Positions 1 through 64,000 of a stretch of 64,000 nt of DNA are shown piece by piece. Numbering within the stretch: the stretch's first letter is position 1; the number at the start of each line of letters is the position of its first letter. Below the pieces are notes generated by a model that worked only from the letters and a program-made list of their open reading frames with translations, was not told the DNA's origin and did no database searches. The translations under genes and the position numbers were made by a program. Origin of the DNA: Pediococcus acidilactici (GTDB lineage: Bacteria > Bacillota > Bacilli > Lactobacillales > Lactobacillaceae); NCBI GenBank assembly GCA_024970065.1, contig CP103908.1, positions 1,054,001 to 1,118,000 of the forward strand, in the 5' to 3' direction.

Positions 1-1268
1 TCAACTGTCAGCCGGTGTTCTACCGCTAAAGCCAAAACATTACCTTGAGCAGTTAAATCACATGTTGAAAGAACTGCGCCGCCTAAAACGATGTGAGTAT
101 GGGGGTCAAATGTGATATCGACATCCACGCGAACATTTCCCTCTGACTCAGGAACGTATGCCGGACGAATGTGATCGACATAGTGTGAATTAACAATTTC
201 AACGTTAGAACGTTCTGCAGTAAATTCATTTACACCCGTAGAAGCAAAGTGTTCGTCAAATACATGCAATGCTGATGAGCCAACTACGCCTTTAAAGATT
301 TGGGTTGGTTTCTTCTCGAAAATATGATTTACAACGTATTGAGCTTCACGCCGTGCAGTTGTAGCTAAAGCAATTGGAGATGGTTTTCCAGCCGGGATAG
401 ATAGTGGTAAGATGGCATCTCCGACTGCAAATACGTCGGGCACGTTGGTTCTCAAGTAGCCATCCACATTGATGAATCCGCGATCTGTCAGGTCCACTAC
501 GCCCTTGAGCCATTCTGTATTAGGTTGTACCCCGGCAGCTTGAATTACAAGGTCCGCAGGATAACTGCCTTTCTTAGTTTCCACACTGGCAACTTTTCCG
601 TCACCCTTAAATGCGGTAATGCTCTGGCTCATTTCTACTTGGACGCCGTTGTCAGTCAACGTTTTATCGATAATTTCAGTCATTTCAGGGTTGAGATAAT
701 TGCCGAGGGGACGATCGATAAAATCAAATAAAGTGACATGTTTACCTTTCTTAGCAAATACTTCAGCTGCTTCAATCCCGATGTATCCTGAACCAACCAC
801 CGCAACATTTTTAATACTATCATCGGTTAGCGCTGCCTTAATCTTTGTAGCCCAGTCGTAACCACGCATTAAATATACATTTTCAAGGTCTGTACCTGGG
901 ACTGGCAAATTCTTAGGCGTCACTCCTGAACTAAGAATCAATTTATCATAAGCAACTTGTTCTTCTGTACCTTCTTTTAAATCCTTAACGGTTACCTGTT
1001 TTTGGTCAACATCAATTGCTGTAACTTGATGATTATTAAAAATCTTTCCGCCTTTGGAAGTGATGTCTTCTGGTCGGAAGTTCCTTACGTCATTAACATC
1101 TGTAACTTGGTCTTCTAAGTAAAGTTGCATCCCACAGGACATGAACGATACGAAATCACCCATTTCATAAATCGTAACATCGACGTTATCGTATTTATCC
1201 AACAGCTCAATTGCCGACTCATGCCCGCCGTGTGACGCCCCAACAATAATAACTTTTGCTTTATCCAT
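1..1268 (-). CDS. nox: NADH oxidase (FAD-dependent, CoA-disulfide reductase family), 3' end outside window
   Basis: This is a cytoplasmic flavoenzyme of the NADH oxidase/peroxidase family, which re-oxidises NADH with O2 and protects lactic acid bacteria from oxygen. The ATG at 1268 follows an AGGGGG ribosome site. The N-terminus MDKAKVIIVGASHGGHES is the FAD-binding Rossmann fold. The motif SFMSCGMQLYLED near residue 42 holds the redox-active Cys that is typical of the family. A second nucleotide-binding fold (VVGSGYIGIEAAEVF) binds NADH, and a later VDGYLRTNVPDVFAVGD segment contacts FAD. About 422 codons are visible of an expected 450 or so, so only the dimerisation-domain tail is missing. 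H2O-forming oxidase is the likeliest activity. NADH peroxidase cannot be excluded from sequence alone. Confidence 0.9.
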   Translation of the reverse strand, partial: MDKAKVIIVGASHGGHESAIELLDKYDNVDVTIYEMGDFVSFMSCGMQLYLEDQVTDVNDVRNFRPEDITSKGGKIFNNHQVTAIDVDQKQVTVKDLKEGTEEQVAYDKLILSSGVTPKNLPVPGTDLENVYLMRGYDWATKIKAALTDDSIKNVAVVGSGYIGIEAAEVFAKKGKHVTLFDFIDRPLGNYLNPEMTEIIDKTLTDNGVQVEMSQSITAFKGDGKVASVETKKGSYPADLVIQAAGVQPNTEWLKGVVDLTDRGFINVDGYLRTNVPDVFAVGDAILPLSIPAGKPSPIALATTARREAQYVVNHIFEKKPTQIFKGVVGSSALHVFDEHFASTGVNEFTAERSNVEIVNSHYVDHIRPAYVPESEGNVRVDVDITFDPHTHIVLGGAVLSTCDLTAQGNVLALAVEHRLTV

Positions 1269-1612
1269 CTATAATATCCCCCTATTCATAATATTACAGC
1301 TATAGTGTAACTCTTTTTGTAAACCGCTTACAAACAAAACGACAGTAATTTTACCAAAAAATATACTTTAATGTATTAAAAGCAATCGTTTAAATGTAGT
1401 TATAAAGTACTTATTATTAGATAAGTTAAAACTAAACCAACATGGGTTACTTGTTACTGTTTGGATGAGAGTCCTAAACATCTTTTTTTGCACCAGCGTT
1501 TAGTAATCACGCCCTTATCTAAACAAAGGTAGCTGCACGCTAAAAATTATCTTTTAAAAAGCATAGAAGTAGCAAGCAAACCTCCTAATAAAAAAGCTGT
1601 TCATCACAAAAA
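1269..1612. other. Intergenic region nox-thiolase
   Basis: The region holds the nox ribosome site and promoter on its left and the thiolase terminator on its right. The middle, about 1340-1590, shows no ORF with a credible ribosome site and no RNA fold that I recognise. Confidence 0.5.
1304..1334 (-). promoter_or_regulatory. nox promoter with overlapping inverted repeat
   Basis: On the minus strand TTGTAA (1328-1333) and TACACT (1304-1309) are 18 bases apart. The -35 lies inside a perfect inverted repeat, TTTGTAA-N5-TTACAAA (1316-1334). The repeat resembles a CcpA cre site but is one base longer between conserved halves than the cre consensus, so the binding protein is uncertain. Confidence 0.45.
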
Positions 1613-1622
1613 TCAAACAGCT
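1592..1622 (-). terminator. Rho-independent terminator overlapping the thiolase stop codon
   Basis: The minus strand reads AAGCTGTT, a 13-base loop, AACAGCTT and then TTTTTATT. The left arm starts inside the last codons of the thiolase gene, so the stop codon (1613-1615) sits in the hairpin. Confidence 0.75.
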
Positions 1623-2791
1623 TCAATTATTGTACCTACGCCCATACCGCCACCAACGCAAAGGCTAGCAAGGCCCCTCTTTAATTTTTGATCGTTTAAC
1701 TCGTATATTAAGCTCACTAATATTCTTGCTCCCGAAGCACCTACTGGGTGTCCCAAAGCAATCGCACCACCGTTAATATTCACGTTCTCTGTTTTTAACT
1801 TTAATTTTCTAATACATGCAATCGATTGCGCTGCAAAAGCTTCGTTAAGCTCATATAAATCAACGTCTTCTTTCGTTAATCCTGCATTTTTTAAAACTTC
1901 ATTAACAGCATAGTACGGTCCCATGCCCATCATATCCGGGCTTAAACCTATCAGGGAACAGTTCACCCACCTTGCTAATGGCTTTAATCCGTGTGCGATA
2001 ACCGCTTCCTTAGAAGCAAGGATTAGCGCTGCAGCCCCATCGTTAATCCCCGAAGAATTGCCAGCAGTAACCTCCCCATCTAGTTTAAACGCTGGTTTTA
2101 AATTTCCCAATTTTTCAATGGTTGTGTCCTTTCGTGGAGCCTCATCTTTGTTAAACAAATATTTACCACCGGCTTGTTTAATGGTTATTGGTGCAATCTC
2201 TTTATCAAAGCGACCATTATTTTGCGCATCAACTGCCTTCCGGTGACTAGCTAAAGCAAACTCATCCATTTCACGTCTACTAACGTGGTATTCCGAAGCA
2301 ACATTTTCAGCAGTAATCCCCATATGATAGTGGCCCCAGGCATCAGTTAGTGCATCACTTAGAATTGCATCTTCTAAAACTTGATTACCAAGTCGCTGCC
2401 CAAATCTCGATTTATGCGAAATTAAAGGTGCTTCCGACATGCTTTCCATTCCTCCGGCAATTACAATTTTTGCTTGTTTCGAAGCGATAAGGCTTGCCGC
2501 TAAATTAATACTAGATAGACCTGACCCACACACATCATTAATAGTAATGGCCGGCACAGAATAATTAATGCCTGCGGATACCGCCGCTTGCCTTGCCGGG
2601 TTTTGACCATTACCTGCTTGAATCACGTTTCCCATTAGTACTTGATCAATATAATCATCTTTTAAATTAGCCTGATCCATTGCCGCCTTTATTGCAACAC
2701 CACCCAGTTCAGCGGCTGTAAATCCTTTTAAACTCCCACCTAGTTTGCCAATTGCAGTTCGTTTGGCTGCAACTATATAAATTTCATCCAA
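1613..2791 (-). CDS. Acetyl-CoA C-acetyltransferase (thiolase)
   Basis: This is a biosynthetic-type thiolase that condenses two acetyl-CoA to acetoacetyl-CoA in the cytoplasm. In lactobacilli that is normally the entry step of the mevalonate route to isoprenoids. The 392 residues match the family's usual length. All three catalytic motifs are present: C88 in NDVCGSGLSS (acyl-enzyme), H348 in GHPVGASGAR, and C378 in SLCVGGGMGVG. The ATG at 2791 is preceded by AAGGATT. The gene stands alone with its own terminator. HMG-CoA synthase and reductase are not in this window, so the mevalonate assignment rests on family knowledge. Confidence 0.92.
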   Translation of the reverse strand: MDEIYIVAAKRTAIGKLGGSLKGFTAAELGGVAIKAAMDQANLKDDYIDQVLMGNVIQAGNGQNPARQAAVSAGINYSVPAITINDVCGSGLSSINLAASLIASKQAKIVIAGGMESMSEAPLISHKSRFGQRLGNQVLEDAILSDALTDAWGHYHMGITAENVASEYHVSRREMDEFALASHRKAVDAQNNGRFDKEIAPITIKQAGGKYLFNKDEAPRKDTTIEKLGNLKPAFKLDGEVTAGNSSGINDGAAALILASKEAVIAHGLKPLARWVNCSLIGLSPDMMGMGPYYAVNEVLKNAGLTKEDVDLYELNEAFAAQSIACIRKLKLKTENVNINGGAIALGHPVGASGARILVSLIYELNDQKLKRGLASLCVGGGMGVGTIIEAV

Positions 2792-3247
2792 TCCTTGTTC
2801 ACCCCAAAAATCTTGATAAATACAGTTAAAATAATCTGCACCATCATTAACCTTAAAAAATTTGCAATATTAATAAAAAACTATTGTTATCCTTTATCTA
2901 GGACAAACTAATTCTTTCAAAAAACGATTTAATTCCCTATTATTAAGCATTAATATTACCATTTGTTATATTTCTTTACATATATTATTTATCTACCAAA
3001 CAAAATCATTACGTTTTTTTATAAAACGCGTTCTTAGTTCCATTAAACCTTCAAAAAGTTCTCCCAGAAATTTGCCCCATATTCGATAAACTAAAATATG
3101 CTAAAATCACAGTAGTAACAGTTTTTACGTGTATAGTAGCGTACAAAACACTAATGCGTCTCGTCTGGAAGTTCAGCAATTGTTGATTTTTGTAACGTCT
3201 TAGTCCATCTAGGCTGAGCTATATTATTTAAGTGAATGGAGAATTTT
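2792..3247. other. Divergent intergenic region thiolase / GyrI-like gene
   Basis: This AT-rich stretch separates two divergent genes and must hold both promoters. A TATGCTAAAAT stretch near 3098-3108 could be a plus-strand -10 region, but no convincing -35 goes with it. No ORF, T-box or known riboswitch motif was found. Confidence 0.4.
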
Positions 3248-3880
3248 ATGAGTAGTGAAAAAATTGAATGGCGGAAGGAAGAAAAAGGCTTTTCCCTTAG
3301 GAAAAAGCCTCAAATATTAACCATCCCCGAACAAAATTATTTTAGTATTGCCGGCGAAGGTGATCCTAATTTGCCAGATTTTCAGAAAAGGGTCCAAACC
3401 TTATATTCTGTGTCTTATACTATTCGGATGAGTCAAAAGAAAGGTTGGGATATCCCTAACTTTAAGCTATATACGGTGTACCCACTCCAAGGATACTGGG
3501 GAATTCAAGACCAATATCTAAATGCTCCGGTAATGAAGAAAGAACACTTTAAATACATTATCAGCATTAAACAACCAAGTTTTGTAACTGATGAGATTGC
3601 TAAGGAAGCTTTAGAACGCGCCAAGCCTAAGATTGATGCTTCCCTGTTTGAACAAATCTACTTCGAACATCGTCCAGCACAACTGGTAGCCCAAATCGTA
3701 CACGTTGGCTCATTTGATACTGAACCAGAAAGTTTTCAAAAATTAGAACAATTTATTGATGAAGCTGGTTATCAACGTGGTGAAAAAGAACATACGGAAA
3801 TCTATATGAGCGATTTTCGCCGGGTTGAGGAAGCTAAACGCAAAACTATTTTACGAGTGGCTATTCAGGAGAAACAGTAA
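3248..3880 (+). CDS. GyrI-like small-molecule-binding domain protein
   Basis: The protein of about 210 residues belongs to the GyrI-like/SOUL-fold family, which includes the effector-binding domains of AraC- and MerR-type regulators and stand-alone proteins that bind hydrophobic compounds. Visible features are the N-terminal lead MSSEKIEWRKEEK, the FSIAGEGDPN segment and the repeated beta-alpha-beta pattern, including YTVYPLQGYWG and the closing DFRRVEEAKRKTILR. No DNA-binding domain is attached. I prefer the ATG at 3248 over the upstream ATG at 3236 because GGAG lies 7 bases before it. The gene is monocistronic with its own terminator. The ligand cannot be told from sequence. Confidence 0.75.
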   Translation: MSSEKIEWRKEEKGFSLRKKPQILTIPEQNYFSIAGEGDPNLPDFQKRVQTLYSVSYTIRMSQKKGWDIPNFKLYTVYPLQGYWGIQDQYLNAPVMKKEHFKYIISIKQPSFVTDEIAKEALERAKPKIDASLFEQIYFEHRPAQLVAQIVHVGSFDTEPESFQKLEQFIDEAGYQRGEKEHTEIYMSDFRRVEEAKRKTILRVAIQEKQ

Positions 3881-3979
3881 TTAGTTAAGGTGATAGTTTA
3901 GTTGAATAGCGCTTGTTGGTTCTGCGAATATAGTCAAGTATGCCCAATTTTTCAAGTAAGGTATCTATTTTTTCGAATG

Positions 3980-4028
3980 AAAAGACCTTGAGGATTTTAT
4001 TTCAATCTTTAAGGTCTTTTTTGTTTTT
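3980..4028 (+). terminator. Terminator of the GyrI-like gene
   Basis: AAAAGACCTT and AAGGTCTTTT form a 10-base-pair stem with a roughly 21-base loop, followed by a T-rich run on the plus strand. Confidence 0.8.
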
Positions 4029-4155
4029 TGCCAAAATACTACCCATTCTTAGCTTTACCATTTCACCTGACTACTAATACACGCAGCTAAACGATTAGCC
4101 AGCCTTAATTCCATTGGTTAATATCTAAAATTGCCCCTCCCTGAATTTTTTAAAA

Positions 4156-4198
4156 TAAAAAAGGAAACCACTTCGTCGTTAAACGAAATGATTTCCTT
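4156..4198 (-). terminator. clpL terminator
   Basis: On the minus strand AAGGAAATCATTTCGT pairs with ACGAAGTGGTTTCCTT around a short loop and is followed by TTTTTT. The hairpin is nearly identical to the one at 6734-6777. Confidence 0.8.
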
Positions 4199-4260
4199 GA
4201 TAGCCACTACTTACTAATAGCGTGACTTTTGAATGTGGAAAACACTAAATTAAGCTATGA

Positions 4261-6375
4261 TTATTTAGCTTCGATGACGATTTGATCATCAACCAAATCA
4301 GCTTTCAAGTTCTTCACATCTAAATGATCAAGATAGAAATCAGTAACCTTGTCTCGAATTTGTTGTTCGATCACTCTTCTTAATGGACGAGCGCCCATTG
4401 CTTCATCGTAACCTTGTTCCATCAACCAATCCTTAGCTGGTTTAGTTACTTCCAAAGTCAAATCCTTCTTTGCCAACGTCTTTTGAACATCGGCGATCAT
4501 TAAATCAACAATTTGACTTAAATCTTTCTTGGTTAGATGCGAGAATTCTACAATGCCGTTGAACCGGTTTAAAAATTCTGGACGGAAGAACGGTGCAAGT
4601 CGATCCATTAGGGATTGGTCCTTAGCATCGTCACCGGTTAATTTTTCGTTACCGAATCCGGCGTTTGACGTTGCAATAATAATTGTGTTCTTGAAGTTGA
4701 TTACGTTTCCTTGACCGTCCGTTAAACGTCCGTCGTCCATTACTTGAAGTAAAAGTGTTAGGACTTGGGGATCCGCTTTTTCAATTTCATCTAATAACAC
4801 AATTGAGTATGGGTTCCGCCGTACACGTTCGGTTAGGGTATTTGAGTTATCATCGTATCCTACATAACCAGCTGACGTACCAATTAATTTAGAAACCGCC
4901 GTCCGGTCCGAATATTCACTCATGTCCAACCGAATAATCGCATTCTTATTGCCAAACATATCCAAAGCCAACTGTTTAGCTAATTCAGTTTTACCAACCC
5001 CGGTCGGGCCGACGAATAGGAAGCTGCCAATTGGTTGTTCACCTTCGGAGAATCCAGCCCGGTTCCGCCGAATTGCCCGAGCAACCATTTCTACCGCTTC
5101 GTCTTGACCGATGACCTTGCTCTTCAAACGACTATCTAAATCCTTTAGCCGTTCAATATCGTTAGCACCCATGTCAGAAACTGGAATTCCGGTTAACCGT
5201 TCTACCGATTGAGCAACGTCGTCCACTGTTGCAACGACTTCTTCTTTCTTATCTGCATTCTTAATTTGCTTGTTGGTCTCTTCAATCCGTTGCTTTAGGT
5301 CAGCAGCACGTTTGAAGTCTTCTTCTTTAACAGCCTGTTCCTTTTCTTTTTCAAGCTTATTGAGCTTCTCGTTTAGAGTTGCTTGATTACTTTCAGGCTG
5401 CCGAGCTGCTAAGTGGGCAGCGGTCATATCGATTAAGTCAATCGCCTTATCTGGTAGAGTTCTTTGTGGAATGTATTGAACCGAATAATCCACCGCTGCC
5501 TTCAAAACATCATCTGGGAGTTTTACGTGATGATGTTTTTCGTATAAGTCCTTAACACCTTGCAAAATTTTAAACGTATCTTCCGCGCTTGGTTCATTGA
5601 CCACTACGTCGTTAAACCGACGAGCTAACGCTGCGTTCTTCAAAATTGTATTACGGTACTCGTCTTGGGTAGTTGCCCCAATGACGGTTAATTCACCCCG
5701 GGACAATGCAGGCTTAATAATATCTGCCATTCCCTTGCCACCGTCTTCGCCGCCGGTTGAACCTGCGCCAATAATTTGGTGAATTTCGTCAAAGAATAGG
5801 ATAATATTCCCAGCTGCCTTAACTTCCTTGACTAAGTCTTTGATGTTTTCTTCAAACGACCCCCGGTATTGGGTTCCTGCTTCTAGAGAGGATAAATCGA
5901 TTGAATAAATTTCTTTGCCTTGAATAGCTTCCGGAACGTTACCATTTACAATTGCTTGGGCTAAACCTTCAACAATTGCAGTTTTACCGACTCCGGCATC
6001 CCCAACTAAAATGGGGTTATTCTTCGTTCTCCGGCTCAAAATTTCCGCCGTTTCTTGAATTTCATTTTCACGTCCAATAACTGGATCTAGCAGACCGTCG
6101 CGGGCTTGTTCCGTTAGGTTAGTTCCTAACTTCTCCAAAATACCACCCTTTTTAAGGGCCTGTTGTCCGTCCTTGGATACTTCGATTGTTTTTGCATTTT
6201 CTGGTAGTTTGCCAGTTGCTCGATATTGAGCAAACTCATCTGGTGTTAACGACTGCCCATTGACCAAGTAACGAGCGGAATCCGCGTTGGGATTTCCCAT
6301 CCGTTTGAAAACTTGATTAAAAATATCATCCATATCATTGTTGAAAAAAGGATCATTTCCGTAAAAATTGGCCAT
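4261..6375 (-). CDS. clpL: ATP-dependent Clp-type chaperone ClpL
   Basis: ClpL is an HSP100 disaggregase that refolds heat- or acid-damaged proteins in the cytoplasm of Gram-positive bacteria. The 704 residues begin [17 protein letters not shown], the short Asn/Phe-rich start typical of ClpL. There is no full N-domain and no Cys4 zinc finger, which separates it from ClpC and ClpE. AAA domain 1 has Walker A GDAGVGKT (125-132) and Walker B FFDEIH (194-199). A short coiled-coil middle region follows (about 325-375). AAA domain 2 has GPTGVGKTE near 455 and LLDEIEKA, and a ClpB-type C-terminus closes the protein. I see no ClpP-docking LGF-type loop. The gene is monocistronic and sits behind a CIRCE-overlapped promoter. 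Confidence 0.93.
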
Positions 6376-6456
6376 GTAACAACACCTCCGTTAATTAAAT
6401 GAAGTAAAAATCGTGTTGCAATATTAATTAGAAGCACTCTTTTCACTTACAACTAT

Positions 6457-6485
6457 AGTATACACCCTTTTTAGCACTCTGTTAA
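6457..6485 (-). promoter_or_regulatory. clpL promoter
   Basis: On the minus strand the -35 TTAACA (6480-6485) and -10 TATACT (6457-6462) are separated by exactly 17 bases. The -35 and spacer lie within the CIRCE operator. Confidence 0.8.
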
Positions 6486-6497
6486 GCAAAGTGCTAA
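6471..6497. promoter_or_regulatory. CIRCE operator (HrcA binding site)
   Basis: TTAGCACTC-N9-AAGTGCTAA matches the CIRCE consensus (TTAGCACTC-N9-GAGTGCTAA) at 17 of 18 arm positions. It overlaps the clpL promoter, as expected for repression by HrcA. I saw no CtsR direct repeat (GGTCAAA type). Confidence 0.9.
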
Positions 6498-6733
6498 TTA
6501 TATTACCCTGTATAATATTTTGGGATGTCAAATACCTTATTAGCGGGATTTTCCGGCTTTAAAAGTTTTCCGTAAGGATTAAATATTGCGCCTTGATATC
6601 TAAATTTAAACATTTTGGATCCTTAAATTTCACTTTCGTACAGCAAGTCGAAACCCATTGGCAAATTTAGAAATATCTCCAACCTGCCACTAGCTTTTAC
6701 AATCGATAGCTATTAAAAATTTGGCTTGGAAAT

Positions 6734-6777
6734 AAAAAAGGAAACCACTCGTCACTAGACGAAATGATTTCCTTTTA
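6734..6777 (-). terminator. Terminator of the ydcF-yxeA unit
   Basis: A GGAAATCATTTCGTC stem pairs with GACGAGTGGTTTCC across a short loop, followed by TTTTTTATT on the minus strand. The stem and flanks are almost the same as in the clpL terminator at 4156-4198. Confidence 0.75.
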
Positions 6778-6799
6778 GTTATTGAATATTTTTAGTAAC

Positions 6800-7171
6800 T
6801 TACTCATGCAGCTGTTTTAAAGCTGCTTTAGGGACGTCCTTTTTAGCAACCTTTTCCCAAGAAATCACTTGGTGCCGCTTGGTGTTATATCCAACCTTTA
6901 AATATGCATGTAGTTTTAAGGGCCGTTCTAGCCCGCCTCTAAACTTAGCCATTACTTGTTGGCCATTTTGATCATAGATCGGTTGATGATACATGTAATC
7001 CACGACTTGGCTGCCCGAGCCATCTTTTTCAACAATTTTGGTTCCCTGATTAGTTATTTGAGTGTAATAATTTTCGGTGCCGTAGTTGGACTTATACCAG
7101 AAATAAGCACCCCCGAAAATGAATAAAAATATTGCAACAACGATACCGCTAGCTATAACTCGTTTACGCAT
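6800..7171 (-). CDS. YxeA family protein (DUF1093), membrane-anchored or secreted
   Basis: This 123-residue protein has one N-terminal hydrophobic segment (about 5-25, GIVVAIFLFIFGGAYFW) and an exported domain. YYTQI near 36 and YDQNGQ/YLKVGYN motifs further on are characteristic of the small OB-like YxeA family of Bacillota. Its molecular role is unknown. In other species members occur near envelope-stress and antimicrobial-peptide genes. It starts 16 bases after the YdcF-like gene and is probably co-transcribed with it, ending at the terminator at 6734-6777. Confidence 0.75.
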   Translation of the reverse strand: MRKRVIASGIVVAIFLFIFGGAYFWYKSNYGTENYYTQITNQGTKIVEKDGSGSQVVDYMYHQPIYDQNGQQVMAKFRGGLERPLKLHAYLKVGYNTKRHQVISWEKVAKKDVPKAALKQLHE

Positions 7172-7187
7172 AAACTATTCTCCCATT

Positions 7188-8204
7188 CTAAAAAAATGCT
7201 AACAAGAGTCCAAGCAAAATCCATCCTAACACAATCGCAATGGTAGTTTTCTTATAAATCACTAACAAAGCGATATATTCACGAATTAGCGCGCTAGGTA
7301 AAAAGTAAAATGAAGTTGGTGAACCCACTCCGTTTGCATTTAACCCCGCCTTACGAGCATAAATTGCGCTGCGCAATACATGATAGTTGTTAGTAGCAAA
7401 AATAACCTTAGGCATTCCTGACCTTTTCCAATCCTTTTCAATCTTTTGCTTTGAAAACTTCATATTTTGTAATGTAGTGGTGGATTGGTCTTCTAAAATG
7501 ATTTTATCTTCGGGGACATGTTGACATTTAAGGTATTTCGCCATGGCATAGGCTTCTGAAACGGGTTCATCAGGTCCCTGCCCACCACTAACTACAAACT
7601 TGGGATTTCCATCCTGTTTCCAAAAGTATTCTAACGCTTTGTCTAGTCGCCCTTTTAAGAGCGGAGTTACGGTTTCTGACCTTATTCCAGCGCCTAACGT
7701 AATAATATAATCAACTTTTTCTCTTATAGGAATTATTTGATACAGAAAAGAATAGAACAAATAACAACTAAAGATAAACGTAAAAGTTACGTCGATTCCT
7801 ATAAAAACGAACAATATGCCTGTTAACCGACCCAAGTACTGGTTGGCAAGTAAAATAGCCGCACCCGCACCCAATACAAGTAACAGGTTAACCCCAAAAA
7901 TTAGCGACAATTTAGCTGTCAAACTTTTGCCTTCGCGCGTTTGCATGACGTAAGTATTAATAATTAAACTAAATCCAACTAGTAACGGAACCACGATGAT
8001 CCCTAATAGTAAAAACACTGCAAGGCTAATGATTCCAATCCTAGAATCCCCAGCTAGATAAGCGGCAATCCCTAAAGTCGTTAGTAAAGTTAAATTAATA
8101 CAGCTTCCCGCAAAAAAGATTCCTGCAATAAAATTACGCCGATCTTTATACAGGTAAATGCTAGAAACTAAAATAGTAAGAATTAAAAAAAGGTAAGTAA
8201 GCAT
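7188..8204 (-). CDS. YdcF/SanA/ElyC family membrane protein (DUF218)
   Basis: The 338-residue protein has five or so membrane helices in its first 160 residues, then a soluble DUF218 domain (about 165-310), then a last helix. The motif DYIITLGAGIRSETVTPLLKGR and the later VSGGQGPDEPVSEAYAMAKYL and TTLQNMKFSK segments are the hallmarks of the family. The last holds the conserved polar residues of the presumed active site. The exact reaction is unknown; E. coli ElyC and SanA affect envelope polysaccharide and peptidoglycan assembly. It is the first gene of a two-gene unit with yxeA. Confidence 0.85.
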   Translation of the reverse strand: MLTYLFLILTILVSSIYLYKDRRNFIAGIFFAGSCINLTLLTTLGIAAYLAGDSRIGIISLAVFLLLGIIVVPLLVGFSLIINTYVMQTREGKSLTAKLSLIFGVNLLLVLGAGAAILLANQYLGRLTGILFVFIGIDVTFTFIFSCYLFYSFLYQIIPIREKVDYIITLGAGIRSETVTPLLKGRLDKALEYFWKQDGNPKFVVSGGQGPDEPVSEAYAMAKYLKCQHVPEDKIILEDQSTTTLQNMKFSKQKIEKDWKRSGMPKVIFATNNYHVLRSAIYARKAGLNANGVGSPTSFYFLPSALIREYIALLVIYKKTTIAIVLGWILLGLLLAFF

Positions 8205-8470
8205 TGCAACCTCCGCGAATTATTTAATAAATACGAAGCAGCCATTAAAACTTTTGGTAAATTGCTATTGACTACACGTTATTATATCAACTAGAGGAGG
8301 CTCTTACCTCTAAAAAGGCTTGAACAAATATGCAAAAATCTTTTCTCGCCGTTAACTTTTCTGCGCATTCCAGTCATAAGCCATTCCAAGGCCATACGCT
8401 TATTAGCTGGCTTTCGATTTTAAATGCAATGCTCATTAGAAGGTAGGGCGTTAAGTGGTTACATCGCAGC

Positions 8471-8710
8471 TTAATTCCAGAAAAGGTATTGTAATAAATT
8501 ATTGATCATCGCCAAAATGCCAACGCTTAATAAACCAAGGCCTACGATATGTTGAACTTTACTACGCTTCTTTTGGTTACCCAGCAGGACAACTATACCT
8601 ATTAAAATACAACCAATCCCCCAAACAATAAAAATAAGGTTGCCCGTTTGAATAGTTTTAGAACTCACCTTTGAACCCAAAAACGAGATCGTCAGTCCAA
8701 ATAATTTCAT
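8471..8710 (-). CDS. Small hypothetical membrane protein
   Basis: The 79-residue protein has two clear membrane helices (about 24-43 and 54-75), joined by a basic loop (GNQKKRSKVQH). I recognise no family. It lies 29 bases downstream of the DUF4097 gene on the same strand and probably belongs to that unit, with the TetR gene further upstream. The 266 bases between it and the YdcF gene hold nothing I can identify. Confidence 0.55.
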   Translation of the reverse strand: MKLFGLTISFLGSKVSSKTIQTGNLIFIVWGIGCILIGIVVLLGNQKKRSKVQHIVGLGLLSVGILAMINNLLQYLFWN

Positions 8711-8739
8711 CTCTCGATCCCCATTTCGACTATGCGCCT

Positions 8740-9534
8740 TTAAAATTTGCTTACGTTACCTTCCATGGTTTTCACCACAATCTTGTTAACCGGATTTCCA
8801 ACTAGTTCAGAATCTTTTTTTCTCGTTCCTTCGTAGGTAATCAAATAATCGCTTAATTTTTGATCAATACCTAAATGAACGTTGCCAGTCGTGGTTTTAA
8901 CGGATTCTTTAGTAAAGAGCTTATTATTATGCATAAGGGTAATCGCTCCGGTAGTGCTAACAAACGTTGCCGAATTTGCGGAGTGACCGATATTAACCAA
9001 CTCATCAATTGAAATTGCCCCTGTGGTTGTTTTTATTAGTACCTGATTGCTTTGTAGCGTATGCACCGCTATGTCACCCGTAGCAGATTTTAATGAAACC
9101 TTTTCTAAACTTAAGTTCTCGGCTCGCAGAGATCCGGTAATCGTTTTAACATTTATTTGACCCTTGTAAGCCGCCGGAACCCCCACCTTAACAAAAATGC
9201 CATCAAAAAAATTTAATGGAGCTAAAGGTTTTTTCCTTTTTAGTTGTAAATCTAGCTGACCAAACTCCGCATTCTCCGTATACACAAATGAATTTTCATG
9301 TGCGGCATTTGCGAAATAATACTCAATTTTAAGCTGTTCCCCCGCAATCTGTTCAATAGTTCCCGTTCCCCTTTCAAAATACAAATTAATTTTGTGAACG
9401 GCAGATATATCGTAGTGGTAGTGCCTTTTTGCAGAGTTCACACCCTGAAATTGCTGATTCTTATAAATCTTTTTTGCTAACCAACAAGAAATTGTTACCG
9501 ATGATAATGCCGAAATCAATGTAATCGTTTTCAT
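8740..9534 (-). CDS. DUF4097 family beta-strand-repeat protein
   Basis: This is a membrane-anchored protein of about 264 residues with an N-terminal hydrophobic segment (TLISALSSVTISCWLAK). It is followed by a regular run of short beta strands with the motif TGxI/TGxV (for example KTITGSLRAE, KSATGDIAVH, KTTTGAISID, VSTTGAITL, KTTTGNVHLG). These are the parallel beta-solenoid repeats of the DUF4097/YvlB type. In other bacteria such proteins are coupled to envelope-stress or transport regulators. The ATG at 9534 is chosen over an ATG 18 bases upstream because AAAGGATG precedes it. A TetR regulator lies directly upstream. Confidence 0.75.
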   Translation of the reverse strand: MKTITLISALSSVTISCWLAKKIYKNQQFQGVNSAKRHYHYDISAVHKINLYFERGTGTIEQIAGEQLKIEYYFANAAHENSFVYTENAEFGQLDLQLKRKKPLAPLNFFDGIFVKVGVPAAYKGQINVKTITGSLRAENLSLEKVSLKSATGDIAVHTLQSNQVLIKTTTGAISIDELVNIGHSANSATFVSTTGAITLMHNNKLFTKESVKTTTGNVHLGIDQKLSDYLITYEGTRKKDSELVGNPVNKIVVKTMEGNVSKF

Positions 9535-9633
9535 TTTTAAACATCCTTTCATTAACCAAATTGGTTCATCTCCAACAATTTTAAAACTGGTAACATTACC
9601 AATCTTTTCAGTTCTGATCGTCCATAATGCTAA

Positions 9634-10215
9634 TCACTCAAATAGCGAATCAACAAGATGTTTCAACATATAATCAAATACTTCTTCATGGTCATAAGCA
9701 ATTGCGTCTTTCTCCGCAGATAGTGCTAATAATGCGGATAAAATCCCCACTACTTTTTCCATTGGCTGCTTACAAACTAGATTGCTTTTCTTAATTGCAA
9801 CACCTAATTCCTCTAGTGTGTAGTCAGCATTATGCGCAGCTAATCTTTCCCTCGGCAAGCGGCTCAACAATGCTTTAAAATCCTCACTAGCCAGAGTTTT
9901 AATCCAATTTCCCTTATCGTATTCTTCGTATAACCGTTTAAATCCCTCGATAAATCCCCTTTTATCTGGAGAATCGGCGATTGCATCGTTCATGCGGTTA
10001 ATCATCCGATTTTGCACTCGGTCCATTACGTCCGCAAAAAGCTCCTCTTTACTATTAAAAAAAATATAAAACGCGCCTTTTGAAATCCCGACTTTATTAC
10101 AAAGTGCGTCAACATTAGTCTTTCGATAACCAACGTTCACCCAACTTTTTTCACATGCTGCATATAAGTTAGCTTTAATTTGGGCTTTTTCTGCCGTTGA
10201 AAAACCTCTTGTCAT
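9634..10215 (-). CDS. TetR/AcrR family transcriptional regulator
   Basis: This is a 193-residue cytoplasmic regulator. The first 50 or so residues form the TetR helix-turn-helix: VNVGYRKTNVDALCNKVGISKGAFYIFFNSKEELF, where the GISKGAFY recognition segment is typical. The remainder is a helical ligand-binding and dimerisation domain with no recognisable ligand motif. An AGGAGG site precedes the start. The downstream DUF4097 and small membrane-protein genes on the same strand are its likely targets together with its own promoter; an inverted repeat at 10243-10270 is a candidate operator. Confidence 0.88.
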   Translation of the reverse strand: MTRGFSTAEKAQIKANLYAACEKSWVNVGYRKTNVDALCNKVGISKGAFYIFFNSKEELFADVMDRVQNRMINRMNDAIADSPDKRGFIEGFKRLYEEYDKGNWIKTLASEDFKALLSRLPRERLAAHNADYTLEELGVAIKKSNLVCKQPMEKVVGILSALLALSAEKDAIAYDHEEVFDYMLKHLVDSLFE

Positions 10216-10242
10216 CCCTTAGTCCTCCTAAATTTAAAAATG

Positions 10243-10270
10243 TATGACCAATTTTAAATTTGTAGTCATA
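10243..10270. promoter_or_regulatory. Candidate TetR operator
   Basis: TATGAC (10243-10248) and GTCATA (10265-10270) form an inverted repeat around an AT-rich, partly symmetric core just upstream of the tetR start. Size and position suit an autoregulatory TetR site, but nothing in the sequence proves binding. Confidence 0.4.
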
Positions 10271-10539
10271 AAATAGCTAAAAAAATATTTCCTACGAATC
10301 TAGTTCGATTTAAACAATCTCTTTATTGCTAATTTAAGTAATCTACACATTCTTTTTTCATCACCATCCAATACGCGCCACCTAATAATTAACCCCATTC
10401 ACTATTTTAATCAATTGTAGACCTTTCTTCCGTTTTACGCTAGGCCAATTACTAAAAATTCCAAGTTTAACTTAGCGTTAATTTAAGGCTATCAATCATT
10501 AGTAGATGAGTAAACATTTATACTGAATTTTTTTTAAAA

Positions 10540-10563
10540 CAAAAAGCCCCGTTTTAAGGGACT
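10540..10563 (-). terminator. Terminator of the isochorismatase-type gene
   Basis: On the minus strand AGTCCC and GGGGCT form a six-pair stem (one G-T pair) with a 7-base loop, followed by TTTTTGTTTT. Confidence 0.6.
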
Positions 10564-10623
10564 CCCTACCCATTCAGGCAGCTCTTTAAAAAATTCACCG
10601 CTTTATTAACGATTATAGATTCG

Positions 10624-11124
10624 TCATTTTAGCGGATTGGCCACCGTAATTAACCTGCCAAATCGATTATCCCATATATTTGCGTGGTGCTTCTTCATTT
10701 GTTCCGCATTCAGCACATCCCCGTTAATAGTTGCAACTCCATCAATTAATATATCGGTTTTAAAGCCCAGATGGAACGCGACTCGAATGGTTGTATCTAC
10801 GCAAAATTCGACTTGTGCACCGCAAATTTCTATATAATTCAGATGGTTCATTTTAAGAAATGCTTCAAGTCCCGTTTGGTAAAAAGCATCAGGCCGTATT
10901 TTATTAAAATAAGTATCAGTACCTAACGAATTAAGCTCCTCAAAGAGTCTCCATTGTTCACTTGCAACTTCCATTCCCGGTTCAGTATGCTGAATAAATA
11001 CAATTGGGAGATTATTTTCTCGGTATTTATTAATCCGTTTGTTAATGTTTGATATAACTTGATTGCGATTAGCTATTTTACTTAATGCTCGTTGCATATC
11101 AATAACGATTAAAGCCTGAGCCAT
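10624..11124 (-). CDS. Isochorismatase-family cysteine hydrolase
   Basis: This 166-residue cytoplasmic hydrolase belongs to the isochorismatase/nicotinamidase superfamily. The catalytic triad is intact: D9 in VIDMQ, K75 in FNKIRPDAF, and C108 in GAQVEFCVDTT. The family hydrolyses C-N or vinyl-ether bonds. Without the nicotinamidase metal-site motif (DxHxxxH) it is probably not PncA, and the real substrate is unknown. The gene stands alone, with its own terminator and no metabolic neighbours that hint at a pathway. Confidence 0.85.
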   Translation of the reverse strand: MAQALIVIDMQRALSKIANRNQVISNINKRINKYRENNLPIVFIQHTEPGMEVASEQWRLFEELNSLGTDTYFNKIRPDAFYQTGLEAFLKMNHLNYIEICGAQVEFCVDTTIRVAFHLGFKTDILIDGVATINGDVLNAEQMKKHHANIWDNRFGRLITVANPLK

Positions 11125-11325
11125 AGGTTTAAAATTTCTTTTCTTTTTATGACGTTAAGTACTACTAAGAACAATTTTTAAAGATGCTGGAGGTTGTAAA
11201 ATTGATGTCAGATTGTTAATAGTGTTAAATATTATCACCGTTCAGGCACTATGGCAACCGTTTTTATAGGGGATGTTTTTATACTAATTACAATGTGTCT
11301 AGAATACTTGTAGTTGAAATACTTA

Positions 11326-11358
11326 AAAAGAAGAGCTATTCAAACTCGAATAGCTCGC
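11326..11358 (-). terminator. Terminator of the purine operon
   Basis: GAGCTATTC and GAATAGCTC form a perfect nine-pair stem with a 6-base loop 30 bases after the purD stop. On the minus strand it is followed by TTCTTTTTAAG. Confidence 0.8.
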
Positions 11359-11385
11359 CCTTTTATCCGCTAATAATCCAACTGC

Positions 11386-12645
11386 CTACTCTCCATGTTT
11401 TCCAATGTCATTCCGATAACGCATCCCCACTAACTTCTGTTGATTTAACCACGAATATAAAATTGTTCGCGCTTGCGTAATATTACTAGCTTTGGTCGTT
11501 GCACAGAGGATCCGGCCACCGTCGCTAACCAATTCGCCCTTCAAATCTTGTGCCACGCCAGCATAGTTGACGGTAAGGTCTGCTGGAACGCTATTAAAGC
11601 TGGATAAACTAATCCCTGCAGCCGAAGATTGTGGGTAATTTTCTGAACTCACAACCACCCCTAAATAAATATCGTTATTTTGCCATTTCACTTGGGGCGG
11701 TTGCTGATCCAGTAACCCCAGAATAAGCTCGTAGAAATCACTTTGCAGCTGTGGTAATACAACTTCCGTTTCGGGATCTCCAAAGCGGACGTTGAATTCA
11801 ATTACCTTGGGCCCAGTTTTAGTCATAATCAAACCGGCATACAAAACCCCACAAAAAATAATATCCCGTTGACGTAAAGCATGAATGATTGGACGGACAA
11901 CCTCATCCACACACCGTTTCCCCAGCTCTGTTGGAAATTGAGGTAACGGGCTATATGCGCCCATTCCACCCGTATTAGGCCCACGGTCGCCATCGTAAGC
12001 TGCCTTATGATCCTGGGAAAGCGGCATTGGGATAATTTGGTCGCCGTTAACAAATGCCATTAGCGAGAATTCTTGTCCTTCCAAGTATTCCTCGATAACG
12101 ATCGACGTGGTATTAAATTGGTGCTCACCTAGCAATTGATGAATTATTGCTACGGCATCACTTTGATTTTTAGCAATCGTAACCCCCTTCCCGGCGGCTA
12201 ATCCGTCAGCTTTAATTACCACCGGATAAGAGACCTTGGATAACGCCTGGATTGCAGAGCTTTCGTCTTGAAAGCTGGCGTAGCGCGCGGTTGGCACTCC
12301 CGCCTCCTGCATAACCTTTTTGGCAAATTGCTTCGAACTCTCTAATTTTGCTGCCGCTTGAGTCGGACCAAAAATGGCTAACCCTGCCGCATTGAAATAA
12401 TCAACAATTCCCTGTTGCAGCGGCAATTCCGGACCGACAACCGTTAGACTAACCGCTTGCTTGCGGGCAAACTCAACCAACTTTTCAAAGTTTAATTCCT
12501 TGATGGGAACGGTCTTAATTCCGCTGCGCAACATCCCGGGATTTCCGGGCGCGCAATAAACTTCTTCAACCCGCTCACTTAACAATAACTGGCGGCCAAT
12601 TGCGTGTTCGCGGGCGCCTTGCCCAATAACTAGTACTTTTACCAC
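11386..12645 (-). CDS. purD: Phosphoribosylamine-glycine ligase
   Basis: PurD (419 residues) makes glycinamide ribonucleotide from phosphoribosylamine, glycine and ATP, the second step of purine synthesis. It has an ATP-grasp fold. The N-terminus VLVIGQGAREHAIGRQL and GNPGM are the PurD signature. The ATP-binding region carries VIKADGLAAGKGV near 150, and the HKAAYDGDRGPNTGGMGAYSP segment near 215-235 is diagnostic. EFNVRFGDPETEV near 290 holds the metal ligands. It is the last gene of the operon, 12 bases after purH, with the terminator following. Confidence 0.96.
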   Translation of the reverse strand: MVKVLVIGQGAREHAIGRQLLLSERVEEVYCAPGNPGMLRSGIKTVPIKELNFEKLVEFARKQAVSLTVVGPELPLQQGIVDYFNAAGLAIFGPTQAAAKLESSKQFAKKVMQEAGVPTARYASFQDESSAIQALSKVSYPVVIKADGLAAGKGVTIAKNQSDAVAIIHQLLGEHQFNTTSIVIEEYLEGQEFSLMAFVNGDQIIPMPLSQDHKAAYDGDRGPNTGGMGAYSPLPQFPTELGKRCVDEVVRPIIHALRQRDIIFCGVLYAGLIMTKTGPKVIEFNVRFGDPETEVVLPQLQSDFYELILGLLDQQPPQVKWQNNDIYLGVVVSSENYPQSSAAGISLSSFNSVPADLTVNYAGVAQDLKGELVSDGGRILCATTKASNITQARTILYSWLNQQKLVGMRYRNDIGKHGE

Positions 12646-12657
12646 AAATTAAGCCCC

Positions 12658-14193
12658 CTAATGTCTAAAATGACGCCGACCGCTAAAGACTAGCGTGATG
12701 CCTAACTCGTTTGCCTTGTCAATCGACGCTTGATCTTTAATGCTACCACCAGGTTCGACGATGGCCTTAATCCCGTGTTTAGCTGCAAACTCGACGCAAT
12801 CATCCATTGGGAAAAAGGCGTCGGACGCCATAATTGCATTTTTAAATCCAGCAGCCTTTTCTGCCTGTTCAATAGCAATTTCAACCGAGCCAATCCGATT
12901 CATTTGGCCTGCGCCGATTCCTAAAGTCTGATTTTCCGTAGCAATCACGATTGCATTGCTCTTAACGTGTTTAACCACCGTTTGGCCGAAAACCATGGCT
13001 CTTAGTTCGGCCTCTGTCGGTTGGCGCTTAGAAACCACCTTAAAATCAGCCTGGCTTTCAGCGACTTCATCAGGTTCTTGTACTAAAAGCCCGCCCATTA
13101 CGGAGACTGTTTCGAGTTCCTTAGACGCTTGTTCTTTACTAAAATCAACCGTCATTATTCGTAGATTTTTCTTCTGCGCCAACACTGCAAAAGCTTCCCT
13201 TTCAAAACTAGGAGCAATTATAATTTCCAAAAAGAGCTGGTGCATTTTCTGGGCAGTCGCCAAATCAACTGGACGATTTAATACAATAATCCCGCCGAAA
13301 ATAGAAATTGGGTCAGCAGCGTACGCCCGATCCCACGCTTCCTCAATCGACTTGCCTAGCCCAATTCCGCAAGGATTCATGTGCTTAACGGCAATCACCG
13401 CAGGCTGTTCAAACTCGGCACTCATTTTCAAAGCCGCGTCAGCATCTCTAATATTGTTATACGAAAGTTCCTTTCCATGTAATTGCTTAGCTTGGGCAAT
13501 CGAAAACGGCACGGGTAAGGCATTCTCGTAGAAAGCGGCGTTCTGGTGACTATTTTCACCGTAGCGCATTGCTTGTTTCTTGGTATAGGTCAGCGTGAGT
13601 TGGGTAGGAAATTTTTCATCCGCACGTCCCAGATATTGGGCAATTAGCGTGTCGTACGCGGCCGTATGCTGGAAAACTTTCAAAGCTAGCGCCCGCCGAA
13701 AAGCAATTGCATCGTCCGGTTGCGCCAGCTGGTCTAAAACTGCTTGATAATCTGCAGGATCCGCCACCGCCCAAACCGACGCAAAATTTTTAGCCGCGGA
13801 ACGCAACATGCTGGGTCCGCCAATGTCAATTTGTTCAATTGCTTCTGCTTCAGTGATTCCGTCTTGCATAATGGTGCTTTTGAATGGGTAGAGGTTCACA
13901 CAGACTAAGTCAATCAGACCAATTTGCTGTTCTTTTAACGCTTGCAAGTGGTTCGGTAAATCGCGTCGAGCTAATAGTCCACCATGAATTACGGGATGTA
14001 ACGTCTTTACCCGACCATCCAGCATTTCTGGAAAACCGGTTAATTCTTCTACTCCTGTCACCGTTAGCCCCGCTTCTTCAAGAACCTTCTTAGTCCCGCC
14101 AGTAGAGACTATTCTATATTCTTGAGCCGCTAAGCCCTTGGCAAATTCAACAATTCCAGTTTTATCCGACACGCTTAATAATGCAGTTTTCAT
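12658..14193 (-). CDS. purH: Bifunctional AICAR transformylase / IMP cyclohydrolase
   Basis: PurH (about 511 residues) carries out the last two steps to IMP. The N-terminal cyclohydrolase domain begins [18 protein letters not shown] and contains [14 protein letters not shown] and [19 protein letters not shown]. The C-terminal transformylase domain has [17 protein letters not shown] and the catalytic KHMNPCGIG (Lys-His pair), and ends near SGRRHFRH. I place the start at the ATG at 14193, 7 bases after GGGAG, rather than the GTG two codons earlier, which lies too close to that site. It is 12 bases from purN. Confidence 0.96.
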
Positions 14194-14205
14194 GAGCACG
14201 CTCCC

Positions 14206-14787
14206 TTATTTAATCAATTTTCGTTGTTTTAGAACTTCGCATAGGCTAACAAAATATAATTCATGCTCGACTTGATGAATTCTTTGCGCTAATTTTGTCA
14301 CATCATCATTGGGCAAAATGGGGACCGCCCGCTGCGCAATGATGGGGCCGGTATCAATTCCGTCGTCAATCCAGTGCACGGTGACCCCGGTAATTTTCAC
14401 GCCGTACGCAAAAGCGTCTTCAATTCCATGTCGTCCCGGAAAGGCAGGCAACAACGCAGGGTGAATATTAATAATGGCCTGTGGGTAGGCTTCTAGTAGC
14501 ACTCCCGTAATAATTTTCATGTAACCGGCTAATACAATTAGTTTTAAATCGTATTTTTGCAACTCGAGCAGAATTGCTTGTTCGTAAGCCGTTTTGTCAG
14601 CAAACTCGCCCAAACGGTGGGTCCAAACTGGAACCCCCAATTTGACCGCTTTTCCAACTACTGGTGCATCTGGTTGATCACAAACTAAACATGCAATGCG
14701 AATTGGTACGTTAGTTTCTTCGATGTGGCGGGCAAGTGCAACAAAATTGGTGCCGGTCCCCGACGCAAATATTGCGATCTTAATCAT
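14206..14787 (-). CDS. purN: Phosphoribosylglycinamide formyltransferase 1
   Basis: PurN (193 residues) transfers the formyl group of 10-formyl-THF to glycinamide ribonucleotide. IAIFASGTGTNF is the phosphoribosyl-binding start, and LAGYMKIITGVLLEAYPQAIINIHPALLPAFPG carries the folate-site Asn and His (INIHPALLP). The later GVTVHWIDDGIDTGPIIAQ segment contains the catalytic Asp. The start codon overlaps the purM stop by one base (TAATG), so it is translationally coupled to the frameshifted purM. Confidence 0.95.
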   Translation of the reverse strand: MIKIAIFASGTGTNFVALARHIEETNVPIRIACLVCDQPDAPVVGKAVKLGVPVWTHRLGEFADKTAYEQAILLELQKYDLKLIVLAGYMKIITGVLLEAYPQAIINIHPALLPAFPGRHGIEDAFAYGVKITGVTVHWIDDGIDTGPIIAQRAVPILPNDDVTKLAQRIHQVEHELYFVSLCEVLKQRKLIK

Positions 14788-15832
14788 TAATCAGCTCCTA
14801 AAAGTACGACGGCTGGTGCATTTTCTGGGCGCCTCTTCACTTGACCAATCTTAAAATACGGTTCTTTTTGGCGGTCGAGTTCGTCCCTTACTTGCTGATA
14901 TTGCTGAGGACTCACGGTCAACACCATTCCAATTCCCATATTGAAAGTTTGGTAACGGTCGGTTTGTGAAAGTTTTCCAAGCTTAGTGAGAACGTTAAAA
15001 ATAGCTGGTTTAGGCCAACTAGCCAACTTTATTTCAGCCTGTTGATTGGGTTGTAACATCCGCGGTACGTTTTCCAGTAAACCACCACCCGTAATGTGGG
15101 CAATCCCGTTTAATAACCTTTTTTGTAACAGTGGTCGGATCACGTTACCATATAACCGGGTCGGTTCCAAAAGTTCTTCGATTAATGGACGGGCGATTCC
15201 TGGCAAATAGTCGTCAAATTGGTAATGATGATCCGTAAAAAGGATTTTACGCACTAATGAGTAACCGTTACTATGTAAGCCAGTCGAAGGTAAACCAATC
15301 AAGTAATCTCCTTCACTTACCATGGCTGAACTGAGGAGCTCTCTTTTAGCTGCCAAACCAACCGCAAAACCGGCTAAATCAAAACGCTGGTCTTGATAAA
15401 GCCCCGGCATCTCGGCCGTTTCTCCGCCTAGTAACGGGATGGATTGGGCCTGGCAAGCTTTCAAAATCCCTTTTAAAATTGCGGCTGTTTGGTCGCTTTC
15501 TAAACGTGAAAACGCCAAATAATCTAAAAAGAATAGCGGTAATGCGCCCTGCGCCAACAAATCGTTAACGCACATTGCTACCAAATCTTGCCCTAACGAT
15601 TCGACTTTTCCAGTTTGGGCAGCTAACAGTACTTTAGTTCCCACTCCGTCAGCCCCCGCCACTAAAACCGGATCGTCTAATTGATCTTCGGAGAGTTGGT
15701 AACATCCGGCAAAATTGCCAATCCCATTTAGAATGTGGGGTCTTGTTCACCAACCGCTTGCCTTAAACCTTCAATAATTTCTTCGCCCGCTGCAATGTTT
15801 ACTCCCGCTTGTTCATAAGCATTTTTGGTCAT
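14787..15832 (-). pseudogene. purM: Phosphoribosylformylglycinamidine cyclo-ligase, frameshifted
   Basis: PurM closes the imidazole ring (FGAM to AIR). From the ATG at 15832 the first 34 codons read [20 protein letters not shown]...GEQDPTF and then meet TAA (15728-15730). The family continues one frame away as PHILNGIGNFAGCYQL, then VAGADGVGTKVLL and the rest to the stop at 14787. The shift falls at or near GACCCCAC on the minus strand (CCCC at 15737-15740); one more C would restore a full protein of about 348 residues. The downstream part (GGETAEMPG, STGLHSNGYSLVRK, ITGGGLLENVPRM) is intact with no other lesion. A start at the GTG at 15662 would drop about 57 conserved residues and is not credible. 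The cause may be a real mutation, a sequencing error, or slippage on the C run. Confidence 0.8.
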
Positions 15833-17304
15833 TAGTATTTCTCCTTTGCGGCTCCCGTTGCCGATAACGTAGTGTCTTTAACGGTTTTAGGAACTTCAAA
15901 ACCGGCCGCGTAATCGTAAAGCGGTGTAGGATATTTTCCATCAAAGTACGCTACGCAAAGTCCGTCGTTAGGGGCATCTTGGTGTAAACCGATGGCTTCA
16001 ATCAAACCGGGCAAGCTCAAAAAGTGCAACGAGTCCGCCCCGATTGCAACGCACATTTCCTTTACCGTAAGGTTTGCCGCCATTAATTCACGTGTATGTT
16101 CGATATCAATTCCGTAAAAGCAAGGGTATTTCAACGGTGGTGAACTGATCATCAAACGCACCGCTTTAGCCCCCGCTTTTTTCAACATTTTTACAATGTA
16201 CTTGCTGGTGGTCCCCCGAACAAGCGAGTCGTCAACGAGAGCCACCCTTTTTCCAGCAACCACCGCGGATAACACTGTCAACTTCATCTCGACCCCCTGT
16301 TCACGTAACTTAGGGGTGGGTTGAATAAACGTGCGGCTACTGTACTGATTTTTAATCAGACCCATTTCATTTGGGACTCCTAACTGCTCTGCCACCCCTG
16401 CCGCTGCTGATAGCGAAGAATTGGGTACCCCAACGACAATGTCCACGTCTAACGGATTTTCTTGGGCTAATCGCTTACCCATTCGTTGTCGCGCGCGATG
16501 GACGTTCACCCCGTAAAGGTTCGAATCTGGACGGGCGAAATAAATAAATTCCATCGAACAAATTGCTAGCTGAGTCTCGGTCGTAAAGTGGCTAATTTTA
16601 ATTCCCTGGTCATCAATTTGGACCAGTTCGCCAGGTTCTACGTCCCGGACAACTTTGGCACCCACCGCCATTAACGCGCAAGTTTCACTAGCGATCACGA
16701 ATGCACCATTAGTTAATTGCCCAATCACCAAAGGCCGGAAACCATTAGGATCCAATGCTGCGTATAAAGCATTTTCCGTAAGAATCAGGTACGCGAACCC
16801 ACCCTTAATTTGTCGCAAACTAGCCTTTAATTTTTCCCTAAAGCTTGCCTGCTTTTGGTGCTGAATCAGGTGCATTAGAACTTCGGTATCCGAATTGGAT
16901 TGAAAAATTGCGCCCTGCTCTTCTAATTGGTGGCGTAGCGTAATTGCATTTGTCAAATTACCGTTATGGGCCATCGCCACGTCCCCTTGTAGGTAGTGGA
17001 AAAGCAGCGGCTGCACATTTTCAACCCCGCGGCTTCCAGCCGTACCGTAACGGACGTGGCCAATTGCACTGCGCCCAATTAAGTTCGTTAAGTCATCCGG
17101 GTTATTGAACACGTCCGCTAAAAGCCCCAGCCCTTTGTGGATGGCAAACTTTCCCGTGGGAGTGCGGGTTACGATGCCCGCCCCCTCTTGCCCGCGATGC
17201 TGTAAGCTGTGTAATCCGATATACGTTCGTTGCGCTGCATCTGGATCTTGCCAAACCCCAAAAATGCCGCATTCTTCGTTGAGTCCCTTTAATTCAGTTG
17301 CCAT
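15832..17304 (-). CDS. purF: Amidophosphoribosyltransferase
   Basis: PurF (about 490 residues) transfers the glutamine amide to PRPP, the committed step of purine synthesis and its main feedback point. With the ATG at 17304 (AAGGAAG seven bases upstream) an 11-residue propeptide [11 protein letters not shown] precedes Cys12. That Cys is expected to become the N-terminal nucleophile of the class II glutaminase domain (CGIFGVW). [11 protein letters not shown] and AHNGNLTNA belong to the same domain. The PRPP loop is [18 protein letters not shown]. It overlaps the purL end by 16 bases, and its stop overlaps the purM start. Confidence 0.95.
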
Positions 17305-19493
17305 GCGAGTGCTTCCTTCCAACTAGTTTCGGCCGCCGTTAAATCAACGTTCAACATGTCATCGGTGGTTAAGATTTTAAGCCGATCACCCCCTACATGG
17401 CCGAGTAGCACCGCCTTGCCAGCAGTTTTAGCTTCAAAAAGTGCTTGATTTGCTGGCGTAACGGTTACGAGAAACCGCGATTGGTTTTCAGCAAAGAGTT
17501 CGGCGGCCGTTAAGTCAGTTTGCACGTTAAACCCGATTTTTCCTGCGAAGGCACTTTCTGCGAGGGCGATCGCTAATCCCCCTTCTGCCAAATCGTGTGC
17601 ACTAGCCAAAAGTCCTTCATGAATTAGGTCGCTTACTAAGCGTTGTTGGTCAATTTCGTATTGCAAATCAAAGTCGAACAGTTTACCTTCCACGTGGCCT
17701 AATTGCATTTTTTGGAGCTCACTGCCGTTAAAGGCGTCCGTAGTTTCACCTAGAATGTAAATCAAATCACCCGTTTGTTTAAAATCTAAGGTGGTTATCC
17801 AAGCTGGATCTTCAATTATTCCGACCATGCCCACCATGGGCGTAGGGTAAATTGGTTGCCGATTAAATTCGTTGTACAGTGAAACGTTGCCCGAAATCAC
17901 GGGAGTATCAAAAACATCGCAGGCCACGGTCATTCCATTAATGGCCTGGGCTAATTCGTAGTAACTTTCCGGATCCTCTGGACTCCCAAAATTCAGGCAA
18001 TCGGTAATTGCTAAAGGCTTTCCTCCCGTTACCACCACGTTGCGGGCGGCTTCGCTAACGGCAATTTGTCCGCCAAGGTAAGGATTCAAGTATAAGTAAC
18101 GGGGATTCGCGTCGGTAGTCATTGCGAGTGCTTTTTTGGTCCCGCGGATTCGAACTACTGCAGCGTCGCTTTGGACGGTTGAAATTGTGTTAGTTTGTAC
18201 CTGTGCATCGTAGCGTTCAAAGATTGCTACTTTATTAGCAATCGTGGCTTGACGCAACATAGCGTTAAAAGTTGCCGTCAAATCCTTAACTTGCGGTTGG
18301 AATTGCTTTCCAGCGCTCTTAACACGTTGCGGTTTTTGACTTGGTCGATGATAAGTTGGTGCTTCATCAACTAACGCATGAATTGGCACATCGGCTACGA
18401 TGGCCCCTTTAAAAATCAGCTGATATCGCTGATCTTCGGTGACCTCCCCGATTTTTACAGCGGTACTGTCATATTTTGCAAAAATTTCCTCTACTTCACG
18501 TTCGTGCCCCTGCTTAACGCATAGCAACATCCGTTCTTGGGATTCAGAAAGCATTAATTCGTAGGGAATCATGTCTGCTTCACGTTGAGGAACCAAGTCA
18601 AGGTTCAAGCGCATTCCAAACCCCGCCTTGGCACCCATTTCTGCTGATGAGGAAACTAAGCCCGCCGCCCCCATATCTTGAATCCCTACCAACCATTCGG
18701 CATGGTTATGAATTAATTCTAAGCAAGCTTCCATTAGCTGTTTTTCTGCAAACGGATCCCCAACCTGGACCGCCGACCGTTGTGTAGCGTGTGCATCATT
18801 AAACTCAGTAGAAGCAAAAATAGCACCTTGAATCCCATCTCGGCCTGTTTTAGCGCCCACATAATAGATTGAATTGCCGACCCCGGCGGCAGCTCCCCGC
18901 TGTTGGTCAGCGACGTTCAACAAGCCCACGCACATGGCGTTCATCACCGGGTTATTCTGGTAAATTGCATCAAAAGTCGTTTCTCCACCAACCGTGGGAA
19001 TCCCCATGCAATTACCGTAGTCGCCAATTCCCGCTACGGCTTGGTCCACTAAGTATTTTGTCCGGGCGTCAGTCAATTCACCAAAATGCAGACTGTCCAT
19101 TAACGCGATTGGTCGGGCACCCATGGAAAAAATGTCTCGTACAATGCCACCCACGCCGGTTGCCGCACCTTGATAAGGCTCCACTGCTGTAGGATGATTA
19201 TGACTTTCAGCTTTAAAAACTACCGCTTGCCCGTCGCCAATATCGACAATGCCAGCACCTTCTCCCGGTCCCTGTAATATCTGCTGACCCGTTGTGGGAA
19301 ATTGTTTTAAAAGTGGCTTAGAGTTTTTATACGCACAATGCTCGCTCCACATGGCAGCAAATAATCCTGTTTCAGTGAAGTTAGGGAGTCGACCCAAAGT
19401 GTTCCTGATCTGGTTAAATTCGTCTTTGCTTAGTCCCCACTGGACATATAATTTTTGATCCCGAATTTCGGTCGGTGTTAATTCCGTCATCAT
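17289..19493 (-). CDS. purL: Phosphoribosylformylglycinamidine synthase, large subunit (small-PurL type)
   Basis: This is the 734-residue short form of PurL, which needs PurS and PurQ to make FGAM from FGAR, glutamine and ATP. Diagnostic segments are [19 protein letters not shown] near 45, [25 protein letters not shown] near 90, [14 protein letters not shown] ([18 protein letters not shown]) near 270, and [19 protein letters not shown] and [10 protein letters not shown] in the second half. The neighbouring purS and purQ genes confirm the three-subunit enzyme. A GGGGAG site precedes the ATG pair, and the first or second Met could be used. Confidence 0.95.
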
Positions 19494-19510
19494 CGTAAAA
19501 TCTCCCCTTA

Positions 19511-20185
19511 TTAAACGTGCTGCGTGATACTAGCAACTAAACTTTGGAACAATATTTTTCCATCGGCCCCGCCTAAAACTGCTTCACTAGCTCGTTCCGG
19601 ATGGGGCATCAGCCCAAGGACGTTGCCCCCTTGGTTAGTAATTCCGGCAATGTTATCAGTACTGCCGTTAGGGTTGTTTACGTAGCGCAGAACAATTTGG
19701 TTGTGTTCCTTTAAATCTTGTAAAGTTGTTTCATCGCAATAATAGTTTCCTTCACCGTGAGCAATAGGGAACGTTACGGTTTGCTTTAAACTAAATTGGC
19801 GGGTAAACGGCGTTTGGCAATTTTCAACAACCAATTTCTGGGGTCGGCAAATAAAATTCAAGCTCTCGTTAGGCCGCAATGCTCCGGGTAATAACCCGGC
19901 TTCGGTTAAAATTTGAAATCCGTTGCAGACTCCGATCACTGGATTTCCAGCCTCCGCAAATTCCTGCACCGCGGACATGATGGGCGAAAAACGGGCAATT
20001 GCGCCGCTTCGCAGGTAGTCACCGTACGAAAAGCCACCCGGAATTAAGACGGCGACGGTTTCAGCTGGTAAAGCAGTCTCGCGATAATCCACAAAACGTG
20101 GGGTGACCTTAAGGACGTCTCGTAAAACGTAATACATATCCCAGTCACAATTAGAGCCCGGAAAACGAAGGATGCTATATATCAT
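19511..20185 (-). CDS. purQ: Phosphoribosylformylglycinamidine synthase, glutaminase subunit
   Basis: PurQ (224 residues) is the class I glutamine amidotransferase that supplies ammonia to PurL. The catalytic Cys lies in [17 protein letters not shown], the His/Glu pair in [10 protein letters not shown], and the oxyanion region in [16 protein letters not shown]. It overlaps purS by four bases (ATGA), a sign of translational coupling, and is 17 bases upstream of purL. Confidence 0.95.
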
Positions 20186-20442
20186 TTTTCGTCCTCCTGA
20201 ACGTCTTGAATCTCAAAACGGTAAGTTTCCATGTTAACGTTGGCTAATAATTCATCACACATTTTTTGGATTTGTTCGTTAACGTTTTGTCCGCCATCGA
20301 CCACCTGGATTTCGAAATATTTTCCAACCGTCACTTTTTGGACCTCTTGGTAATTCAAATGATGAAGTGCTTTTTTAATGGCGGCTCCTTGAGGATCCAA
20401 AATAGATTCTTTATAAGTGACGTAAACTTTAGCTTTGTACAT
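20182..20442 (-). CDS. purS: Phosphoribosylformylglycinamidine synthase, PurS subunit
   Basis: PurS is the small structural subunit that bridges PurQ and PurL. The 86 residues fit the family: [25 protein letters not shown] at the start, GKYFEIQ in the middle, and an acidic tail ([11 protein letters not shown]). It overlaps purC by 14 bases and purQ by 4 bases, so all three are translated from one message. Confidence 0.94.
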
Positions 20443-21163
20443 GCGCTTCCTCCCGTGAATTTATTAAACGCCGGAGCACCTCTTGATAAACCGTCACCAG
20501 ATCGCCCGTTTTTTTGCGGAAAACATCCTTATCTAAGGAAGTCTTAGTGGTTAGGTCTACCAAACGGCAAGAATCAGGTGAAATTTCGTCCGCAAGAATA
20601 ATTTTTCCATCTGCGGTTTTGCCAAATTCAACCTTGAAGTCCACCAGTTGCAAACAAGCTTGCCGAAACCGTTCCTTTAACAACCGATTAATTTGGAGCG
20701 CTAATCTTTCAAGGACTTCACCTTCTGCGTAACTAATAATTTTCAGAGCAACGGCTTGATTAGTGTTGATGAATGGATCATCCAATTCGTCGGATTTATA
20801 AAAAAATTCCACAAGCGGTTGGTCGAACTCTTGTAAATACGGCACCGCAAATTTTCGTTGAAAACTGCCCGCTGCTGCATTACGTACGACTACCTCTAGT
20901 GGAATAACGTCTACTTTATAATTTAATTGTTCGTTATCGGAAATTTTTTTAATAAAGTCCGTATGAATCCCTTTTGCATCCAGCATTTTAAAAAGGATGC
21001 AATCGATCTGATTGTTCAAAGCTCCCTTACCAATAACTTGGTCCTTTCGTTTACCATTTAACGCCGTTGCCTGATCCAGGTACTCAACCCACACCACGTT
21101 CGCCTCATCCGTACTATACAATCGTTTAGCTTTACCCTCTTTAATTAACGTCGTTTTCTTCAT
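20429..21163 (-). CDS. purC: Phosphoribosylaminoimidazole-succinocarboxamide synthase (SAICAR synthase)
   Basis: PurC (244 residues) joins aspartate to CAIR using ATP. Visible signatures are [15 protein letters not shown] (ATP loop) at the N-terminus, EVVVRNAAAGSFQRKFAV, and VDFKVEFGKTADGKIILADEISPDSCRL, the last containing the conserved acidic metal site. It overlaps purK by 23 bases upstream and purS by 14 bases downstream. Confidence 0.95.
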   Translation of the reverse strand: MKKTTLIKEGKAKRLYSTDEANVVWVEYLDQATALNGKRKDQVIGKGALNNQIDCILFKMLDAKGIHTDFIKKISDNEQLNYKVDVIPLEVVVRNAAAGSFQRKFAVPYLQEFDQPLVEFFYKSDELDDPFINTNQAVALKIISYAEGEVLERLALQINRLLKERFRQACLQLVDFKVEFGKTADGKIILADEISPDSCRLVDLTTKTSLDKDVFRKKTGDLVTVYQEVLRRLINSREEAHVQS

Positions 21164-22301
21164 TGCTAATCTCCCAAATCTTTTCCGCTTGAATTGAATC
21201 TAAGCTTGGTTGCAGTTCGCCTAACAAAGTAATGTGCCCCATCTTCCGGTTTACCCGACCTTCCGCTTTGCCGTAATCGTGAAAATGCCAATGCGGCCGT
21301 TGTGCTAGCCTTTTGCGGGCTAATGTTAAATGTTGTCCGAGTAAATTGACCATCACTGCGGGGACGGGTTGCGTAATTTTCGGTATTTCAAGTCCACAGA
21401 TACTGCGAACGTGGGCTTCAAATTGTGAAATGTTACAGGCTTCAATCGAGTAATGTCCCGAATTATGGGGACGAGGTGCTAATTCATTCACTAACAAACG
21501 ATCATCAGCTAACAAGAAGAATTCAATCCCCAATACTCCTCGTAAACATAAACCTTGCGCAATTTGGCGAGCAATTTTTTGTGCTTTTTGCTGAACCTCT
21601 TTTGTTACCCGCGCCGGGACAACGCTTTGATGGAGAATATGGTTGTGATGGATATTTTCCGCTACTGGAAAACATCGCACCTGGCCATCCCGACTTCGCG
21701 TCACCATTACCGATAATTCTTTGCTGAATTTCTGACGCTTTTCCAAAATGCACGGTGTTTGGGATACTAAACTCCGGCCCGCTGGCAAATCGGCCTCCGA
21801 ATTAATATCTTGCTGACCATGTCCGTCATAACCGCCCTCACAAGATTTTAAAATGCAAGGGTATCCTAGCTTAGTAATCGCGTCATTTAGCTCAGTAGGA
21901 TTGCTGACGGGTAGATAAGGCGTTGTCGGGAGGTCGTGGCTAGTAAGAAAATGTTTTTCACGAAGACGATCACTAGTTACGTATAGTAAATTAGTTCCTT
22001 GTGGAAGAGCCGCTAACTTTTGTGCAGCCTCTAAGCTAGTTAAATCGACATTTTCAAATTCATAAGTTAAAACGTCGCTACGTTCGGCCATCTTTAATAG
22101 CGCTTGCTGGTCGTTATAAGCGGCCACGATTTGAAAATCACTAACCTGACCAGCCGGACAGTTAGGGGTCGGATCTAAAATGCCCACCTTATATCCCATT
22201 GCCTTGGCAGCCAGAGCGATCATCTGGCCTAATTGGCCGCCGCCAATAATTCCAATCGTTGCTGGCGGTAGGTATATACCCGCTTCACCACTGCTTTTCA
22301 C
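21141..22301 (-). CDS. purK: 5-(carboxyamino)imidazole ribonucleotide synthase
   Basis: PurK carboxylates AIR with bicarbonate and ATP and works with PurE. It is an ATP-grasp enzyme: [23 protein letters not shown] binds [18 protein letters not shown] is the ATP-grasp lid, and [31 protein letters not shown] carries the metal ligands. I place the start at GTG 22301 (VKSSGEAGI), 9 bases after GGAGG, giving about 386 residues. A longer reading frame upstream has no family match. The start overlaps the end of purE by 17 bases. Confidence 0.92.
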
Positions 22302-22767
22302 TATTTTGGGCCTCCTGTGTTTGTTCTTGACGAAATTCAACCATTTTATTAGCAAGCCGCGGTTCGGCAACCGCTAAAATTTCGATTGCCAGTAAAGCTG
22401 CATTTTTAGCCCCGGCCTCTCCAATTGCCGTGGTTGCTACCGGCTCCCCGCTGGGCATCTGCACAATCGACAATAAAGAGTCCAAACCGTGCAACGCATG
22501 ACTTTCAATCGGGACGCCCACCACCGGTAAAATGGTGTTGGCCGCTAACATTCCTGGTAAATGCGCAGCTCCACCAGCTCCTGCAATTATTACCCCATAA
22601 CCATCTTTTTGAGCTTGCTCACCAAATTTTTGAAGTTCACTAGGCATCCGATGCGCTGATATTACGTGTCGCTCATAAGCCACCCCGAACTTATCAAGCA
22701 TCGCTGCCGTTTCCTTCATCGTGGGCCAATCGGAAATTGATCCCATCACTACCGCAATTTTTTTCAT
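22285..22767 (-). CDS. purE: N5-carboxyaminoimidazole ribonucleotide mutase
   Basis: PurE class I (about 160 residues) moves the carboxyl group to make [28 protein letters not shown] and VISAHRMP hold the nucleotide-binding residues and catalytic His, and [19 protein letters not shown] and [17 protein letters not shown] follow. The ATG at 22767 has GGAG five to six bases upstream. It is the first gene of the operon. Confidence 0.95.
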
Positions 22768-22811
22768 AACAGCTCCTTTCAAATGCAAAACCAAGGTTAG
22801 TTTTCACGTTT

Positions 22812-22840
22812 AGTGTACCAACTTAGTTAACTTTAATCAA
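22812..22840 (-). promoter_or_regulatory. Promoter of the pur operon
   Basis: On the minus strand TTGATT (22835-22840) and TACACT (22812-22817) are 17 bases apart. The site ends 45 bases before purE and lies just downstream of the PurR boxes. Confidence 0.65.
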
Positions 22841-22848
22841 TGCATTTT

Positions 22849-22885
22849 ACGAACTATTTTTATTTAATTGCATTTTATAGTTCGT
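22849..22885. promoter_or_regulatory. Pair of PurR boxes (inverted PurBox) upstream of purE
   Basis: ACGAACTAT (22849-22857) and ATAGTTCGT (22877-22885) form a perfect inverted pair, 19 bases apart, each with the CGAAC core of the Bacillus/Lactococcus PurBox. The pair lies directly upstream of the -35 element. This is the position expected for PRPP-responsive PurR control. Confidence 0.75.
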
Positions 22886-22936
22886 TTATAACTCATAAAA
22901 ACAGATATTTCATCATTAATCATCCGAATTATACGT

Positions 22937-22979
22937 AAAAACCTCCCCAATCAGCGCTAACCGCTGCTCGAGGAGGTCC
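22937..22979 (-). terminator. Terminator downstream of the small peptide gene
   Basis: On the minus strand ACCTCC...GGAGGT forms the outer stem and CAGCG...CGCTG the inner stem, followed by TTTTTACG. The nearest upstream minus-strand gene is the 58-residue peptide at 23148-23324. The hairpin also insulates the pur promoter. Confidence 0.7.
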
Positions 22980-23147
22980 AATATAAATAATTTTTGAATA
23001 AGTGCTAAAAAATAATGACCAGAAACTGGGTCTGGAGAAAAAAACAATCACCACTAACTCAATTAATAAAGTATGCATCCGTAGGTCCCTTTAAGTTATT
23101 ATTTAGTAACTAATCATCAAAAAAGTTGCATCACTAATCTTAAGGTA

Positions 23148-23324
23148 CTACCCACCTATTTTTTCTTGGCCGCTAGTAACTTGCATTTTTTGCGCAGCCA
23201 CTAGTAAAAATTTTTCCGTCCCGACTGCTGACGACTTTGCGTCAGCGAATACGTGACTGCTGTTAACCAGAGGTCCTAAGCTTCCTAAAATTACGGCCAG
23301 CGTTAATAAATCTTTTTGTCCCAT
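23148..23324 (-). CDS. Small secreted-type peptide of unknown function (58 residues)
   Basis: This short ORF has an AAGGG ribosome site about 8 bases before ATG 23324. It encodes MGQKDLLTLAVILGSLGP at the N-terminus, which looks like a signal peptide (basic start, hydrophobic core to about residue 20, then NSSHVFADAKSS with a possible AxA-type cleavage). The mature part would be roughly 30 residues and ends in KIGG. There is no Cys and no LPXTG. I recognise no family; bacteriocin, pheromone or short-lived small protein are all possible. It has its own promoter with a perfect cre site and its own terminator, which supports a real gene. Confidence 0.5.
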   Translation of the reverse strand: MGQKDLLTLAVILGSLGPLVNSSHVFADAKSSAVGTEKFLLVAAQKMQVTSGQEKIGG

Positions 23325-23353
23325 ATTGATCCCTTCTTTCTCAATTTTAAAGC

Positions 23354-23375
23354 ATTATATATGTGAACGCTTTCA
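23354..23375 (-). promoter_or_regulatory. TATAAT -10 with overlapping-region cre site (CcpA)
   Basis: On the minus strand TGAAAGCGTTCACA (23362-23375) matches the cre consensus TGNAANCGNWNNCA at every position. It lies two bases upstream of a perfect TATAAT (23354-23359). The -35 is weak. CcpA bound here would block the promoter of the 58-residue peptide gene. Confidence 0.7.
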
Positions 23376-23544
23376 TTTTATCGTGAATACTTCTGGAACG
23401 CAAATAATAACTATCGTCAATTTCTTATACTTAGCCATCCAACTTCCCCTAGTTCACTTATTTAAATAAGTCATCTTACCCATTTCATCAAGCAGAAACG
23501 CGATTCACACCAGCTCACAACAAAGACTCTTTACTATTGCTAAA

Positions 23545-23844
23545 TCATTTTCTAACTGCTAACCAAACTATCCCACTACATCCTAATCCGGTAATGCTGA
23601 ATACAATTTGACCCCAATTTAAATAGTTTCCGTGTTGAAATACGTTTGCGCAACCCGCAATTAATCCAAGAATATATATAACATCACTCATTACCAAATT
23701 AGCCTTGATAAATAACGGAGGGCTTGTCGAACTGTTAATTATAGCGGGAAGATATAGTAAGCTAGGGACTAAAAGTCCCATTACAAACAGCATTGCGTTG
23801 ACTGAATTAGTTTGGATGCCTAGTAAGCAGAATATTAGTGCCAT
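23545..23844 (-). CDS. Hypothetical membrane protein, probably N-terminally truncated by a frameshift
   Basis: The 99 residues hold three hydrophobic helices (about 1-30, 43-65 and 74-97). No family is recognised. The ATG at 23844 has a poor ribosome site. Upstream in the same frame the sequence still reads like protein (DGGSIGGWLS), and a good ribosome site (GAGAGGTGAT) with ATG 23885 (MHKQM) lies one frame away. A single-base shift between MHKQ and DGGSIGG would join them. I treat this as a possibly decayed gene. Confidence 0.35.
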   Translation of the reverse strand: MALIFCLLGIQTNSVNAMLFVMGLLVPSLLYLPAIINSSTSPPLFIKANLVMSDVIYILGLIAGCANVFQHGNYLNWGQIVFSITGLGCSGIVWLAVRK

Positions 23845-24004
23845 TGATAACCAGCCCCCAATGCTTCCACCATCTGTTTATGCATCCCATCACCTCTCCC
23901 AAAAATGATTCACGTAGTAATTTAACACCAGCTGCTCCAAAAGGGTTATTCCTGCTAAGGATAAGACTGCTGGCATTATTGAAGTATCAGAGCTTTTCCC
24001 CACA

Positions 24005-24205
24005 CTAATAGACGGCCCAATATTGGACTAGCTTCGGGACGTTTATAAAGGAATCCGGAAGCAATTCCATCAATTTATTTTCCTTAACTAACCCATGTAA
24101 AATCACTGTAGTAATTACTAAAGCTGCACCTAAAATAATGGTTAAAGTACCCACAAGCCTTTTTGAACCCACTTGTTTTGAACACATTTTCGTAATTTTA
24201 AACAT
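24005..24205 (-). CDS. Hypothetical single-pass membrane protein (66 residues), possibly the 5' part of a broken gene
   Basis: A strong AGGAGG site precedes the ATG at 24205. The product has a basic N-terminus and one hydrophobic helix (about 19-38, GTLTIILGAALVITTVIL). Right after its stop another frame reads GPSISVGKSSDTSIM and a hydrophobic stretch (PAVLSLAGITLLEQLVL) before stopping at 23900 or so. The 24205-23545 stretch may therefore be one membrane-protein gene broken by two or more frameshifts. Function unknown. Confidence 0.4.
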   Translation of the reverse strand: MFKITKMCSKQVGSKRLVGTLTIILGAALVITTVILHGLVKENKLMELLPDSFINVPKLVQYWAVY

Positions 24206-24298
24206 TTTTACCGTCCTCCTTGCTTCTATCTTGCAAGAGCTAAATAACTAAGTAAATTAACTATTCCTGAACAGTCCGTTTTAGTTCCTAATTAGCTT

Positions 24299-24346
24299 AA
24301 AAAAGATCCTCACGCTTGCTTAATCAACAAGTATGTAGGATCCTTT
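24299..24346 (-). terminator. Terminator of the GalT/HIT-like gene
   Basis: On the minus strand AAAGGATCC...GGATCTTTTTT forms a stem with some internal mismatches (ACTTG/CAAG inner pair) and a T run, about 60 bases after the stop of the 24406-25206 gene. Confidence 0.6.
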
Positions 24347-24405
24347 AGAGTATTCAATTATTTCGCGTTATAAGTACTCTGTCTTTATCTTAAGAAAACT
24401 CAGTT

Positions 24406-25206
24406 TCACAAATAATTTTCAGATAGTGTTATCTCATTTTCATCATTATTCACGTACTGACGTAACTCTTCCACAATTTTTTGCGTTCGTTCTTCATCGT
24501 TAACTTGTGGAATGCGATATCCAACAAAATAAGGAGAATCAACGAAACGAGGAATCACTTTAGCAAATACTTTAGTATCAATTTTGTAAAAAAATAAATT
24601 ATATGAATTGCACCGGCCATCGTAATATTCTTGCACAAAATATTTACATACTTTTCGAATCATTTCAGCAAAAAATCTAACCCGTCGTTCATCTTCTAAA
24701 CAAACATTAACTTCTGTAAATCCCATTATTGGTGAATCTGAAATTGTTAGACTTATTCCAATTTTTGAAAAAATTAGTGGACCTTTGAAATTCAATTTAC
24801 ATACGTTTGCATTACAATTTAAATCCTCAAATCCTACTATTTGCAGATGGGGATGTTGTAAACTGCCACCCGACAATGGTCCAAAATTTTTATATAGAGC
24901 CACACTCTGGTATTTTTGGGATTGATTCATTTCCTCCCATTTACTTAATGCAAAGCTTATTATTTCAAAGCATTCTTTTTCAGAATAATTTGAAAAATCA
25001 CCTCTATGCTTTGCCGATTCAATTATCAAAGTTTGAGTGGCATTTTCTAAAGTCCTGTACTTATTCATAAGCCATATTTTGGAACCGTTACTACACAAAA
25101 TATTTTCCAAATTATCCACGTTGCAAAAGGGACATTTCTCATTACTTTTGTTTACGTCATTAGGCTTGTTTTTAGCAATTCGTGGGTTAAAAATCAACTT
25201 GTTCAT
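24406..25206 (-). CDS. GalT/HIT-superfamily protein, DUF4931-like
   Basis: The 266-residue protein carries the two signatures of galactose-1-phosphate uridylyltransferase-like HIT proteins: a CPFC zinc knuckle (C25, C28) and an active-site HPHLQ (H118, H120, Q122) after GPLSGGSLQ. It lacks the length of true GalT and fits the DUF4931 group, whose substrate is unknown; a nucleotidyl transferase or phosphorylase acting on a sugar phosphate is likely. No sugar-metabolism genes adjoin it. The gene and its surroundings are clearly richer in A+T than the neighbouring pur and thi genes, which suggests foreign origin. Confidence 0.65.
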   Translation of the reverse strand: MNKLIFNPRIAKNKPNDVNKSNEKCPFCNVDNLENILCSNGSKIWLMNKYRTLENATQTLIIESAKHRGDFSNYSEKECFEIISFALSKWEEMNQSQKYQSVALYKNFGPLSGGSLQHPHLQIVGFEDLNCNANVCKLNFKGPLIFSKIGISLTISDSPIMGFTEVNVCLEDERRVRFFAEMIRKVCKYFVQEYYDGRCNSYNLFFYKIDTKVFAKVIPRFVDSPYFVGYRIPQVNDEERTQKIVEELRQYVNNDENEITLSENYL

Positions 25207-25587
25207 TTATTTTTCCTTCTATATTCTAAATTATTTTTATAAAGTAATTCATATTTAAAAAATATTAATGTAAATGTTTTATATTAGCCTGTTACCCTGT
25301 CGAAATGTTTACAATTTTTTCATTAGTCATTTTCTAACTAAATATGCATCTTGCTACTCTATTTTTTAAAACATCTTGAGAACTAAATTAGTCACTTCCC
25401 AGTTTCATTATTAGTTCGTGCTTTTACTTCTACACTTTTTCGAAATAAATTGGCTTTACCAGTATCAATTTTTAGACTACCGTCATCAAAGGTTAACAAA
25501 GACAGCCATTGATCTTTTCATATATACTTTTTTATAAATTATTATTTGTTTGCACTAAATTTACTAAGACGTTTTCTAATATAGTCC
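25207..25587. other. AT-rich intergenic region
   Basis: This 380-base stretch is one of the most AT-rich in the window. It must hold the promoter of the GalT/HIT-like gene at its left end. I see no ORF with a ribosome site and no RNA element in it. Confidence 0.5.
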
Positions 25588-26217
25588 CTAATTCAAAAAA
25601 TCACTAAGTGCAGTTCTTAAATGTTGGATTGCTTGCTTAATGTCTGGTGCCTTCATGATTGCCGAAACTACTGCAACTCCGTCGACATTCGTATTCCGCA
25701 AAACGGACAGGTTTTCCGCATTTAACCCGCCAATTGCAAAAACCGTTATTTTCGCTTCCTGCTTAATTTGTTTTAGCGTTGCAACACTGGTGTGGACGGT
25801 TTTAACGTGGGTCGTAGTGGGAAAAATTGCTCCCACTCCCAAGTAGTTAGCCCCCTCTTCAACCGCGCGCCGTGCTTGCGCAACAGTTTTAGTAGTCGCT
25901 CCAATAATTTTATCGGGCCCTAAAATTCGCCGTGCTACCGCCACTGGTAAATCAGCTTGTCCAAGATGAACACCCGCAGCATCAACAGCTTGCGCAATCG
26001 CCACCTGGTCATCGATTATTAACGGAACTTGGTAACGGTCGGTAATCTTTTTTACATGACTCGCCAATTTATAGTATTCACCACTGCTAATTTCTTTTTC
26101 CCGTAGCTGGAGTAAATCAACTCCTCCCTGGCAAGCCAACTCAATCCTTTCTAAAAATTGTTGTTGGTCTAATTCTAGCCGGCCCGTAACGAGGTAAAGT
26201 AACGGCTTTTCCAACAT
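25588..26217 (-). CDS. thiE: Thiamine-phosphate synthase
   Basis: ThiE (about 209 residues, TIM barrel) joins the pyrimidine (HMP-PP) and thiazole (HET-P) halves to thiamine phosphate. LYLVTGRLELDQQQFLERIELA, the basic-loop segment DLLQLREKEI, LIIDDQVAIAQAVDAAGVHLGQADLPV (phosphate and Mg site), GATTKT and VGAIFPTTTH (loop that closes the active site), and AIGGLNAENL are all present. I choose the ATG at 26217, five bases after GGGGTGG, over the GTG nine bases upstream. It is divergent from thiSFG and shares a short control region with it, but has no TPP riboswitch of its own. Confidence 0.94.
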   Translation of the reverse strand: MLEKPLLYLVTGRLELDQQQFLERIELACQGGVDLLQLREKEISSGEYYKLASHVKKITDRYQVPLIIDDQVAIAQAVDAAGVHLGQADLPVAVARRILGPDKIIGATTKTVAQARRAVEEGANYLGVGAIFPTTTHVKTVHTSVATLKQIKQEAKITVFAIGGLNAENLSVLRNTNVDGVAVVSAIMKAPDIKQAIQHLRTALSDFLN

Positions 26218-26238
26218 TTTATCCACCCCAATTTAATT

Positions 26239-26267
26239 TTGACTTTCTTTATGATAGCGTTTACAAT
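26239..26267 (+). promoter_or_regulatory. Promoter of the thiSFG operon
   Basis: TTGACT (26239-26244) and TACAAT (26262-26267) are separated by exactly 17 bases on the plus strand. A candidate thiE promoter (TTACCA-N16-TATCAT) overlaps it on the other strand (26251-26278). Confidence 0.7.
26252..26265. promoter_or_regulatory. cre site (CcpA) in the thiE/thiS control region
   Basis: Read on the minus strand TGTAAACGCTATCA fits the cre consensus TGNAANCGNWNNCA at every position. It overlaps the -10 of the plus-strand promoter and that of the likely thiE promoter, so CcpA could repress both directions. Confidence 0.65.
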
Positions 26268-26271
26268 ATAC

Positions 26272-26290
26272 GTGGTAATAATTTTACCAC
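26272..26290. promoter_or_regulatory. Perfect inverted repeat, operator candidate
   Basis: GTGGTAA-TAATT-TTACCAC lies five bases downstream of the plus-strand -10 element and ahead of the riboswitch. Location and symmetry fit a repressor operator; no thiamine regulator gene is adjacent. Confidence 0.45.
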
Positions 26291-26311
26291 ATAAATCAAA
26301 ACTTTAAAGTT

Positions 26312-26385
26312 CGTCTGGGGTGCCATTTTTGGCTGAGATCATACCCATTGAACCTGATGTAGTTCGTACTACCGAAGGAAGACCG
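26312..26385 (+). promoter_or_regulatory. TPP riboswitch aptamer
   Basis: The conserved THI-box core is present in order: GGGGTGCC, GGCTGAGATCATACCC, ATTGAACCTGAT, then a TAGTTCGTACTA hairpin arm and CGAAGGAAG. GTCT and AGAC at the ends can form P1. It controls the plus-strand thiS-thiF-thiG-M20-DAACS operon by sensing thiamine pyrophosphate. Confidence 0.92.
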
Positions 26386-26447
26386 AATACCGCAATAGCA
26401 TAATTCTGTAACTCACTTTTGGTGAATTACGCCACCCATAATTGCGT

Positions 26448-26488
26448 ACCCCTTTCTTTGGTTGTATCCATAAGAAAGGGGGTTTTTG
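26448..26488 (+). terminator. Riboswitch-controlled terminator that also masks the thiS ribosome site
   Basis: ACCCCTTTCTT pairs with AAGAAAGGGGGT around a 13-base loop and is followed by TTTTTG. The GGGGG of the right arm is also the thiS ribosome site (seven bases before the ATG), so the hairpin can stop both transcription and translation. A separate small hairpin (GTAACTCAC/GTGAATTAC, 26408-26430) lies between aptamer and terminator. Confidence 0.8.
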
Positions 26489-26489
26489 T

Positions 26490-26687
26490 ATGGCAATCGT
26501 TAACGGCACAGAAAATTTACAAGCTAATAAGCAAAATTTACTCGTCTTTTTAAAAGACAATTACACGAAAACTGACAATCTGGCGGTTGAACTAAACGGC
26601 GAAATAATTGCCAATCAGCAATTAAGTACCGTTACCATTCAACCGACGGACCATTTGGAAATAATTGCTTTTGTGGGAGGAGGTTAA
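26490..26687 (+). CDS. thiS: Sulfur carrier protein ThiS
   Basis: This 65-residue ubiquitin-like carrier is thiocarboxylated at its C-terminus and hands sulfur to ThiG for thiazole formation. It begins MAIVNGTENLQANKQNLL and ends FVGGG, with the Gly-Gly end required for adenylation by ThiF. The start at 26490 follows AGGGGG. A longer frame from 26442 would run through the terminator hairpin and is not real. The next gene starts right after the stop (TAAATG). Confidence 0.93.
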   Translation: MAIVNGTENLQANKQNLLVFLKDNYTKTDNLAVELNGEIIANQQLSTVTIQPTDHLEIIAFVGGG

Positions 26688-27350
26688 ATGAGAAAAGCAA
26701 CGGAACCAGAACTTCAACTTTATGGTCATTCAATTCACAGCCTACAAGCTCAAATGACCAGTCGAAACGTTATCCACGCTACCCAACCACTCACCGATGC
26801 ACACGTCGCCATTGCAGGTGCAGGAGGGTTGGGCTCAAACATTGCAATTGCTTTAGCACGAATTGGAATTGGGCACTTAACTTTAATTGATTTTGATCAA
26901 GTAGAATTGAGTAACTTGAATCGTCAACAGTATAAATTGAACCAGGTCGGAATGGCAAAAGTGATGGCTCTCAAGCAAAACATTGAAGAGTTTAATCCCT
27001 TCATCTCCCTGACTGCCCTGCAAGTAAGGGTTAACGCGGCTAATATAACGGATTTGTTTACCAATGCTGACGTAATCTGTGAGGCGTTTGATGATCCCGC
27101 CGCCAAAGCACTGCTTTTACGGGAATGTAGCCGTTTATTTCCTCAAAAGCCGCTGGTAATGGCTAGCGGGATGGCGGGAATTCATCCGGCTAACCAAATT
27201 AAGACTAAGCAACTTAACCAACATGTTTATATCGTTGGCGATGGCGTTTCAACCGGTCAGGAAGGACTAATGGCTCCTCGTGTAATGGTTGCGGCTGGGC
27301 ACCAAGCTAACCAAATTGTTCGATTAATTGTAGGTAATTCATCCGATTAA
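26688..27350 (+). CDS. thiF: ThiS adenylyltransferase ThiF (family 2)
   Basis: ThiF (220 residues) activates the ThiS C-terminus by adenylation. VAIAGAGGLGSNIAIALARIGIGHLTLIDFDQVELSNLNRQQY near 45-87 is the Rossmann ATP site with the conserved Asp and Arg. SGMAGIHPANQI follows, and the end is VAAGHQANQIVRLI. The short length and lack of a C-terminal rhodanese domain or obvious CxxC zinc site place it in the family 2 group common in Bacillota. It is tightly packed between thiS (no gap) and thiG (21 bases). Confidence 0.9.
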   Translation: MRKATEPELQLYGHSIHSLQAQMTSRNVIHATQPLTDAHVAIAGAGGLGSNIAIALARIGIGHLTLIDFDQVELSNLNRQQYKLNQVGMAKVMALKQNIEEFNPFISLTALQVRVNAANITDLFTNADVICEAFDDPAAKALLLRECSRLFPQKPLVMASGMAGIHPANQIKTKQLNQHVYIVGDGVSTGQEGLMAPRVMVAAGHQANQIVRLIVGNSSD

Positions 27351-27371
27351 ACCAAGAAAGGAACTAAGCAA

Positions 27372-28145
27372 ATGACATCTAATAATGATTGCTTAACCAT
27401 TAAAGGCCATCAATTTAATTCTCGCTTTATTTTAGGCTCTGGAAAATACGACTACAACTTGATTAAGGCGGCCGTAAAGAACGCCCACGCGGAAATTATT
27501 ACCATGGCCCTTCGCCGAACCACTAATGCAACGGAAGACATTCTCAATTACTTGCCTGATCAAGTTACAATTTTGCCTAACACTTCGGGTTCAACCAATG
27601 CCGAAGAAGCTGTTCGAATTGCCCATATAGCTCGTGAACTTAGTGGCAGTGATTTTATCAAACTGGAAGTAATTCCAGACAGAAAGTACTTACTACCCGA
27701 CAACCAAGAAACGGTTAAAGCCACTCGGATACTTGCACAGGAAGGCTTTATTGTCTTACCATACATGCTTCCTGACTTAAACACCGCAAAACAACTGGTG
27801 GATGCGGGAGCGGCCACCGTCATGCCGCTAGCTTCCCCGATTGGTTCAAATTTAGGATTAGCCAATAAAAATTTAATCCAAATTTTAATCGATGAAATCG
27901 AACTCCCCATCATTGTGGACGCGGGCATTGGTAGTCCTAGCCAAGCAGCAGAAGCAATGGAAATGGGCGCGGATGCGGTAATGGCTAACACCGCCATCGC
28001 TACTGCTGATAACATTCCCCTAATGGCAGAAGCATTTCGGATAGGAATCGAAGCCGGTCGGAAAGCCTACTTAGCAGGTTTAGGTCGGGTAGTTAACCAT
28101 AAAGCCGTGGCTTCTTCCCCACTGCAAGGAATTAGTAAGCAATGA
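27372..28145 (+). CDS. thiG: Thiazole synthase
   Basis: ThiG (257 residues, TIM barrel) builds the thiazole phosphate from deoxyxylulose 5-phosphate, dehydroglycine and ThiS thiocarboxylate. The Schiff-base Lys is K97 in FIKLEVIPD. Other signatures are [36 protein letters not shown] (phosphate loop), [31 protein letters not shown] and [13 protein letters not shown]. Neither ThiO nor ThiH, which supply dehydroglycine, is encoded in this window. The stop overlaps the next start by four bases (ATGA). Confidence 0.94.
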
Positions 28146-29362
28146 CCATCATCCCTGATTTAAATGACCAATTGCAATTAATCGCCCACGCTTCACCCAC
28201 TTTTCCTAAGCAAAATCGGTTAGTCTATAGTCCAGCATGGACAACCGCCCAGCAACAGCTCATCCAATGGGCTCTAGCAGGCGGATTAACCGTCAGTGTT
28301 GATGACTATGGTAACGTCTATGCTGATTTAGTCGGAAAAGACGACGCAAAGGTAGTGGCGACGGGTTCGCACATTGACACGGTCAAAGACGGGGGGATTT
28401 TTGATGGGCTATACGGTGTTTTAGCCGGAATAAATGCCTTGATCAAGCTTAAACAACGCTATGGACAACCCCAGCTTTCTTTACGTGCAATTTCATTTAG
28501 CGAAGAGGAAGGTAGTCGCTTTCCCACCACTTTTAGCGGCTCAAGGTACTATGTCCAAAAGGCCCGCTTAAATAATTTGGTCGATGCTAACGGCATTGAT
28601 TTTAACGAGGCACGGCAAAATGCTGTTCAAAGTTTGCTAGCATTACCGCAAGTTAACCATCAACAACCTGCCCTTCCAGCCACCTTCACCGAATTGCACA
28701 TCGAGCAAGGTCCCGTTTTAGAAGCCACTCACCGTCAAATCGGATTAGTTAACCGGATTGTAGGCCAACGGCGGTTGCTATTCACATTAATTGGACAGGC
28801 TAACCACGCGGGAACTACCCCTCCCAAATTTCGGCACGATGCTTTTCAAGCTGCCCTTGAGTTAATTAACCAGTTTAACCAATTTGCCACTAAATTCGAC
28901 CCGGACTTTCGCTTTACGATCGGCCACTTCGTAACCTTTCCTAACGTTGCCAACGTAATTCCTGGAGAAGTGCAGTTCAGCGTAGATTTCCGCCATCCCA
29001 ACGAAGAACACTTAAAATACTTTGACCAGCTTCTTCATAAGGCGGCCGCCCAGCGAATAGATGCCGAAATTAAACTAAAAATTGATTACGCATCGAAATC
29101 CAAACCCGTTAAATTAGCTTCCAATTTACTGCGCTTAAACCAAACCATTGCCCACCATTTAAACTATTCCACGATGATTCTATCTTCTGGAGCGGGACAT
29201 GATAGCCAAATCATGGGTTCATCTGTACCAACGGCCATGATTTTCGTCCCCAGTAAAGCCGGCATTAGTCACACTTTTACCGAATGTACTGACCAAGCTG
29301 ATCTCGAAGCTGGGTTTCATGTACTAACCGAGAGTTTATATCAGCAAGCGTATTTAAATTAA
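28142..29362 (+). CDS. M20 family Zn-dependent amidohydrolase (N-carbamoyl-amino-acid hydrolase/allantoate amidohydrolase type)
   Basis: The 406-residue protein belongs to the hydantoinase/carbamoylase branch of the M20 metallo-hydrolases. Metal and catalytic residues are intact: His in TGSHIDTV, Asp in [10 protein letters not shown], the Glu pair in [10 protein letters not shown], His in ELHIEQGP, and His in [11 protein letters not shown] dimerisation lid domain (about 210-325, with [10 protein letters not shown]) is present. The family cuts N-carbamoyl or similar amide bonds. The gene overlaps thiG by four bases, so it is under the TPP riboswitch. A role in freeing an N-acyl, N-formyl or N-carbamoyl thiamine-related compound is my inference; amino-acid carbamoylase is the default. 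Confidence 0.8.
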
Positions 29363-29380
29363 TTAAAAGGCGGTGGTCGT

Positions 29381-30586
29381 TTGGCACAACGTTTACTGAC
29401 TCGAAAATTTGCTCCGTCATTCACCTTGTTAATCTTTATGGGTACACTAGTGGGGAGCCTTTTGGGGTTAAGTTTTGGTCGCCAACTATCCTTCTTGAAT
29501 ATTGGTGGTGAGCTTTTCTTAAATCTCCTCCAAATGACGATTGTTCCCTTAGTCTTCTGCAGCGTGGTTAACGCACTTGGTCACCTTGATGCCGCTAATC
29601 TTAAAAAAGTCGGTGCAAAAATATTATTTTGGTTCTCGACGACCACCTTCTTTGCCGGGATAATCGGAATCGGACTAGGTTTCTTGATGCATGCCAAATT
29701 GCCTGCGGATAGTTCCCCACCCGCAGTTCAGGCTACTTTGTCCGTAAATTGGCAAAAAACTCTACTTAATTTAGTTCCGCAAAATATTTTTAACGCCTTT
29801 GCCCAAGGAAACGTTAGCCAGATTATTATTTTTGCAATTTTTCTGGGTACCCTGCTAAGCTATAGCAATCGCCAGCACCATTATGACCAATTGCTTACCT
29901 TGGTTACCCAACTAAATGATTTAATTATCCAATTGATAACCTTAATTATGCGGATTGCCCCATTAGGAATTGCTTGTTTGATGGTCAAAACTACTGCCAC
30001 TCACGGAATCACTCTACTATTACCGCTACTTTACTTTTTGTTTTTATACGGGAGCGGTGTCGTTGTATTTTTAGTATTCTTAACGTTACTCACCATTTGG
30101 CGCACGCAAATCCCGCTTGTTAAATTGTTCAAGGGGCTCAACCGCATACTGCTCGTGGCGTTTACCACTACTTCTTCAGCAGTTACCCTTCCGGTTGAGT
30201 TAATGGATGTTCAGCACCGGCTTGGCGTCAGTAAATCAGTCAGCGAATTAGTTTTGCCGTTAGGGATGGTCTTAAATAGTAATGGTCTAGCAATGTATCT
30301 TGCTTTAGTTTGCACCGCCATTGCTCAAATCTACCACCTTCCCCTCACTACCCCTAAATTAGTCGAATTTATTCTTTTGGCAGTTCTCCTATGCGTGGGA
30401 ACGATCACGGCACCCGGCGGCGGAATCATGGCACTGACCATTGCGGTAACCACCCTCCATTTGCCAGCGGAAAGTATCGCACTATTTGCTAGCATAGACT
30501 GGTTTGTAGGCATGTTTCGCACCGTAGCCAACGTAATTGGGGACGTAACTACAGCAGTAATCATTGATCATGAAGAAGCTGGTTGA
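29381..30586 (+). CDS. DAACS-family secondary transporter with altered substrate-site residues
   Basis: This 401-residue membrane protein belongs to the dicarboxylate/amino acid:cation symporter family (GltPh fold), with about eight helices and two hairpins. The start is TTG 29381 after AAAGGCGGTGG. HP1 has FTTTSSAVTLPV. The TM7 motif normally NMDGT reads NSNGL, HP2 has TAPGGGIM, and TM8 reads DWFVGMFRTVANVIGD. Aligned by hand to GltPh, R397, N401 and D405 are kept, D394 (binds the substrate amino group) is Gly, T314 is Leu and D312 (Na site) is Asn. The substrate is therefore probably not a plain amino acid. It follows the M20 gene by 18 bases in the thi operon. Confidence 0.8.
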   Translation: MAQRLLTRKFAPSFTLLIFMGTLVGSLLGLSFGRQLSFLNIGGELFLNLLQMTIVPLVFCSVVNALGHLDAANLKKVGAKILFWFSTTTFFAGIIGIGLGFLMHAKLPADSSPPAVQATLSVNWQKTLLNLVPQNIFNAFAQGNVSQIIIFAIFLGTLLSYSNRQHHYDQLLTLVTQLNDLIIQLITLIMRIAPLGIACLMVKTTATHGITLLLPLLYFLFLYGSGVVVFLVFLTLLTIWRTQIPLVKLFKGLNRILLVAFTTTSSAVTLPVELMDVQHRLGVSKSVSELVLPLGMVLNSNGLAMYLALVCTAIAQIYHLPLTTPKLVEFILLAVLLCVGTITAPGGGIMALTIAVTTLHLPAESIALFASIDWFVGMFRTVANVIGDVTTAVIIDHEEAG

Positions 30587-30631
30587 TGGCTGAGGTTGGC
30601 TTTTTCAGGAGTTAATTTTTTAATCTATACA

Positions 30632-30683
30632 AAAAAATCTAGTTAACCAGCCGGAATCAATCCCACTAGTTAGCTAGATTTTT
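30632..30683. terminator. Bidirectional terminator between the thi operon and ndk
   Basis: AAAAAATCTAG and CTAGATTTTT form a stem with A and T runs on both sides. It can therefore end transcription from both the plus-strand thi operon and the minus-strand ndk gene. Confidence 0.7.
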
Positions 30684-30726
30684 CATTCATAAATACTTAT
30701 AAACATGCCTTAGTTGGATAACCAAA

Positions 30727-31152
30727 TTAACTTAATTCGGGGAACCAAATTTTAATTTCTCGTTCGGCACTTTCAACGCTATCAGAGCTGTGTACAACGT
30801 TTCGGAGTAGTCCATCTGGCCATTCCCGACCAAGATCCCCCCGAATCGTTCCAAAGGCAGCTTCGGACGGGTTCGTAGCTCCCGCCATCCGATGGAACAC
30901 TTCAATTACCCGAGTTCCACTAGCAATCATGGCCACGATTTTGCCTTCCAACATGTATGTTTCAATTTCCTTAAAGAATGGTTTATCAACTAACTTAGCG
31001 TAGTGACGCTGTAGTTGACTATCCGTAGCCTTAGTAACTTTAAGCGCATCAATTTCGTAACCCTTCCGTTCTAGACGCGTAATTACTTCGCCGATGTGTC
31101 CTAAACTGACTCCATCAGGCTTTACTAAAATTAAAATACGTTCTTGGTCCAT
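30727..31152 (-). CDS. ndk: Nucleoside diphosphate kinase
   Basis: Ndk (about 141 residues) balances NTP pools by passing phosphate through an active-site His. LILVKPDGVSLGHIGEVITRLERKGY is the N-terminal signature, TNPSEAAFGTIRGDLGRE the nucleotide site, and NVVHSSDSVESAEREIK holds the catalytic His. I set the start at ATG 31152 (MDQERI), six bases after GGAGGAG. The gene is monocistronic. Confidence 0.93.
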   Translation of the reverse strand: MDQERILILVKPDGVSLGHIGEVITRLERKGYEIDALKVTKATDSQLQRHYAKLVDKPFFKEIETYMLEGKIVAMIASGTRVIEVFHRMAGATNPSEAAFGTIRGDLGREWPDGLLRNVVHSSDSVESAEREIKIWFPELS

Positions 31153-31319
31153 TAAATGCTCCTCCATTTTCCGTTTAAGCGTATTTCAATTGTACTAGAA
31201 AAATAATCACTCGGCACCCATCTTTAATTAAATTTGGTTTTCAAATTTTAAATAATCATTGCGACTTAAATACTGCTAATTAGTTCCCCCCTTCCCCAAA
31301 AGCAAGTTTTCTTAGATAG

Positions 31320-32756
31320 TTAGATATTTAACTGCGCCCTTCGCTTAATCAAAACCGTTTGGATATAAACCGCTAACTTCTTCCACGTCTCGATATGGTG
31401 CACGTCTTCAAAATAAAAAAGAACTTGATGGTCATTTATGTCAACCGCACTATCCGCAATAATAATTTCTGCATCCGCTGGTTTTTCCACGATTAAAACG
31501 GCTTTCTTTTTGTACATCCCGTGAAGAATATTTTTCAGTATCATCAAGTAATTTGCGCTATACGAGGAATAGATTGCAATTTTTACTGGTGCCACTACCA
31601 GATGGCTCAGGTACGAGTAGAAAAGTTCAGCGATTTGAAAACTAAATACCTCCAGTGCTTTTTCCGGCAACTCGTTTTTGTACGCCCTTTGGACATCTCT
31701 ACTAAGCTGCCGGACGTTTGCGTTAATATCACTAATTGAGTTAGTCGCCAAAAATAGCACTTCTAACGACAGTTGTTTTGTAACCAATAGCCGCAAGGTA
31801 ATGTGGAACAAGAAAAGCTGGTAATACTTTTTAGGGATGGCATATTTTTCTACTAGTGTGTCTAAAAAACGCTTTGCCTTAGTTATGATTCGATTGTTTT
31901 GGTATTCTCCTAGTCGTTCACCAACTTTTCTCATTAAATCAGGCGTTAAAATTTCTGGTGAGTAATACATTGTTGCCAAGTAAAAAAACATCTTTTCAGT
32001 TGAAAAGGCATTTTTACTTAGGTAACTAAAATGATTACGGAAACCTAAGTGTAATTCTTGATAAACTCCGACCATAACTTCTAATTCTTCACGGGGCACT
32101 TGTCTAGCAAGCCCACCCTTTTTGATAGCGTTATCAAAAACGTTTAACAGTGTTTGCGTTTTTAACTGATGACTAAGCGCCAACGGACGACCATTGGGAG
32201 TTATCGTAGCCTCGACGACTTGGTTAGCGGTGATTTCAAGAAGATAAGTCAACAACCGGATTTGATTCTCGTCGCCTTCAGCCAATAAATAATTCAACCT
32301 TTTATTAATCCGACAGTTAAAGTTCAAGCGTTGCAATAAACCGTTAGCTTTGTTAATCAACTTATAACAATAGGATTGGCTATAATTAAAATGGTGAGAT
32401 AATTTTATTATTCCAACCTTTCGAGTGTTTAAAAAAAAACGTAAAAATTTAAAAACTGCACTTTGATTAACGTATTGCGATTTTAAACGCAGATAAAATT
32501 GGACGTACGTCCGCACTGGTACTTTCTTCGCTAACTTGATCATCCGATTTTCAAACGGGTAATAATCTATGGAGCTGTTGTAAAATTGTTGTTGTTCAAG
32601 GTTCAATTCTTCAACCAGGTCCTTTAGTTGGCGGTTGGTAGTTGCGAGTCTGATTGCTAAGTCATCGGGAGAGACCGCTGATTTTGCAATGATTTGCTCA
32701 AGAAATCTAACCTTTCTTACCTGTCTTGAAGACAAAAATAACTGCCATAAATCCAT
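31320..32756 (-). CDS. Mga-type transcriptional regulator (helix-turn-helix), csc-linked
   Basis: The 478-residue cytoplasmic protein has the architecture of the Mga/AtxA/RofA family of virulence and surface-protein regulators. The N-terminal winged helix-turn-helix spans about 10-120 (SRQVRKVRFLEQIIAKSAVSPDDLAIRLATTNRQL and a second HTH around SHHFNYSQSYCYKLIN). A long PRD-like helical core follows, and an EIIB-like C-terminal fold (IAIYSSYSANYLMILKNILH). It lies downstream of the small DUF916 module and shares the family of the regulator at 39087-40544. It most likely controls the neighbouring surface-protein genes. Confidence 0.75.
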   Translation of the reverse strand: MDLWQLFLSSRQVRKVRFLEQIIAKSAVSPDDLAIRLATTNRQLKDLVEELNLEQQQFYNSSIDYYPFENRMIKLAKKVPVRTYVQFYLRLKSQYVNQSAVFKFLRFFLNTRKVGIIKLSHHFNYSQSYCYKLINKANGLLQRLNFNCRINKRLNYLLAEGDENQIRLLTYLLEITANQVVEATITPNGRPLALSHQLKTQTLLNVFDNAIKKGGLARQVPREELEVMVGVYQELHLGFRNHFSYLSKNAFSTEKMFFYLATMYYSPEILTPDLMRKVGERLGEYQNNRIITKAKRFLDTLVEKYAIPKKYYQLFLFHITLRLLVTKQLSLEVLFLATNSISDINANVRQLSRDVQRAYKNELPEKALEVFSFQIAELFYSYLSHLVVAPVKIAIYSSYSANYLMILKNILHGMYKKKAVLIVEKPADAEIIIADSAVDINDHQVLFYFEDVHHIETWKKLAVYIQTVLIKRRAQLNI

Positions 32757-32947
32757 AAACCAAGCTCCTTTTATTAAACTGTTTATGTTTAACCCAATTA
32801 CCCGTCATTATACTTCTCTAATTTGCATACACGTTTAAATATAGCCTATTTACCTACCCAAAATCAGCAAAATTTAGCATTTTTTGGATACTAAAAATAA
32901 TTGCCCATAAAGCCCTCTAACTTGGTAGTTATTAGTTAAATAAAATT

Positions 32948-32992
32948 GGACGACTACTTACTGATGAGTTGTTATCAGTAGCTAGTCGCCCG
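32948..32992 (-). terminator. Terminator of the small csc module
   Basis: On the minus strand GGGCGACTA pairs with TAGTCGTCC and TACTGAT with ATCAGTA around an 8-base loop, followed by AATTTTATTT. It lies 26 bases after the DUF916 gene stop. Confidence 0.8.
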
Positions 32993-33017
32993 GTGGTTTT
33001 CTTCATTTCAAAGAACG

Positions 33018-34070
33018 TTAAGTATCTTTCCTTTTCACATAAACCCACGGCCCGGCCAGGATCATCACTACCGCAACCACGCCCCAGAAAATAATTATTC
33101 CGGTGTGGCCCGTCTTTATCGTTACGTGCGTTGGGTTACCGTTCTTTTTCGTAAAATCATTTAATTGCTTTTTAGTGTAGGTAAACTTGTACGACTGGCG
33201 CTTGCCATTGCCACTAACCATAAATTTGTAGTTCCCCGGAATCAATTTGGCCCCGTCAAGAAGGGGGACGCTTAATTGGGTTTTAGTATAAGGTGTCAAA
33301 ACAACCTTATTTTTCGCCAGCTTACCTTTAGCAATCATCCTCCCTTCAGGATTTAGTACTTGGTACGAACCGGCCGTCGCGTAAGTAACTAGCGGGTTAT
33401 TATTTAACAAATCATAACTGAGCAACGCGGCATCTTTAGCGCTGGTAAATTTAAAATTTGCGTACGTCGGATTCTTCCGGTTAGTTAAATCACCCATGTT
33501 TAACCGAATCACAACCACTTTTTGGTAGACCTTAACAACGTTAACCACCTGTCGATTTACCTTTTTTCCAATAGTCTGGGCAAAGTTTATTCCCCCTAAA
33601 AGTTCCCCACGAAGATTGTGATTCACGTTAATAACCACTCGAATCTTTCTACGCTGCTTAGGTTGTAGTTTTAATGTTCCATTTTTAAACTGGCCACCAA
33701 TTGGGGTTATCTTCACGTATTTTGGGATCGCATAGTTTTTATTTAATAAGTTTTTTGTAGATTTTACGTAAGTTATCCCGCTGCTAGTAGAAATTCCGGT
33801 GCTTGGAAAAACGGCTACGTCCATTTTTTTATTACTCGTGTTATTAACGGTAACCTCAAACGCGTATTTATGGTTTACTTTCGGCGAAAATCGGATATCG
33901 ATTGAGGAAGTAGAAAGCTCTCCGGCTTGAACGGTTACTTTAAGTGCGGAACCATTTTGTTGAGCAGCATGCACGGCAAGCCCAGCTAATTCCATCCCTA
34001 ATAACGAAACTAATAATATTAAACACACCCTAATAAAAGAGTGTGTTTTTGCTTTTGATATCGTTTTCAT
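33018..34070 (-). CDS. DUF916/DUF3324 cell-surface protein (CscA-like)
   Basis: The 350-residue protein has a signal peptide (about 1-35, ending VHAAQ), a DUF916 domain (about 40-160) with the FAxTVNNTSNKK/IDIRFSP pattern and RGELLGGINFAQ, a DUF3324 domain (about 170-300), a C-terminal membrane helix (HTGIIIFWGVVAVVMILAGPW) and a short basic tail. It is anchored in the membrane and faces outward. In related clusters these proteins pair with WxL proteins, which stick to peptidoglycan. The gene begins 7 bases after the WxL-like gene and forms a two-gene unit with it. Confidence 0.8.
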   Translation of the reverse strand: MKTISKAKTHSFIRVCLILLVSLLGMELAGLAVHAAQQNGSALKVTVQAGELSTSSIDIRFSPKVNHKYAFEVTVNNTSNKKMDVAVFPSTGISTSSGITYVKSTKNLLNKNYAIPKYVKITPIGGQFKNGTLKLQPKQRRKIRVVINVNHNLRGELLGGINFAQTIGKKVNRQVVNVVKVYQKVVVIRLNMGDLTNRKNPTYANFKFTSAKDAALLSYDLLNNNPLVTYATAGSYQVLNPEGRMIAKGKLAKNKVVLTPYTKTQLSVPLLDGAKLIPGNYKFMVSGNGKRQSYKFTYTKKQLNDFTKKNGNPTHVTIKTGHTGIIIFWGVVAVVMILAGPWVYVKRKDT

Positions 34071-34077
34071 TTATTCG

Positions 34078-34548
34078 TTACTCAATTGGATCTTCTACTG
34101 GCGCTTCCGTTACCACTACCTTTACCGTATTACTTTGATCCTTTCCAGGAACGGTATACTTAATGGCGTCTAAACTAACTACAAGGTCTCCATTAACGTT
34201 GTCATTTAACGCCTGACCGATTTTTTTACTTCCAGTAAGTTGAGCATCCAGCCCCGCAGAAACAAAGTGTTTTTCGGCGGATAGCGTATATTCTTTTTCG
34301 CCAAACGTTTTGTTGATGACGTCAGCGTTAATCGGTTCGGTCTCATTAAAGGTTTTGGTTTCCTTAGTGATGTTATTGAAGTCAAAAGCAACGTCCTTAA
34401 CACCGCTCAGTTCAATCGTAGAATTACCTTCACTAACCGTAATGTTTGCATCAGTAGGCCCCGTGACTATCGCTGCCTTGGCACCGCCCGCAATTCCTAA
34501 CGACGACAACGTAATCAATAGGGTTGCTGCTAAAGTAAATTTCCTCAT
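34078..34548 (-). CDS. Secreted WxL-partner-like protein without WxL motifs
   Basis: The protein of 156 residues has a signal peptide (MRKFTLAATLLITLSSLGI..., cleavage after AKA) and about 130 secreted residues rich in Thr, Asn, Val and Asp. Its position before a DUF916/DUF3324 gene and its beta-rich end (NTVKVVVTEAP, aligning with the TWxLTDAP end of WxL proteins) suggest a derived WxL domain. Both Trp-x-Leu motifs are absent and the tail (EDPIE) is acidic. No sortase signal is seen. It may be a diverged WxL protein or an unrelated partner. An AGGAGGGC site precedes the start. Confidence 0.6.
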   Translation of the reverse strand: MRKFTLAATLLITLSSLGIAGGAKAAIVTGPTDANITVSEGNSTIELSGVKDVAFDFNNITKETKTFNETEPINADVINKTFGEKEYTLSAEKHFVSAGLDAQLTGSKKIGQALNDNVNGDLVVSLDAIKYTVPGKDQSNTVKVVVTEAPVEDPIE

Positions 34549-34671
34549 TTTTAATGCCCTCCTAAAATATCATGCGTATTGACATTTCCTCTACCCTTAC
34601 TTTAAATGCATAACGTTTTTATGATTCTCTTCTTTTTACAAATTTTCTATATTAAAGGATAGGAAATTTAA

Positions 34672-34699
34672 AAAGGAACCCGCTATTTGCGGATTCCTT
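34672..34699 (-). terminator. Terminator of the large csc module
   Basis: On the minus strand AAGGAATCCGC and GCGGGTTCCTT form a stem with a 5-base loop, followed by TTTTT. It lies about 95 bases after the 34794-36836 gene. Confidence 0.8.
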
Positions 34700-34793
34700 G
34701 TCTAACAGTTGGTAATATTTATATAAGACATTTCTGGTTAATAATCCTGACAACGTTATCCCCTAATTTCACGTGATTAAGATAACCAACTTT

Positions 34794-36836
34794 TTAACTA
34801 GGTGCTTGCTCGATGGTCCACCCCAGTCCCCCTTGATAGTCACCGATTTGATCCGCAGGGTTAAGTTGTAATTTGAGAAGTTTGCTTAGATCTAAGGTGG
34901 CGTCTCCGGTAGTTTGATAAATAATCTGTTCATCTTTGTTAATTGGCGTACCCTGATAAAGAAGCCGCCGGGAAAGCACTTGGCCATCTTGATTAGTAAG
35001 GGGATGACGTTCGCGAACCTTTAAAGTCCAGCGACCTTGATCAATTTTACGTCGATCCTTAATTCGTAAAATTGCTTTGGTGGCTAGCGGAACGGTACGC
35101 TTTTCTCCGGGAATTTCGTGAATACCAAAGTTAATTTCATATGGTAAGGTTAGTTGCGGACCGGATTCTAATCTAACTACCCGGTCTTCCTTGTTTGATG
35201 ATTGGTGATGGTCGTCTTCAATGTAAAAACTCACTTTTTTATCTATCCAGTTTTTGGGGCATTGCCACTCGACTTCATCCTTAACTGAGGAAGCGGCGCT
35301 AACATAATCCTTTAACACTCGCTTTTCTCCATCATAACTGGCGATTAACTTCACCGGCTGGCTGTCTTCGTGCGTAAAGGTGAATGCAAGTCTACCTTTG
35401 TTAGTGAAACGAGAAATATAAAGTTCCAGGTCGGCATCCTTTAGCTTAAATTTAAGCCCTTGGCCCTTCCGGTAACGGTGAATGACTGTTTGGGCGCTAG
35501 GCTGAAAAACCCCCTTATCCTTCTTGGGATCATTTTTAAGGGGAAAATATCCCTTGATTTCTGGATAGTTGTTTGCCAAGTCAAAGTTGGTCGTTAAGAT
35601 CCCGCTTTTTACTTGGTCGTCGTGGATTCTTTCATCATCTTCGTTTAAAAACATGGTCGTTACTTTACCAATGTAATTAACTGCCGTTACTGCTCCGCTT
35701 TTACCGACGGATTGACCATTTATGGTGGCGGTTATGTCAAATGGAAGCGTTAATTTACCATCAATCACTTTTTTGGGATCAACTGGCTTTTCTTTTCCCC
35801 GCCATTTTAAATATACTTTATAATTCAATGCTGTATCGCTTATTTGATCAGCAGAAGATCCTTTGGTTTTAATCTGAACTTTTTGATCCTCAATTTGACT
35901 GGTAAAGTATTTGGTTACGTCCTCACCGTTAAAATTAGTGACTACCACGCGTTCTGGTACATACTGCTCAGAGTTTTGTACCTGGGTTAAATCAAAACTA
36001 ACTTCCGTTTCCAAGTTACTAGTGTTAGGAATCGTTTGTTGTGCAGCTAAATAGACATCTCGATCGGCTTGGTCAAACTTACCATCCACGGCGTAAGCAG
36101 GAGCGAGTTCCGGTTTTGCTAAGAATTCGGTCAAATAAACTAGTGACGAAGTCGTACTGTCATTGTTGTGCACCACAAACGTGACTTGCGAGATTGCCTT
36201 AGTGACCACCTCAAAACTTTGGCGCGGGTCTCGCCACGGGACGCCGGCGGTAATATTTTTCAAATACATCCACTGGTCTTCCGTGTCATACATAATGTTG
36301 GTGGGATTATTTGCGTAAATCGCACTAATGACGGAATCGGGGTTTTGGTATCCAATATATTTATTTGTATTGAGTCCATAGTAATTAAAGGCCGTTTTAA
36401 TGGTTAAGGGATTTTCGTGCTCATCAACAAAATTATAGGTCACCTTTACTTCCCCATCGACGTCAATACCCAGAAAATAAGTTTTAGAAAAGCTCAACGA
36501 ACCCCCTTTTAAATTACTTTTGTTACGTTTTAACGTGACTAGTAAATTTACCGACTTACCTTTGTAAAAACCAACGTTTTTTACCAGCGCTCGGCTTTCG
36601 TTAGTTTTTTGATCAACCACTAACCGATTTACAGTTGCATCTCCGCTCAAGGGAGTCACCACCGTATGTGCACCGTTATGCATTATAAAGGTGTTATCAG
36701 CCGGGGTGACCGTTTGGTTAGCCCACTGAAAATTTCCAAAAGTGGGCAATGGTCTTAGACTAGCCTTCACGCTAACCGTTAGCCACCAGAAGCTCACGAA
36801 TAGAGTTGCTAAAATTAAGCCATGAACTTTTTTCAT
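34794..36836 (-). CDS. Large secreted WxL-domain protein with MucBP-like region (CscC-like)
   Basis: The 680-residue secreted protein has a signal peptide (1-25, ending SVKAS) and several beta-rich domains. A stretch near 385-450 (TTMFLNEDDERIHDDQ ... TVIHRYRKG) resembles a MucBP-type adhesion unit. The C-terminal WxL domain ends with the two signatures RWTLKVRERHPL and GLGWTIEQAPS. It is expected to sit on the cell wall through the WxL domain and could bind surfaces or polysaccharide. It is four bases downstream of the LPQTN gene and is the last gene of the larger csc module. Confidence 0.75.
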   Translation of the reverse strand: MKKVHGLILATLFVSFWWLTVSVKASLRPLPTFGNFQWANQTVTPADNTFIMHNGAHTVVTPLSGDATVNRLVVDQKTNESRALVKNVGFYKGKSVNLLVTLKRNKSNLKGGSLSFSKTYFLGIDVDGEVKVTYNFVDEHENPLTIKTAFNYYGLNTNKYIGYQNPDSVISAIYANNPTNIMYDTEDQWMYLKNITAGVPWRDPRQSFEVVTKAISQVTFVVHNNDSTTSSLVYLTEFLAKPELAPAYAVDGKFDQADRDVYLAAQQTIPNTSNLETEVSFDLTQVQNSEQYVPERVVVTNFNGEDVTKYFTSQIEDQKVQIKTKGSSADQISDTALNYKVYLKWRGKEKPVDPKKVIDGKLTLPFDITATINGQSVGKSGAVTAVNYIGKVTTMFLNEDDERIHDDQVKSGILTTNFDLANNYPEIKGYFPLKNDPKKDKGVFQPSAQTVIHRYRKGQGLKFKLKDADLELYISRFTNKGRLAFTFTHEDSQPVKLIASYDGEKRVLKDYVSAASSVKDEVEWQCPKNWIDKKVSFYIEDDHHQSSNKEDRVVRLESGPQLTLPYEINFGIHEIPGEKRTVPLATKAILRIKDRRKIDQGRWTLKVRERHPLTNQDGQVLSRRLLYQGTPINKDEQIIYQTTGDATLDLSKLLKLQLNPADQIGDYQGGLGWTIEQAPS

Positions 36837-36839
36837 TCG

Positions 36840-37163
36840 TCATCCCCCTTGCCTTTTAAAAATTTTTGGGTACGCTTTTTTTACTAAAACGTAGCAAACT
36901 AAACAAATTCCTGCCCAAGCTAGCCCTAAACCTATCTCTTCGTTAGTTTGTGGTAAAAATTGAAATCGAGGATTTTTTGCAGGAGGCCGCTTTAGGTAAT
37001 TTGGGCTTGGTTGGGGAATCCTTTGCATTGGTACCACTTGGTTTGCGGTCGTTTTTTGGTAAAAGGTAATACCTACTTCACTATTGGTGCGCTCGTTGGC
37101 CAGCACCACCCCCTTTACGTTAAACAGTAATGTTAATACAACTAACCCACCCCAAAATTTCAT
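36840..37163 (-). CDS. Small LPQTN sortase substrate (CscD-like)
   Basis: The 107-residue protein has a signal peptide (1-22, ending VLAN), a short Pro-rich linker (QRIPQPSPNYLKRPP), and a sorting signal FLPQTNEE. A hydrophobic helix (IGLGLAWAGICLVCYVLV) and a basic tail (KKAYPKIFKRQGG) follow. LPQTxE is the form of LPXTG used by several lactobacilli. In csc clusters such a short anchored protein accompanies DUF916 and WxL proteins. It starts one base after the stop of the DUF916 gene. Confidence 0.8.
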   Translation of the reverse strand: MKFWGGLVVLTLLFNVKGVVLANERTNSEVGITFYQKTTANQVVPMQRIPQPSPNYLKRPPAKNPRFQFLPQTNEEIGLGLAWAGICLVCYVLVKKAYPKIFKRQGG

Positions 37164-37164
37164 C

Positions 37165-38226
37165 TTATTTCTCCGTTTTATTATCTTTCCGTTTCATCCG
37201 ATAAATATAACCACTCAGAAGTAAAATCACTCCGATTAAAAGACCCATGATTAGGTAAATCAGCAGGTTATTAGCGAGCTTTTTAAGCTCCACCGCCTTT
37301 TGGTTTAGTTTGGTATCGGCACCCGTAATTGTAAATTCTTTACTAAGTTGCCATTTTTTACCAGTAGCACTTTTTAGAACAATCTTTAAAACATATCTGC
37401 CACTTTTTAAGGGCTGGTTGTCCCAGCTAATCGGCAATCGAAAACGCGACCGGGGGGCAATTGAGATTTGCTTATTAGTTTCCTTTAACACCTTTTGATG
37501 TCCCGCTTTGGTTACGGTAGCCCGCATGTCCAACTTGCTTAACAACGTCGGCGCTGAATTTTGTAAAGTTGCAAACACCGTCAAGTAACCATTCTCTAAT
37601 CCTGGAATAGCTTTTTTTAACGATAACTTGGGTTGTACTTTATTATTTGAACATCGCAACTTTGCCCCAATAGTATATGCAAAATTATTTATCAAACTTA
37701 AGCTTTGTTGCTTGGTACTTGTTTTCGTAGGTTTAGCGTAGCAATAAAAACCACCTAGAACCGTACCTTCAAATCCCTTCGCGGGGATTTTCAAACGATA
37801 GTCCACTTTGCGGCTTTCCTTAGGTTTCAACGTAACGGTTTGCGGACCCGAAATCATTTGCTTGAAAGCCGGTTCTCCTAGTAGCTTAGCCTTAGATTTC
37901 GAATAATCAATGGCACCGTTCTGGTTGGTGACCGCATTATTAGTTTTAATAATAATCGTTTGCTTTTCGCTAGTAAGATTGCGCAGTTTGATAAATAACG
38001 TTTCGTTAGCTCCCGGGCGCACCCGTAAATCATAATAGCTGGCATCAGATTGTTGATTCTTCGGCAAAATCGCTTTCGCATCAAAAGTTACCCGGTTATT
38101 TGATTTTGCGTTTGCATTTATAGTGCCGGAAAAAACTAACGCTAGTAAAACACTGCATACGTAGACTAGAACAAAGCGCAGAAAATATCGCTTTGGATTT
38201 TGCTTAAGTGGATTAAGATGGTGCAT
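37165..38226 (-). CDS. DUF916/DUF3324 cell-surface protein (CscA)
   Basis: This 353-residue membrane-anchored protein is a paralog of 33018-34070. After a signal peptide (about 15-40, ending NANAKS) the DUF916 domain shows ASYYDLRVRPGANETLFIKLRN, NGAIDYSKS and FEGTVLGGFYCY. The DUF3324 domain follows, then a C-terminal helix (LLIYLIMGLLIGVILLLSGYIY) and the tail RMKRKDNKTEK. It is expected to hold WxL proteins at the envelope. The start overlaps the WxL gene stop by 14 bases. Confidence 0.85.
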   Translation of the reverse strand: MHHLNPLKQNPKRYFLRFVLVYVCSVLLALVFSGTINANAKSNNRVTFDAKAILPKNQQSDASYYDLRVRPGANETLFIKLRNLTSEKQTIIIKTNNAVTNQNGAIDYSKSKAKLLGEPAFKQMISGPQTVTLKPKESRKVDYRLKIPAKGFEGTVLGGFYCYAKPTKTSTKQQSLSLINNFAYTIGAKLRCSNNKVQPKLSLKKAIPGLENGYLTVFATLQNSAPTLLSKLDMRATVTKAGHQKVLKETNKQISIAPRSRFRLPISWDNQPLKSGRYVLKIVLKSATGKKWQLSKEFTITGADTKLNQKAVELKKLANNLLIYLIMGLLIGVILLLSGYIYRMKRKDNKTEK

Positions 38227-38869
38227 CGGTCAACACCCAAGTTAAATCAGCTGAATAACTTTGTGCTTCTACGCCAGCACGCGGTACGTGAAGTTTAACA
38301 TTCTCGTTTTCCCCATCTTTTCCTTCAAATACGGCTGCAAATGCTCCGGCTCCCTGGCCTTCCTTAGCCGTCATTACTTCTTGGTATTCCTTATTTAATT
38401 CAAAAGTGTTTTGGGTGATTTTAGGCATGGCGGATTGGTTATTTTTAGTCACTACCTTTCCATTCGTAAGGGACATCTTGGCCCCCACTAATTCTTTTCC
38501 GTTAGCACCTACGAAAGGTGAAATTGCTACACCCAAACTCCAGCCCTTCGCGCCGCCACGGGTGTCGTTAACCTGTACGTGAGGCTTTTTGTTTAAGGCA
38601 TAATAGTCCGTATCTTCTGCCTTAATTTCCTGTTGTCCAAACGTGATGTTTGAAGCATACGGGATTGATAACGAACCCACGTCACCCATTCCAGAATCAT
38701 CATCATGGGTATCATCAGGAACGACTGGATGAATATCTTTACCAGAACCAGCGGTCAGAGTTACGTCCGTTTTATTAGTTGCCTCGGAAATCTGCGACGC
38801 CATCACCGTGGGCGCGTTTAAAACTAACATTCCTAACGCAAGACTTGTGATCATTGCTTTCTTATTCAT
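38213..38869 (-). CDS. WxL-domain surface protein (CscB)
   Basis: This 218-residue secreted protein has a signal peptide (1-25, ending VMASQ), a short Asp-rich linker (PVVPDDTHDDDSG) and a complete WxL domain. The two motifs are KGWSLGVAI and LTWVLTDAPS at the extreme C-terminus, which is the diagnostic end of the family. It binds the peptidoglycan non-covalently. An AAGGAGG site precedes the start and it is the first gene of the larger csc module. Confidence 0.9.
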   Translation of the reverse strand: MNKKAMITSLALGMLVLNAPTVMASQISEATNKTDVTLTAGSGKDIHPVVPDDTHDDDSGMGDVGSLSIPYASNITFGQQEIKAEDTDYYALNKKPHVQVNDTRGGAKGWSLGVAISPFVGANGKELVGAKMSLTNGKVVTKNNQSAMPKITQNTFELNKEYQEVMTAKEGQGAGAFAAVFEGKDGENENVKLHVPRAGVEAQSYSADLTWVLTDAPS

Positions 38870-39001
38870 TGAATACTTCCTCCTTAAATTTAATCAACCT
38901 CATCGATTTAAAAACATTCTCGCACGCTCCTTTTTTAGTTACTAGTCCAACTTTTTTCTTGTTTTGGAAAAAAATTAAAGGGCGTTTGTCTAATATTTGC
39001 A

Positions 39002-39040
39002 AAAAACCTCCCAAGACTGTTTATTATCTTGAGAGGTTTG
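39002..39040 (-). terminator. Terminator of the second Mga-type regulator
   Basis: On the minus strand AAACCTCTCAAGA pairs with TCTTGGGAGGTTT around a ten-base loop and is followed by TTTTT. It lies 47 bases after the regulator stop. Confidence 0.8.
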
Positions 39041-39086
39041 GAAACTATTGGGGTTTACGATCTCCAAAAACAATTCGTCCTTGGAT

Positions 39087-40544
39087 TTATTTAGTTAATT
39101 GATAAAGCTTTGCTCCTAGTTGTCGCCAGTTACGTTCCGTAGGCAAATTCTTCATTAAGATTAATGGTGTACCTCCAGTGTCAATGTAATAGTTAGAGAT
39201 CACTAAATCTACTTCTGCAATGGGCGTTTGGTAATCGTAAAACTCAAACGCAAAGGAATGGCCAAAGTAAGTACGCACCTTATTCATCAACCACAATCGG
39301 TGGGTGTGATGCAAATCATCCTGCACTAAAATTTTGATAGGCGTAACTTTTTTAGCAAAGAGATCGTAATAATCTAAAATAAAGTAATAATTTAGAAATA
39401 GCTGCTGCCAATTAGCTAGTAAAGCTTTAACTGCCGGTTGGGCACGCTTTAAAAGTCGATGGCGAAGTTCCTGCATTATTTGAAACTCCCTTGGGCGCTC
39501 CGTTTTTAATTCCGTAATGTAAGATCGATTAAAAAACACGTCGGGATTACCGTGAAAAAAAACGCTCCGTTCATGAAACGCAATAAAGTTAAACATCAAT
39601 TCTAGATCGTCAGTTGCTAGTTGGAAACCAAAATTTTCTTTGACTACCTTAGCCAAATTCATTACGGCTAGGTAGGAATCCGTTTGACTTTGCTGATGAG
39701 CTAACGCATAGCTGTTTTCGTAGTTAGGACTACCATCGATAATCCCAAAATCATATATCACTTGATATAGAAAATACAGCTCATCTCTGCTTAACGGAAG
39801 GTCGCACATTTTATTCCATTTTTTCATTAGGTTGAAATTTGGATCGCTATCAATCACCATTTGCTTTGTTTCATCCGTTAATACAGTGGCTACCTTACTT
39901 CTCTCTAGCGTAATTGCTAACCAATAAGCAAAAGTTTTGTGTTGGAGGGGTTCTAAAACAATCTCATACACCCTTTCAAAGTTAGCAATAACCGTTTCAA
40001 TTTCCGGTAACTTAGTACTAAACGGCCAATTATTCTTTATCTCCCGAGTCGAGTTCCAATAAAAATAGTAATAAAAACTCCGAATGTTGGTTTCACTGCC
40101 CTTTAGTTCTAAACGGTACGGCAAAAATTGTAATTGGTAACGTTTGAAGTAGGGCTTTAATAGTTTGGCGTATCGAAAAACCGTTGATAAACTCGTAAAC
40201 TGGCTTTCTGCATAATCAGTTAACCGCTGGTTCGGATGGTGGTACATGAAGTCAATTAACTTATAATTATAAGAAGACCGATAAAATTTTAAATAAAAAG
40301 AATAAATGGGGAAATCCTCTTCCTTTACAATTTGAAAATTTTTATTATGGTCGTTAAATAGCTGAATTTTTTGTCCGGTTTCCTTAAATAATTGCTGAAA
40401 TTCTTCGAGGTAATTTAAAATCGACTTTTCCGTTACGCCGATTACGTTTGCAAGCTCTTTGCTTGAGCGCCAGGTAGTACTTTCTAATAAATAATCTAAT
40501 AAAATCACCTTTTTTAAAGACGATGCTGTCAAAAACGTTTTCAT
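39087..40544 (-). CDS. Mga-type transcriptional regulator, csc-linked
   Basis: The roughly 485-residue regulator belongs to the same family as 31320-32756. The N-terminal winged-helix region begins SLKKVILLDYLLESTTWRSSKELANVIGVTEKS and has a second HTH around YAESQFTSLSTVFRYAKLL. A helical core and an EIIB-like C-terminal end follow. The start at ATG 40544 (MKTFLT) follows GGGGGGG four bases upstream; a longer frame has no such site. It lies directly upstream of the csc module and is on the same strand, so it is a likely activator of it. Confidence 0.75.
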   Translation of the reverse strand: MKTFLTASSLKKVILLDYLLESTTWRSSKELANVIGVTEKSILNYLEEFQQLFKETGQKIQLFNDHNKNFQIVKEEDFPIYSFYLKFYRSSYNYKLIDFMYHHPNQRLTDYAESQFTSLSTVFRYAKLLKPYFKRYQLQFLPYRLELKGSETNIRSFYYYFYWNSTREIKNNWPFSTKLPEIETVIANFERVYEIVLEPLQHKTFAYWLAITLERSKVATVLTDETKQMVIDSDPNFNLMKKWNKMCDLPLSRDELYFLYQVIYDFGIIDGSPNYENSYALAHQQSQTDSYLAVMNLAKVVKENFGFQLATDDLELMFNFIAFHERSVFFHGNPDVFFNRSYITELKTERPREFQIMQELRHRLLKRAQPAVKALLANWQQLFLNYYFILDYYDLFAKKVTPIKILVQDDLHHTHRLWLMNKVRTYFGHSFAFEFYDYQTPIAEVDLVISNYYIDTGGTPLILMKNLPTERNWRQLGAKLYQLTK

Positions 40545-40816
40545 TTTTCCCCCCCAAAAGTCAAGTTCAAATTGAATATAGTAAGCTAAAGCCCACCATT
40601 TAAGACACTCTTTCACTTAATTAGTGGGTTATCTATTGAAAATAAGTCAAATATTGCTATTTTTGTAGCTATTTATACCATATTCATCAAAAAAATACAT
40701 CTCTGGTTTAACTGGGCTGAATAGTAAAGCTTAAGTAAAAATTCCTCAGTCAAGATAATTCCATTTATTCTTTGATTAGGCTATTCTTAAACTAAATTAA
40801 TGCAGGAGGCAAGTTT

Positions 40817-41233
40817 ATGCGCTTATGGCACGAAAAATTAATTTCCAAACTGCCCCGGGCCCAGCTTTTAGGGCAGCACCGGGAAGTCGCGGCGCTCCGC
40901 GGCAAGGGTTGGGGCAAAAAACATGCAACCGTCGATTATGTTTTCACCCATTCGCCATACAAGTTGTACCAATTTCATTTGTTAGTAATGGCTGAAATGC
41001 AGGCGCGGGGATACCACCCTGATGCCAAGTGGTTCGACCCTACTTATCGCGGGTTACATTGCCCAGCTTATTTAGCATTGGCACCTTGTCCGCTCACCGA
41101 CCCAATTTATCCCGAACATGACCAACAATATTTGACAGAATGCTTGGAAAATTTGAGGTCTAAGGGAATTCAGATATTGATTGAAAAAGGTAAAAAGACT
41201 AAAAAAAGCGCAGACAAAACTGGTCTGCGCTAG
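40817..41233 (+). CDS. Pyrimidine-dimer DNA glycosylase-like protein (TIGR02328, T4 endonuclease V superfamily)
   Basis: The 138-residue cytoplasmic protein starts MRLWHEKLISKLPRAQLLGQHREV and contains GWGKKHATVDYVFTHSPYKLYQFHLLV and the closing YLTECLENLRSKGI. These are the hallmarks of the conserved TIGR02328 family, related to the phage T4 DenV glycosylase that excises UV dimers. The DenV-like catalytic role is inferred, and the final 15 residues are basic. It has a GGAGG site. A terminator for the opposite-strand gene is embedded in its last codons. Confidence 0.75.
   Translation: MRLWHEKLISKLPRAQLLGQHREVAALRGKGWGKKHATVDYVFTHSPYKLYQFHLLVMAEMQARGYHPDAKWFDPTYRGLHCPAYLALAPCPLTDPIYPEHDQQYLTECLENLRSKGIQILIEKGKKTKKSADKTGLR
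41201..41230 (-). terminator. Terminator of the DUF6483-like gene, inside the 3' end of the opposite gene
   Basis: GCGCAGAC and GTCTGCGC form a perfect eight-pair stem with a 7-base loop (41208-41230) followed on the minus strand by seven T (41201-41207). It lies 130 bases downstream of the minus-strand gene and overlaps codons of the plus-strand gene. Confidence 0.8.
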
Positions 41234-41362
41234 TGACTTAAGGAATTCTACCCGAATACTATCTTCTTTTTGGGCTTATCTTATTTAAAAATCATCTATA
41301 TTTTTGAATTTTTTTGCTATCTAACCTTCTAATACGGCAATCTTTGGTTCCATGAAATAATT

Positions 41363-41713
41363 CTATTTTTCCACCCATCGCGCTTTAAAACTTTGTAATC
41401 TTTTTTCTAAGAATAAAACCCGGTCATCTTCGTCAGCTAATCGTTCCTTTAATTTATCTAGAAGCTGATATCCAATTTGGAGGTAGTGTTTGGGCTCAAG
41501 TTCATATTTCAATTTAAAAAAAGATTGAATTGCCTCAAAATATTTTTCTTTATTAAAGTTGTGATCTATTTCTGCAAAAAATTTATTTTTTTGTTGGTTT
41601 TCTTGCTTAAACACAACCTCTATATCCCCGTTTCTTTTCTTCCCAAGGACGTAACTCAAGCCTTCCGCGAAAGACTTCACTTGCTTCATGATAAAATCGT
41701 TATCATTATCCAA
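41363..41713 (-). CDS. DUF6483-like cytoplasmic protein of unknown function
   Basis: The soluble, helical protein of about 116 residues contains DFIMKQVKSFAEGLSYVLGKKRNGDIEVVF at its start, a hallmark of the DUF6483 group as I recall it, and a charged coiled-coil end. The start is most likely TTG 41713 with GGGAGGAGC five or six bases upstream; a longer frame from 41779 begins with a sequence unlike the family. No catalytic motif is seen. The function is unknown. Confidence 0.5.
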   Translation of the reverse strand: MDNDNDFIMKQVKSFAEGLSYVLGKKRNGDIEVVFKQENQQKNKFFAEIDHNFNKEKYFEAIQSFFKLKYELEPKHYLQIGYQLLDKLKERLADEDDRVLFLEKRLQSFKARWVEK

Positions 41714-42087
41714 AATGCTCCTCCCGCTCCTCCCATCCGTAAAGTCAAATTTTACTTGAATTTTAACACCACACTTCAACTAGGAGCCAAGCCGCAATAT
41801 TCTTTATGGTTTCTTAATGTATTTTTTGGGTGATTCTTTTCAAATTCCACTGTTCAAGGAGCAACTCCCTAACCTGTAAATAACAAAACTATCCCGTTTC
41901 TAATTTAGCTACGCTTCCAAGACACCAAAATCAACGACTAGCTTGACGAATAGCCATCAAAATTTTCCTACCCGTTGCGAAGATCGTTTTGCTGCCAACG
42001 TTAAAACACCCTATACCAATTTGATTTATACCTACAAATACGTTAACATTTTCCTTATTAATCAAAAAATTAAGGAGCGTATTTTTT
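41714..42087. other. Intergenic region upstream of the APC permease
   Basis: A plus-strand promoter candidate is present: TTGCTG (41989-41994), 17 bases, TATACC (42012-42017), followed by a leader of about 70 bases. The remainder shows no gene or structure I can support. Confidence 0.45.
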
Positions 42088-43671
42088 ATTAAAAAACTAA
42101 ATCTTTTTCAGCTAGTAATGCTCGGACTTGGTTCTCTAATTGGTTCCGGATGGCTTTTTGGATCAATGGAAGCCGCTTCGGTGGCTGGCCCGGCAGCAAT
42201 CTTTTCTTGGATAATTGGTTTTATCGTGATTGCAGTAATTGCCTATAATTACATCGAACTAGGCACGATGTTTCCTGAATCCGGAGGAATGAGTAAATTT
42301 GCCCAATACAGTCACGGATCGTTAGTAGGCTTTATTGCCTCTTGGGCCAATTGGATTTCTTTAATAACTTTAATTCCCATTGAAGCCGTCGCTTCGGTCC
42401 AATACATGAGTACTTGGCCGTGGGCTTGGGCTAAATGGACTCATCACTTTTTCAAAAATGGGACGATTACCACCAGTGGTTTGTTAGTAGTGTTCTGCTT
42501 TATTCTAATCTTCACCCTCCTAAATTACTGGTCGGTATCCTTATTAACCCGATTTACAAGCTTAATTTCAATCTTTAAAATTGCCGTGCCCTTAATCACC
42601 ATCATCTTTTTAACGTTAAGCGGTTTTCATCCAGAAAATTACGGCCATTCTTTAACCGAATTTATGCCGTACGGATCGGCTTCAATCTTTGCTGCCACCT
42701 CGGCTTCTGGAATTATTTTTTCCTTCAATGCCTTTCAGACGGTAATTAATATGGGCAATGAAGTTAAGAACCCTAAAAGAAACGTTGGTTTGGGTGTGGG
42801 GATCTCCCTTTTGATTAGTGCCGTACTTTACTTAGTTTTACAAAGCACCTACATTACTTCGATTCCAAGTTCATTGATCGCTCAATCAGGTTGGCACGGG
42901 ATTAATTTTGAATCTCCCTTTGCCGATTTAGCAATCCTCCTAGGGATTCACTGGCTGTCGGTCTTACTTTACCTGGACGCCTTTATTTCACCGTTTGGTA
43001 CCGGGGTTTCCTTCGTTGCTTCAACGGGACGGGCCTTAGCCGCCATGTCGAGTAATAAGCATTTCCCCAAAATTTTAGGGAAGATCAATGCTAAGTATGG
43101 AATTCCACGGATTGCAATGGCCTTCAATGCCGTTTTAAGTATGGTAATGGTTTCGATTTTTAGGTCATGGGGTACTTTAGCAAGTGTCATCTCAACTTCG
43201 ACCTTAATTGCTTACCTAACGGGCCCGATTACGGTGGTTTCGTTAAGAAAGATGGCCTCGCGTTTCAACCGGCCCGTCCGGTTAAAAGCAATTCAATTCA
43301 TGGCTCCGTTAGCCTTCATCTTAGCTTCCTTAGCTATTTACTGGGCAATGTGGCCCACGACGGTAGAAGTTATCCTGGTTATTTTACTTGGCTTACCAAT
43401 TTTCATATATTACGAGTGGCGTTTACATTGGAAAGAAACCCTTAGCCAGCTACGTAGTAGTCTTTGGTTAATTGTGTATCTAATCTTTCTTTCCATCATG
43501 TCTTACATTGGTAGTGCTGATTTTAACGGTAAGAATATAATTCATTACCCATTTGACTTTATAATAATTATTGTGGCGGCGTTTATTTTTTACGTTTGGG
43601 GAATGCGCAGCCGAATTATCACTGTCTCGTTTGGTAATGCACGAGAGGTTAATAACCGCGTCAAAAAGTAA
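42088..43671 (+). CDS. APC-family amino acid permease with a probable AUU start
   Basis: The roughly 527-residue protein has 12 hydrophobic helices and APC signatures: LGLGSLIGSGWLFGS in TM1, PESGGMSKFAQYSHG after TM2, and FNAFQTVINMGNEVKNPKRN between TM6 and TM7. It imports or exchanges amino acids; the substrate cannot be told. The first ATG (42118) lies inside TM1, so a real start must be upstream. The only good site is AAGGAG (42072-42077) followed ten bases on by ATT (42088), giving MKKLNLFQLVMLG. No ATG, GTG or TTG is available in frame there. Confidence 0.8.
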   Translation: MKKLNLFQLVMLGLGSLIGSGWLFGSMEAASVAGPAAIFSWIIGFIVIAVIAYNYIELGTMFPESGGMSKFAQYSHGSLVGFIASWANWISLITLIPIEAVASVQYMSTWPWAWAKWTHHFFKNGTITTSGLLVVFCFILIFTLLNYWSVSLLTRFTSLISIFKIAVPLITIIFLTLSGFHPENYGHSLTEFMPYGSASIFAATSASGIIFSFNAFQTVINMGNEVKNPKRNVGLGVGISLLISAVLYLVLQSTYITSIPSSLIAQSGWHGINFESPFADLAILLGIHWLSVLLYLDAFISPFGTGVSFVASTGRALAAMSSNKHFPKILGKINAKYGIPRIAMAFNAVLSMVMVSIFRSWGTLASVISTSTLIAYLTGPITVVSLRKMASRFNRPVRLKAIQFMAPLAFILASLAIYWAMWPTTVEVILVILLGLPIFIYYEWRLHWKETLSQLRSSLWLIVYLIFLSIMSYIGSADFNGKNIIHYPFDFIIIIVAAFIFYVWGMRSRIITVSFGNAREVNNRVKK

Positions 43672-43689
43672 ACCAGCTAATGTAAAAAT

Positions 43690-43732
43690 AAAAGGGAAAT
43701 CAATTCGCAAATGAATTGGTTTCCCTTTTTTA
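43690..43732. terminator. Bidirectional terminator of permease and Spx-like gene
   Basis: GGGAAATCAATTC and GAATTGGTTTCCC form a strong stem around GCAAAT with A and T runs on either side. It can serve both converging genes. Confidence 0.8.
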
Positions 43733-43816
43733 CGTGGGACCAAACTAGGAGTGGCAGAGCTGTCGGATCATTTTCCTAACCTAGTTTTTATTCCAGCTTG
43801 TATAAATTTTTTCAGT

Positions 43817-44170
43817 TTAAAGCCAATTTTCTTCATATACCGTAGTGTTAAACCCACAGGTAACCTTGGTATCGTCCACCATTAGCGGACGTTTAATCAA
43901 TTTGCCATTCTGCGACATTAATTCCGCCGCTTGTTCCTTTGACATCGTATCTACCTTATCTTTAAGTTTCATCTTACGGTAGTCCATTCCACTGGTATTG
44001 AAAAAATAACGCAGACTTTGATCACTTTTAGCAAAAACATCCAGTAATTGAGCTTTAGTTGGGGGCTGCTCAACCAAATCAATTTTTTTATAGGAAACAT
44101 CACGTTCTTTCAGCCATTTTTCGGCCTTTTTACACGTACTACACTTAGAATAACAATAAAAAGTGGGCAT
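43817..44170 (-). CDS. Arsenate reductase/Spx-family protein
   Basis: This 117-residue thioredoxin-fold protein has the N-terminal CSTC motif (C10, C13) in FYCYSKCSTCKKAEKWL, and LIKRPLMVDD at the closing strand, as in the YffB/YusI and Spx groups. True Spx also has an RNA-polymerase-binding Arg-rich end, which I do not see, so a small redox or thiol-transfer protein is more likely. The gene is alone on its strand. Confidence 0.8.
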   Translation of the reverse strand: MPTFYCYSKCSTCKKAEKWLKERDVSYKKIDLVEQPPTKAQLLDVFAKSDQSLRYFFNTSGMDYRKMKLKDKVDTMSKEQAAELMSQNGKLIKRPLMVDDTKVTCGFNTTVYEENWL

Positions 44171-44285
44171 AATAACCTCCTAAGGCATATCTAAACTTTA
44201 ACTCATGATACTACAATTTTTATCTAGAGCACCAGACTTCAATCGCTTTTATTAAAAAATCCCCTATTATTTTGAAAATCGGTAT

Positions 44286-44322
44286 TAAAAAAGGATCTTG
44301 CCAACTTAATGGCTCGATCCTA
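44286..44322 (-). terminator. Terminator of the ypmR-ypmS-yozE-ctpA unit
   Basis: On the minus strand AGGATC...GATCCT with an inner GCC/GGC pair forms the stem, followed by TTTTTT. It lies about 38 bases after the ctpA stop. Confidence 0.75.
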
Positions 44323-44359
44323 ATTATGTTTACTAACTAGAGCTCCTGTTAAAGGATTT

Positions 44360-45787
44360 TTATACACGCTTATTTTGCTTAGCGAGCACTTGCTCCGCTT
44401 TATTTAGGGCGGGGTCACTCTTTGAAAGTGCGTCGATTACCGCTTGTTCAATAGAACGAATGGTCTTCGCGTCAGTTTTTCCGGTAACCGCTAGATGATT
44501 AGCCTGTTGATAATCTTTTACGGCCTGCGCAACATCGTTCGTGTAGTTTTTGGTAACTTTACCAGAATAGTATCCCAAATCTTTCAAGGCAATTTGTAAA
44601 TTCTTAATATCGGTGCCACTTTGACCAACTTGATAGGTCTTGTGGTGATTAAACGTGGTGATATAGGCCATCTCAGGATAGTCAGCCTTATAATCCGGCT
44701 TCAAGCCCTTTTTATTGATCCAGGTTCCATCCGGAGTCAACCACTTGGCAATCGTTAGCTTAAGTTCGTCATTATCCGTGTACTGGGTGATGTTTTGCAC
44801 GGTTCCCTTTCCATAACTTTGTGCACCCACCAACGGAATTCCCGCTGATTGATGCAAAGCCGCCGCAAAAATTTCGGCAGCGCTGGCACTTTCACCGTTA
44901 ATAATGACTACGGCCGGTTTCTTAACTTTGTAGCCCCCGTCTAACTTATGGCTAGCCTTATAAACTTCCGGCTTTCCGTTCCGGGTCTTTACTTGCATGA
45001 TTGGTTGGCCGTCTTTTAAGAACATTGAAGACATCTTCAACGCTTGTTGCATGAGTCCCCCCGGATTATTACGGACGTCAATAATGTATGATTTGGCACC
45101 CTGCTGGTCTAATTTTTTAAGGTTCTTCTTTAATTCACTAGCTGTTTTTTCTGCTACGGATGAGATCGTAATGTAGCCAACCTTGTTCTTTAACATTTTC
45201 CCGGTGACTGTCTCAACCGGAATTTTCGCCCGTTTAAGTTTTTTGGTAAAGGTCGTGTTCCCCCGTTGCAGTTCAATCTCGACGGTGGTTCCAACCTTTC
45301 CCCGCATTGCGTTCATCGTTTTTGATAATGACTGGTTAGCGACTGATTTACCATTGACCTTGGTAATTTGATCCCCAGCCTTAAGTTTTGCTTTTTGGGC
45401 AGGGGTTCCATCAATTGTGGACATTATTTCAATGTGGCCATCCTTTTTAATCACTTGAATCCCAATTCCTCCAAAGGAGCCCGCCACACTATCATTCAGT
45501 GAAGAAGCGTCGCTATCCGTGAGGTAATCAGAAAACGGGTCATCTAAAGTAGCCAGCATTCCGTTAATTGCCCCAGTAGCTAACTTATCAGAATCCACGC
45601 TGCGATAGTAGTTGGAGTTAATTTGATTATAAACACTCGCAATTCGATTAAGATCGGTTTGGTGGTTAGCTGTCGAATTCGTAAACCCGAACAAAAAAGT
45701 CATCACGCCTGCTAAAGTAATGACGCTCCCAAAAATTACCGAGCCGACTACGGTAAGGAACGGGTGTCGATTAATAAATTTTTTCAT
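44360..45787 (-). CDS. ctpA: S41 family C-terminal processing peptidase (CtpA/CtpB)
   Basis: This 475-residue membrane-anchored serine protease has an N-terminal helix (12-35), a PDZ domain (about 105-180; GSFGGIGIQV, GDQITKVNGKSV), an S41 protease core with the Ser of NGESASAAEIFAAAL (around 300-302) and the general-base Lys of QSYGKGTVQ (K327), and a C-terminal PG_binding_1 domain (about 380-450). It trims extracellular proteins. Its start overlaps the yozE stop by one base (TAATG), so it is coupled to yozE. Confidence 0.93.
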   Translation of the reverse strand: MKKFINRHPFLTVVGSVIFGSVITLAGVMTFLFGFTNSTANHQTDLNRIASVYNQINSNYYRSVDSDKLATGAINGMLATLDDPFSDYLTDSDASSLNDSVAGSFGGIGIQVIKKDGHIEIMSTIDGTPAQKAKLKAGDQITKVNGKSVANQSLSKTMNAMRGKVGTTVEIELQRGNTTFTKKLKRAKIPVETVTGKMLKNKVGYITISSVAEKTASELKKNLKKLDQQGAKSYIIDVRNNPGGLMQQALKMSSMFLKDGQPIMQVKTRNGKPEVYKASHKLDGGYKVKKPAVVIINGESASAAEIFAAALHQSAGIPLVGAQSYGKGTVQNITQYTDNDELKLTIAKWLTPDGTWINKKGLKPDYKADYPEMAYITTFNHHKTYQVGQSGTDIKNLQIALKDLGYYSGKVTKNYTNDVAQAVKDYQQANHLAVTGKTDAKTIRSIEQAVIDALSKSDPALNKAEQVLAKQNKRV

Positions 45788-46011
45788 TAATTTTGTTCAC
45801 TTTCCAAGTATCGTTGCCAAGCCTGATCAAAAATGGTCATGCTTTGCAAGTAGCTCCCGTTGAGCTCCAGATACTTACTAATTTCTTCAAAATCACGGTC
45901 CTGTTTAGGAAATGATTGGTCAAAAAAAGCTTGGTTTGCAAATTCTTCAACTTCATCGTTAGGTTCCGGATTCCGTTGGGTTATTAAAAACTGGTAAAAT
46001 GTTTTCCTCAA
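45787..46011 (-). CDS. yozE: YozE family protein (UPF0346)
   Basis: The 74-residue SAM-like-fold protein starts with RKTFYQFLITQRNPEPNDEVEEFANQAF, followed by DRDFEEISKYLELNGSYLQSM, the core of the YozE family. Its function is unknown. The start is a TTG at 46011 with AAGGAGG eight bases upstream; the first ATG of the frame (46110) lies in sequence unlike the family. The gene is part of the ypmR-ypmS-yozE-ctpA unit. Confidence 0.85.
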   Translation of the reverse strand: MRKTFYQFLITQRNPEPNDEVEEFANQAFFDQSFPKQDRDFEEISKYLELNGSYLQSMTIFDQAWQRYLESEQN

Positions 46012-46042
46012 AATATTCCTCCTTATCCTTAGCGTCCTAACG

Positions 46043-46633
46043 CTAATTCGTTGACTTGGGCACGTTAATAATAAACTTAAATTGATCGTGCGTAATATCA
46101 ATTTTTTCAACTTGGAAACTAACCTTATTGGTTGTCTTAATCTGGTCTAACCTTAATAAGGCTTGGTCTCCATTAATGATTACCCATTTAGGCAACTCAT
46201 AATTGCGGGAAATATATTTTAAAACTACCTTAGCGGGCAGCTTTAACGTCCCTACGGATAGGCTATGTGCCTTGAGCCGGATGTTGCCACCTTTAGTGAC
46301 CGAAGGCACCATCGTTAAGGCAAATTGAACCTTTTGTCCCAAAACTTCGATTTGACCACCTAAAATGGCGTATCGTTTACCAATTTTAAATTGGTAAGTA
46401 AAATCCTTACTTTTCTGAAATTGAGTTAGATATGCGGCACTTAAGTCATTTAGCTGTGTTTTATTTAGCGTGATCGGCACTTGATCGTATTTATGAGGAT
46501 CCTTTTTAGCCGTTTTTTCATACTGAGGCACTGGCAAACTAGCCTTGAAGCCCACGTATACGCTCCCCGCTAATAATAAAGCTAACAGAGACAAAAAACC
46601 CCATTTCCAAAAATTATATAAATATTTGTTCAT
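46043..46633 (-). CDS. ypmS: YpmS-like membrane-anchored protein (DUF2140)
   Basis: This 196-residue protein has one N-terminal membrane helix (about 12-30) and a secreted beta-rich domain of the YpmS/DUF2140 family (PITLNKTQLNDLSAAYLTQF, VPSVTKGGNIRLKAHSLSVG). Its role is unknown. In B. subtilis it neighbours ypmR, and the same pair is found here. It follows ypmR by 9 bases. Confidence 0.85.
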   Translation of the reverse strand: MNKYLYNFWKWGFLSLLALLLAGSVYVGFKASLPVPQYEKTAKKDPHKYDQVPITLNKTQLNDLSAAYLTQFQKSKDFTYQFKIGKRYAILGGQIEVLGQKVQFALTMVPSVTKGGNIRLKAHSLSVGTLKLPAKVVLKYISRNYELPKWVIINGDQALLRLDQIKTTNKVSFQVEKIDITHDQFKFIINVPKSTN

Positions 46634-46642
46634 TCCGCCCCC

Positions 46643-47593
46643 CTAATCAAAAACGTCTAATTTTTGCAAAGCGGATTTGATTTTATTAGTCATCATATCA
46701 TACCCTTTGTCATTTGGGTGGAAATGATCTTCATCTGATAGGTATGCATTTTTTTCTTTGCTATCTACTTTTCGAGCTTCAACCCGACTCTTTTCCACCA
46801 CCGCAATATTATCTTCGGTACTTTGCTTTTTCAACTTTTTAATTTGTTGCTTGGTGGTAAATTGTCCCTTTGATAAGGCATCAATGTTAACAAAAGCGGC
46901 GTCGTCAAACTCATCAATCGTTGCCTTAGCAGTCGTATTAAACGTGGTGACTGCTTGGGAGATGCTAGTAACGTTTGGGAAATACACGTAAAACGGGTTG
47001 TAGATTCCCACCATCACAATCTTTATTTTGGGGTTGTTTTTCCGGGCAATTTCAAAAATTTTCCGTAAATTATTTTGATATTCCAAACTAACTTTATTAA
47101 CCCGCACTTGAATTTGGCTTTCTGATTCACTAACGTTTTTTTGTAAATTTTGAAAAAGGTCGTTGCCGCCAGCGGTTACCACCAAAACATCACTTTTAGC
47201 GGCCTCTTTTTGAATCCGCTTCGTACTTTGCAAACGGTGTAAAATTTCATCACTGCGCTCGCCACTGACCCCCTCGTCGTAGACGGTTGCCTTACCTGCT
47301 AACTGATTTTGTACAATCTGCTTTTTCAACCGCTTTTGATAACCGTCTTTATCCTGGGTGTCCCCCACTCCTTGAGTCAAAGAATCTCCCAGGGCAAGGA
47401 TCTTTACCTGAGCCGTTGCAGGCTGAGTCTTTTTGGTTTTTAAATCTACTTTCTTCTTAACAGTAACGGGCGTAGGGTTAGCCGGGTGGTGGGACGGTGA
47501 AGCTTTAAAGAAGCCCATGGCCCACAAAAAAAGCGTAGTGATTAAAAGCAATCCCACGATGCTGAACATGATTTCTTTTAAAACTTTTTTCAT
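46643..47593 (-). CDS. ypmR: SGNH/GDSL hydrolase, YpmR type
   Basis: The 316-residue membrane-anchored lipase/esterase-fold hydrolase has an N-terminal helix and a SGNH catalytic domain. Block I is ILALGDSLTQGVGD, with the nucleophilic Ser. Block III is VVTAGGNDLF, with the oxyanion Asn. The catalytic Asp/His pair lies in SDEDHFHPNDKGYDMM near the end. Its physiological substrate is unknown. It is the first gene of the ypmR-ypmS-yozE-ctpA unit. Confidence 0.85.
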   Translation of the reverse strand: MKKVLKEIMFSIVGLLLITTLFLWAMGFFKASPSHHPANPTPVTVKKKVDLKTKKTQPATAQVKILALGDSLTQGVGDTQDKDGYQKRLKKQIVQNQLAGKATVYDEGVSGERSDEILHRLQSTKRIQKEAAKSDVLVVTAGGNDLFQNLQKNVSESESQIQVRVNKVSLEYQNNLRKIFEIARKNNPKIKIVMVGIYNPFYVYFPNVTSISQAVTTFNTTAKATIDEFDDAAFVNIDALSKGQFTTKQQIKKLKKQSTEDNIAVVEKSRVEARKVDSKEKNAYLSDEDHFHPNDKGYDMMTNKIKSALQKLDVFD

Positions 47594-47614
47594 TTTTCCT
47601 CACTCTTAAACCAA

Positions 47615-47650
47615 ATTAGGGCCAAAACCGCTTGTTCGATTTTAGCCCTA
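47615..47650 (-). terminator. Terminator of degV
   Basis: TTAGGGC and GCCCTAA pair around AAAA/TTTT flanks, and the T run is weak. It lies just after the degV stop on the minus strand. Confidence 0.55.
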
Positions 47651-47654
47651 AAGG

Positions 47655-48500
47655 TTAGTCTTCACTGTAATATAATAAACAAAATGCGCCCATCCCGGTA
47701 TGGGTGGCAATAATCGGTACGGTTTCACGAACCACAATATCTTTTACGGGGAAAAGTTCTCCCACATGTTTCTTCATGTCTTCAACCATTTCATTGGCGT
47801 GTACGTGTGAGATTCCCACTGATTTAATTTTGCCACTTTGTTTCATTTCTTCGTAAATATCCAGCCAAACCTTCTTCATGGCCTTCATACCACGAACCTT
47901 GTTAGCTACGTCGAGTTTACCGTCTTTTACCTGTAATAATAGCTTGATGTTCAACAATCCACCAAGCATCCCGCTAACTTTACTAAGTCGGCCACCCTTA
48001 ACCAGGTTTTCTAGGTTAACAATGCCTAGGTATAGCTTGGTATGGTCCCGAATATAAGCAGCCCGGTCAAGAATTTCTTCTTTAGTTGCCCCAGCTTGGG
48101 CCATCTTTGCCGCTTCAATGACTTGAAAAGCTAACGCCCGGTCGGTAAATTGGCTATCAACCACCGTCACGTCAGATTTACTTAGTTCCGCAGCTTGCTG
48201 TGCAGTATGCACCGTTCCACTAATTGCCGCAAGCATGTTAAAACTAATCACCTGACTGCCGTCTGCACCTAACCGGTCAAACATTTCAACGAATTTACCC
48301 AATGGGGGCTGGCTAGTTTTAGGGAGTGAATTTGACTCGGCCATTTTTTGGATAAATTCTTCGTTAGAAATGGTCTCCCTTTCTACGTACACGGTGTCAT
48401 CAATCATCACGCTCAATGGTACGATTGAGATATTATATTTTTTGATTTCTTCATCCGTTACTCCACAGGATGAATCGGTGACAATTTTAATTTGAGTCAT
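47655..48500 (-). CDS. DegV family fatty-acid-binding protein
   Basis: DegV/FakB-type proteins (281 residues) bind a fatty acid and hand it to a kinase (FakA). Typical segments are KIVTDSSCGVTDEEI at the start, the lipid-site loop SLPKTSQPPLGKFVEMF, and VHTAQQAAELS. The C-terminal domain ends with THTGMGAFCLLYY. The gene is monocistronic and the FakA partner is not in the window. Confidence 0.88.
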   Translation of the reverse strand: MTQIKIVTDSSCGVTDEEIKKYNISIVPLSVMIDDTVYVERETISNEEFIQKMAESNSLPKTSQPPLGKFVEMFDRLGADGSQVISFNMLAAISGTVHTAQQAAELSKSDVTVVDSQFTDRALAFQVIEAAKMAQAGATKEEILDRAAYIRDHTKLYLGIVNLENLVKGGRLSKVSGMLGGLLNIKLLLQVKDGKLDVANKVRGMKAMKKVWLDIYEEMKQSGKIKSVGISHVHANEMVEDMKKHVGELFPVKDIVVRETVPIIATHTGMGAFCLLYYSED

Positions 48501-48646
48501 TTGCTTCCACTTTCCCTTGTATCATAATTATTGCGAGCTAACCAACGTCAATCAACACTTCTGGTTAAGTTAGTAAAACTCGCTTGCTTAATAATATCAT
48601 TATACCAATCTCTGTTAATTTTTGGCTGAATAATGCCGTTTTTTAA

Positions 48647-48673
48647 TAAAAACCACTGTTGCCAGTGATTTTT
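48647..48673 (-). terminator. Terminator of the thyA-folA operon
   Basis: CACTG and CAGTG, extended by flanking A/T pairs, form a stem around a 4-base loop, followed on the minus strand by TTTTTATT. It is about 20 bases after the folA stop. Confidence 0.7.
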
Positions 48674-48694
48674 GAAGGTTATTTTACTTGCAAC

Positions 48695-49177
48695 TTAATT
48701 GCGTTTGATCCACCGCTGAAAAACATGGTCTGGAACCGCGGAGGAACTCGTTCCGGGGCGTTGTTCTTGTAGCATAAATTTTTGTTCATCCACTTCGGGA
48801 GCAAAAACATCACACTGAAAATCGCCCTTCACCTTCGTGATCAATAGTTCATCGGCAACCACCATTAGCCTACGGTACACCGTGGAACCACCAATCACGT
48901 AATACTTTTCCGTTTTTTCGAGACTGGCTAATAGTTCTTCGTAAGAAGAAAAGCCCCGAACCCCAGAAGGCAGCTGTTCTGGTTGATGGGTTAGTACAAA
49001 ATTGGTACGCCGCGGTAATGGTCGACCAATCGACTCAAAGGTCTTGCGCCCCATAATTACCGCATGGTCCAGCGTGGTTTGCCGGAAAAAAGCCATATCA
49101 TCCGGAATGTGCCACGGGATAGCTTGTTGGCGCCCAATTCCATGGCAGTCATCTTCCGCCCAAATCATTGTAATCAT
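48695..49177 (-). CDS. folA: Dihydrofolate reductase
   Basis: DHFR (160 residues) regenerates tetrahydrofolate after ThyA. The start MITMIWAEDDCHGIGR, then IPWHIPDDMAFFRQTT (active-site Asp), VIMGRKTFESIG (NADPH site), and YYVIGGSTVYRRLM are all present. It lies 15 bases after thyA on the same message. Confidence 0.94.
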   Translation of the reverse strand: MITMIWAEDDCHGIGRQQAIPWHIPDDMAFFRQTTLDHAVIMGRKTFESIGRPLPRRTNFVLTHQPEQLPSGVRGFSSYEELLASLEKTEKYYVIGGSTVYRRLMVVADELLITKVKGDFQCDVFAPEVDEQKFMLQEQRPGTSSSAVPDHVFQRWIKRN

Positions 49178-49192
49178 GCATTTCTCCTAATT

Positions 49193-50143
49193 TTAAACGG
49201 CTACCGGAGCCTTAATGGTTGGGTGCGGATCGTAGCCTTCCACCACAATATCCGCCGGTTCGTAATCAAAAATATTTTCGTGCACCTGGTTAAATTTCAA
49301 CCGCGGAGCTGGCCGGGGATCGCGAGTTAATTGTTCTTTAACCTGGGCAATGTGGTTACTGTAAATGTGCGCGTCTCCAAGAGTATGCACAAACTCACCC
49401 GCTTCGAGGCCGCAAGTTTTAGCAATCATTTCCGTTAACAATGCATAGCTAGCAATGTTAAACGGCACCCCGAGGAAAATGTCACCACTCCGTTGGTAGA
49501 GTTGACAACTTAGCTTGCCATCGGCTACGTAAAATTGGAATAACGAGTGACATGGTGGCAAAGCAGCCGTCGGCACGTCTTCCGGATTCCAAGCGGTCAC
49601 GATCATCCGGCGGGAGTCAGGATGGTTCTTAATCAAATCAATTACGTTTTCGATTTGGTCGATTGTTTCTCCAGTGCTGGTTTTCCACGCCCGCCACTGG
49701 CTTCCATACACGTTCCCCAAATCGCCATACTTAGCGGCAAAGTCGTCGTCTTCCAAAATCAACTTAGTAAACCGTTCTTTTTGGATTTGGTACTGGTCGT
49801 TAAAAGCCGGGTCGGTCAAGGAACGGTGCCCAAAATCGCTCATATCTGGCCCGTCATATTCGCTACTTTCAACCCACTTTTTAAAGGCCCATTCGTCCCA
49901 AATATGGTTCTTATGTTGTAACAAATAGCGAATATTCGTATCGCCCTTCAAAAACCACATTAATTCGCTTTTAATTAGGCCAAACGGTACCCGTTTGGTA
50001 GTTAAAAGTGGGAATCCTTCACTGAGGTCAAACCGCATTTGGTAACCAAAGGTACTCAAGGTTCCCGTCTGCGTCCGGTCATTTTTTTGGTGACCATTTT
50101 CTAAAACATATCTTTCTAGATTTAGGTATTGTTCTTCGAGCAT
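49193..50143 (-). CDS. thyA: Thymidylate synthase
   Basis: ThyA (about 316 residues) methylates dUMP to dTMP with methylene-[30 protein letters not shown] is the N-terminal region. [13 protein letters not shown] carries the catalytic Cys, and [19 protein letters not shown] and [14 protein letters not shown] close the active site. The start is ATG 50143 after GGGGAG. It lies four bases after the ABC-F gene and upstream of folA. Confidence 0.95.
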
Positions 50144-50147
50144 CCCG

Positions 50148-52052
50148 TTACTCCCCTTCTTCAAAACTTTCCAAATACTCCCAACGCGCCATTTTAGCTT
50201 CTAATTCATCAGATACCTGGTTGAGTTCGGCCTGAAGCTCCGATAGTTTGCCATAATCCGCGGCGTATTCGTTCATTTGTTCCGTGATTGATTTAGATTT
50301 TTGTTCTAGTTTATCAATTTCTGCTTCAATTGTCTGCCATTCTTTTTCTTCGGCATAGGTTCTTTTTTTCTTCTTTTTCGGTTTGTTGGCCACGGGAGTT
50401 GGTTCCGTTCGGGACTTAGGTGTGGCAGCGTTAGTAGCCGTGGTTTGCGCCCGCTGTTTAAGGTAGTCACTAATTTGACCAGTGTATTGTTCAATTTGCC
50501 CGTTACCATCAAAAATCAACAACTGATCACTAACCTTATCAAGGAAATAGCGGTCGTGAGAAACCGTTAAAACGGTCCCGTTGAAATGTTCGAGGTAGTT
50601 TTCCAACACGGTTAGGGTGGCAATATCCAAATCGTTCGTCGGTTCGTCTAGTAATAAGACGTTCGGTTGCTGCATTAAGACCTTAATCAAGTACAGCCGC
50701 CGTTTTTCACCGCCCGAAAGTTTTTTGATTAAACTTCCGTGCATAAACTTTGGAAAGAGGAATTGTTCTAATAAACTAGTGACGCTAATTTTTTCACCGT
50801 CCCGGTTAACAACTTCTTGACCAATTTCCTTAATATAGTTAATCACCCGTTTGTCTTCCGGAATGGGTTCCATCTTTTGAGTATAGTAACCGATTTTAAC
50901 CGTTTCACCAATGTCGATCGTTCCGCCCTGAATGGGGAGCTTCCCAGCAATCGCGTTGAGGAAGGAAGATTTGCCCGCTCCATTAGCTCCGGTAATTCCA
51001 ATTCGGTCACCAGCTTGAATCAACTTAGTAAAGTCATGAGCAATCGGGTGATTCCCCACTTGCAAGTCAAGGTGCTTGATTTCAATGACTTTTTTACCTA
51101 ATCGTTGTTGAGTTAGACCAATCTCAACGTCTTGGTCAATTTCTTTAGGCGCGTGCACGTCTTGATCAAGTTTCTCAAACTTATTAATCCGAGCTTGTTG
51201 CTTTGTTCCTCGGGCTTTAGGACCTCGTTTAATCCATTCCAGTTCTTGCTTATAAATCTTGTACTTCTTTTCTTGACTAGCTTCGTTTTGCTGTTCGCGT
51301 AACGCCTTTTGTTCCACGTATTTAGCATAATTACCTTCGTATTCGTAAAGGTGCCCAAAACTTAGTTCCCAGATGTGGTTGGTTACCCGGTCTAAAAAGT
51401 ACCGGTCGTGGGTAACTAGTAAGAGAGCGCCCTTGTAATCGGCTAAATACTTTTCTAGCCACTCAATTGAGTCAAAATCCAAGTGATTAGTGGGTTCGTC
51501 CAGTAGCAACAAATCCGCGGGTTCTAACAAAGCCTGTGCTAACGCGATCCGCTTTACCTGGCCCCCTGATAGTTGGTTAATCGGCGCATCCAGCATATCT
51601 ACGTGGAGCTGCGTTAAAATCGTCTTGATATTACTTTCGGTATTCCAGGCGTCCAGCCGGTTCATTTCGTCTTCTGCTTTGGTAAACTTCTCAAAAATCG
51701 TGCTCGAGGTGGGATTATCGGTATATTCCGCTAAAACCTGTTCGTAACGTTTGATTACCCGAAAAACTTCTTGGTCACCACTATAAATAAAGTCCCGGAC
51801 CGTTTCGTATTGGTTAATCTCCGAACTTTGCTTTAAGTAGGCAATTCGGTAATCGTTAGGGGCTTCAAATTCGCCGCTATCAGCTGGGTCAATTCCGGCC
51901 ACCGCGTTTAAGAGGTTGGTTTTTCCCGATCCATTCGTCCCGATCAACCCGATTCGATCGTTTTCGTTGATGGTGAAATTAATCGATTGAAAGAGCTGCT
52001 TTTCTCCGTATGTTTTGGTTAAATTTTTAGCCTTTAATGTTTTCATTCTCAA
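50148..52052 (-). CDS. ABC-F family ATPase (Uup-like ribosome-associated)
   Basis: The 634-residue soluble protein has two ABC domains and no membrane segment. Walker [10 protein letters not shown] and GANGAGKSS, the LSGGQ/LSGGEK signatures and [16 protein letters not shown] Walker B motifs are all visible, together with a linker near 240-300 and a Lys-rich coiled-coil C-terminal end. Such proteins act on the ribosome or in DNA maintenance. The start may be TTG 52052 (AGGG eight bases before) or ATG 52046. It overlaps the cca stop. Confidence 0.9.
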
Positions 52053-53257
52053 TCATCTTTCCCTAATTTTCGTGCTGTTGTAAACAACGCCTCTGGTTGG
52101 TTTGGTAACTGATCGTTAATTACCATGGTTTTTAAGGCATTTAAAATCCGACCCATTTGAGGTCCCGGAGTGACAATCTGGTTTGCAATCAAATCTTTAC
52201 CGGTCACTGCTAATTCTTTAGGGGATTTAATTTGTAGTGTTTGGTAGGTATCCAACCATTCGTGGGCGTCGTGTCCTAAGATTTGCGCCACCCGGACTGC
52301 GTTAGCAACGTTCTCAGCCCCGGCTTCAAATAAAATCATTCGGTCTATCCCGTCATTTTTCAACATGGTAAGTACCCGGACGGTCGCCGTAACGTGGCGA
52401 ATCAATTCGTTAGAGGTCTTCCACTGCTTTAAAAAGTGGTTGATTTGTGCGCCCTGTAGCTGCAACATCCATGCTAAAAGCGCCCAAACTTGGGTTTCGT
52501 TTTCTAACTGGCTTAGCGGATAAGCTAGCATGGACTGTAATACGGCTCCCTTGCCAGCCAATCCTGGACAATATTCATTGAGCCGCGTTGCTACCATGTC
52601 AGCTAACCCCCGGTTAGGGTTGGTTCCTAACATCATTTTTTGAAACTCTACTAAGGTCCGTTCCACCGAGATCTTAGCTAACAAACTACTATTCACTTTA
52701 ATGGCCGCTAGCGTCTGAGGTTCAATCACAAAATCTAATTGACTAGCAAACCGCACCCCGCGCATCATCCGTAAGGCGTCTTCATGAAAACGGGCCTTAG
52801 GATCGCCGACCGCGCGAATTTTGTGTTGTTTAAGGTCAGTTAAACCGTCAAAAACGTCGATAACGGTTCGATCTTCCCGTAAGGCAAAGGCGTTGATGGT
52901 AAAATCACGCCTCATTAAGTCTTCCTTTAGTGACCGGACAAACGTAACCTGATCAGGCCGCCGAAAATCTTGGTAACCACTTTCCGTTCGAAAAGTGGTG
53001 ATTTCGTAACTATGTTCGCCAGTTAAAACCATTACGGTTCCGTGTTCGATTCCCGTATCAACGGTTCGTTTAAAAATTTGTTTAATTTCAGCGGGATAAG
53101 CACTCGTCGCAATGTCCACGTCGTGAATGGGCTTACCAAGCAACGTATCCCGGACGCTACCGCCCACAAAATAAGCTTCATATCCAGCTTCTTCGATTTG
53201 TTGTAACACGTTTCGTGCCTCTTCAAACTCTTGTGGCATTTTTTCTAACTGCACCAT
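52049..53257 (-). CDS. cca: CCA tRNA nucleotidyltransferase
   Basis: This roughly 402-residue class II enzyme adds or repairs the CCA end of tRNA. GYEAYFVGGSVRDTLLGKPIHDVDIATSA holds the catalytic carboxylates, and TTFRTESGYQDFRRPDQVTFV and RRDFTINAFALR are further motifs. AALRMMRG-type residues (EDALRMMRGVRFASQLDF) and a long helical body complete the fold. The ATG at 53257 is preferred to the TTG at 53269. It starts the cca-abcF-thyA-folA group. Confidence 0.93.
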   Translation of the reverse strand: MVQLEKMPQEFEEARNVLQQIEEAGYEAYFVGGSVRDTLLGKPIHDVDIATSAYPAEIKQIFKRTVDTGIEHGTVMVLTGEHSYEITTFRTESGYQDFRRPDQVTFVRSLKEDLMRRDFTINAFALREDRTVIDVFDGLTDLKQHKIRAVGDPKARFHEDALRMMRGVRFASQLDFVIEPQTLAAIKVNSSLLAKISVERTLVEFQKMMLGTNPNRGLADMVATRLNEYCPGLAGKGAVLQSMLAYPLSQLENETQVWALLAWMLQLQGAQINHFLKQWKTSNELIRHVTATVRVLTMLKNDGIDRMILFEAGAENVANAVRVAQILGHDAHEWLDTYQTLQIKSPKELAVTGKDLIANQIVTPGPQMGRILNALKTMVINDQLPNQPEALFTTARKLGKDD

Positions 53258-53372
53258 TCTCACATCCAATCCACATTTAATACTACCAGAAACCGCCCGG
53301 ATTTTGAAAAGGAAGTTCCACTTCTATGGTATGATATTTGCAAGTACTGCATAAGAAATAAGGAGGTTGTTT

Positions 53373-54242
53373 ATGCAAAAAGATGAATCAATTCGGTTGT
53401 TAGATTTCGTCATGATCACGCTAGGCTGCTGTCTGTACGGATTGGGCCTTGCAGTGGTCAACATCCCCAATCACCTTGCGGAAGGTGGAATCACCGGGGT
53501 AACTCTAATATTGCGCGCCTTGCTAGGAATTGACCCCGCGCTTTCAACGTTGTTAATCAACGTTCCACTGATTTTAATTGGGTACCGTTTTTTAGGCAAA
53601 CGCTCCCTAATCTACACCATTTTTGGAACGTTAGCACTTTCGTTTTGGTTGTACTTTTGGCAACGCATCCCCATTAGCTTAGACATCCACCACGATATGT
53701 TCATTGCCGGTATTCTAGCCGGGATTGCGGGGGGCTTTGGAAGCGGGGTCGTCTACCGTTTTGGAGGCACCACCGGCGGCACTGACGTGGTTGCCCGGAT
53801 TTTGGAAAAACGCCGCGGAATTGCAATGGGTCATACCCTTTTTGCACTCGACGCGGTTGTTTTAACGGTTTCGCTTTGTTATATTGACGTTTTGCATATG
53901 ATGTATACGCTGTTAGCCGCCTACGTTTTCTCTCGCTTAGTTTCTCTAACCCAAGTTGGGGCTTACGCCGGGCACGGTTTAATCATCATTAGCGACCAGA
54001 ATGAAGAGATCGCAGAAGCGCTTATGGATGAGCTGGGACGCGGCGCTAGTTACATAAAAATGACGGGTGCTTATTCTAATAACGAACGGCAAATGGTTTA
54101 CTGCGTAATCGGCCCTAACGAACTTAACTTAGCTAAACGAATTATTGAACGTGTCGATCCGCGTGCATTTACTTCCGTAATCGACGTGCATGAAGCCATT
54201 GGCGAAGGGTTCACTTACGATTCTGATAAACAACCTGAATAA
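53373..54242 (+). CDS. YitT family membrane protein (DUF161 + DUF2179)
   Basis: The 289-residue protein has five or six membrane helices (about 10-190, with VNIPNHLAEGGITGV and RFGGTTGGTDVVARIL, family hallmarks) and a soluble DUF2179 domain (about 200-285, with TGAYSNNERQMVYCVI). The transported compound is unknown. It has AAGGAGG seven bases before the ATG and a terminator after it. Confidence 0.88.
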   Translation: MQKDESIRLLDFVMITLGCCLYGLGLAVVNIPNHLAEGGITGVTLILRALLGIDPALSTLLINVPLILIGYRFLGKRSLIYTIFGTLALSFWLYFWQRIPISLDIHHDMFIAGILAGIAGGFGSGVVYRFGGTTGGTDVVARILEKRRGIAMGHTLFALDAVVLTVSLCYIDVLHMMYTLLAAYVFSRLVSLTQVGAYAGHGLIIISDQNEEIAEALMDELGRGASYIKMTGAYSNNERQMVYCVIGPNELNLAKRIIERVDPRAFTSVIDVHEAIGEGFTYDSDKQPE

Positions 54243-54246
54243 ATAC

Positions 54247-54287
54247 AAAAAATGCAGAAGTTGCCAATTGGCAATTCCTGCATTTTT
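54247..54287. terminator. Bidirectional terminator of yitT and deoxyribosyltransferase genes
   Basis: AAAAATGCAG pairs with CTGCATTTTT and TTGCCA with TGGCAA. A and T runs are found on both sides. Confidence 0.8.
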
Positions 54288-54309
54288 ATTATCAGTGTTT
54301 AACTAGCAA

Positions 54310-54780
54310 TTAAAATACCGTTAAATCAGAATACATTGGAGTTAGCTCGTCAAAATTGTAAGTTGCTAACTTTTCAATATCTTCTCCATGGAAGAATGCT
54401 GCGTGACTGCGAGCCAACATGAGGTTAATCTTGTCGGTATCGTCAAATTGAACTAGGATAACTGGTTTTCCATTTTCAAAGGCGGCGCCAATTTCAAATA
54501 CCGTTCCAGGATCTGAAATTACTTCTTCACCTTGTTTAGCATAATCAAGAATTGCGACCACTACGTCCGATTTGCGAACTTGACGAACGTCTGCTTCAAA
54601 CACGCCAACTTGCCACTTAAACGAACCAAATTTCTCCGTCTCGTACTGGTGGTCCATTGGAACGTAGATGTTGTCGCCGTCAATTGTCGAATTTTTCTTT
54701 AAAAGTTCTTCAACCTTCCGTACCCGTTCAATTTGTAAATCACTGAAGAAAGGTGCTGCTAAATATACTGAATTTGCCAT
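54310..54780 (-). CDS. Nucleoside 2-deoxyribosyltransferase
   Basis: This roughly 156-residue enzyme swaps bases between deoxynucleosides, a salvage route found in lactobacilli. VYLAAPFFSDLQIERVR binds the deoxyribose/base, VPMDHQYE is the specificity loop, and DPGTVFEIGAAFENGKPVILV holds the catalytic Glu. The start is ATG 54780 (MANSVYL). It is monocistronic. Confidence 0.9.
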   Translation of the reverse strand: MANSVYLAAPFFSDLQIERVRKVEELLKKNSTIDGDNIYVPMDHQYETEKFGSFKWQVGVFEADVRQVRKSDVVVAILDYAKQGEEVISDPGTVFEIGAAFENGKPVILVQFDDTDKINLMLARSHAAFFHGEDIEKLATYNFDELTPMYSDLTVF

Positions 54781-54837
54781 TCTTCCAATCACTCCTTTAG
54801 CCTTGTGTAATAAAACTATAACATAGCTAAGGGCATT

Positions 54838-55161
54838 TTAGAGCAATGTTTTTAACTCCACATCCGAAATTTTTTCGGGAAGGTTCTTATCGAGCGCGTA
54901 AAAAAACTGGTTGGTTGCGTTCTTACCAACGACTCCGTAAACGGTCCGTTCGTTGAAACTAGTTAACAATTTGATTTGGTAATTTTTGGCGATCACGTTC
55001 TTCATTAGCGTTTGTTGTTCGTTAAAACTTGCGGCGTTGAAATCCGTAAAATCTGCTGGTTGGTCAGCCGTAAACTGATTTTTGCGCATAACTTCCACCA
55101 TTTTTTTATTAAATTTAGGCGCCCAGTCCTTAATTTTATAATTATCTTGCCAACGGTTAAT
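54838..55161 (-). CDS. Hypothetical protein, start codon uncertain (AUU or ATG)
   Basis: The C-terminal 87 residues (MVEVMRKNQFTAD ... ISDVELKTLL) are encoded without a good ATG-linked ribosome site. In frame, a GGAGGT lies eight bases before ATT 55161, giving MNRWQDNYKIKDW at the start and about 107 residues. Later starts at ATG 55101 or 55089 (GGTGGA upstream) are possible. No family is recognised. The gene overlaps the stop of the TPR protein and is probably co-transcribed with it. Confidence 0.5.
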   Translation of the reverse strand: MNRWQDNYKIKDWAPKFNKKMVEVMRKNQFTADQPADFTDFNAASFNEQQTLMKNVIAKNYQIKLLTSFNERTVYGVVGKNATNQFFYALDKNLPEKISDVELKTLL

Positions 55162-56428
55162 AGCCCTGCACCTCCAAATCTTCTAATTCATCTTGCATAT
55201 TCAAATCGGTTGGAACTAGCTTGACGTACTTACGAGCCACGTCCACCGCCTGTTCAAGTTGACCATTTTCCTTACTAAAGTGGTACCAGTCCAATAAGAA
55301 CGGAGCCGAATCCGCTAAATCCGTCGCGGCTGCGGCAAAATGCTTTTGCGCTCCCGCAAAGTCTTCGGTTTTCCACTCGGCAAGCGCCACGTTCCAATTT
55401 AACTGGGCATCCGTGATTTCATCCGTAGCGTAACTTAACGTGTCTGCATAACGTCCTTGCCGGTTATAAAAGTCAGTAATCCGAATTACGGCTGCCTGAT
55501 TATCTGGTGCCAATTCCACTGCTTTTTGCAAGTACTTCTCAACTAACTCATCATCATGCGCGTGTTCTGCCATTTCAGCGGCTAATAAATAAAGGTCGGG
55601 ATTATATTGGTCAGCTGCCAATCCTTCTTGGGCCGCAGTTAACCCTTTATCCCATTCTTCATCACGCCGGTATGCATCGATCAAGTAAGGGTAAACACTG
55701 CTATACGATGAGTCCATATCGACAACTTTTTCCAGCACCGTCTGTGCGCGTTGTACTTCGTCAAGTTGTAAGTAGGTGATCCCCTCTTGCATCAAAATGT
55801 CGGGAGTCAAATCTTCTTCATGAATCTGTTCATAATAGGCGATTGCCTTTTCAAACTTGCCAGAAGCTGCATAGGAAGCCGCTAAACGCTCGACAATGTT
55901 AATCTGACTCATCATGGGGATTCCTTGCTTAATCAGCTTAAGATAGTACGCTACGGCCTTAGGATAGTCTTGAATGGTGTAATAGAGCTCTCCTAAGGCA
56001 AGTTGGATGGCTGGCTCGTCTGGTGCAAGTTGTTCGGCCGCTAAAAGCTTTCTTTCCGAAACTTCGTATAACTCTTCCGTTTGGTAAAGATCCGCTTCCA
56101 CCATTAACGCCGAAACGTAAAATTCTGAATCTTCGGGAATTTTTTCCAAGTTTTCTAAAGCCCGGTCATTTTCCCCTTGATCTACTAAAATTTCAGCCGC
56201 CAACACTGGTAGCTCGTGATCACTAGGATACCGATCAATCAATTTTTCGTAGATGCGGAGTGCTTTGCCATCAAACCCCAAAGCATAGAGCTCTCCCGCT
56301 AAATTATAAAGGGTTTCATCATCATCTTTTCTTAATGCCCAACCGTATAGCCGATTAAATTCATCAATTTGACCCGATTCTAGGGCATCGAGTGCTCTTT
56401 GGGAATAATTTGCATCTTCGTGATTCAT
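55157..56428 (-). CDS. Tetratricopeptide-repeat protein
   Basis: The 423-residue soluble, strongly acidic protein contains about eight 34-residue TPR units (for example AAEILVDQGENDRALENLEKIP and ALGELYYTIQDYPKAVAYYLKLI). Such proteins serve as scaffolds for protein complexes, and in lactobacilli this one sits beside hup and der. The start at ATG 56428 (MNHEDANYSQRAL) lacks a strong ribosome site, and a hup terminator lies just before it. Confidence 0.82.
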   Translation of the reverse strand: MNHEDANYSQRALDALESGQIDEFNRLYGWALRKDDDETLYNLAGELYALGFDGKALRIYEKLIDRYPSDHELPVLAAEILVDQGENDRALENLEKIPEDSEFYVSALMVEADLYQTEELYEVSERKLLAAEQLAPDEPAIQLALGELYYTIQDYPKAVAYYLKLIKQGIPMMSQINIVERLAASYAASGKFEKAIAYYEQIHEEDLTPDILMQEGITYLQLDEVQRAQTVLEKVVDMDSSYSSVYPYLIDAYRRDEEWDKGLTAAQEGLAADQYNPDLYLLAAEMAEHAHDDELVEKYLQKAVELAPDNQAAVIRITDFYNRQGRYADTLSYATDEITDAQLNWNVALAEWKTEDFAGAQKHFAAAATDLADSAPFLLDWYHFSKENGQLEQAVDVARKYVKLVPTDLNMQDELEDLEVQGY

Positions 56429-56445
56429 AATTTTTACAGGCAAAC

Positions 56446-56474
56446 AAAAAGCCAGCATAACAGAGCTATGCTGA
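56446..56474 (-). terminator. Terminator of hup
   Basis: CAGCATA and TATGCTG pair around a six-base loop, followed on the minus strand by TTTTTG. It lies just after the hup stop. Confidence 0.75.
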
Positions 56475-56493
56475 CCCAAGTTCAGAAATCCGC

Positions 56494-56769
56494 TTATTTA
56501 ACAGCGTCCTTCAAAGCCTTACCAGGCTTGAATGCTGGAACTTTGCTTGCTGCGATTTCAATTTCTTTACCAGTTTGTGGGTTGCGACCCTTACGAGCTG
56601 CACGATTACGTACTTCGAAAGTACCGAAACCGATCAATTGAACTTTGTCGCCCTTCTTCAAGTCATCTTGAATTGAGCCAAATACAGCTTCAACAGCCGC
56701 TGTTGCATCCTTCTTGGTTAAACCAGTTTTCTTAGCAACATTTTCAACTAATTCTGCTTTGTTTGCCAT
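56494..56769 (-). CDS. hup: DNA-binding protein HU
   Basis: HU (91 residues) is the histone-like dimer that bends and compacts [33 protein letters not shown] is the helical base and [30 protein letters not shown] is the beta-arm with the Arg/Pro tip that intercalates in the minor groove. It is monocistronic with its own terminator. Confidence 0.97.
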
Positions 56770-56953
56770 GTATATTTCACCTCCTGAATTTTGTTTATCA
56801 AAACAAGGTGTTTTGTCATTTTTGAAAAATCAAAAACGGTGAAACAATAATCTGTTATTATTTCAACTTGAAATATATCACACAGAGACCGCTGTGACAA
56901 GCTTTTTTGCGCTTTTTGCATTAAAAACGGCATCTATAATACTTATTTAAGAA

Positions 56954-58261
56954 TTACTTTCGACGACGCTCGATTAAATGCACAGGTGTTCCCTCAAAGT
57001 CGAATGCCTCGCGGATTTTGTTTTCCAAAAAGCGTTCGTATGAAAAGTGCATTAAGTCTGGATCGTTAACAAAAATCACGAAAGTTGGCGGTTGCACGCT
57101 AACTTGCGTTCCATAGTAAACCCGTAGTCGTTTGCCATTTTCACTAGGCGTAGGGTTCACCGCGATTGCGTCCATAAGGACATCGTTTAGGCTAGAAGAT
57201 TGGACGCGTCGCCGGTGGTTTTCGTCGACCCGTTTAATTAACGCAGGAAGTTGCGATAAACGTTGTTTTGTAACGGCAGAAACAAAGATTATCGGTGCGT
57301 AACTAAGGTAGGCAAACTCTTGTCGAATTGACTGTTCAAAGTTAGAAAGGCTATGGTTATCCTTTTTAAGCTTGTCCCATTTGTTTACCACAATTACGAT
57401 TGCCCGCCCGGCTTCGTGGGCATAGCCAGCAATTCGCTTATCCTGTTCGCGAATACCTTCTTCGGCGTTCAGCACCACTAAAACTACGTTACTGTTATCA
57501 ATGGCCTTCATCGCACGCATTACGCTATAACGTTCGGTATTTTCGTAAATTTTACCTTTTTTCCGCATCCCGGCAGTGTCGACCATCACAAATTCATCAC
57601 CATTACTGGTAAAACGCGTATCGATTGCATCCCGGGTCGTACCCGCGATGTCAGAAACAATCACCCGTTGTTCGCCCAAGATGGCATTTACTAGCGAAGA
57701 TTTTCCCACGTTTGGCCGTCCGATCAAGCTAAAGCGGATCGCTTCATCGTCTTCTTGCTCTTCTTTATCTGGAAAATTAGCAATTACTGCGTCTAGTAAG
57801 TCCCCTAAACCAAGCCCGTGACTTCCGGATAGTGGGTACGGATCGCCGAATCCTAAACTATAAAAGTCATAAATGTCTTGGCGTAATTCCGGGTTATCAA
57901 CCTTATTAACCGCTAGGATAACTGGTTTATCAGCTTTATATAAAATCTTAGCAACCGCTTCGTCCGCGTCACTAACCCCTTCACGCACGCTTACAATAAA
58001 AATAATCACGTCCGCTTCGTTAATTGCTAATTCGGCTTGATCCCGAATTTCTTCTAAAAATGGTTCCTCACCAATTTGAATTCCACCGGTATCAATTAAG
58101 TTGAATTTCCGGCCTAACCATTCACTATGGGTGTAAATCCGATCACGGGTCACACCCGGTGTATCTTCAACAATCGAGATCCGTTCCCCCGCAATGCGGT
58201 TAAAAATTGTTGATTTTCCGACGTTTGGTCGGCCAACGATTGCTACAGTTGGATTTCCCAT
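56954..58261 (-). CDS. der: GTPase Der (EngA)
   Basis: Der (about 435 residues) has two tandem GTPase domains and a KH-like C-terminus and is needed for 50S ribosome assembly. G1 motifs GRPNVGKST and [10 protein letters not shown]3 DTGG and DTAG, and G4 NKVD and NKWD are visible. It follows rpsA downstream with a terminator in between. Confidence 0.95.
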
Positions 58262-58289
58262 CAATTGGCCCCCTTTCTAAATACAACAT

Positions 58290-58334
58290 TAAAAAGGTCT
58301 TGGACAGACTATCATTCTCCGCCAAGACCTTTCT
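58290..58334 (-). terminator. Terminator of rpsA
   Basis: On the minus strand AAAGGTCTTGG and CCAAGACCTTT form the stem, followed by TTAATG. It lies between rpsA and der. Confidence 0.8.
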
Positions 58335-58400
58335 AACTGAGTTGATAGGCATAATCTAGCACTTGACATGTTAAATTATTAATCCTAACAATTTTTTGAA

Positions 58401-59612
58401 TTATTTATCTGAATCTTTAAGACTGTCACCAATGATATCACCTAGTGTGAAACCAGTTGTTTCTTCTGGCATATCCTTGCTGTAGTCAGTTGCAGGAGCT
58501 TTAGAAGCCTTCTTTTCGTTCTTTGGAGCTTCTTCTAAAGCCTTGATTGATAATGCCAAACGGCGTTCTTCTGGGTGTACTTCAAGTACCTTAACCTTAA
58601 TGTCTTGACCTTCTTCAAGAACATCTGCTGGAGTAGCGATGTGCTTGTGAGAAATTTGAGAAATGTGTACTAATCCTTCAACACCAGGGAAGACTTCAAC
58701 GAATGCACCGAAATCAGTTAACCGTTTTACTTTACCATCTAAAACAGCACCTACTGGAGCCTTTTCTGCAATATTTTCCCAAGGACCTGGTTGAGTTTGC
58801 TTGATTGAAAGTGAAATCCGTTCTCTTTCTGGATCAACACTTAAAACTTTCACTTGAACTTCTTGGCCAGGCTTGAGGACGTCAGAAGGTTTTTCAACCC
58901 GTTCGTATGAAATTTCTGAAATGTGAACAAGTCCATCAATTCCACCAAGGTCAACAAAAGCACCAAAGTTAGTCAAACGAGCTACTTTACCAGTAACAAC
59001 TTCGCCTTCCTTTAATGAGCTCAATACTTCTTGGCGTTTTTCAGCGCGTTCAGCATTGATAACTGCCTTGTGTGAAAGAATCAAACGGTTGTCTTCTGGT
59101 TTGATTTCAATAATCTTAACTTTAAGAGTTTGACCCTTGTAAGCATTTAGATCATCAACGTAGCGGTTTTCAATCATTGAAGCAGGGATAAATCCACGTA
59201 CTCCTGCATCAACTACTAAACCACCCTTAACAACTTGAGTAACTGGTACTTCAAGTTCTTCGTCGTTAGCAGCCTTTTCTTCGATTTCTTTCCAAACCTT
59301 ACGAGCTAAGAGACGCTTACGAGAAAGTAGGTAACTGCCACCTTCCTTATCGTCGCCAATCCGTGAAATAACTACAAGTTCTAGTTCGTCACCAATTTTA
59401 ACTTCGTCGTTAATATTGTCGATATGTTGCGTAGAAAGTTCACGTAAAGGTACGACACCTTCCACACCAGCACCTTGAATTCCAACGATCACTTGACGAT
59501 CGTCATCAATATCAAGCACTTCGCCAGTAACTACGTCACCAACTTTTACTTCTTCAACGCTGTTAATTGCGTTGAGTAAATCACTGTTTTGATTAACATC
59601 ATTTTCGGCCAT
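58401..59612 (-). CDS. rpsA: Ribosomal protein S1 (four S1 domains)
   Basis: This 403-residue protein has four S1 RNA-binding domains (about 20-90, 105-175, 190-260 and 275-350), as in Gram-positive S1. Segments such as [19 protein letters not shown] and [20 protein letters not shown] are typical. A Lys/Ala/Glu-rich tail follows. It binds mRNA and assists translation. It lies downstream of cmk. Confidence 0.93.
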
Positions 59613-59686
59613 CCGAATAATCCCCCTTTTACAGCACTTATACTTATATAATATCGAAAAAATTGCATAATTGCTAGTAATTGTTA

Positions 59687-60367
59687 TTACTTTCTGAATA
59701 CAGTTTCATGAACAATGTCTAAAATCTTTTGAACCACCTCTTCAATCGACATGGCAGTAGTGTCTACCTCGATTGCGTCGTCAGCTTTAGTAAGTGGAGA
59801 AATTTCACGGGTAGAATCTTTATGGTCCCGAATTTCAATTTCTTTTTTCAATTGTTCTAAATCTGTATTCATGCCTTTTGCAATATTTTCCTTGTAACGG
59901 CGCTCAGCCCTTTCTTGGACACTAGCCACGAGAAAAATCTTTACTTCCGCATTAGGCAATACGGCCGAGCCAATGTCCCGACCATCCATTACAATACCAC
60001 CATCTTTAGCTAAATCACGTTGCCAGTCCGTCAGTACTTTTCGCACTTGCTCTTGAGCTGCAATGGTGGAAACGGCATTAGTTACGTCCGTTCGCCGAAT
60101 CGCTTCCGTTACTTCTTGACCATCCAAAAAGACCTTCTGTACGGGATCACCGGGTTCAAAATTTAACTTAGTTTCCTTCAACATTGCCGCAATTTTTTCT
60201 TCATCATTCAAGTCAAAATGATTTTGCATTGCTTTTAGAGTAACTGCTCGATACATTGCTCCCGTATCACAATAAACATAACTTAAATCTTTTGCGACAA
60301 TTTTAGCAACCGTACTTTTTCCTGCTGATGCGGGTCCGTCGATTGCAATTTGTAATTTCTTGTCCAT
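59687..60367 (-). CDS. cmk: Cytidylate kinase
   Basis: Cmk (226 residues) phosphorylates CMP and dCMP. The P-loop is GPASAGKST, followed by [13 protein letters not shown] and the lid with [22 protein letters not shown]. The end is typical of the family. It forms a group with the LysM gene and rpsA. Confidence 0.95.
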
Positions 60368-60382
60368 AAACTAACTAACGAC

Positions 60383-61069
60383 CTACCTTACTCTTAATTG
60401 TTGTCCTGGTTCAATTTCGGAGTTGCTGCTTAATCCGTTTAATTCCATTAACTTCTGAACAGAAATTCCGTTATTAACCGCGACCCGGTACATTCCTTGA
60501 CCAGCTTGTACCGTTGCGTAAGAAGCACCTTCTGCAGAGCTTACGCTACTTGAAGATTCTGTAGTCGTACTGCTTGATGAAGCTTCCGTTGAGGCTGATG
60601 ATGCCGCCGATTTAGATTTAGCTTCACTTTGCTTATCCACTGATGAAGTTGAACTCTTAGCAGATGACGCCTCTTTTTCAGCTTTCTTCGAAGATGACTT
60701 AGCCTTACTTGCCGAGTGTTTCTTACTTGATTTAGCAACTTGCGTGGTAGTGGTGTTAGCCGTCTTTTGTTGGAAATCTTGCCGTTGAGTCATGTAATAA
60801 GCTAACGACGCAATCGCCAAAATAATTACCACCCAAATCATTGAACCGACAATGGTTTTAGTACGTTTTTTCTGTTTATGAAATTCACCACGTTCCGACT
60901 TGCTTGCCGTTTCTTCGGCAGGAGCTGCTTTTTCAGCAGTCGTAGTTTGGTCAACAGCCGGTTCTTTTTGCGTATCCGCTGCTTTTTCATTTGCGGTTTG
61001 TTCCTCAGTAACTTCGTCTGACGAAGTCTTTTTGATTGCCTTTTTGTTTTTCTTGTTTTTGCTACTCAA
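60383..61069 (-). CDS. LysM peptidoglycan-binding membrane protein
   Basis: The 228-residue protein has a charged cytoplasmic N-terminus (Lys/Glu/Ala-rich), one membrane helix (about 72-92, SMIWVVIILAIASLAYYMTQ), a Ser/Ala/Lys-rich linker of about 80 residues and a C-terminal LysM domain (ATVQAGQGMYRVAVNNGISV ... EIEPGQQLRVR). It is likely to sit in the membrane with LysM touching peptidoglycan, as in its usual place between recQ and cmk. Confidence 0.9.
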   Translation of the reverse strand: MSSKNKKNKKAIKKTSSDEVTEEQTANEKAADTQKEPAVDQTTTAEKAAPAEETASKSERGEFHKQKKRTKTIVGSMIWVVIILAIASLAYYMTQRQDFQQKTANTTTTQVAKSSKKHSASKAKSSSKKAEKEASSAKSSTSSVDKQSEAKSKSAASSASTEASSSSTTTESSSSVSSAEGASYATVQAGQGMYRVAVNNGISVQKLMELNGLSSNSEIEPGQQLRVR

Positions 61070-61142
61070 TGTTCGTCCTCCTAATGCATACCAATATGAT
61101 GTATTTTACAATATTTTATTTAGAATGACTACGTAAAATGGG

Positions 61143-62567
61143 CTACTCGGTCGCAAAAATTTGTGCTAACTTTACTCGCCAGTCCGCCATTGCTAACTGG
61201 CTAGCATCACGAGGTGGTTGCAACCCTAACGCCGTAAAATCATTTATCGAACCACAGCATTGGTCGTCATGTGCCGTAAATTGTTCATCAAAGTGTTGCA
61301 ACAAAAAACGTCGGTGACATCCCGTAGTCCGAATTAATTTTAACATTTCTAAAATCTGTTGTTCCTTTTGTTGCGCTTGTTTTTTGAATAAACTTTTTAA
61401 TTGCGCTTCACTAAGCCCAAATTCTCGGTAATATTCAATTAAAGCTCGTTGTTCTTCAGTTTGTTGGTCGGCACTAATTAGCGATTGCTCTTCAACGTTA
61501 GGAAGCGAGTAACTATTTAAAACGCTCGGTATCATCTCGTCGCCCGCAGCATACAGCGTAATTGCAACGCTAGGCTGTCCATCACGCCCAGCACGTCCAA
61601 TTTCTTGGACGTAGCTTTCAATATCGCCCGGCATGTGGTAATGAATTACGTACCGGATATCTGCTTTATCGATTCCCATCCCAAAAGCACTCGTAGCGCA
61701 AATTACGTCAAGTTGGTTCTTTTGAAATTGACTTTGGACTTGCAACCGATCATAAGTAGACATTCCCGCATGGTAAGGCGCTGCCGAGCACTCAAGTTGG
61801 CGATTAATTAGCTCACTCACTTGGCTTGCAACTTTCCGACTAGAGAAATACACGATGCCCGCTCCTGGCAGCTCGTCGATTAAATTCAACAACAGTTCTT
61901 CCTTATCGCCGACGCTATCCGTTGTTAAAAAATCCAAAAAGATGTTTTTCCGGTCTACAGAAGCGACGTATTGCTCAGTTGTTTGAGCATCCAAAGCGAG
62001 GTACCGCAAAATTTCCGATCGGGTATTTTGGCTCGCAGTGGCCGTTAGTGCTAACGTTAGTGGATTCCCGAACTGCTTCCGGACTTGCCCAATTCTCAAG
62101 TAATCCGGCCGAAACGATTTCCCCCATTGCACAATGCAGTGGGCCTCGTCAACTACCATTAACGCAATCTTCAACTGGTTAATTCGCGCCTGAACTTCCG
62201 GTTTTTGCAAGCTTTCGGGTGATAAAAAAATGAATTTATAGTCCGCTAAGTGGTTTAAAACGTACCGTTGGTCAGTGTACGCCACTTGAGAAGTTAGTTC
62301 TGCAATTTGACGTTCACCACTCAACCGCAAACGTTGGATTTGGTCCTTAATCAGGGAAAGCAGCGGCGAAACTACCACCACCGTGCCGGGGCATAACAAA
62401 CCATACATTTGATAAATTAAAGTTTTTCCCGCCCCCGTCGGTAAAATCGCTAAAGTACTCTGTCCGGCCAGCAATTTATGTAAAATTTCTAGCTGACCTG
62501 GTCGAAATTCCTGAAAACCAAACTGCTCCCTTAACTTATTGTAAATCAACCGATCTGAAATCGTCAT
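61143..62567 (-). CDS. RecQ-family ATP-dependent DNA helicase (short, RecS-like)
   Basis: This 474-residue superfamily 2 helicase has Walker A LPTGAGKTL, a DEAH box (VVDEAHCIVQWG), the RecQ Arg loop (TATASQNTRSEI) and C-terminal helicase motifs (GIVYFSSRKVASQV, ATSAFGMGIDKADIRYVIHY, EIGRAGRDG). There is no HRDC domain. It probably acts in DNA repair and recombination. It overlaps the ypbB-like gene by four bases. Confidence 0.9.
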   Translation of the reverse strand: MTISDRLIYNKLREQFGFQEFRPGQLEILHKLLAGQSTLAILPTGAGKTLIYQMYGLLCPGTVVVVSPLLSLIKDQIQRLRLSGERQIAELTSQVAYTDQRYVLNHLADYKFIFLSPESLQKPEVQARINQLKIALMVVDEAHCIVQWGKSFRPDYLRIGQVRKQFGNPLTLALTATASQNTRSEILRYLALDAQTTEQYVASVDRKNIFLDFLTTDSVGDKEELLLNLIDELPGAGIVYFSSRKVASQVSELINRQLECSAAPYHAGMSTYDRLQVQSQFQKNQLDVICATSAFGMGIDKADIRYVIHYHMPGDIESYVQEIGRAGRDGQPSVAITLYAAGDEMIPSVLNSYSLPNVEEQSLISADQQTEEQRALIEYYREFGLSEAQLKSLFKKQAQQKEQQILEMLKLIRTTGCHRRFLLQHFDEQFTAHDDQCCGSINDFTALGLQPPRDASQLAMADWRVKLAQIFATE

Positions 62568-63577
62568 TGTCCTTGCCGTTCCTTAATGTATCTAATCTGA
62601 CTAAGCCGAAAATCAAAAAAAGTTAATGCTGGGTACTTTTGTAGTGCCGTTTGGAAATCAATTTCTTCCAAATTCATTTGAGCAACGGTCGGGTTTAAAA
62701 ATTGTTGATAAGGAAAGTCATCAAGTAAGATTGCCATCATCAGTAAATGTTCTTTAATGGTGTTAGGCTTTACCCGCCGTAATTCCGCAATTTTTGAGAC
62801 GTCATAGCCCTTTCGTAATAGCTGTAAAGTTTGCCACGTACTCTCAGGTAAGACGGAAGGCTGGGCCACCATCTCAATTAATTGGTCAAAAGGAGCGACC
62901 CGGTCATAGAGCACTTGAGCAAAAATCTTTCTAAAAATTAGTCGAAGTCTCAATTCCATTTGAAACGGGCTAACTTCACTAATTCGCGCAAGTTGCTCCA
63001 CCGTTAATCCTAAATCGCCGTGGTTAGGTAAATAATTTACAAACCAATCGGCTTCGTCTTGAGGAAGCACCTCACAGAGCTTAGTCAAAGCTTGCTGGTA
63101 CTCCTGAACTAATTGCAAACGAGATTGCCCACCCTGCTTCAAAGCGGCGAACCATTTTTTGATCATGAAATTAATATGCCGGTCTTCGTTCACCGGTACG
63201 TACCGCGAGTTTTGAAAACTGTATTCGGAAACTACTTGAGTAGCCATTAACCACAGGCTAATGGCCGAATCAAGTTTGATTCGCAAACTCCCCGCTGGCG
63301 GCATTGGAAGATTAGTCTGCTGTTGTGCGCCTTGATCGGTTAATTTCAGCGCATCGTCTTCCCTAGCCAAGTACCCCATTTTAACCGCTTGATCTACGCT
63401 GTTCAAAAATTCCTGGCGGTCTAATTTTTTCCAAAAACCAATATAATTTAGCAAACCGTATTCTAGCCCACCATAAAGCGATGAGACCGTTAATTTATTC
63501 TTCAACAAATTTAAAATCACTTTCGGCCGCCGACTTTGTTGACGGTCAAAAAAAATCAATCCGTCTGCTGGTTTCAT
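62564..63577 (-). CDS. YpbB-like helix-turn-helix protein
   Basis: The 337-residue protein is encoded between recQ and the pseudouridine synthase as in B. subtilis ypbB-recS. A large helical N-terminal body precedes a C-terminal helix-turn-helix region (about 260-310: GYDVSKIAELRRVKPNTIKEHLLMM). Its function is unknown but it is always found with RecQ/RecS. It overlaps both neighbours by four bases. Confidence 0.75.
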   Translation of the reverse strand: MKPADGLIFFDRQQSRRPKVILNLLKNKLTVSSLYGGLEYGLLNYIGFWKKLDRQEFLNSVDQAVKMGYLAREDDALKLTDQGAQQQTNLPMPPAGSLRIKLDSAISLWLMATQVVSEYSFQNSRYVPVNEDRHINFMIKKWFAALKQGGQSRLQLVQEYQQALTKLCEVLPQDEADWFVNYLPNHGDLGLTVEQLARISEVSPFQMELRLRLIFRKIFAQVLYDRVAPFDQLIEMVAQPSVLPESTWQTLQLLRKGYDVSKIAELRRVKPNTIKEHLLMMAILLDDFPYQQFLNPTVAQMNLEEIDFQTALQKYPALTFFDFRLSQIRYIKERQGQ

Positions 63578-64000
63578 TTATCCGTCTGCCGTTTTAACCG
63601 TTTAACTTCGCTTAATTTTAAGGCGCGCCATTTTCCTGACTGCACGTCGTCAATCGACAAAAACGAGTAGCTATTCCGGTGCAATTTTTGTACCGGATGA
63701 CCAACCGCCATGAACATCTTTTTAACTTGATGATTGCGCCCTTCGTGAATCGTTAATTGCACAATCGAAGTCTTTTTTTCTAGGTCAGTACTAATCACCT
63801 TAGCCTTGGCTTTAGCGGTTTTCCGGTGGTCAATTACGATCCCTTCTTCTAACCGTTTCAGTGCCGTTCCATTAATTAGGCCCTTGACCTTAGCGGTGTA
63901 CGTCTTTTCAAATTTAAACTTAGGATGCATCAATCGGTTAGCCAATTCTCCATCGTTGGTCATCAAGACTGCACCAGAAGTATCGTAGTCCAGCCTTCCG
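63574..64000 (-). CDS. rluB: rRNA pseudouridine synthase RluB/RsuA family, 5' end outside window
   Basis: The part in the window runs from the catalytic GRLDYDTSG (encoded at the window edge) through MTNDGELANRLMHPKFKFEKTYTAKVKG, the LTIHEGRNHQVKKMFMAVGHPV signature and LKLSEVKRLKRQ to the stop. The N-terminal S4 domain is cut off. It is coupled to the ypbB-like gene by four bases. Confidence 0.9.
   Translation of the reverse strand, partial: GRLDYDTSGAVLMTNDGELANRLMHPKFKFEKTYTAKVKGLINGTALKRLEEGIVIDHRKTAKAKAKVISTDLEKKTSIVQLTIHEGRNHQVKKMFMAVGHPVQKLHRNSYSFLSIDDVQSGKWRALKLSEVKRLKRQTDK

Follow-up and report, generated by a model that had tools for sequence, protein, structure and literature searches.

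Does the purine operon of this Pediococcus acidilactici strain still encode a working AIR synthetase, and if it does not, has the purM gene been lost recently, wrongly assembled or split into two frames that the ribosome can join? We analysed these possibilities in a 64,000-nucleotide stretch of contig CP103908.1 (positions 1,054,001 to 1,118,000), which is called the window below and to which all coordinates refer.

The purM reading frame

On the minus strand, purM opens with an ATG at 15832-15830 and ends after 34 codons with a TAA at 15730-15728, while the family sequence PHILNGIGNFAG lies in the next frame over from the start frame. From 15740 this second frame contains no stop before its end at 14787, and it scores 347.3 bits with the NCBIfam purM profile TIGR00878 (cut-off 236.35), matching profile positions 33-331 of 332. 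At the break the two frames overlap in the sequence GAC CCC ACA TTC TAA. Thus, the single frame from start to stop that characterizes PurM is interrupted by the TAA after 34 codons, with the remainder in the other frame. The parts of the gene are the following:

15728..15832, minus strand: 5' piece of purM, ATG, 34 codons, TAA; matched by residues 1-38 of the PurM of G004 (the nearest compared genome, see below)
15737..15740, minus strand: run of four C, the site of the frame break; five C in G004
14787..15740, minus strand: remainder of purM in the neighbouring frame, with no stop before its end, over the TIGR00878 cut-off

A preliminary description of this DNA had proposed a one-base frameshift in purM within an operon whose other genes are open, with the four C at 15737-15740 as the break point and a clean remainder of PurM. 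All of its positions were verified, and the profile score of the remainder and the fifth C in G004 agree with it. We consider it quite probable that purM was recently inactivated by a one-base deletion at this short C run, near codon 35.

The rest of the purine operon

The ten other genes of the operon are open frames, as is purB, which is located outside the operon and is over its family cut-off. All ten lie on the minus strand:

22285..22770, minus strand: purE, open, putative start, over the TIGR01162 cut-off
21141..22259, minus strand: purK, open, putative start, over the NF004675 cut-off
20429..21163, minus strand: purC, open, over the TIGR00081 cut-off
20182..20442, minus strand: purS, open, 86 codons, located between purC and purQ and assigned by its position and sequence
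19511..20185, minus strand: purQ, open, over the NF002957 cut-off
17289..19493, minus strand: purL, open, over the NF002290 cut-off
15832..17304, minus strand: purF, open, over the TIGR01134 cut-off
14206..14787, minus strand: purN, open, its ATG sharing one base with the purM stop, over the TIGR00639 cut-off
12658..14178, minus strand: purH, open, over the NF002049 cut-off
11386..12645, minus strand: purD, open, over the TIGR00877 cut-off

The shared base gives the sequence TAATG at 14787-14789. Because of this overlap, the early stop in purM may lower the expression of purN through lost translational coupling. A scan for PurBox-like motifs gave five matches where 4.87 were expected by chance, and thus no signal.

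Comparison with related genomes

The comparison set contained one genome per species. The nearest genome in it, G004, belongs to the same genus and shares 94.6% identity across 13 kb of the operon; its purM is one full frame of 348 residues. The alignment of these 13 kb has gaps at four places, and only the one in purM falls within a listed gene. The remaining three (22985, 23481 and 23515) are situated beyond purE and within no ORF of at least 50 codons of the strain studied here. A substitution adjoins the purM gap (GAC here, GGC in G004), so that we can only infer which base was lost. The Asp codon before the break is shared with six of the seven relatives checked, G004 being the exception, and a single deletion would therefore suffice as the simplest account.

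Used as a query, the PurM of G004 gave two matches in different frames in the genome studied here (query residues 29-348 and 1-38) and one unbroken match in each of the four other purM-bearing genomes of the genus. Altogether, 35 of the 60 genomes searched, including the present one, contained a PurM match. Measured from stop to stop, the PurM frame of this strain comprises 319 codons, compared with 342-380 in the 34 others. An inactivating change in a gene whose orthologue in a close relative is intact, as in G004, is what is expected of a recent pseudogene. With four intact congeneric genes, the lesion is known from one assembly only. The preliminary description had reasoned that intact frames in all related strains, with this assembly alone differing, would mark the break as a sequencing error. 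This pattern is indeed seen in the four genomes of the genus with purM, at a resolution of one genome per species.

Sequencing error or recent loss

If the C run had been miscounted, the purM gene of the strain would be intact. Such an error would be in line with the intact genes of the relatives and with the location of the break, since base runs are the typical place of such mistakes. It would also fit the downstream frame, which appears fully constrained: between the genome studied here and G004, the post-break frame has a pN/pS of 0.10, and the ten neighbouring pur genes have values of 0.08-0.20 (0.18 for the short 5' piece, a value based on two and three changes only). In comparison with its neighbours, the post-break frame thus gives no sign of relaxed evolution, which means that the break is recent, that the frame is still used, or that the break is an error.

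Several observations argue against a miscount. With four bases, the run is short. When 98 base runs of at least five bases in G004 were compared, 75 were identical, 22 differed by substitutions only, and a single one, the run in purM, was gapped; the lack of length gaps in other runs suggests that the assembly is not generally error-prone in this region. Further, of 74 ORFs of at least 80 codons in G004, 53 matched the window, 42 of them unbroken and 11 flagged. Apart from purM, six of the flagged ORFs lie opposite unflagged ones, two overlap each other at a symporter gene whose G004 version is shorter, one is extended at its start in G004, and one is truncated by the window edge. Among the 53, purM alone is split into two frames on its own strand. 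Finally, full-length PurM of the close group is absent among the protein matches listed, while a control search with PurF finds this group (see below). We therefore regard an assembly or sequencing error as unlikely, and the break as most likely biological.

Recoding

Programmed -1 ribosomal frameshifting makes use of overlapping frames around a short one-base run, and the preliminary description had pointed to a possible slip on the proline codon that would fuse both purM frames. After slipping by -1, the CCC codon can indeed pair with CCC again, and the downstream frame is constrained. However, in the context C CCC ACA the second codon is unable to re-pair, and thus the break lacks a slippery heptamer in which both codons do so. 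The 96 nt downstream have a predicted folding energy of -21.8 kcal/mol, compared with an average of -24.19 for shuffled versions (z 0.75), of which 156 of 200 are as stable or more; this test covered one 96-nt stretch and structures other than pseudoknots, and in it the stretch does not stand out as a stable structure. Moreover, the break was found in no relative examined, neither in the four congeneric genomes with purM nor in the search that gave 34 other genomes with PurM. The proposed recoding is thus hardly credible.

Internal starts

We also considered whether translation could begin downstream of the break and yield a shortened PurM that keeps some activity. In the second frame, the earliest start codon is GTG 15662, which would leave 291 residues. 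The PDB chains 9vnv and 9vnw begin near the same place, so a folded PurM of this length is conceivable. On the other hand, judged by eye, the starts that would keep most of the protein are not preceded by a good ribosome-binding site. Only TTG 15302, which would leave 171 residues, has a clear AGGAG-type site before it, and ATG 15410 (207 residues left) is preceded by a distant GGAG. An active product of an internal start therefore seems very unlikely, and judging from the sequence, probably no active PurM is made from the broken gene.

Expected purine need and salvage

Recent inactivation by deletion, the reading we prefer, would have clear consequences for metabolism. With the frame broken at the C run, ribosomes would stop after 34 codons, and no full-length AIR synthetase would be made. 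De novo purine synthesis would then halt at FGAM, and the cell would rely on purine uptake and salvage. The genome is a single contig of 1,995,187 bases (completeness 99.97%), and a profile search with E values up to 10 revealed no second PurM in it. The domain PF00586 has three matches, two in PurL and one in the broken PurM, and their number is unchanged at E values up to 10.

In the absence of PurM, FGAM is not converted to AIR, and hence IMP must come via salvage. The genome encodes HGPRT, APT and PurR, the repressor of the pur operon, each of them over its cut-off, and it also harbours seven permeases of the PF00860 (NCS2) type; one of the three of these that were scanned exceeds the xanthine permease cut-off. 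The purine need proposed in the preliminary description is thus to be expected, given the frameshift and the fact that no second AIR synthetase was found in the genome, and the strain is probably a purine auxotroph. In the genus, seven of the eleven other genomes gave no match to PurM or PurH, and these were the same seven in both searches. At the level of titles and beginnings of abstracts, the literature searched yielded nothing on P. acidilactici that concerned purM or purine auxotrophy, papers on strain GQ01 and hyperuricaemia aside.

Thiamine genes in the window

Genes of the thiazole and TMP-synthase families are present at 25588-29362. Genes of the ThiF, ThiG and M20 peptidase families at 26688-29362 are located within a segment (26506-29674) that has no match in the 68-kb stretch of G004, in which the neighbouring symporter gene (29381-30586) is matched only partly. 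With ThiF, ThiG and TMP-synthase families nearby, we considered that thiamine synthesis might depend on AIR. This was dropped, since the genome contains no match to ThiC (E values up to 0.001) and AIR is therefore probably not needed for thiamine here. As the thiazole and TMP-synthase families are present without ThiC, the cell probably obtains the pyrimidine half of thiamine from its surroundings.

PurM in the close group of strains

A protein database clustered at 90% identity was searched with two PurM queries, the 291-residue frame (best 120 of 8000 candidates) and the full PurM of G004 (best 30 of 8000); the 8000 scored candidates were those sharing most words with the query. Among the matches listed, neither query gave a full-length PurM above 76% identity. 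Two shorter entries of above 90% identity were listed. P0007 has 261 residues and nine members and carries the word "partial" in its source name; its N-terminal part reads through the site that is broken here. P0014 is a C-terminal PurM piece of 178 residues with 17 members, listed in the first search only, since it is too short for candidacy in the search with the G004 protein. Its sequence agrees at every position with the C-terminal portion of the intact PurM of G004, so that it is by itself no proof of a lesion. The nearest named match among those listed, a partial PurM of Pediococcus acidilactici, covers 70% of the query at 96% identity.

In a control with the strain's own PurF, a full-length cluster of 289 members was found at 96% identity, whose representative is 99% identical to the PurF of G004. 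The size of this cluster points to good sampling of the close group, with full-length PurM missing among the matches listed. It is tempting to speculate that purM is lost recurrently in the P. acidilactici group as the first broken gene of an otherwise conserved purine operon, and that most strains are purine auxotrophs with different purM lesions. In favour of this, pieces only (P0007 and P0014) and no full-length PurM of at least 90% identity are among the matches listed, as opposed to the full-length PurF cluster. However, the purM of G004 is intact, and P0007 and P0014 may be contig ends. We therefore hold recurrent loss to be rather doubtful. Viral contigs, scanned for exact 30-base matches, yielded no further strains.

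Significance and comparison with known systems

If the break is real, the first step of the loss of a pathway has been caught, in which one enzyme is gone and the other genes are still open. A purine need would then be predicted for a strain that a count of its gene content could call a prototroph, which would have a bearing on defined media and on the metabolic modelling of pediococci used in food and feed. Should purM prove to be broken at different places in many strains, the group would be a good case for studying why the loss of a pathway begins with one particular gene.

Both pieces described here are PurM (TIGR00878) in sequence and are found at the usual place between purF and purN, but they differ from the known family in that no single frame leads from start to stop. 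With programmed -1 frameshifting, purM of this strain shares overlapping frames around a short one-base run, while the slippery heptamer, the supporting fold and the conservation are missing. The closest parallel is the loss of purine synthesis in lactic acid bacteria. According to an excerpt of PMC13328217, several Lactobacillus species are without de novo purine synthesis, which is seen as an adaptation to rich habitats, and purine synthesis genes are missing in L. johnsonii according to an excerpt of PMC2679651. As far as these excerpts go, the absence of synthesis in these species and in seven of the eleven other genomes of the genus resembles the situation described here, which appears to be a recent gene loss of an ordinary, known kind and not a new mechanism. 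The difference is that in the present strain a single gene is broken by one base, while the remaining pathway is open.
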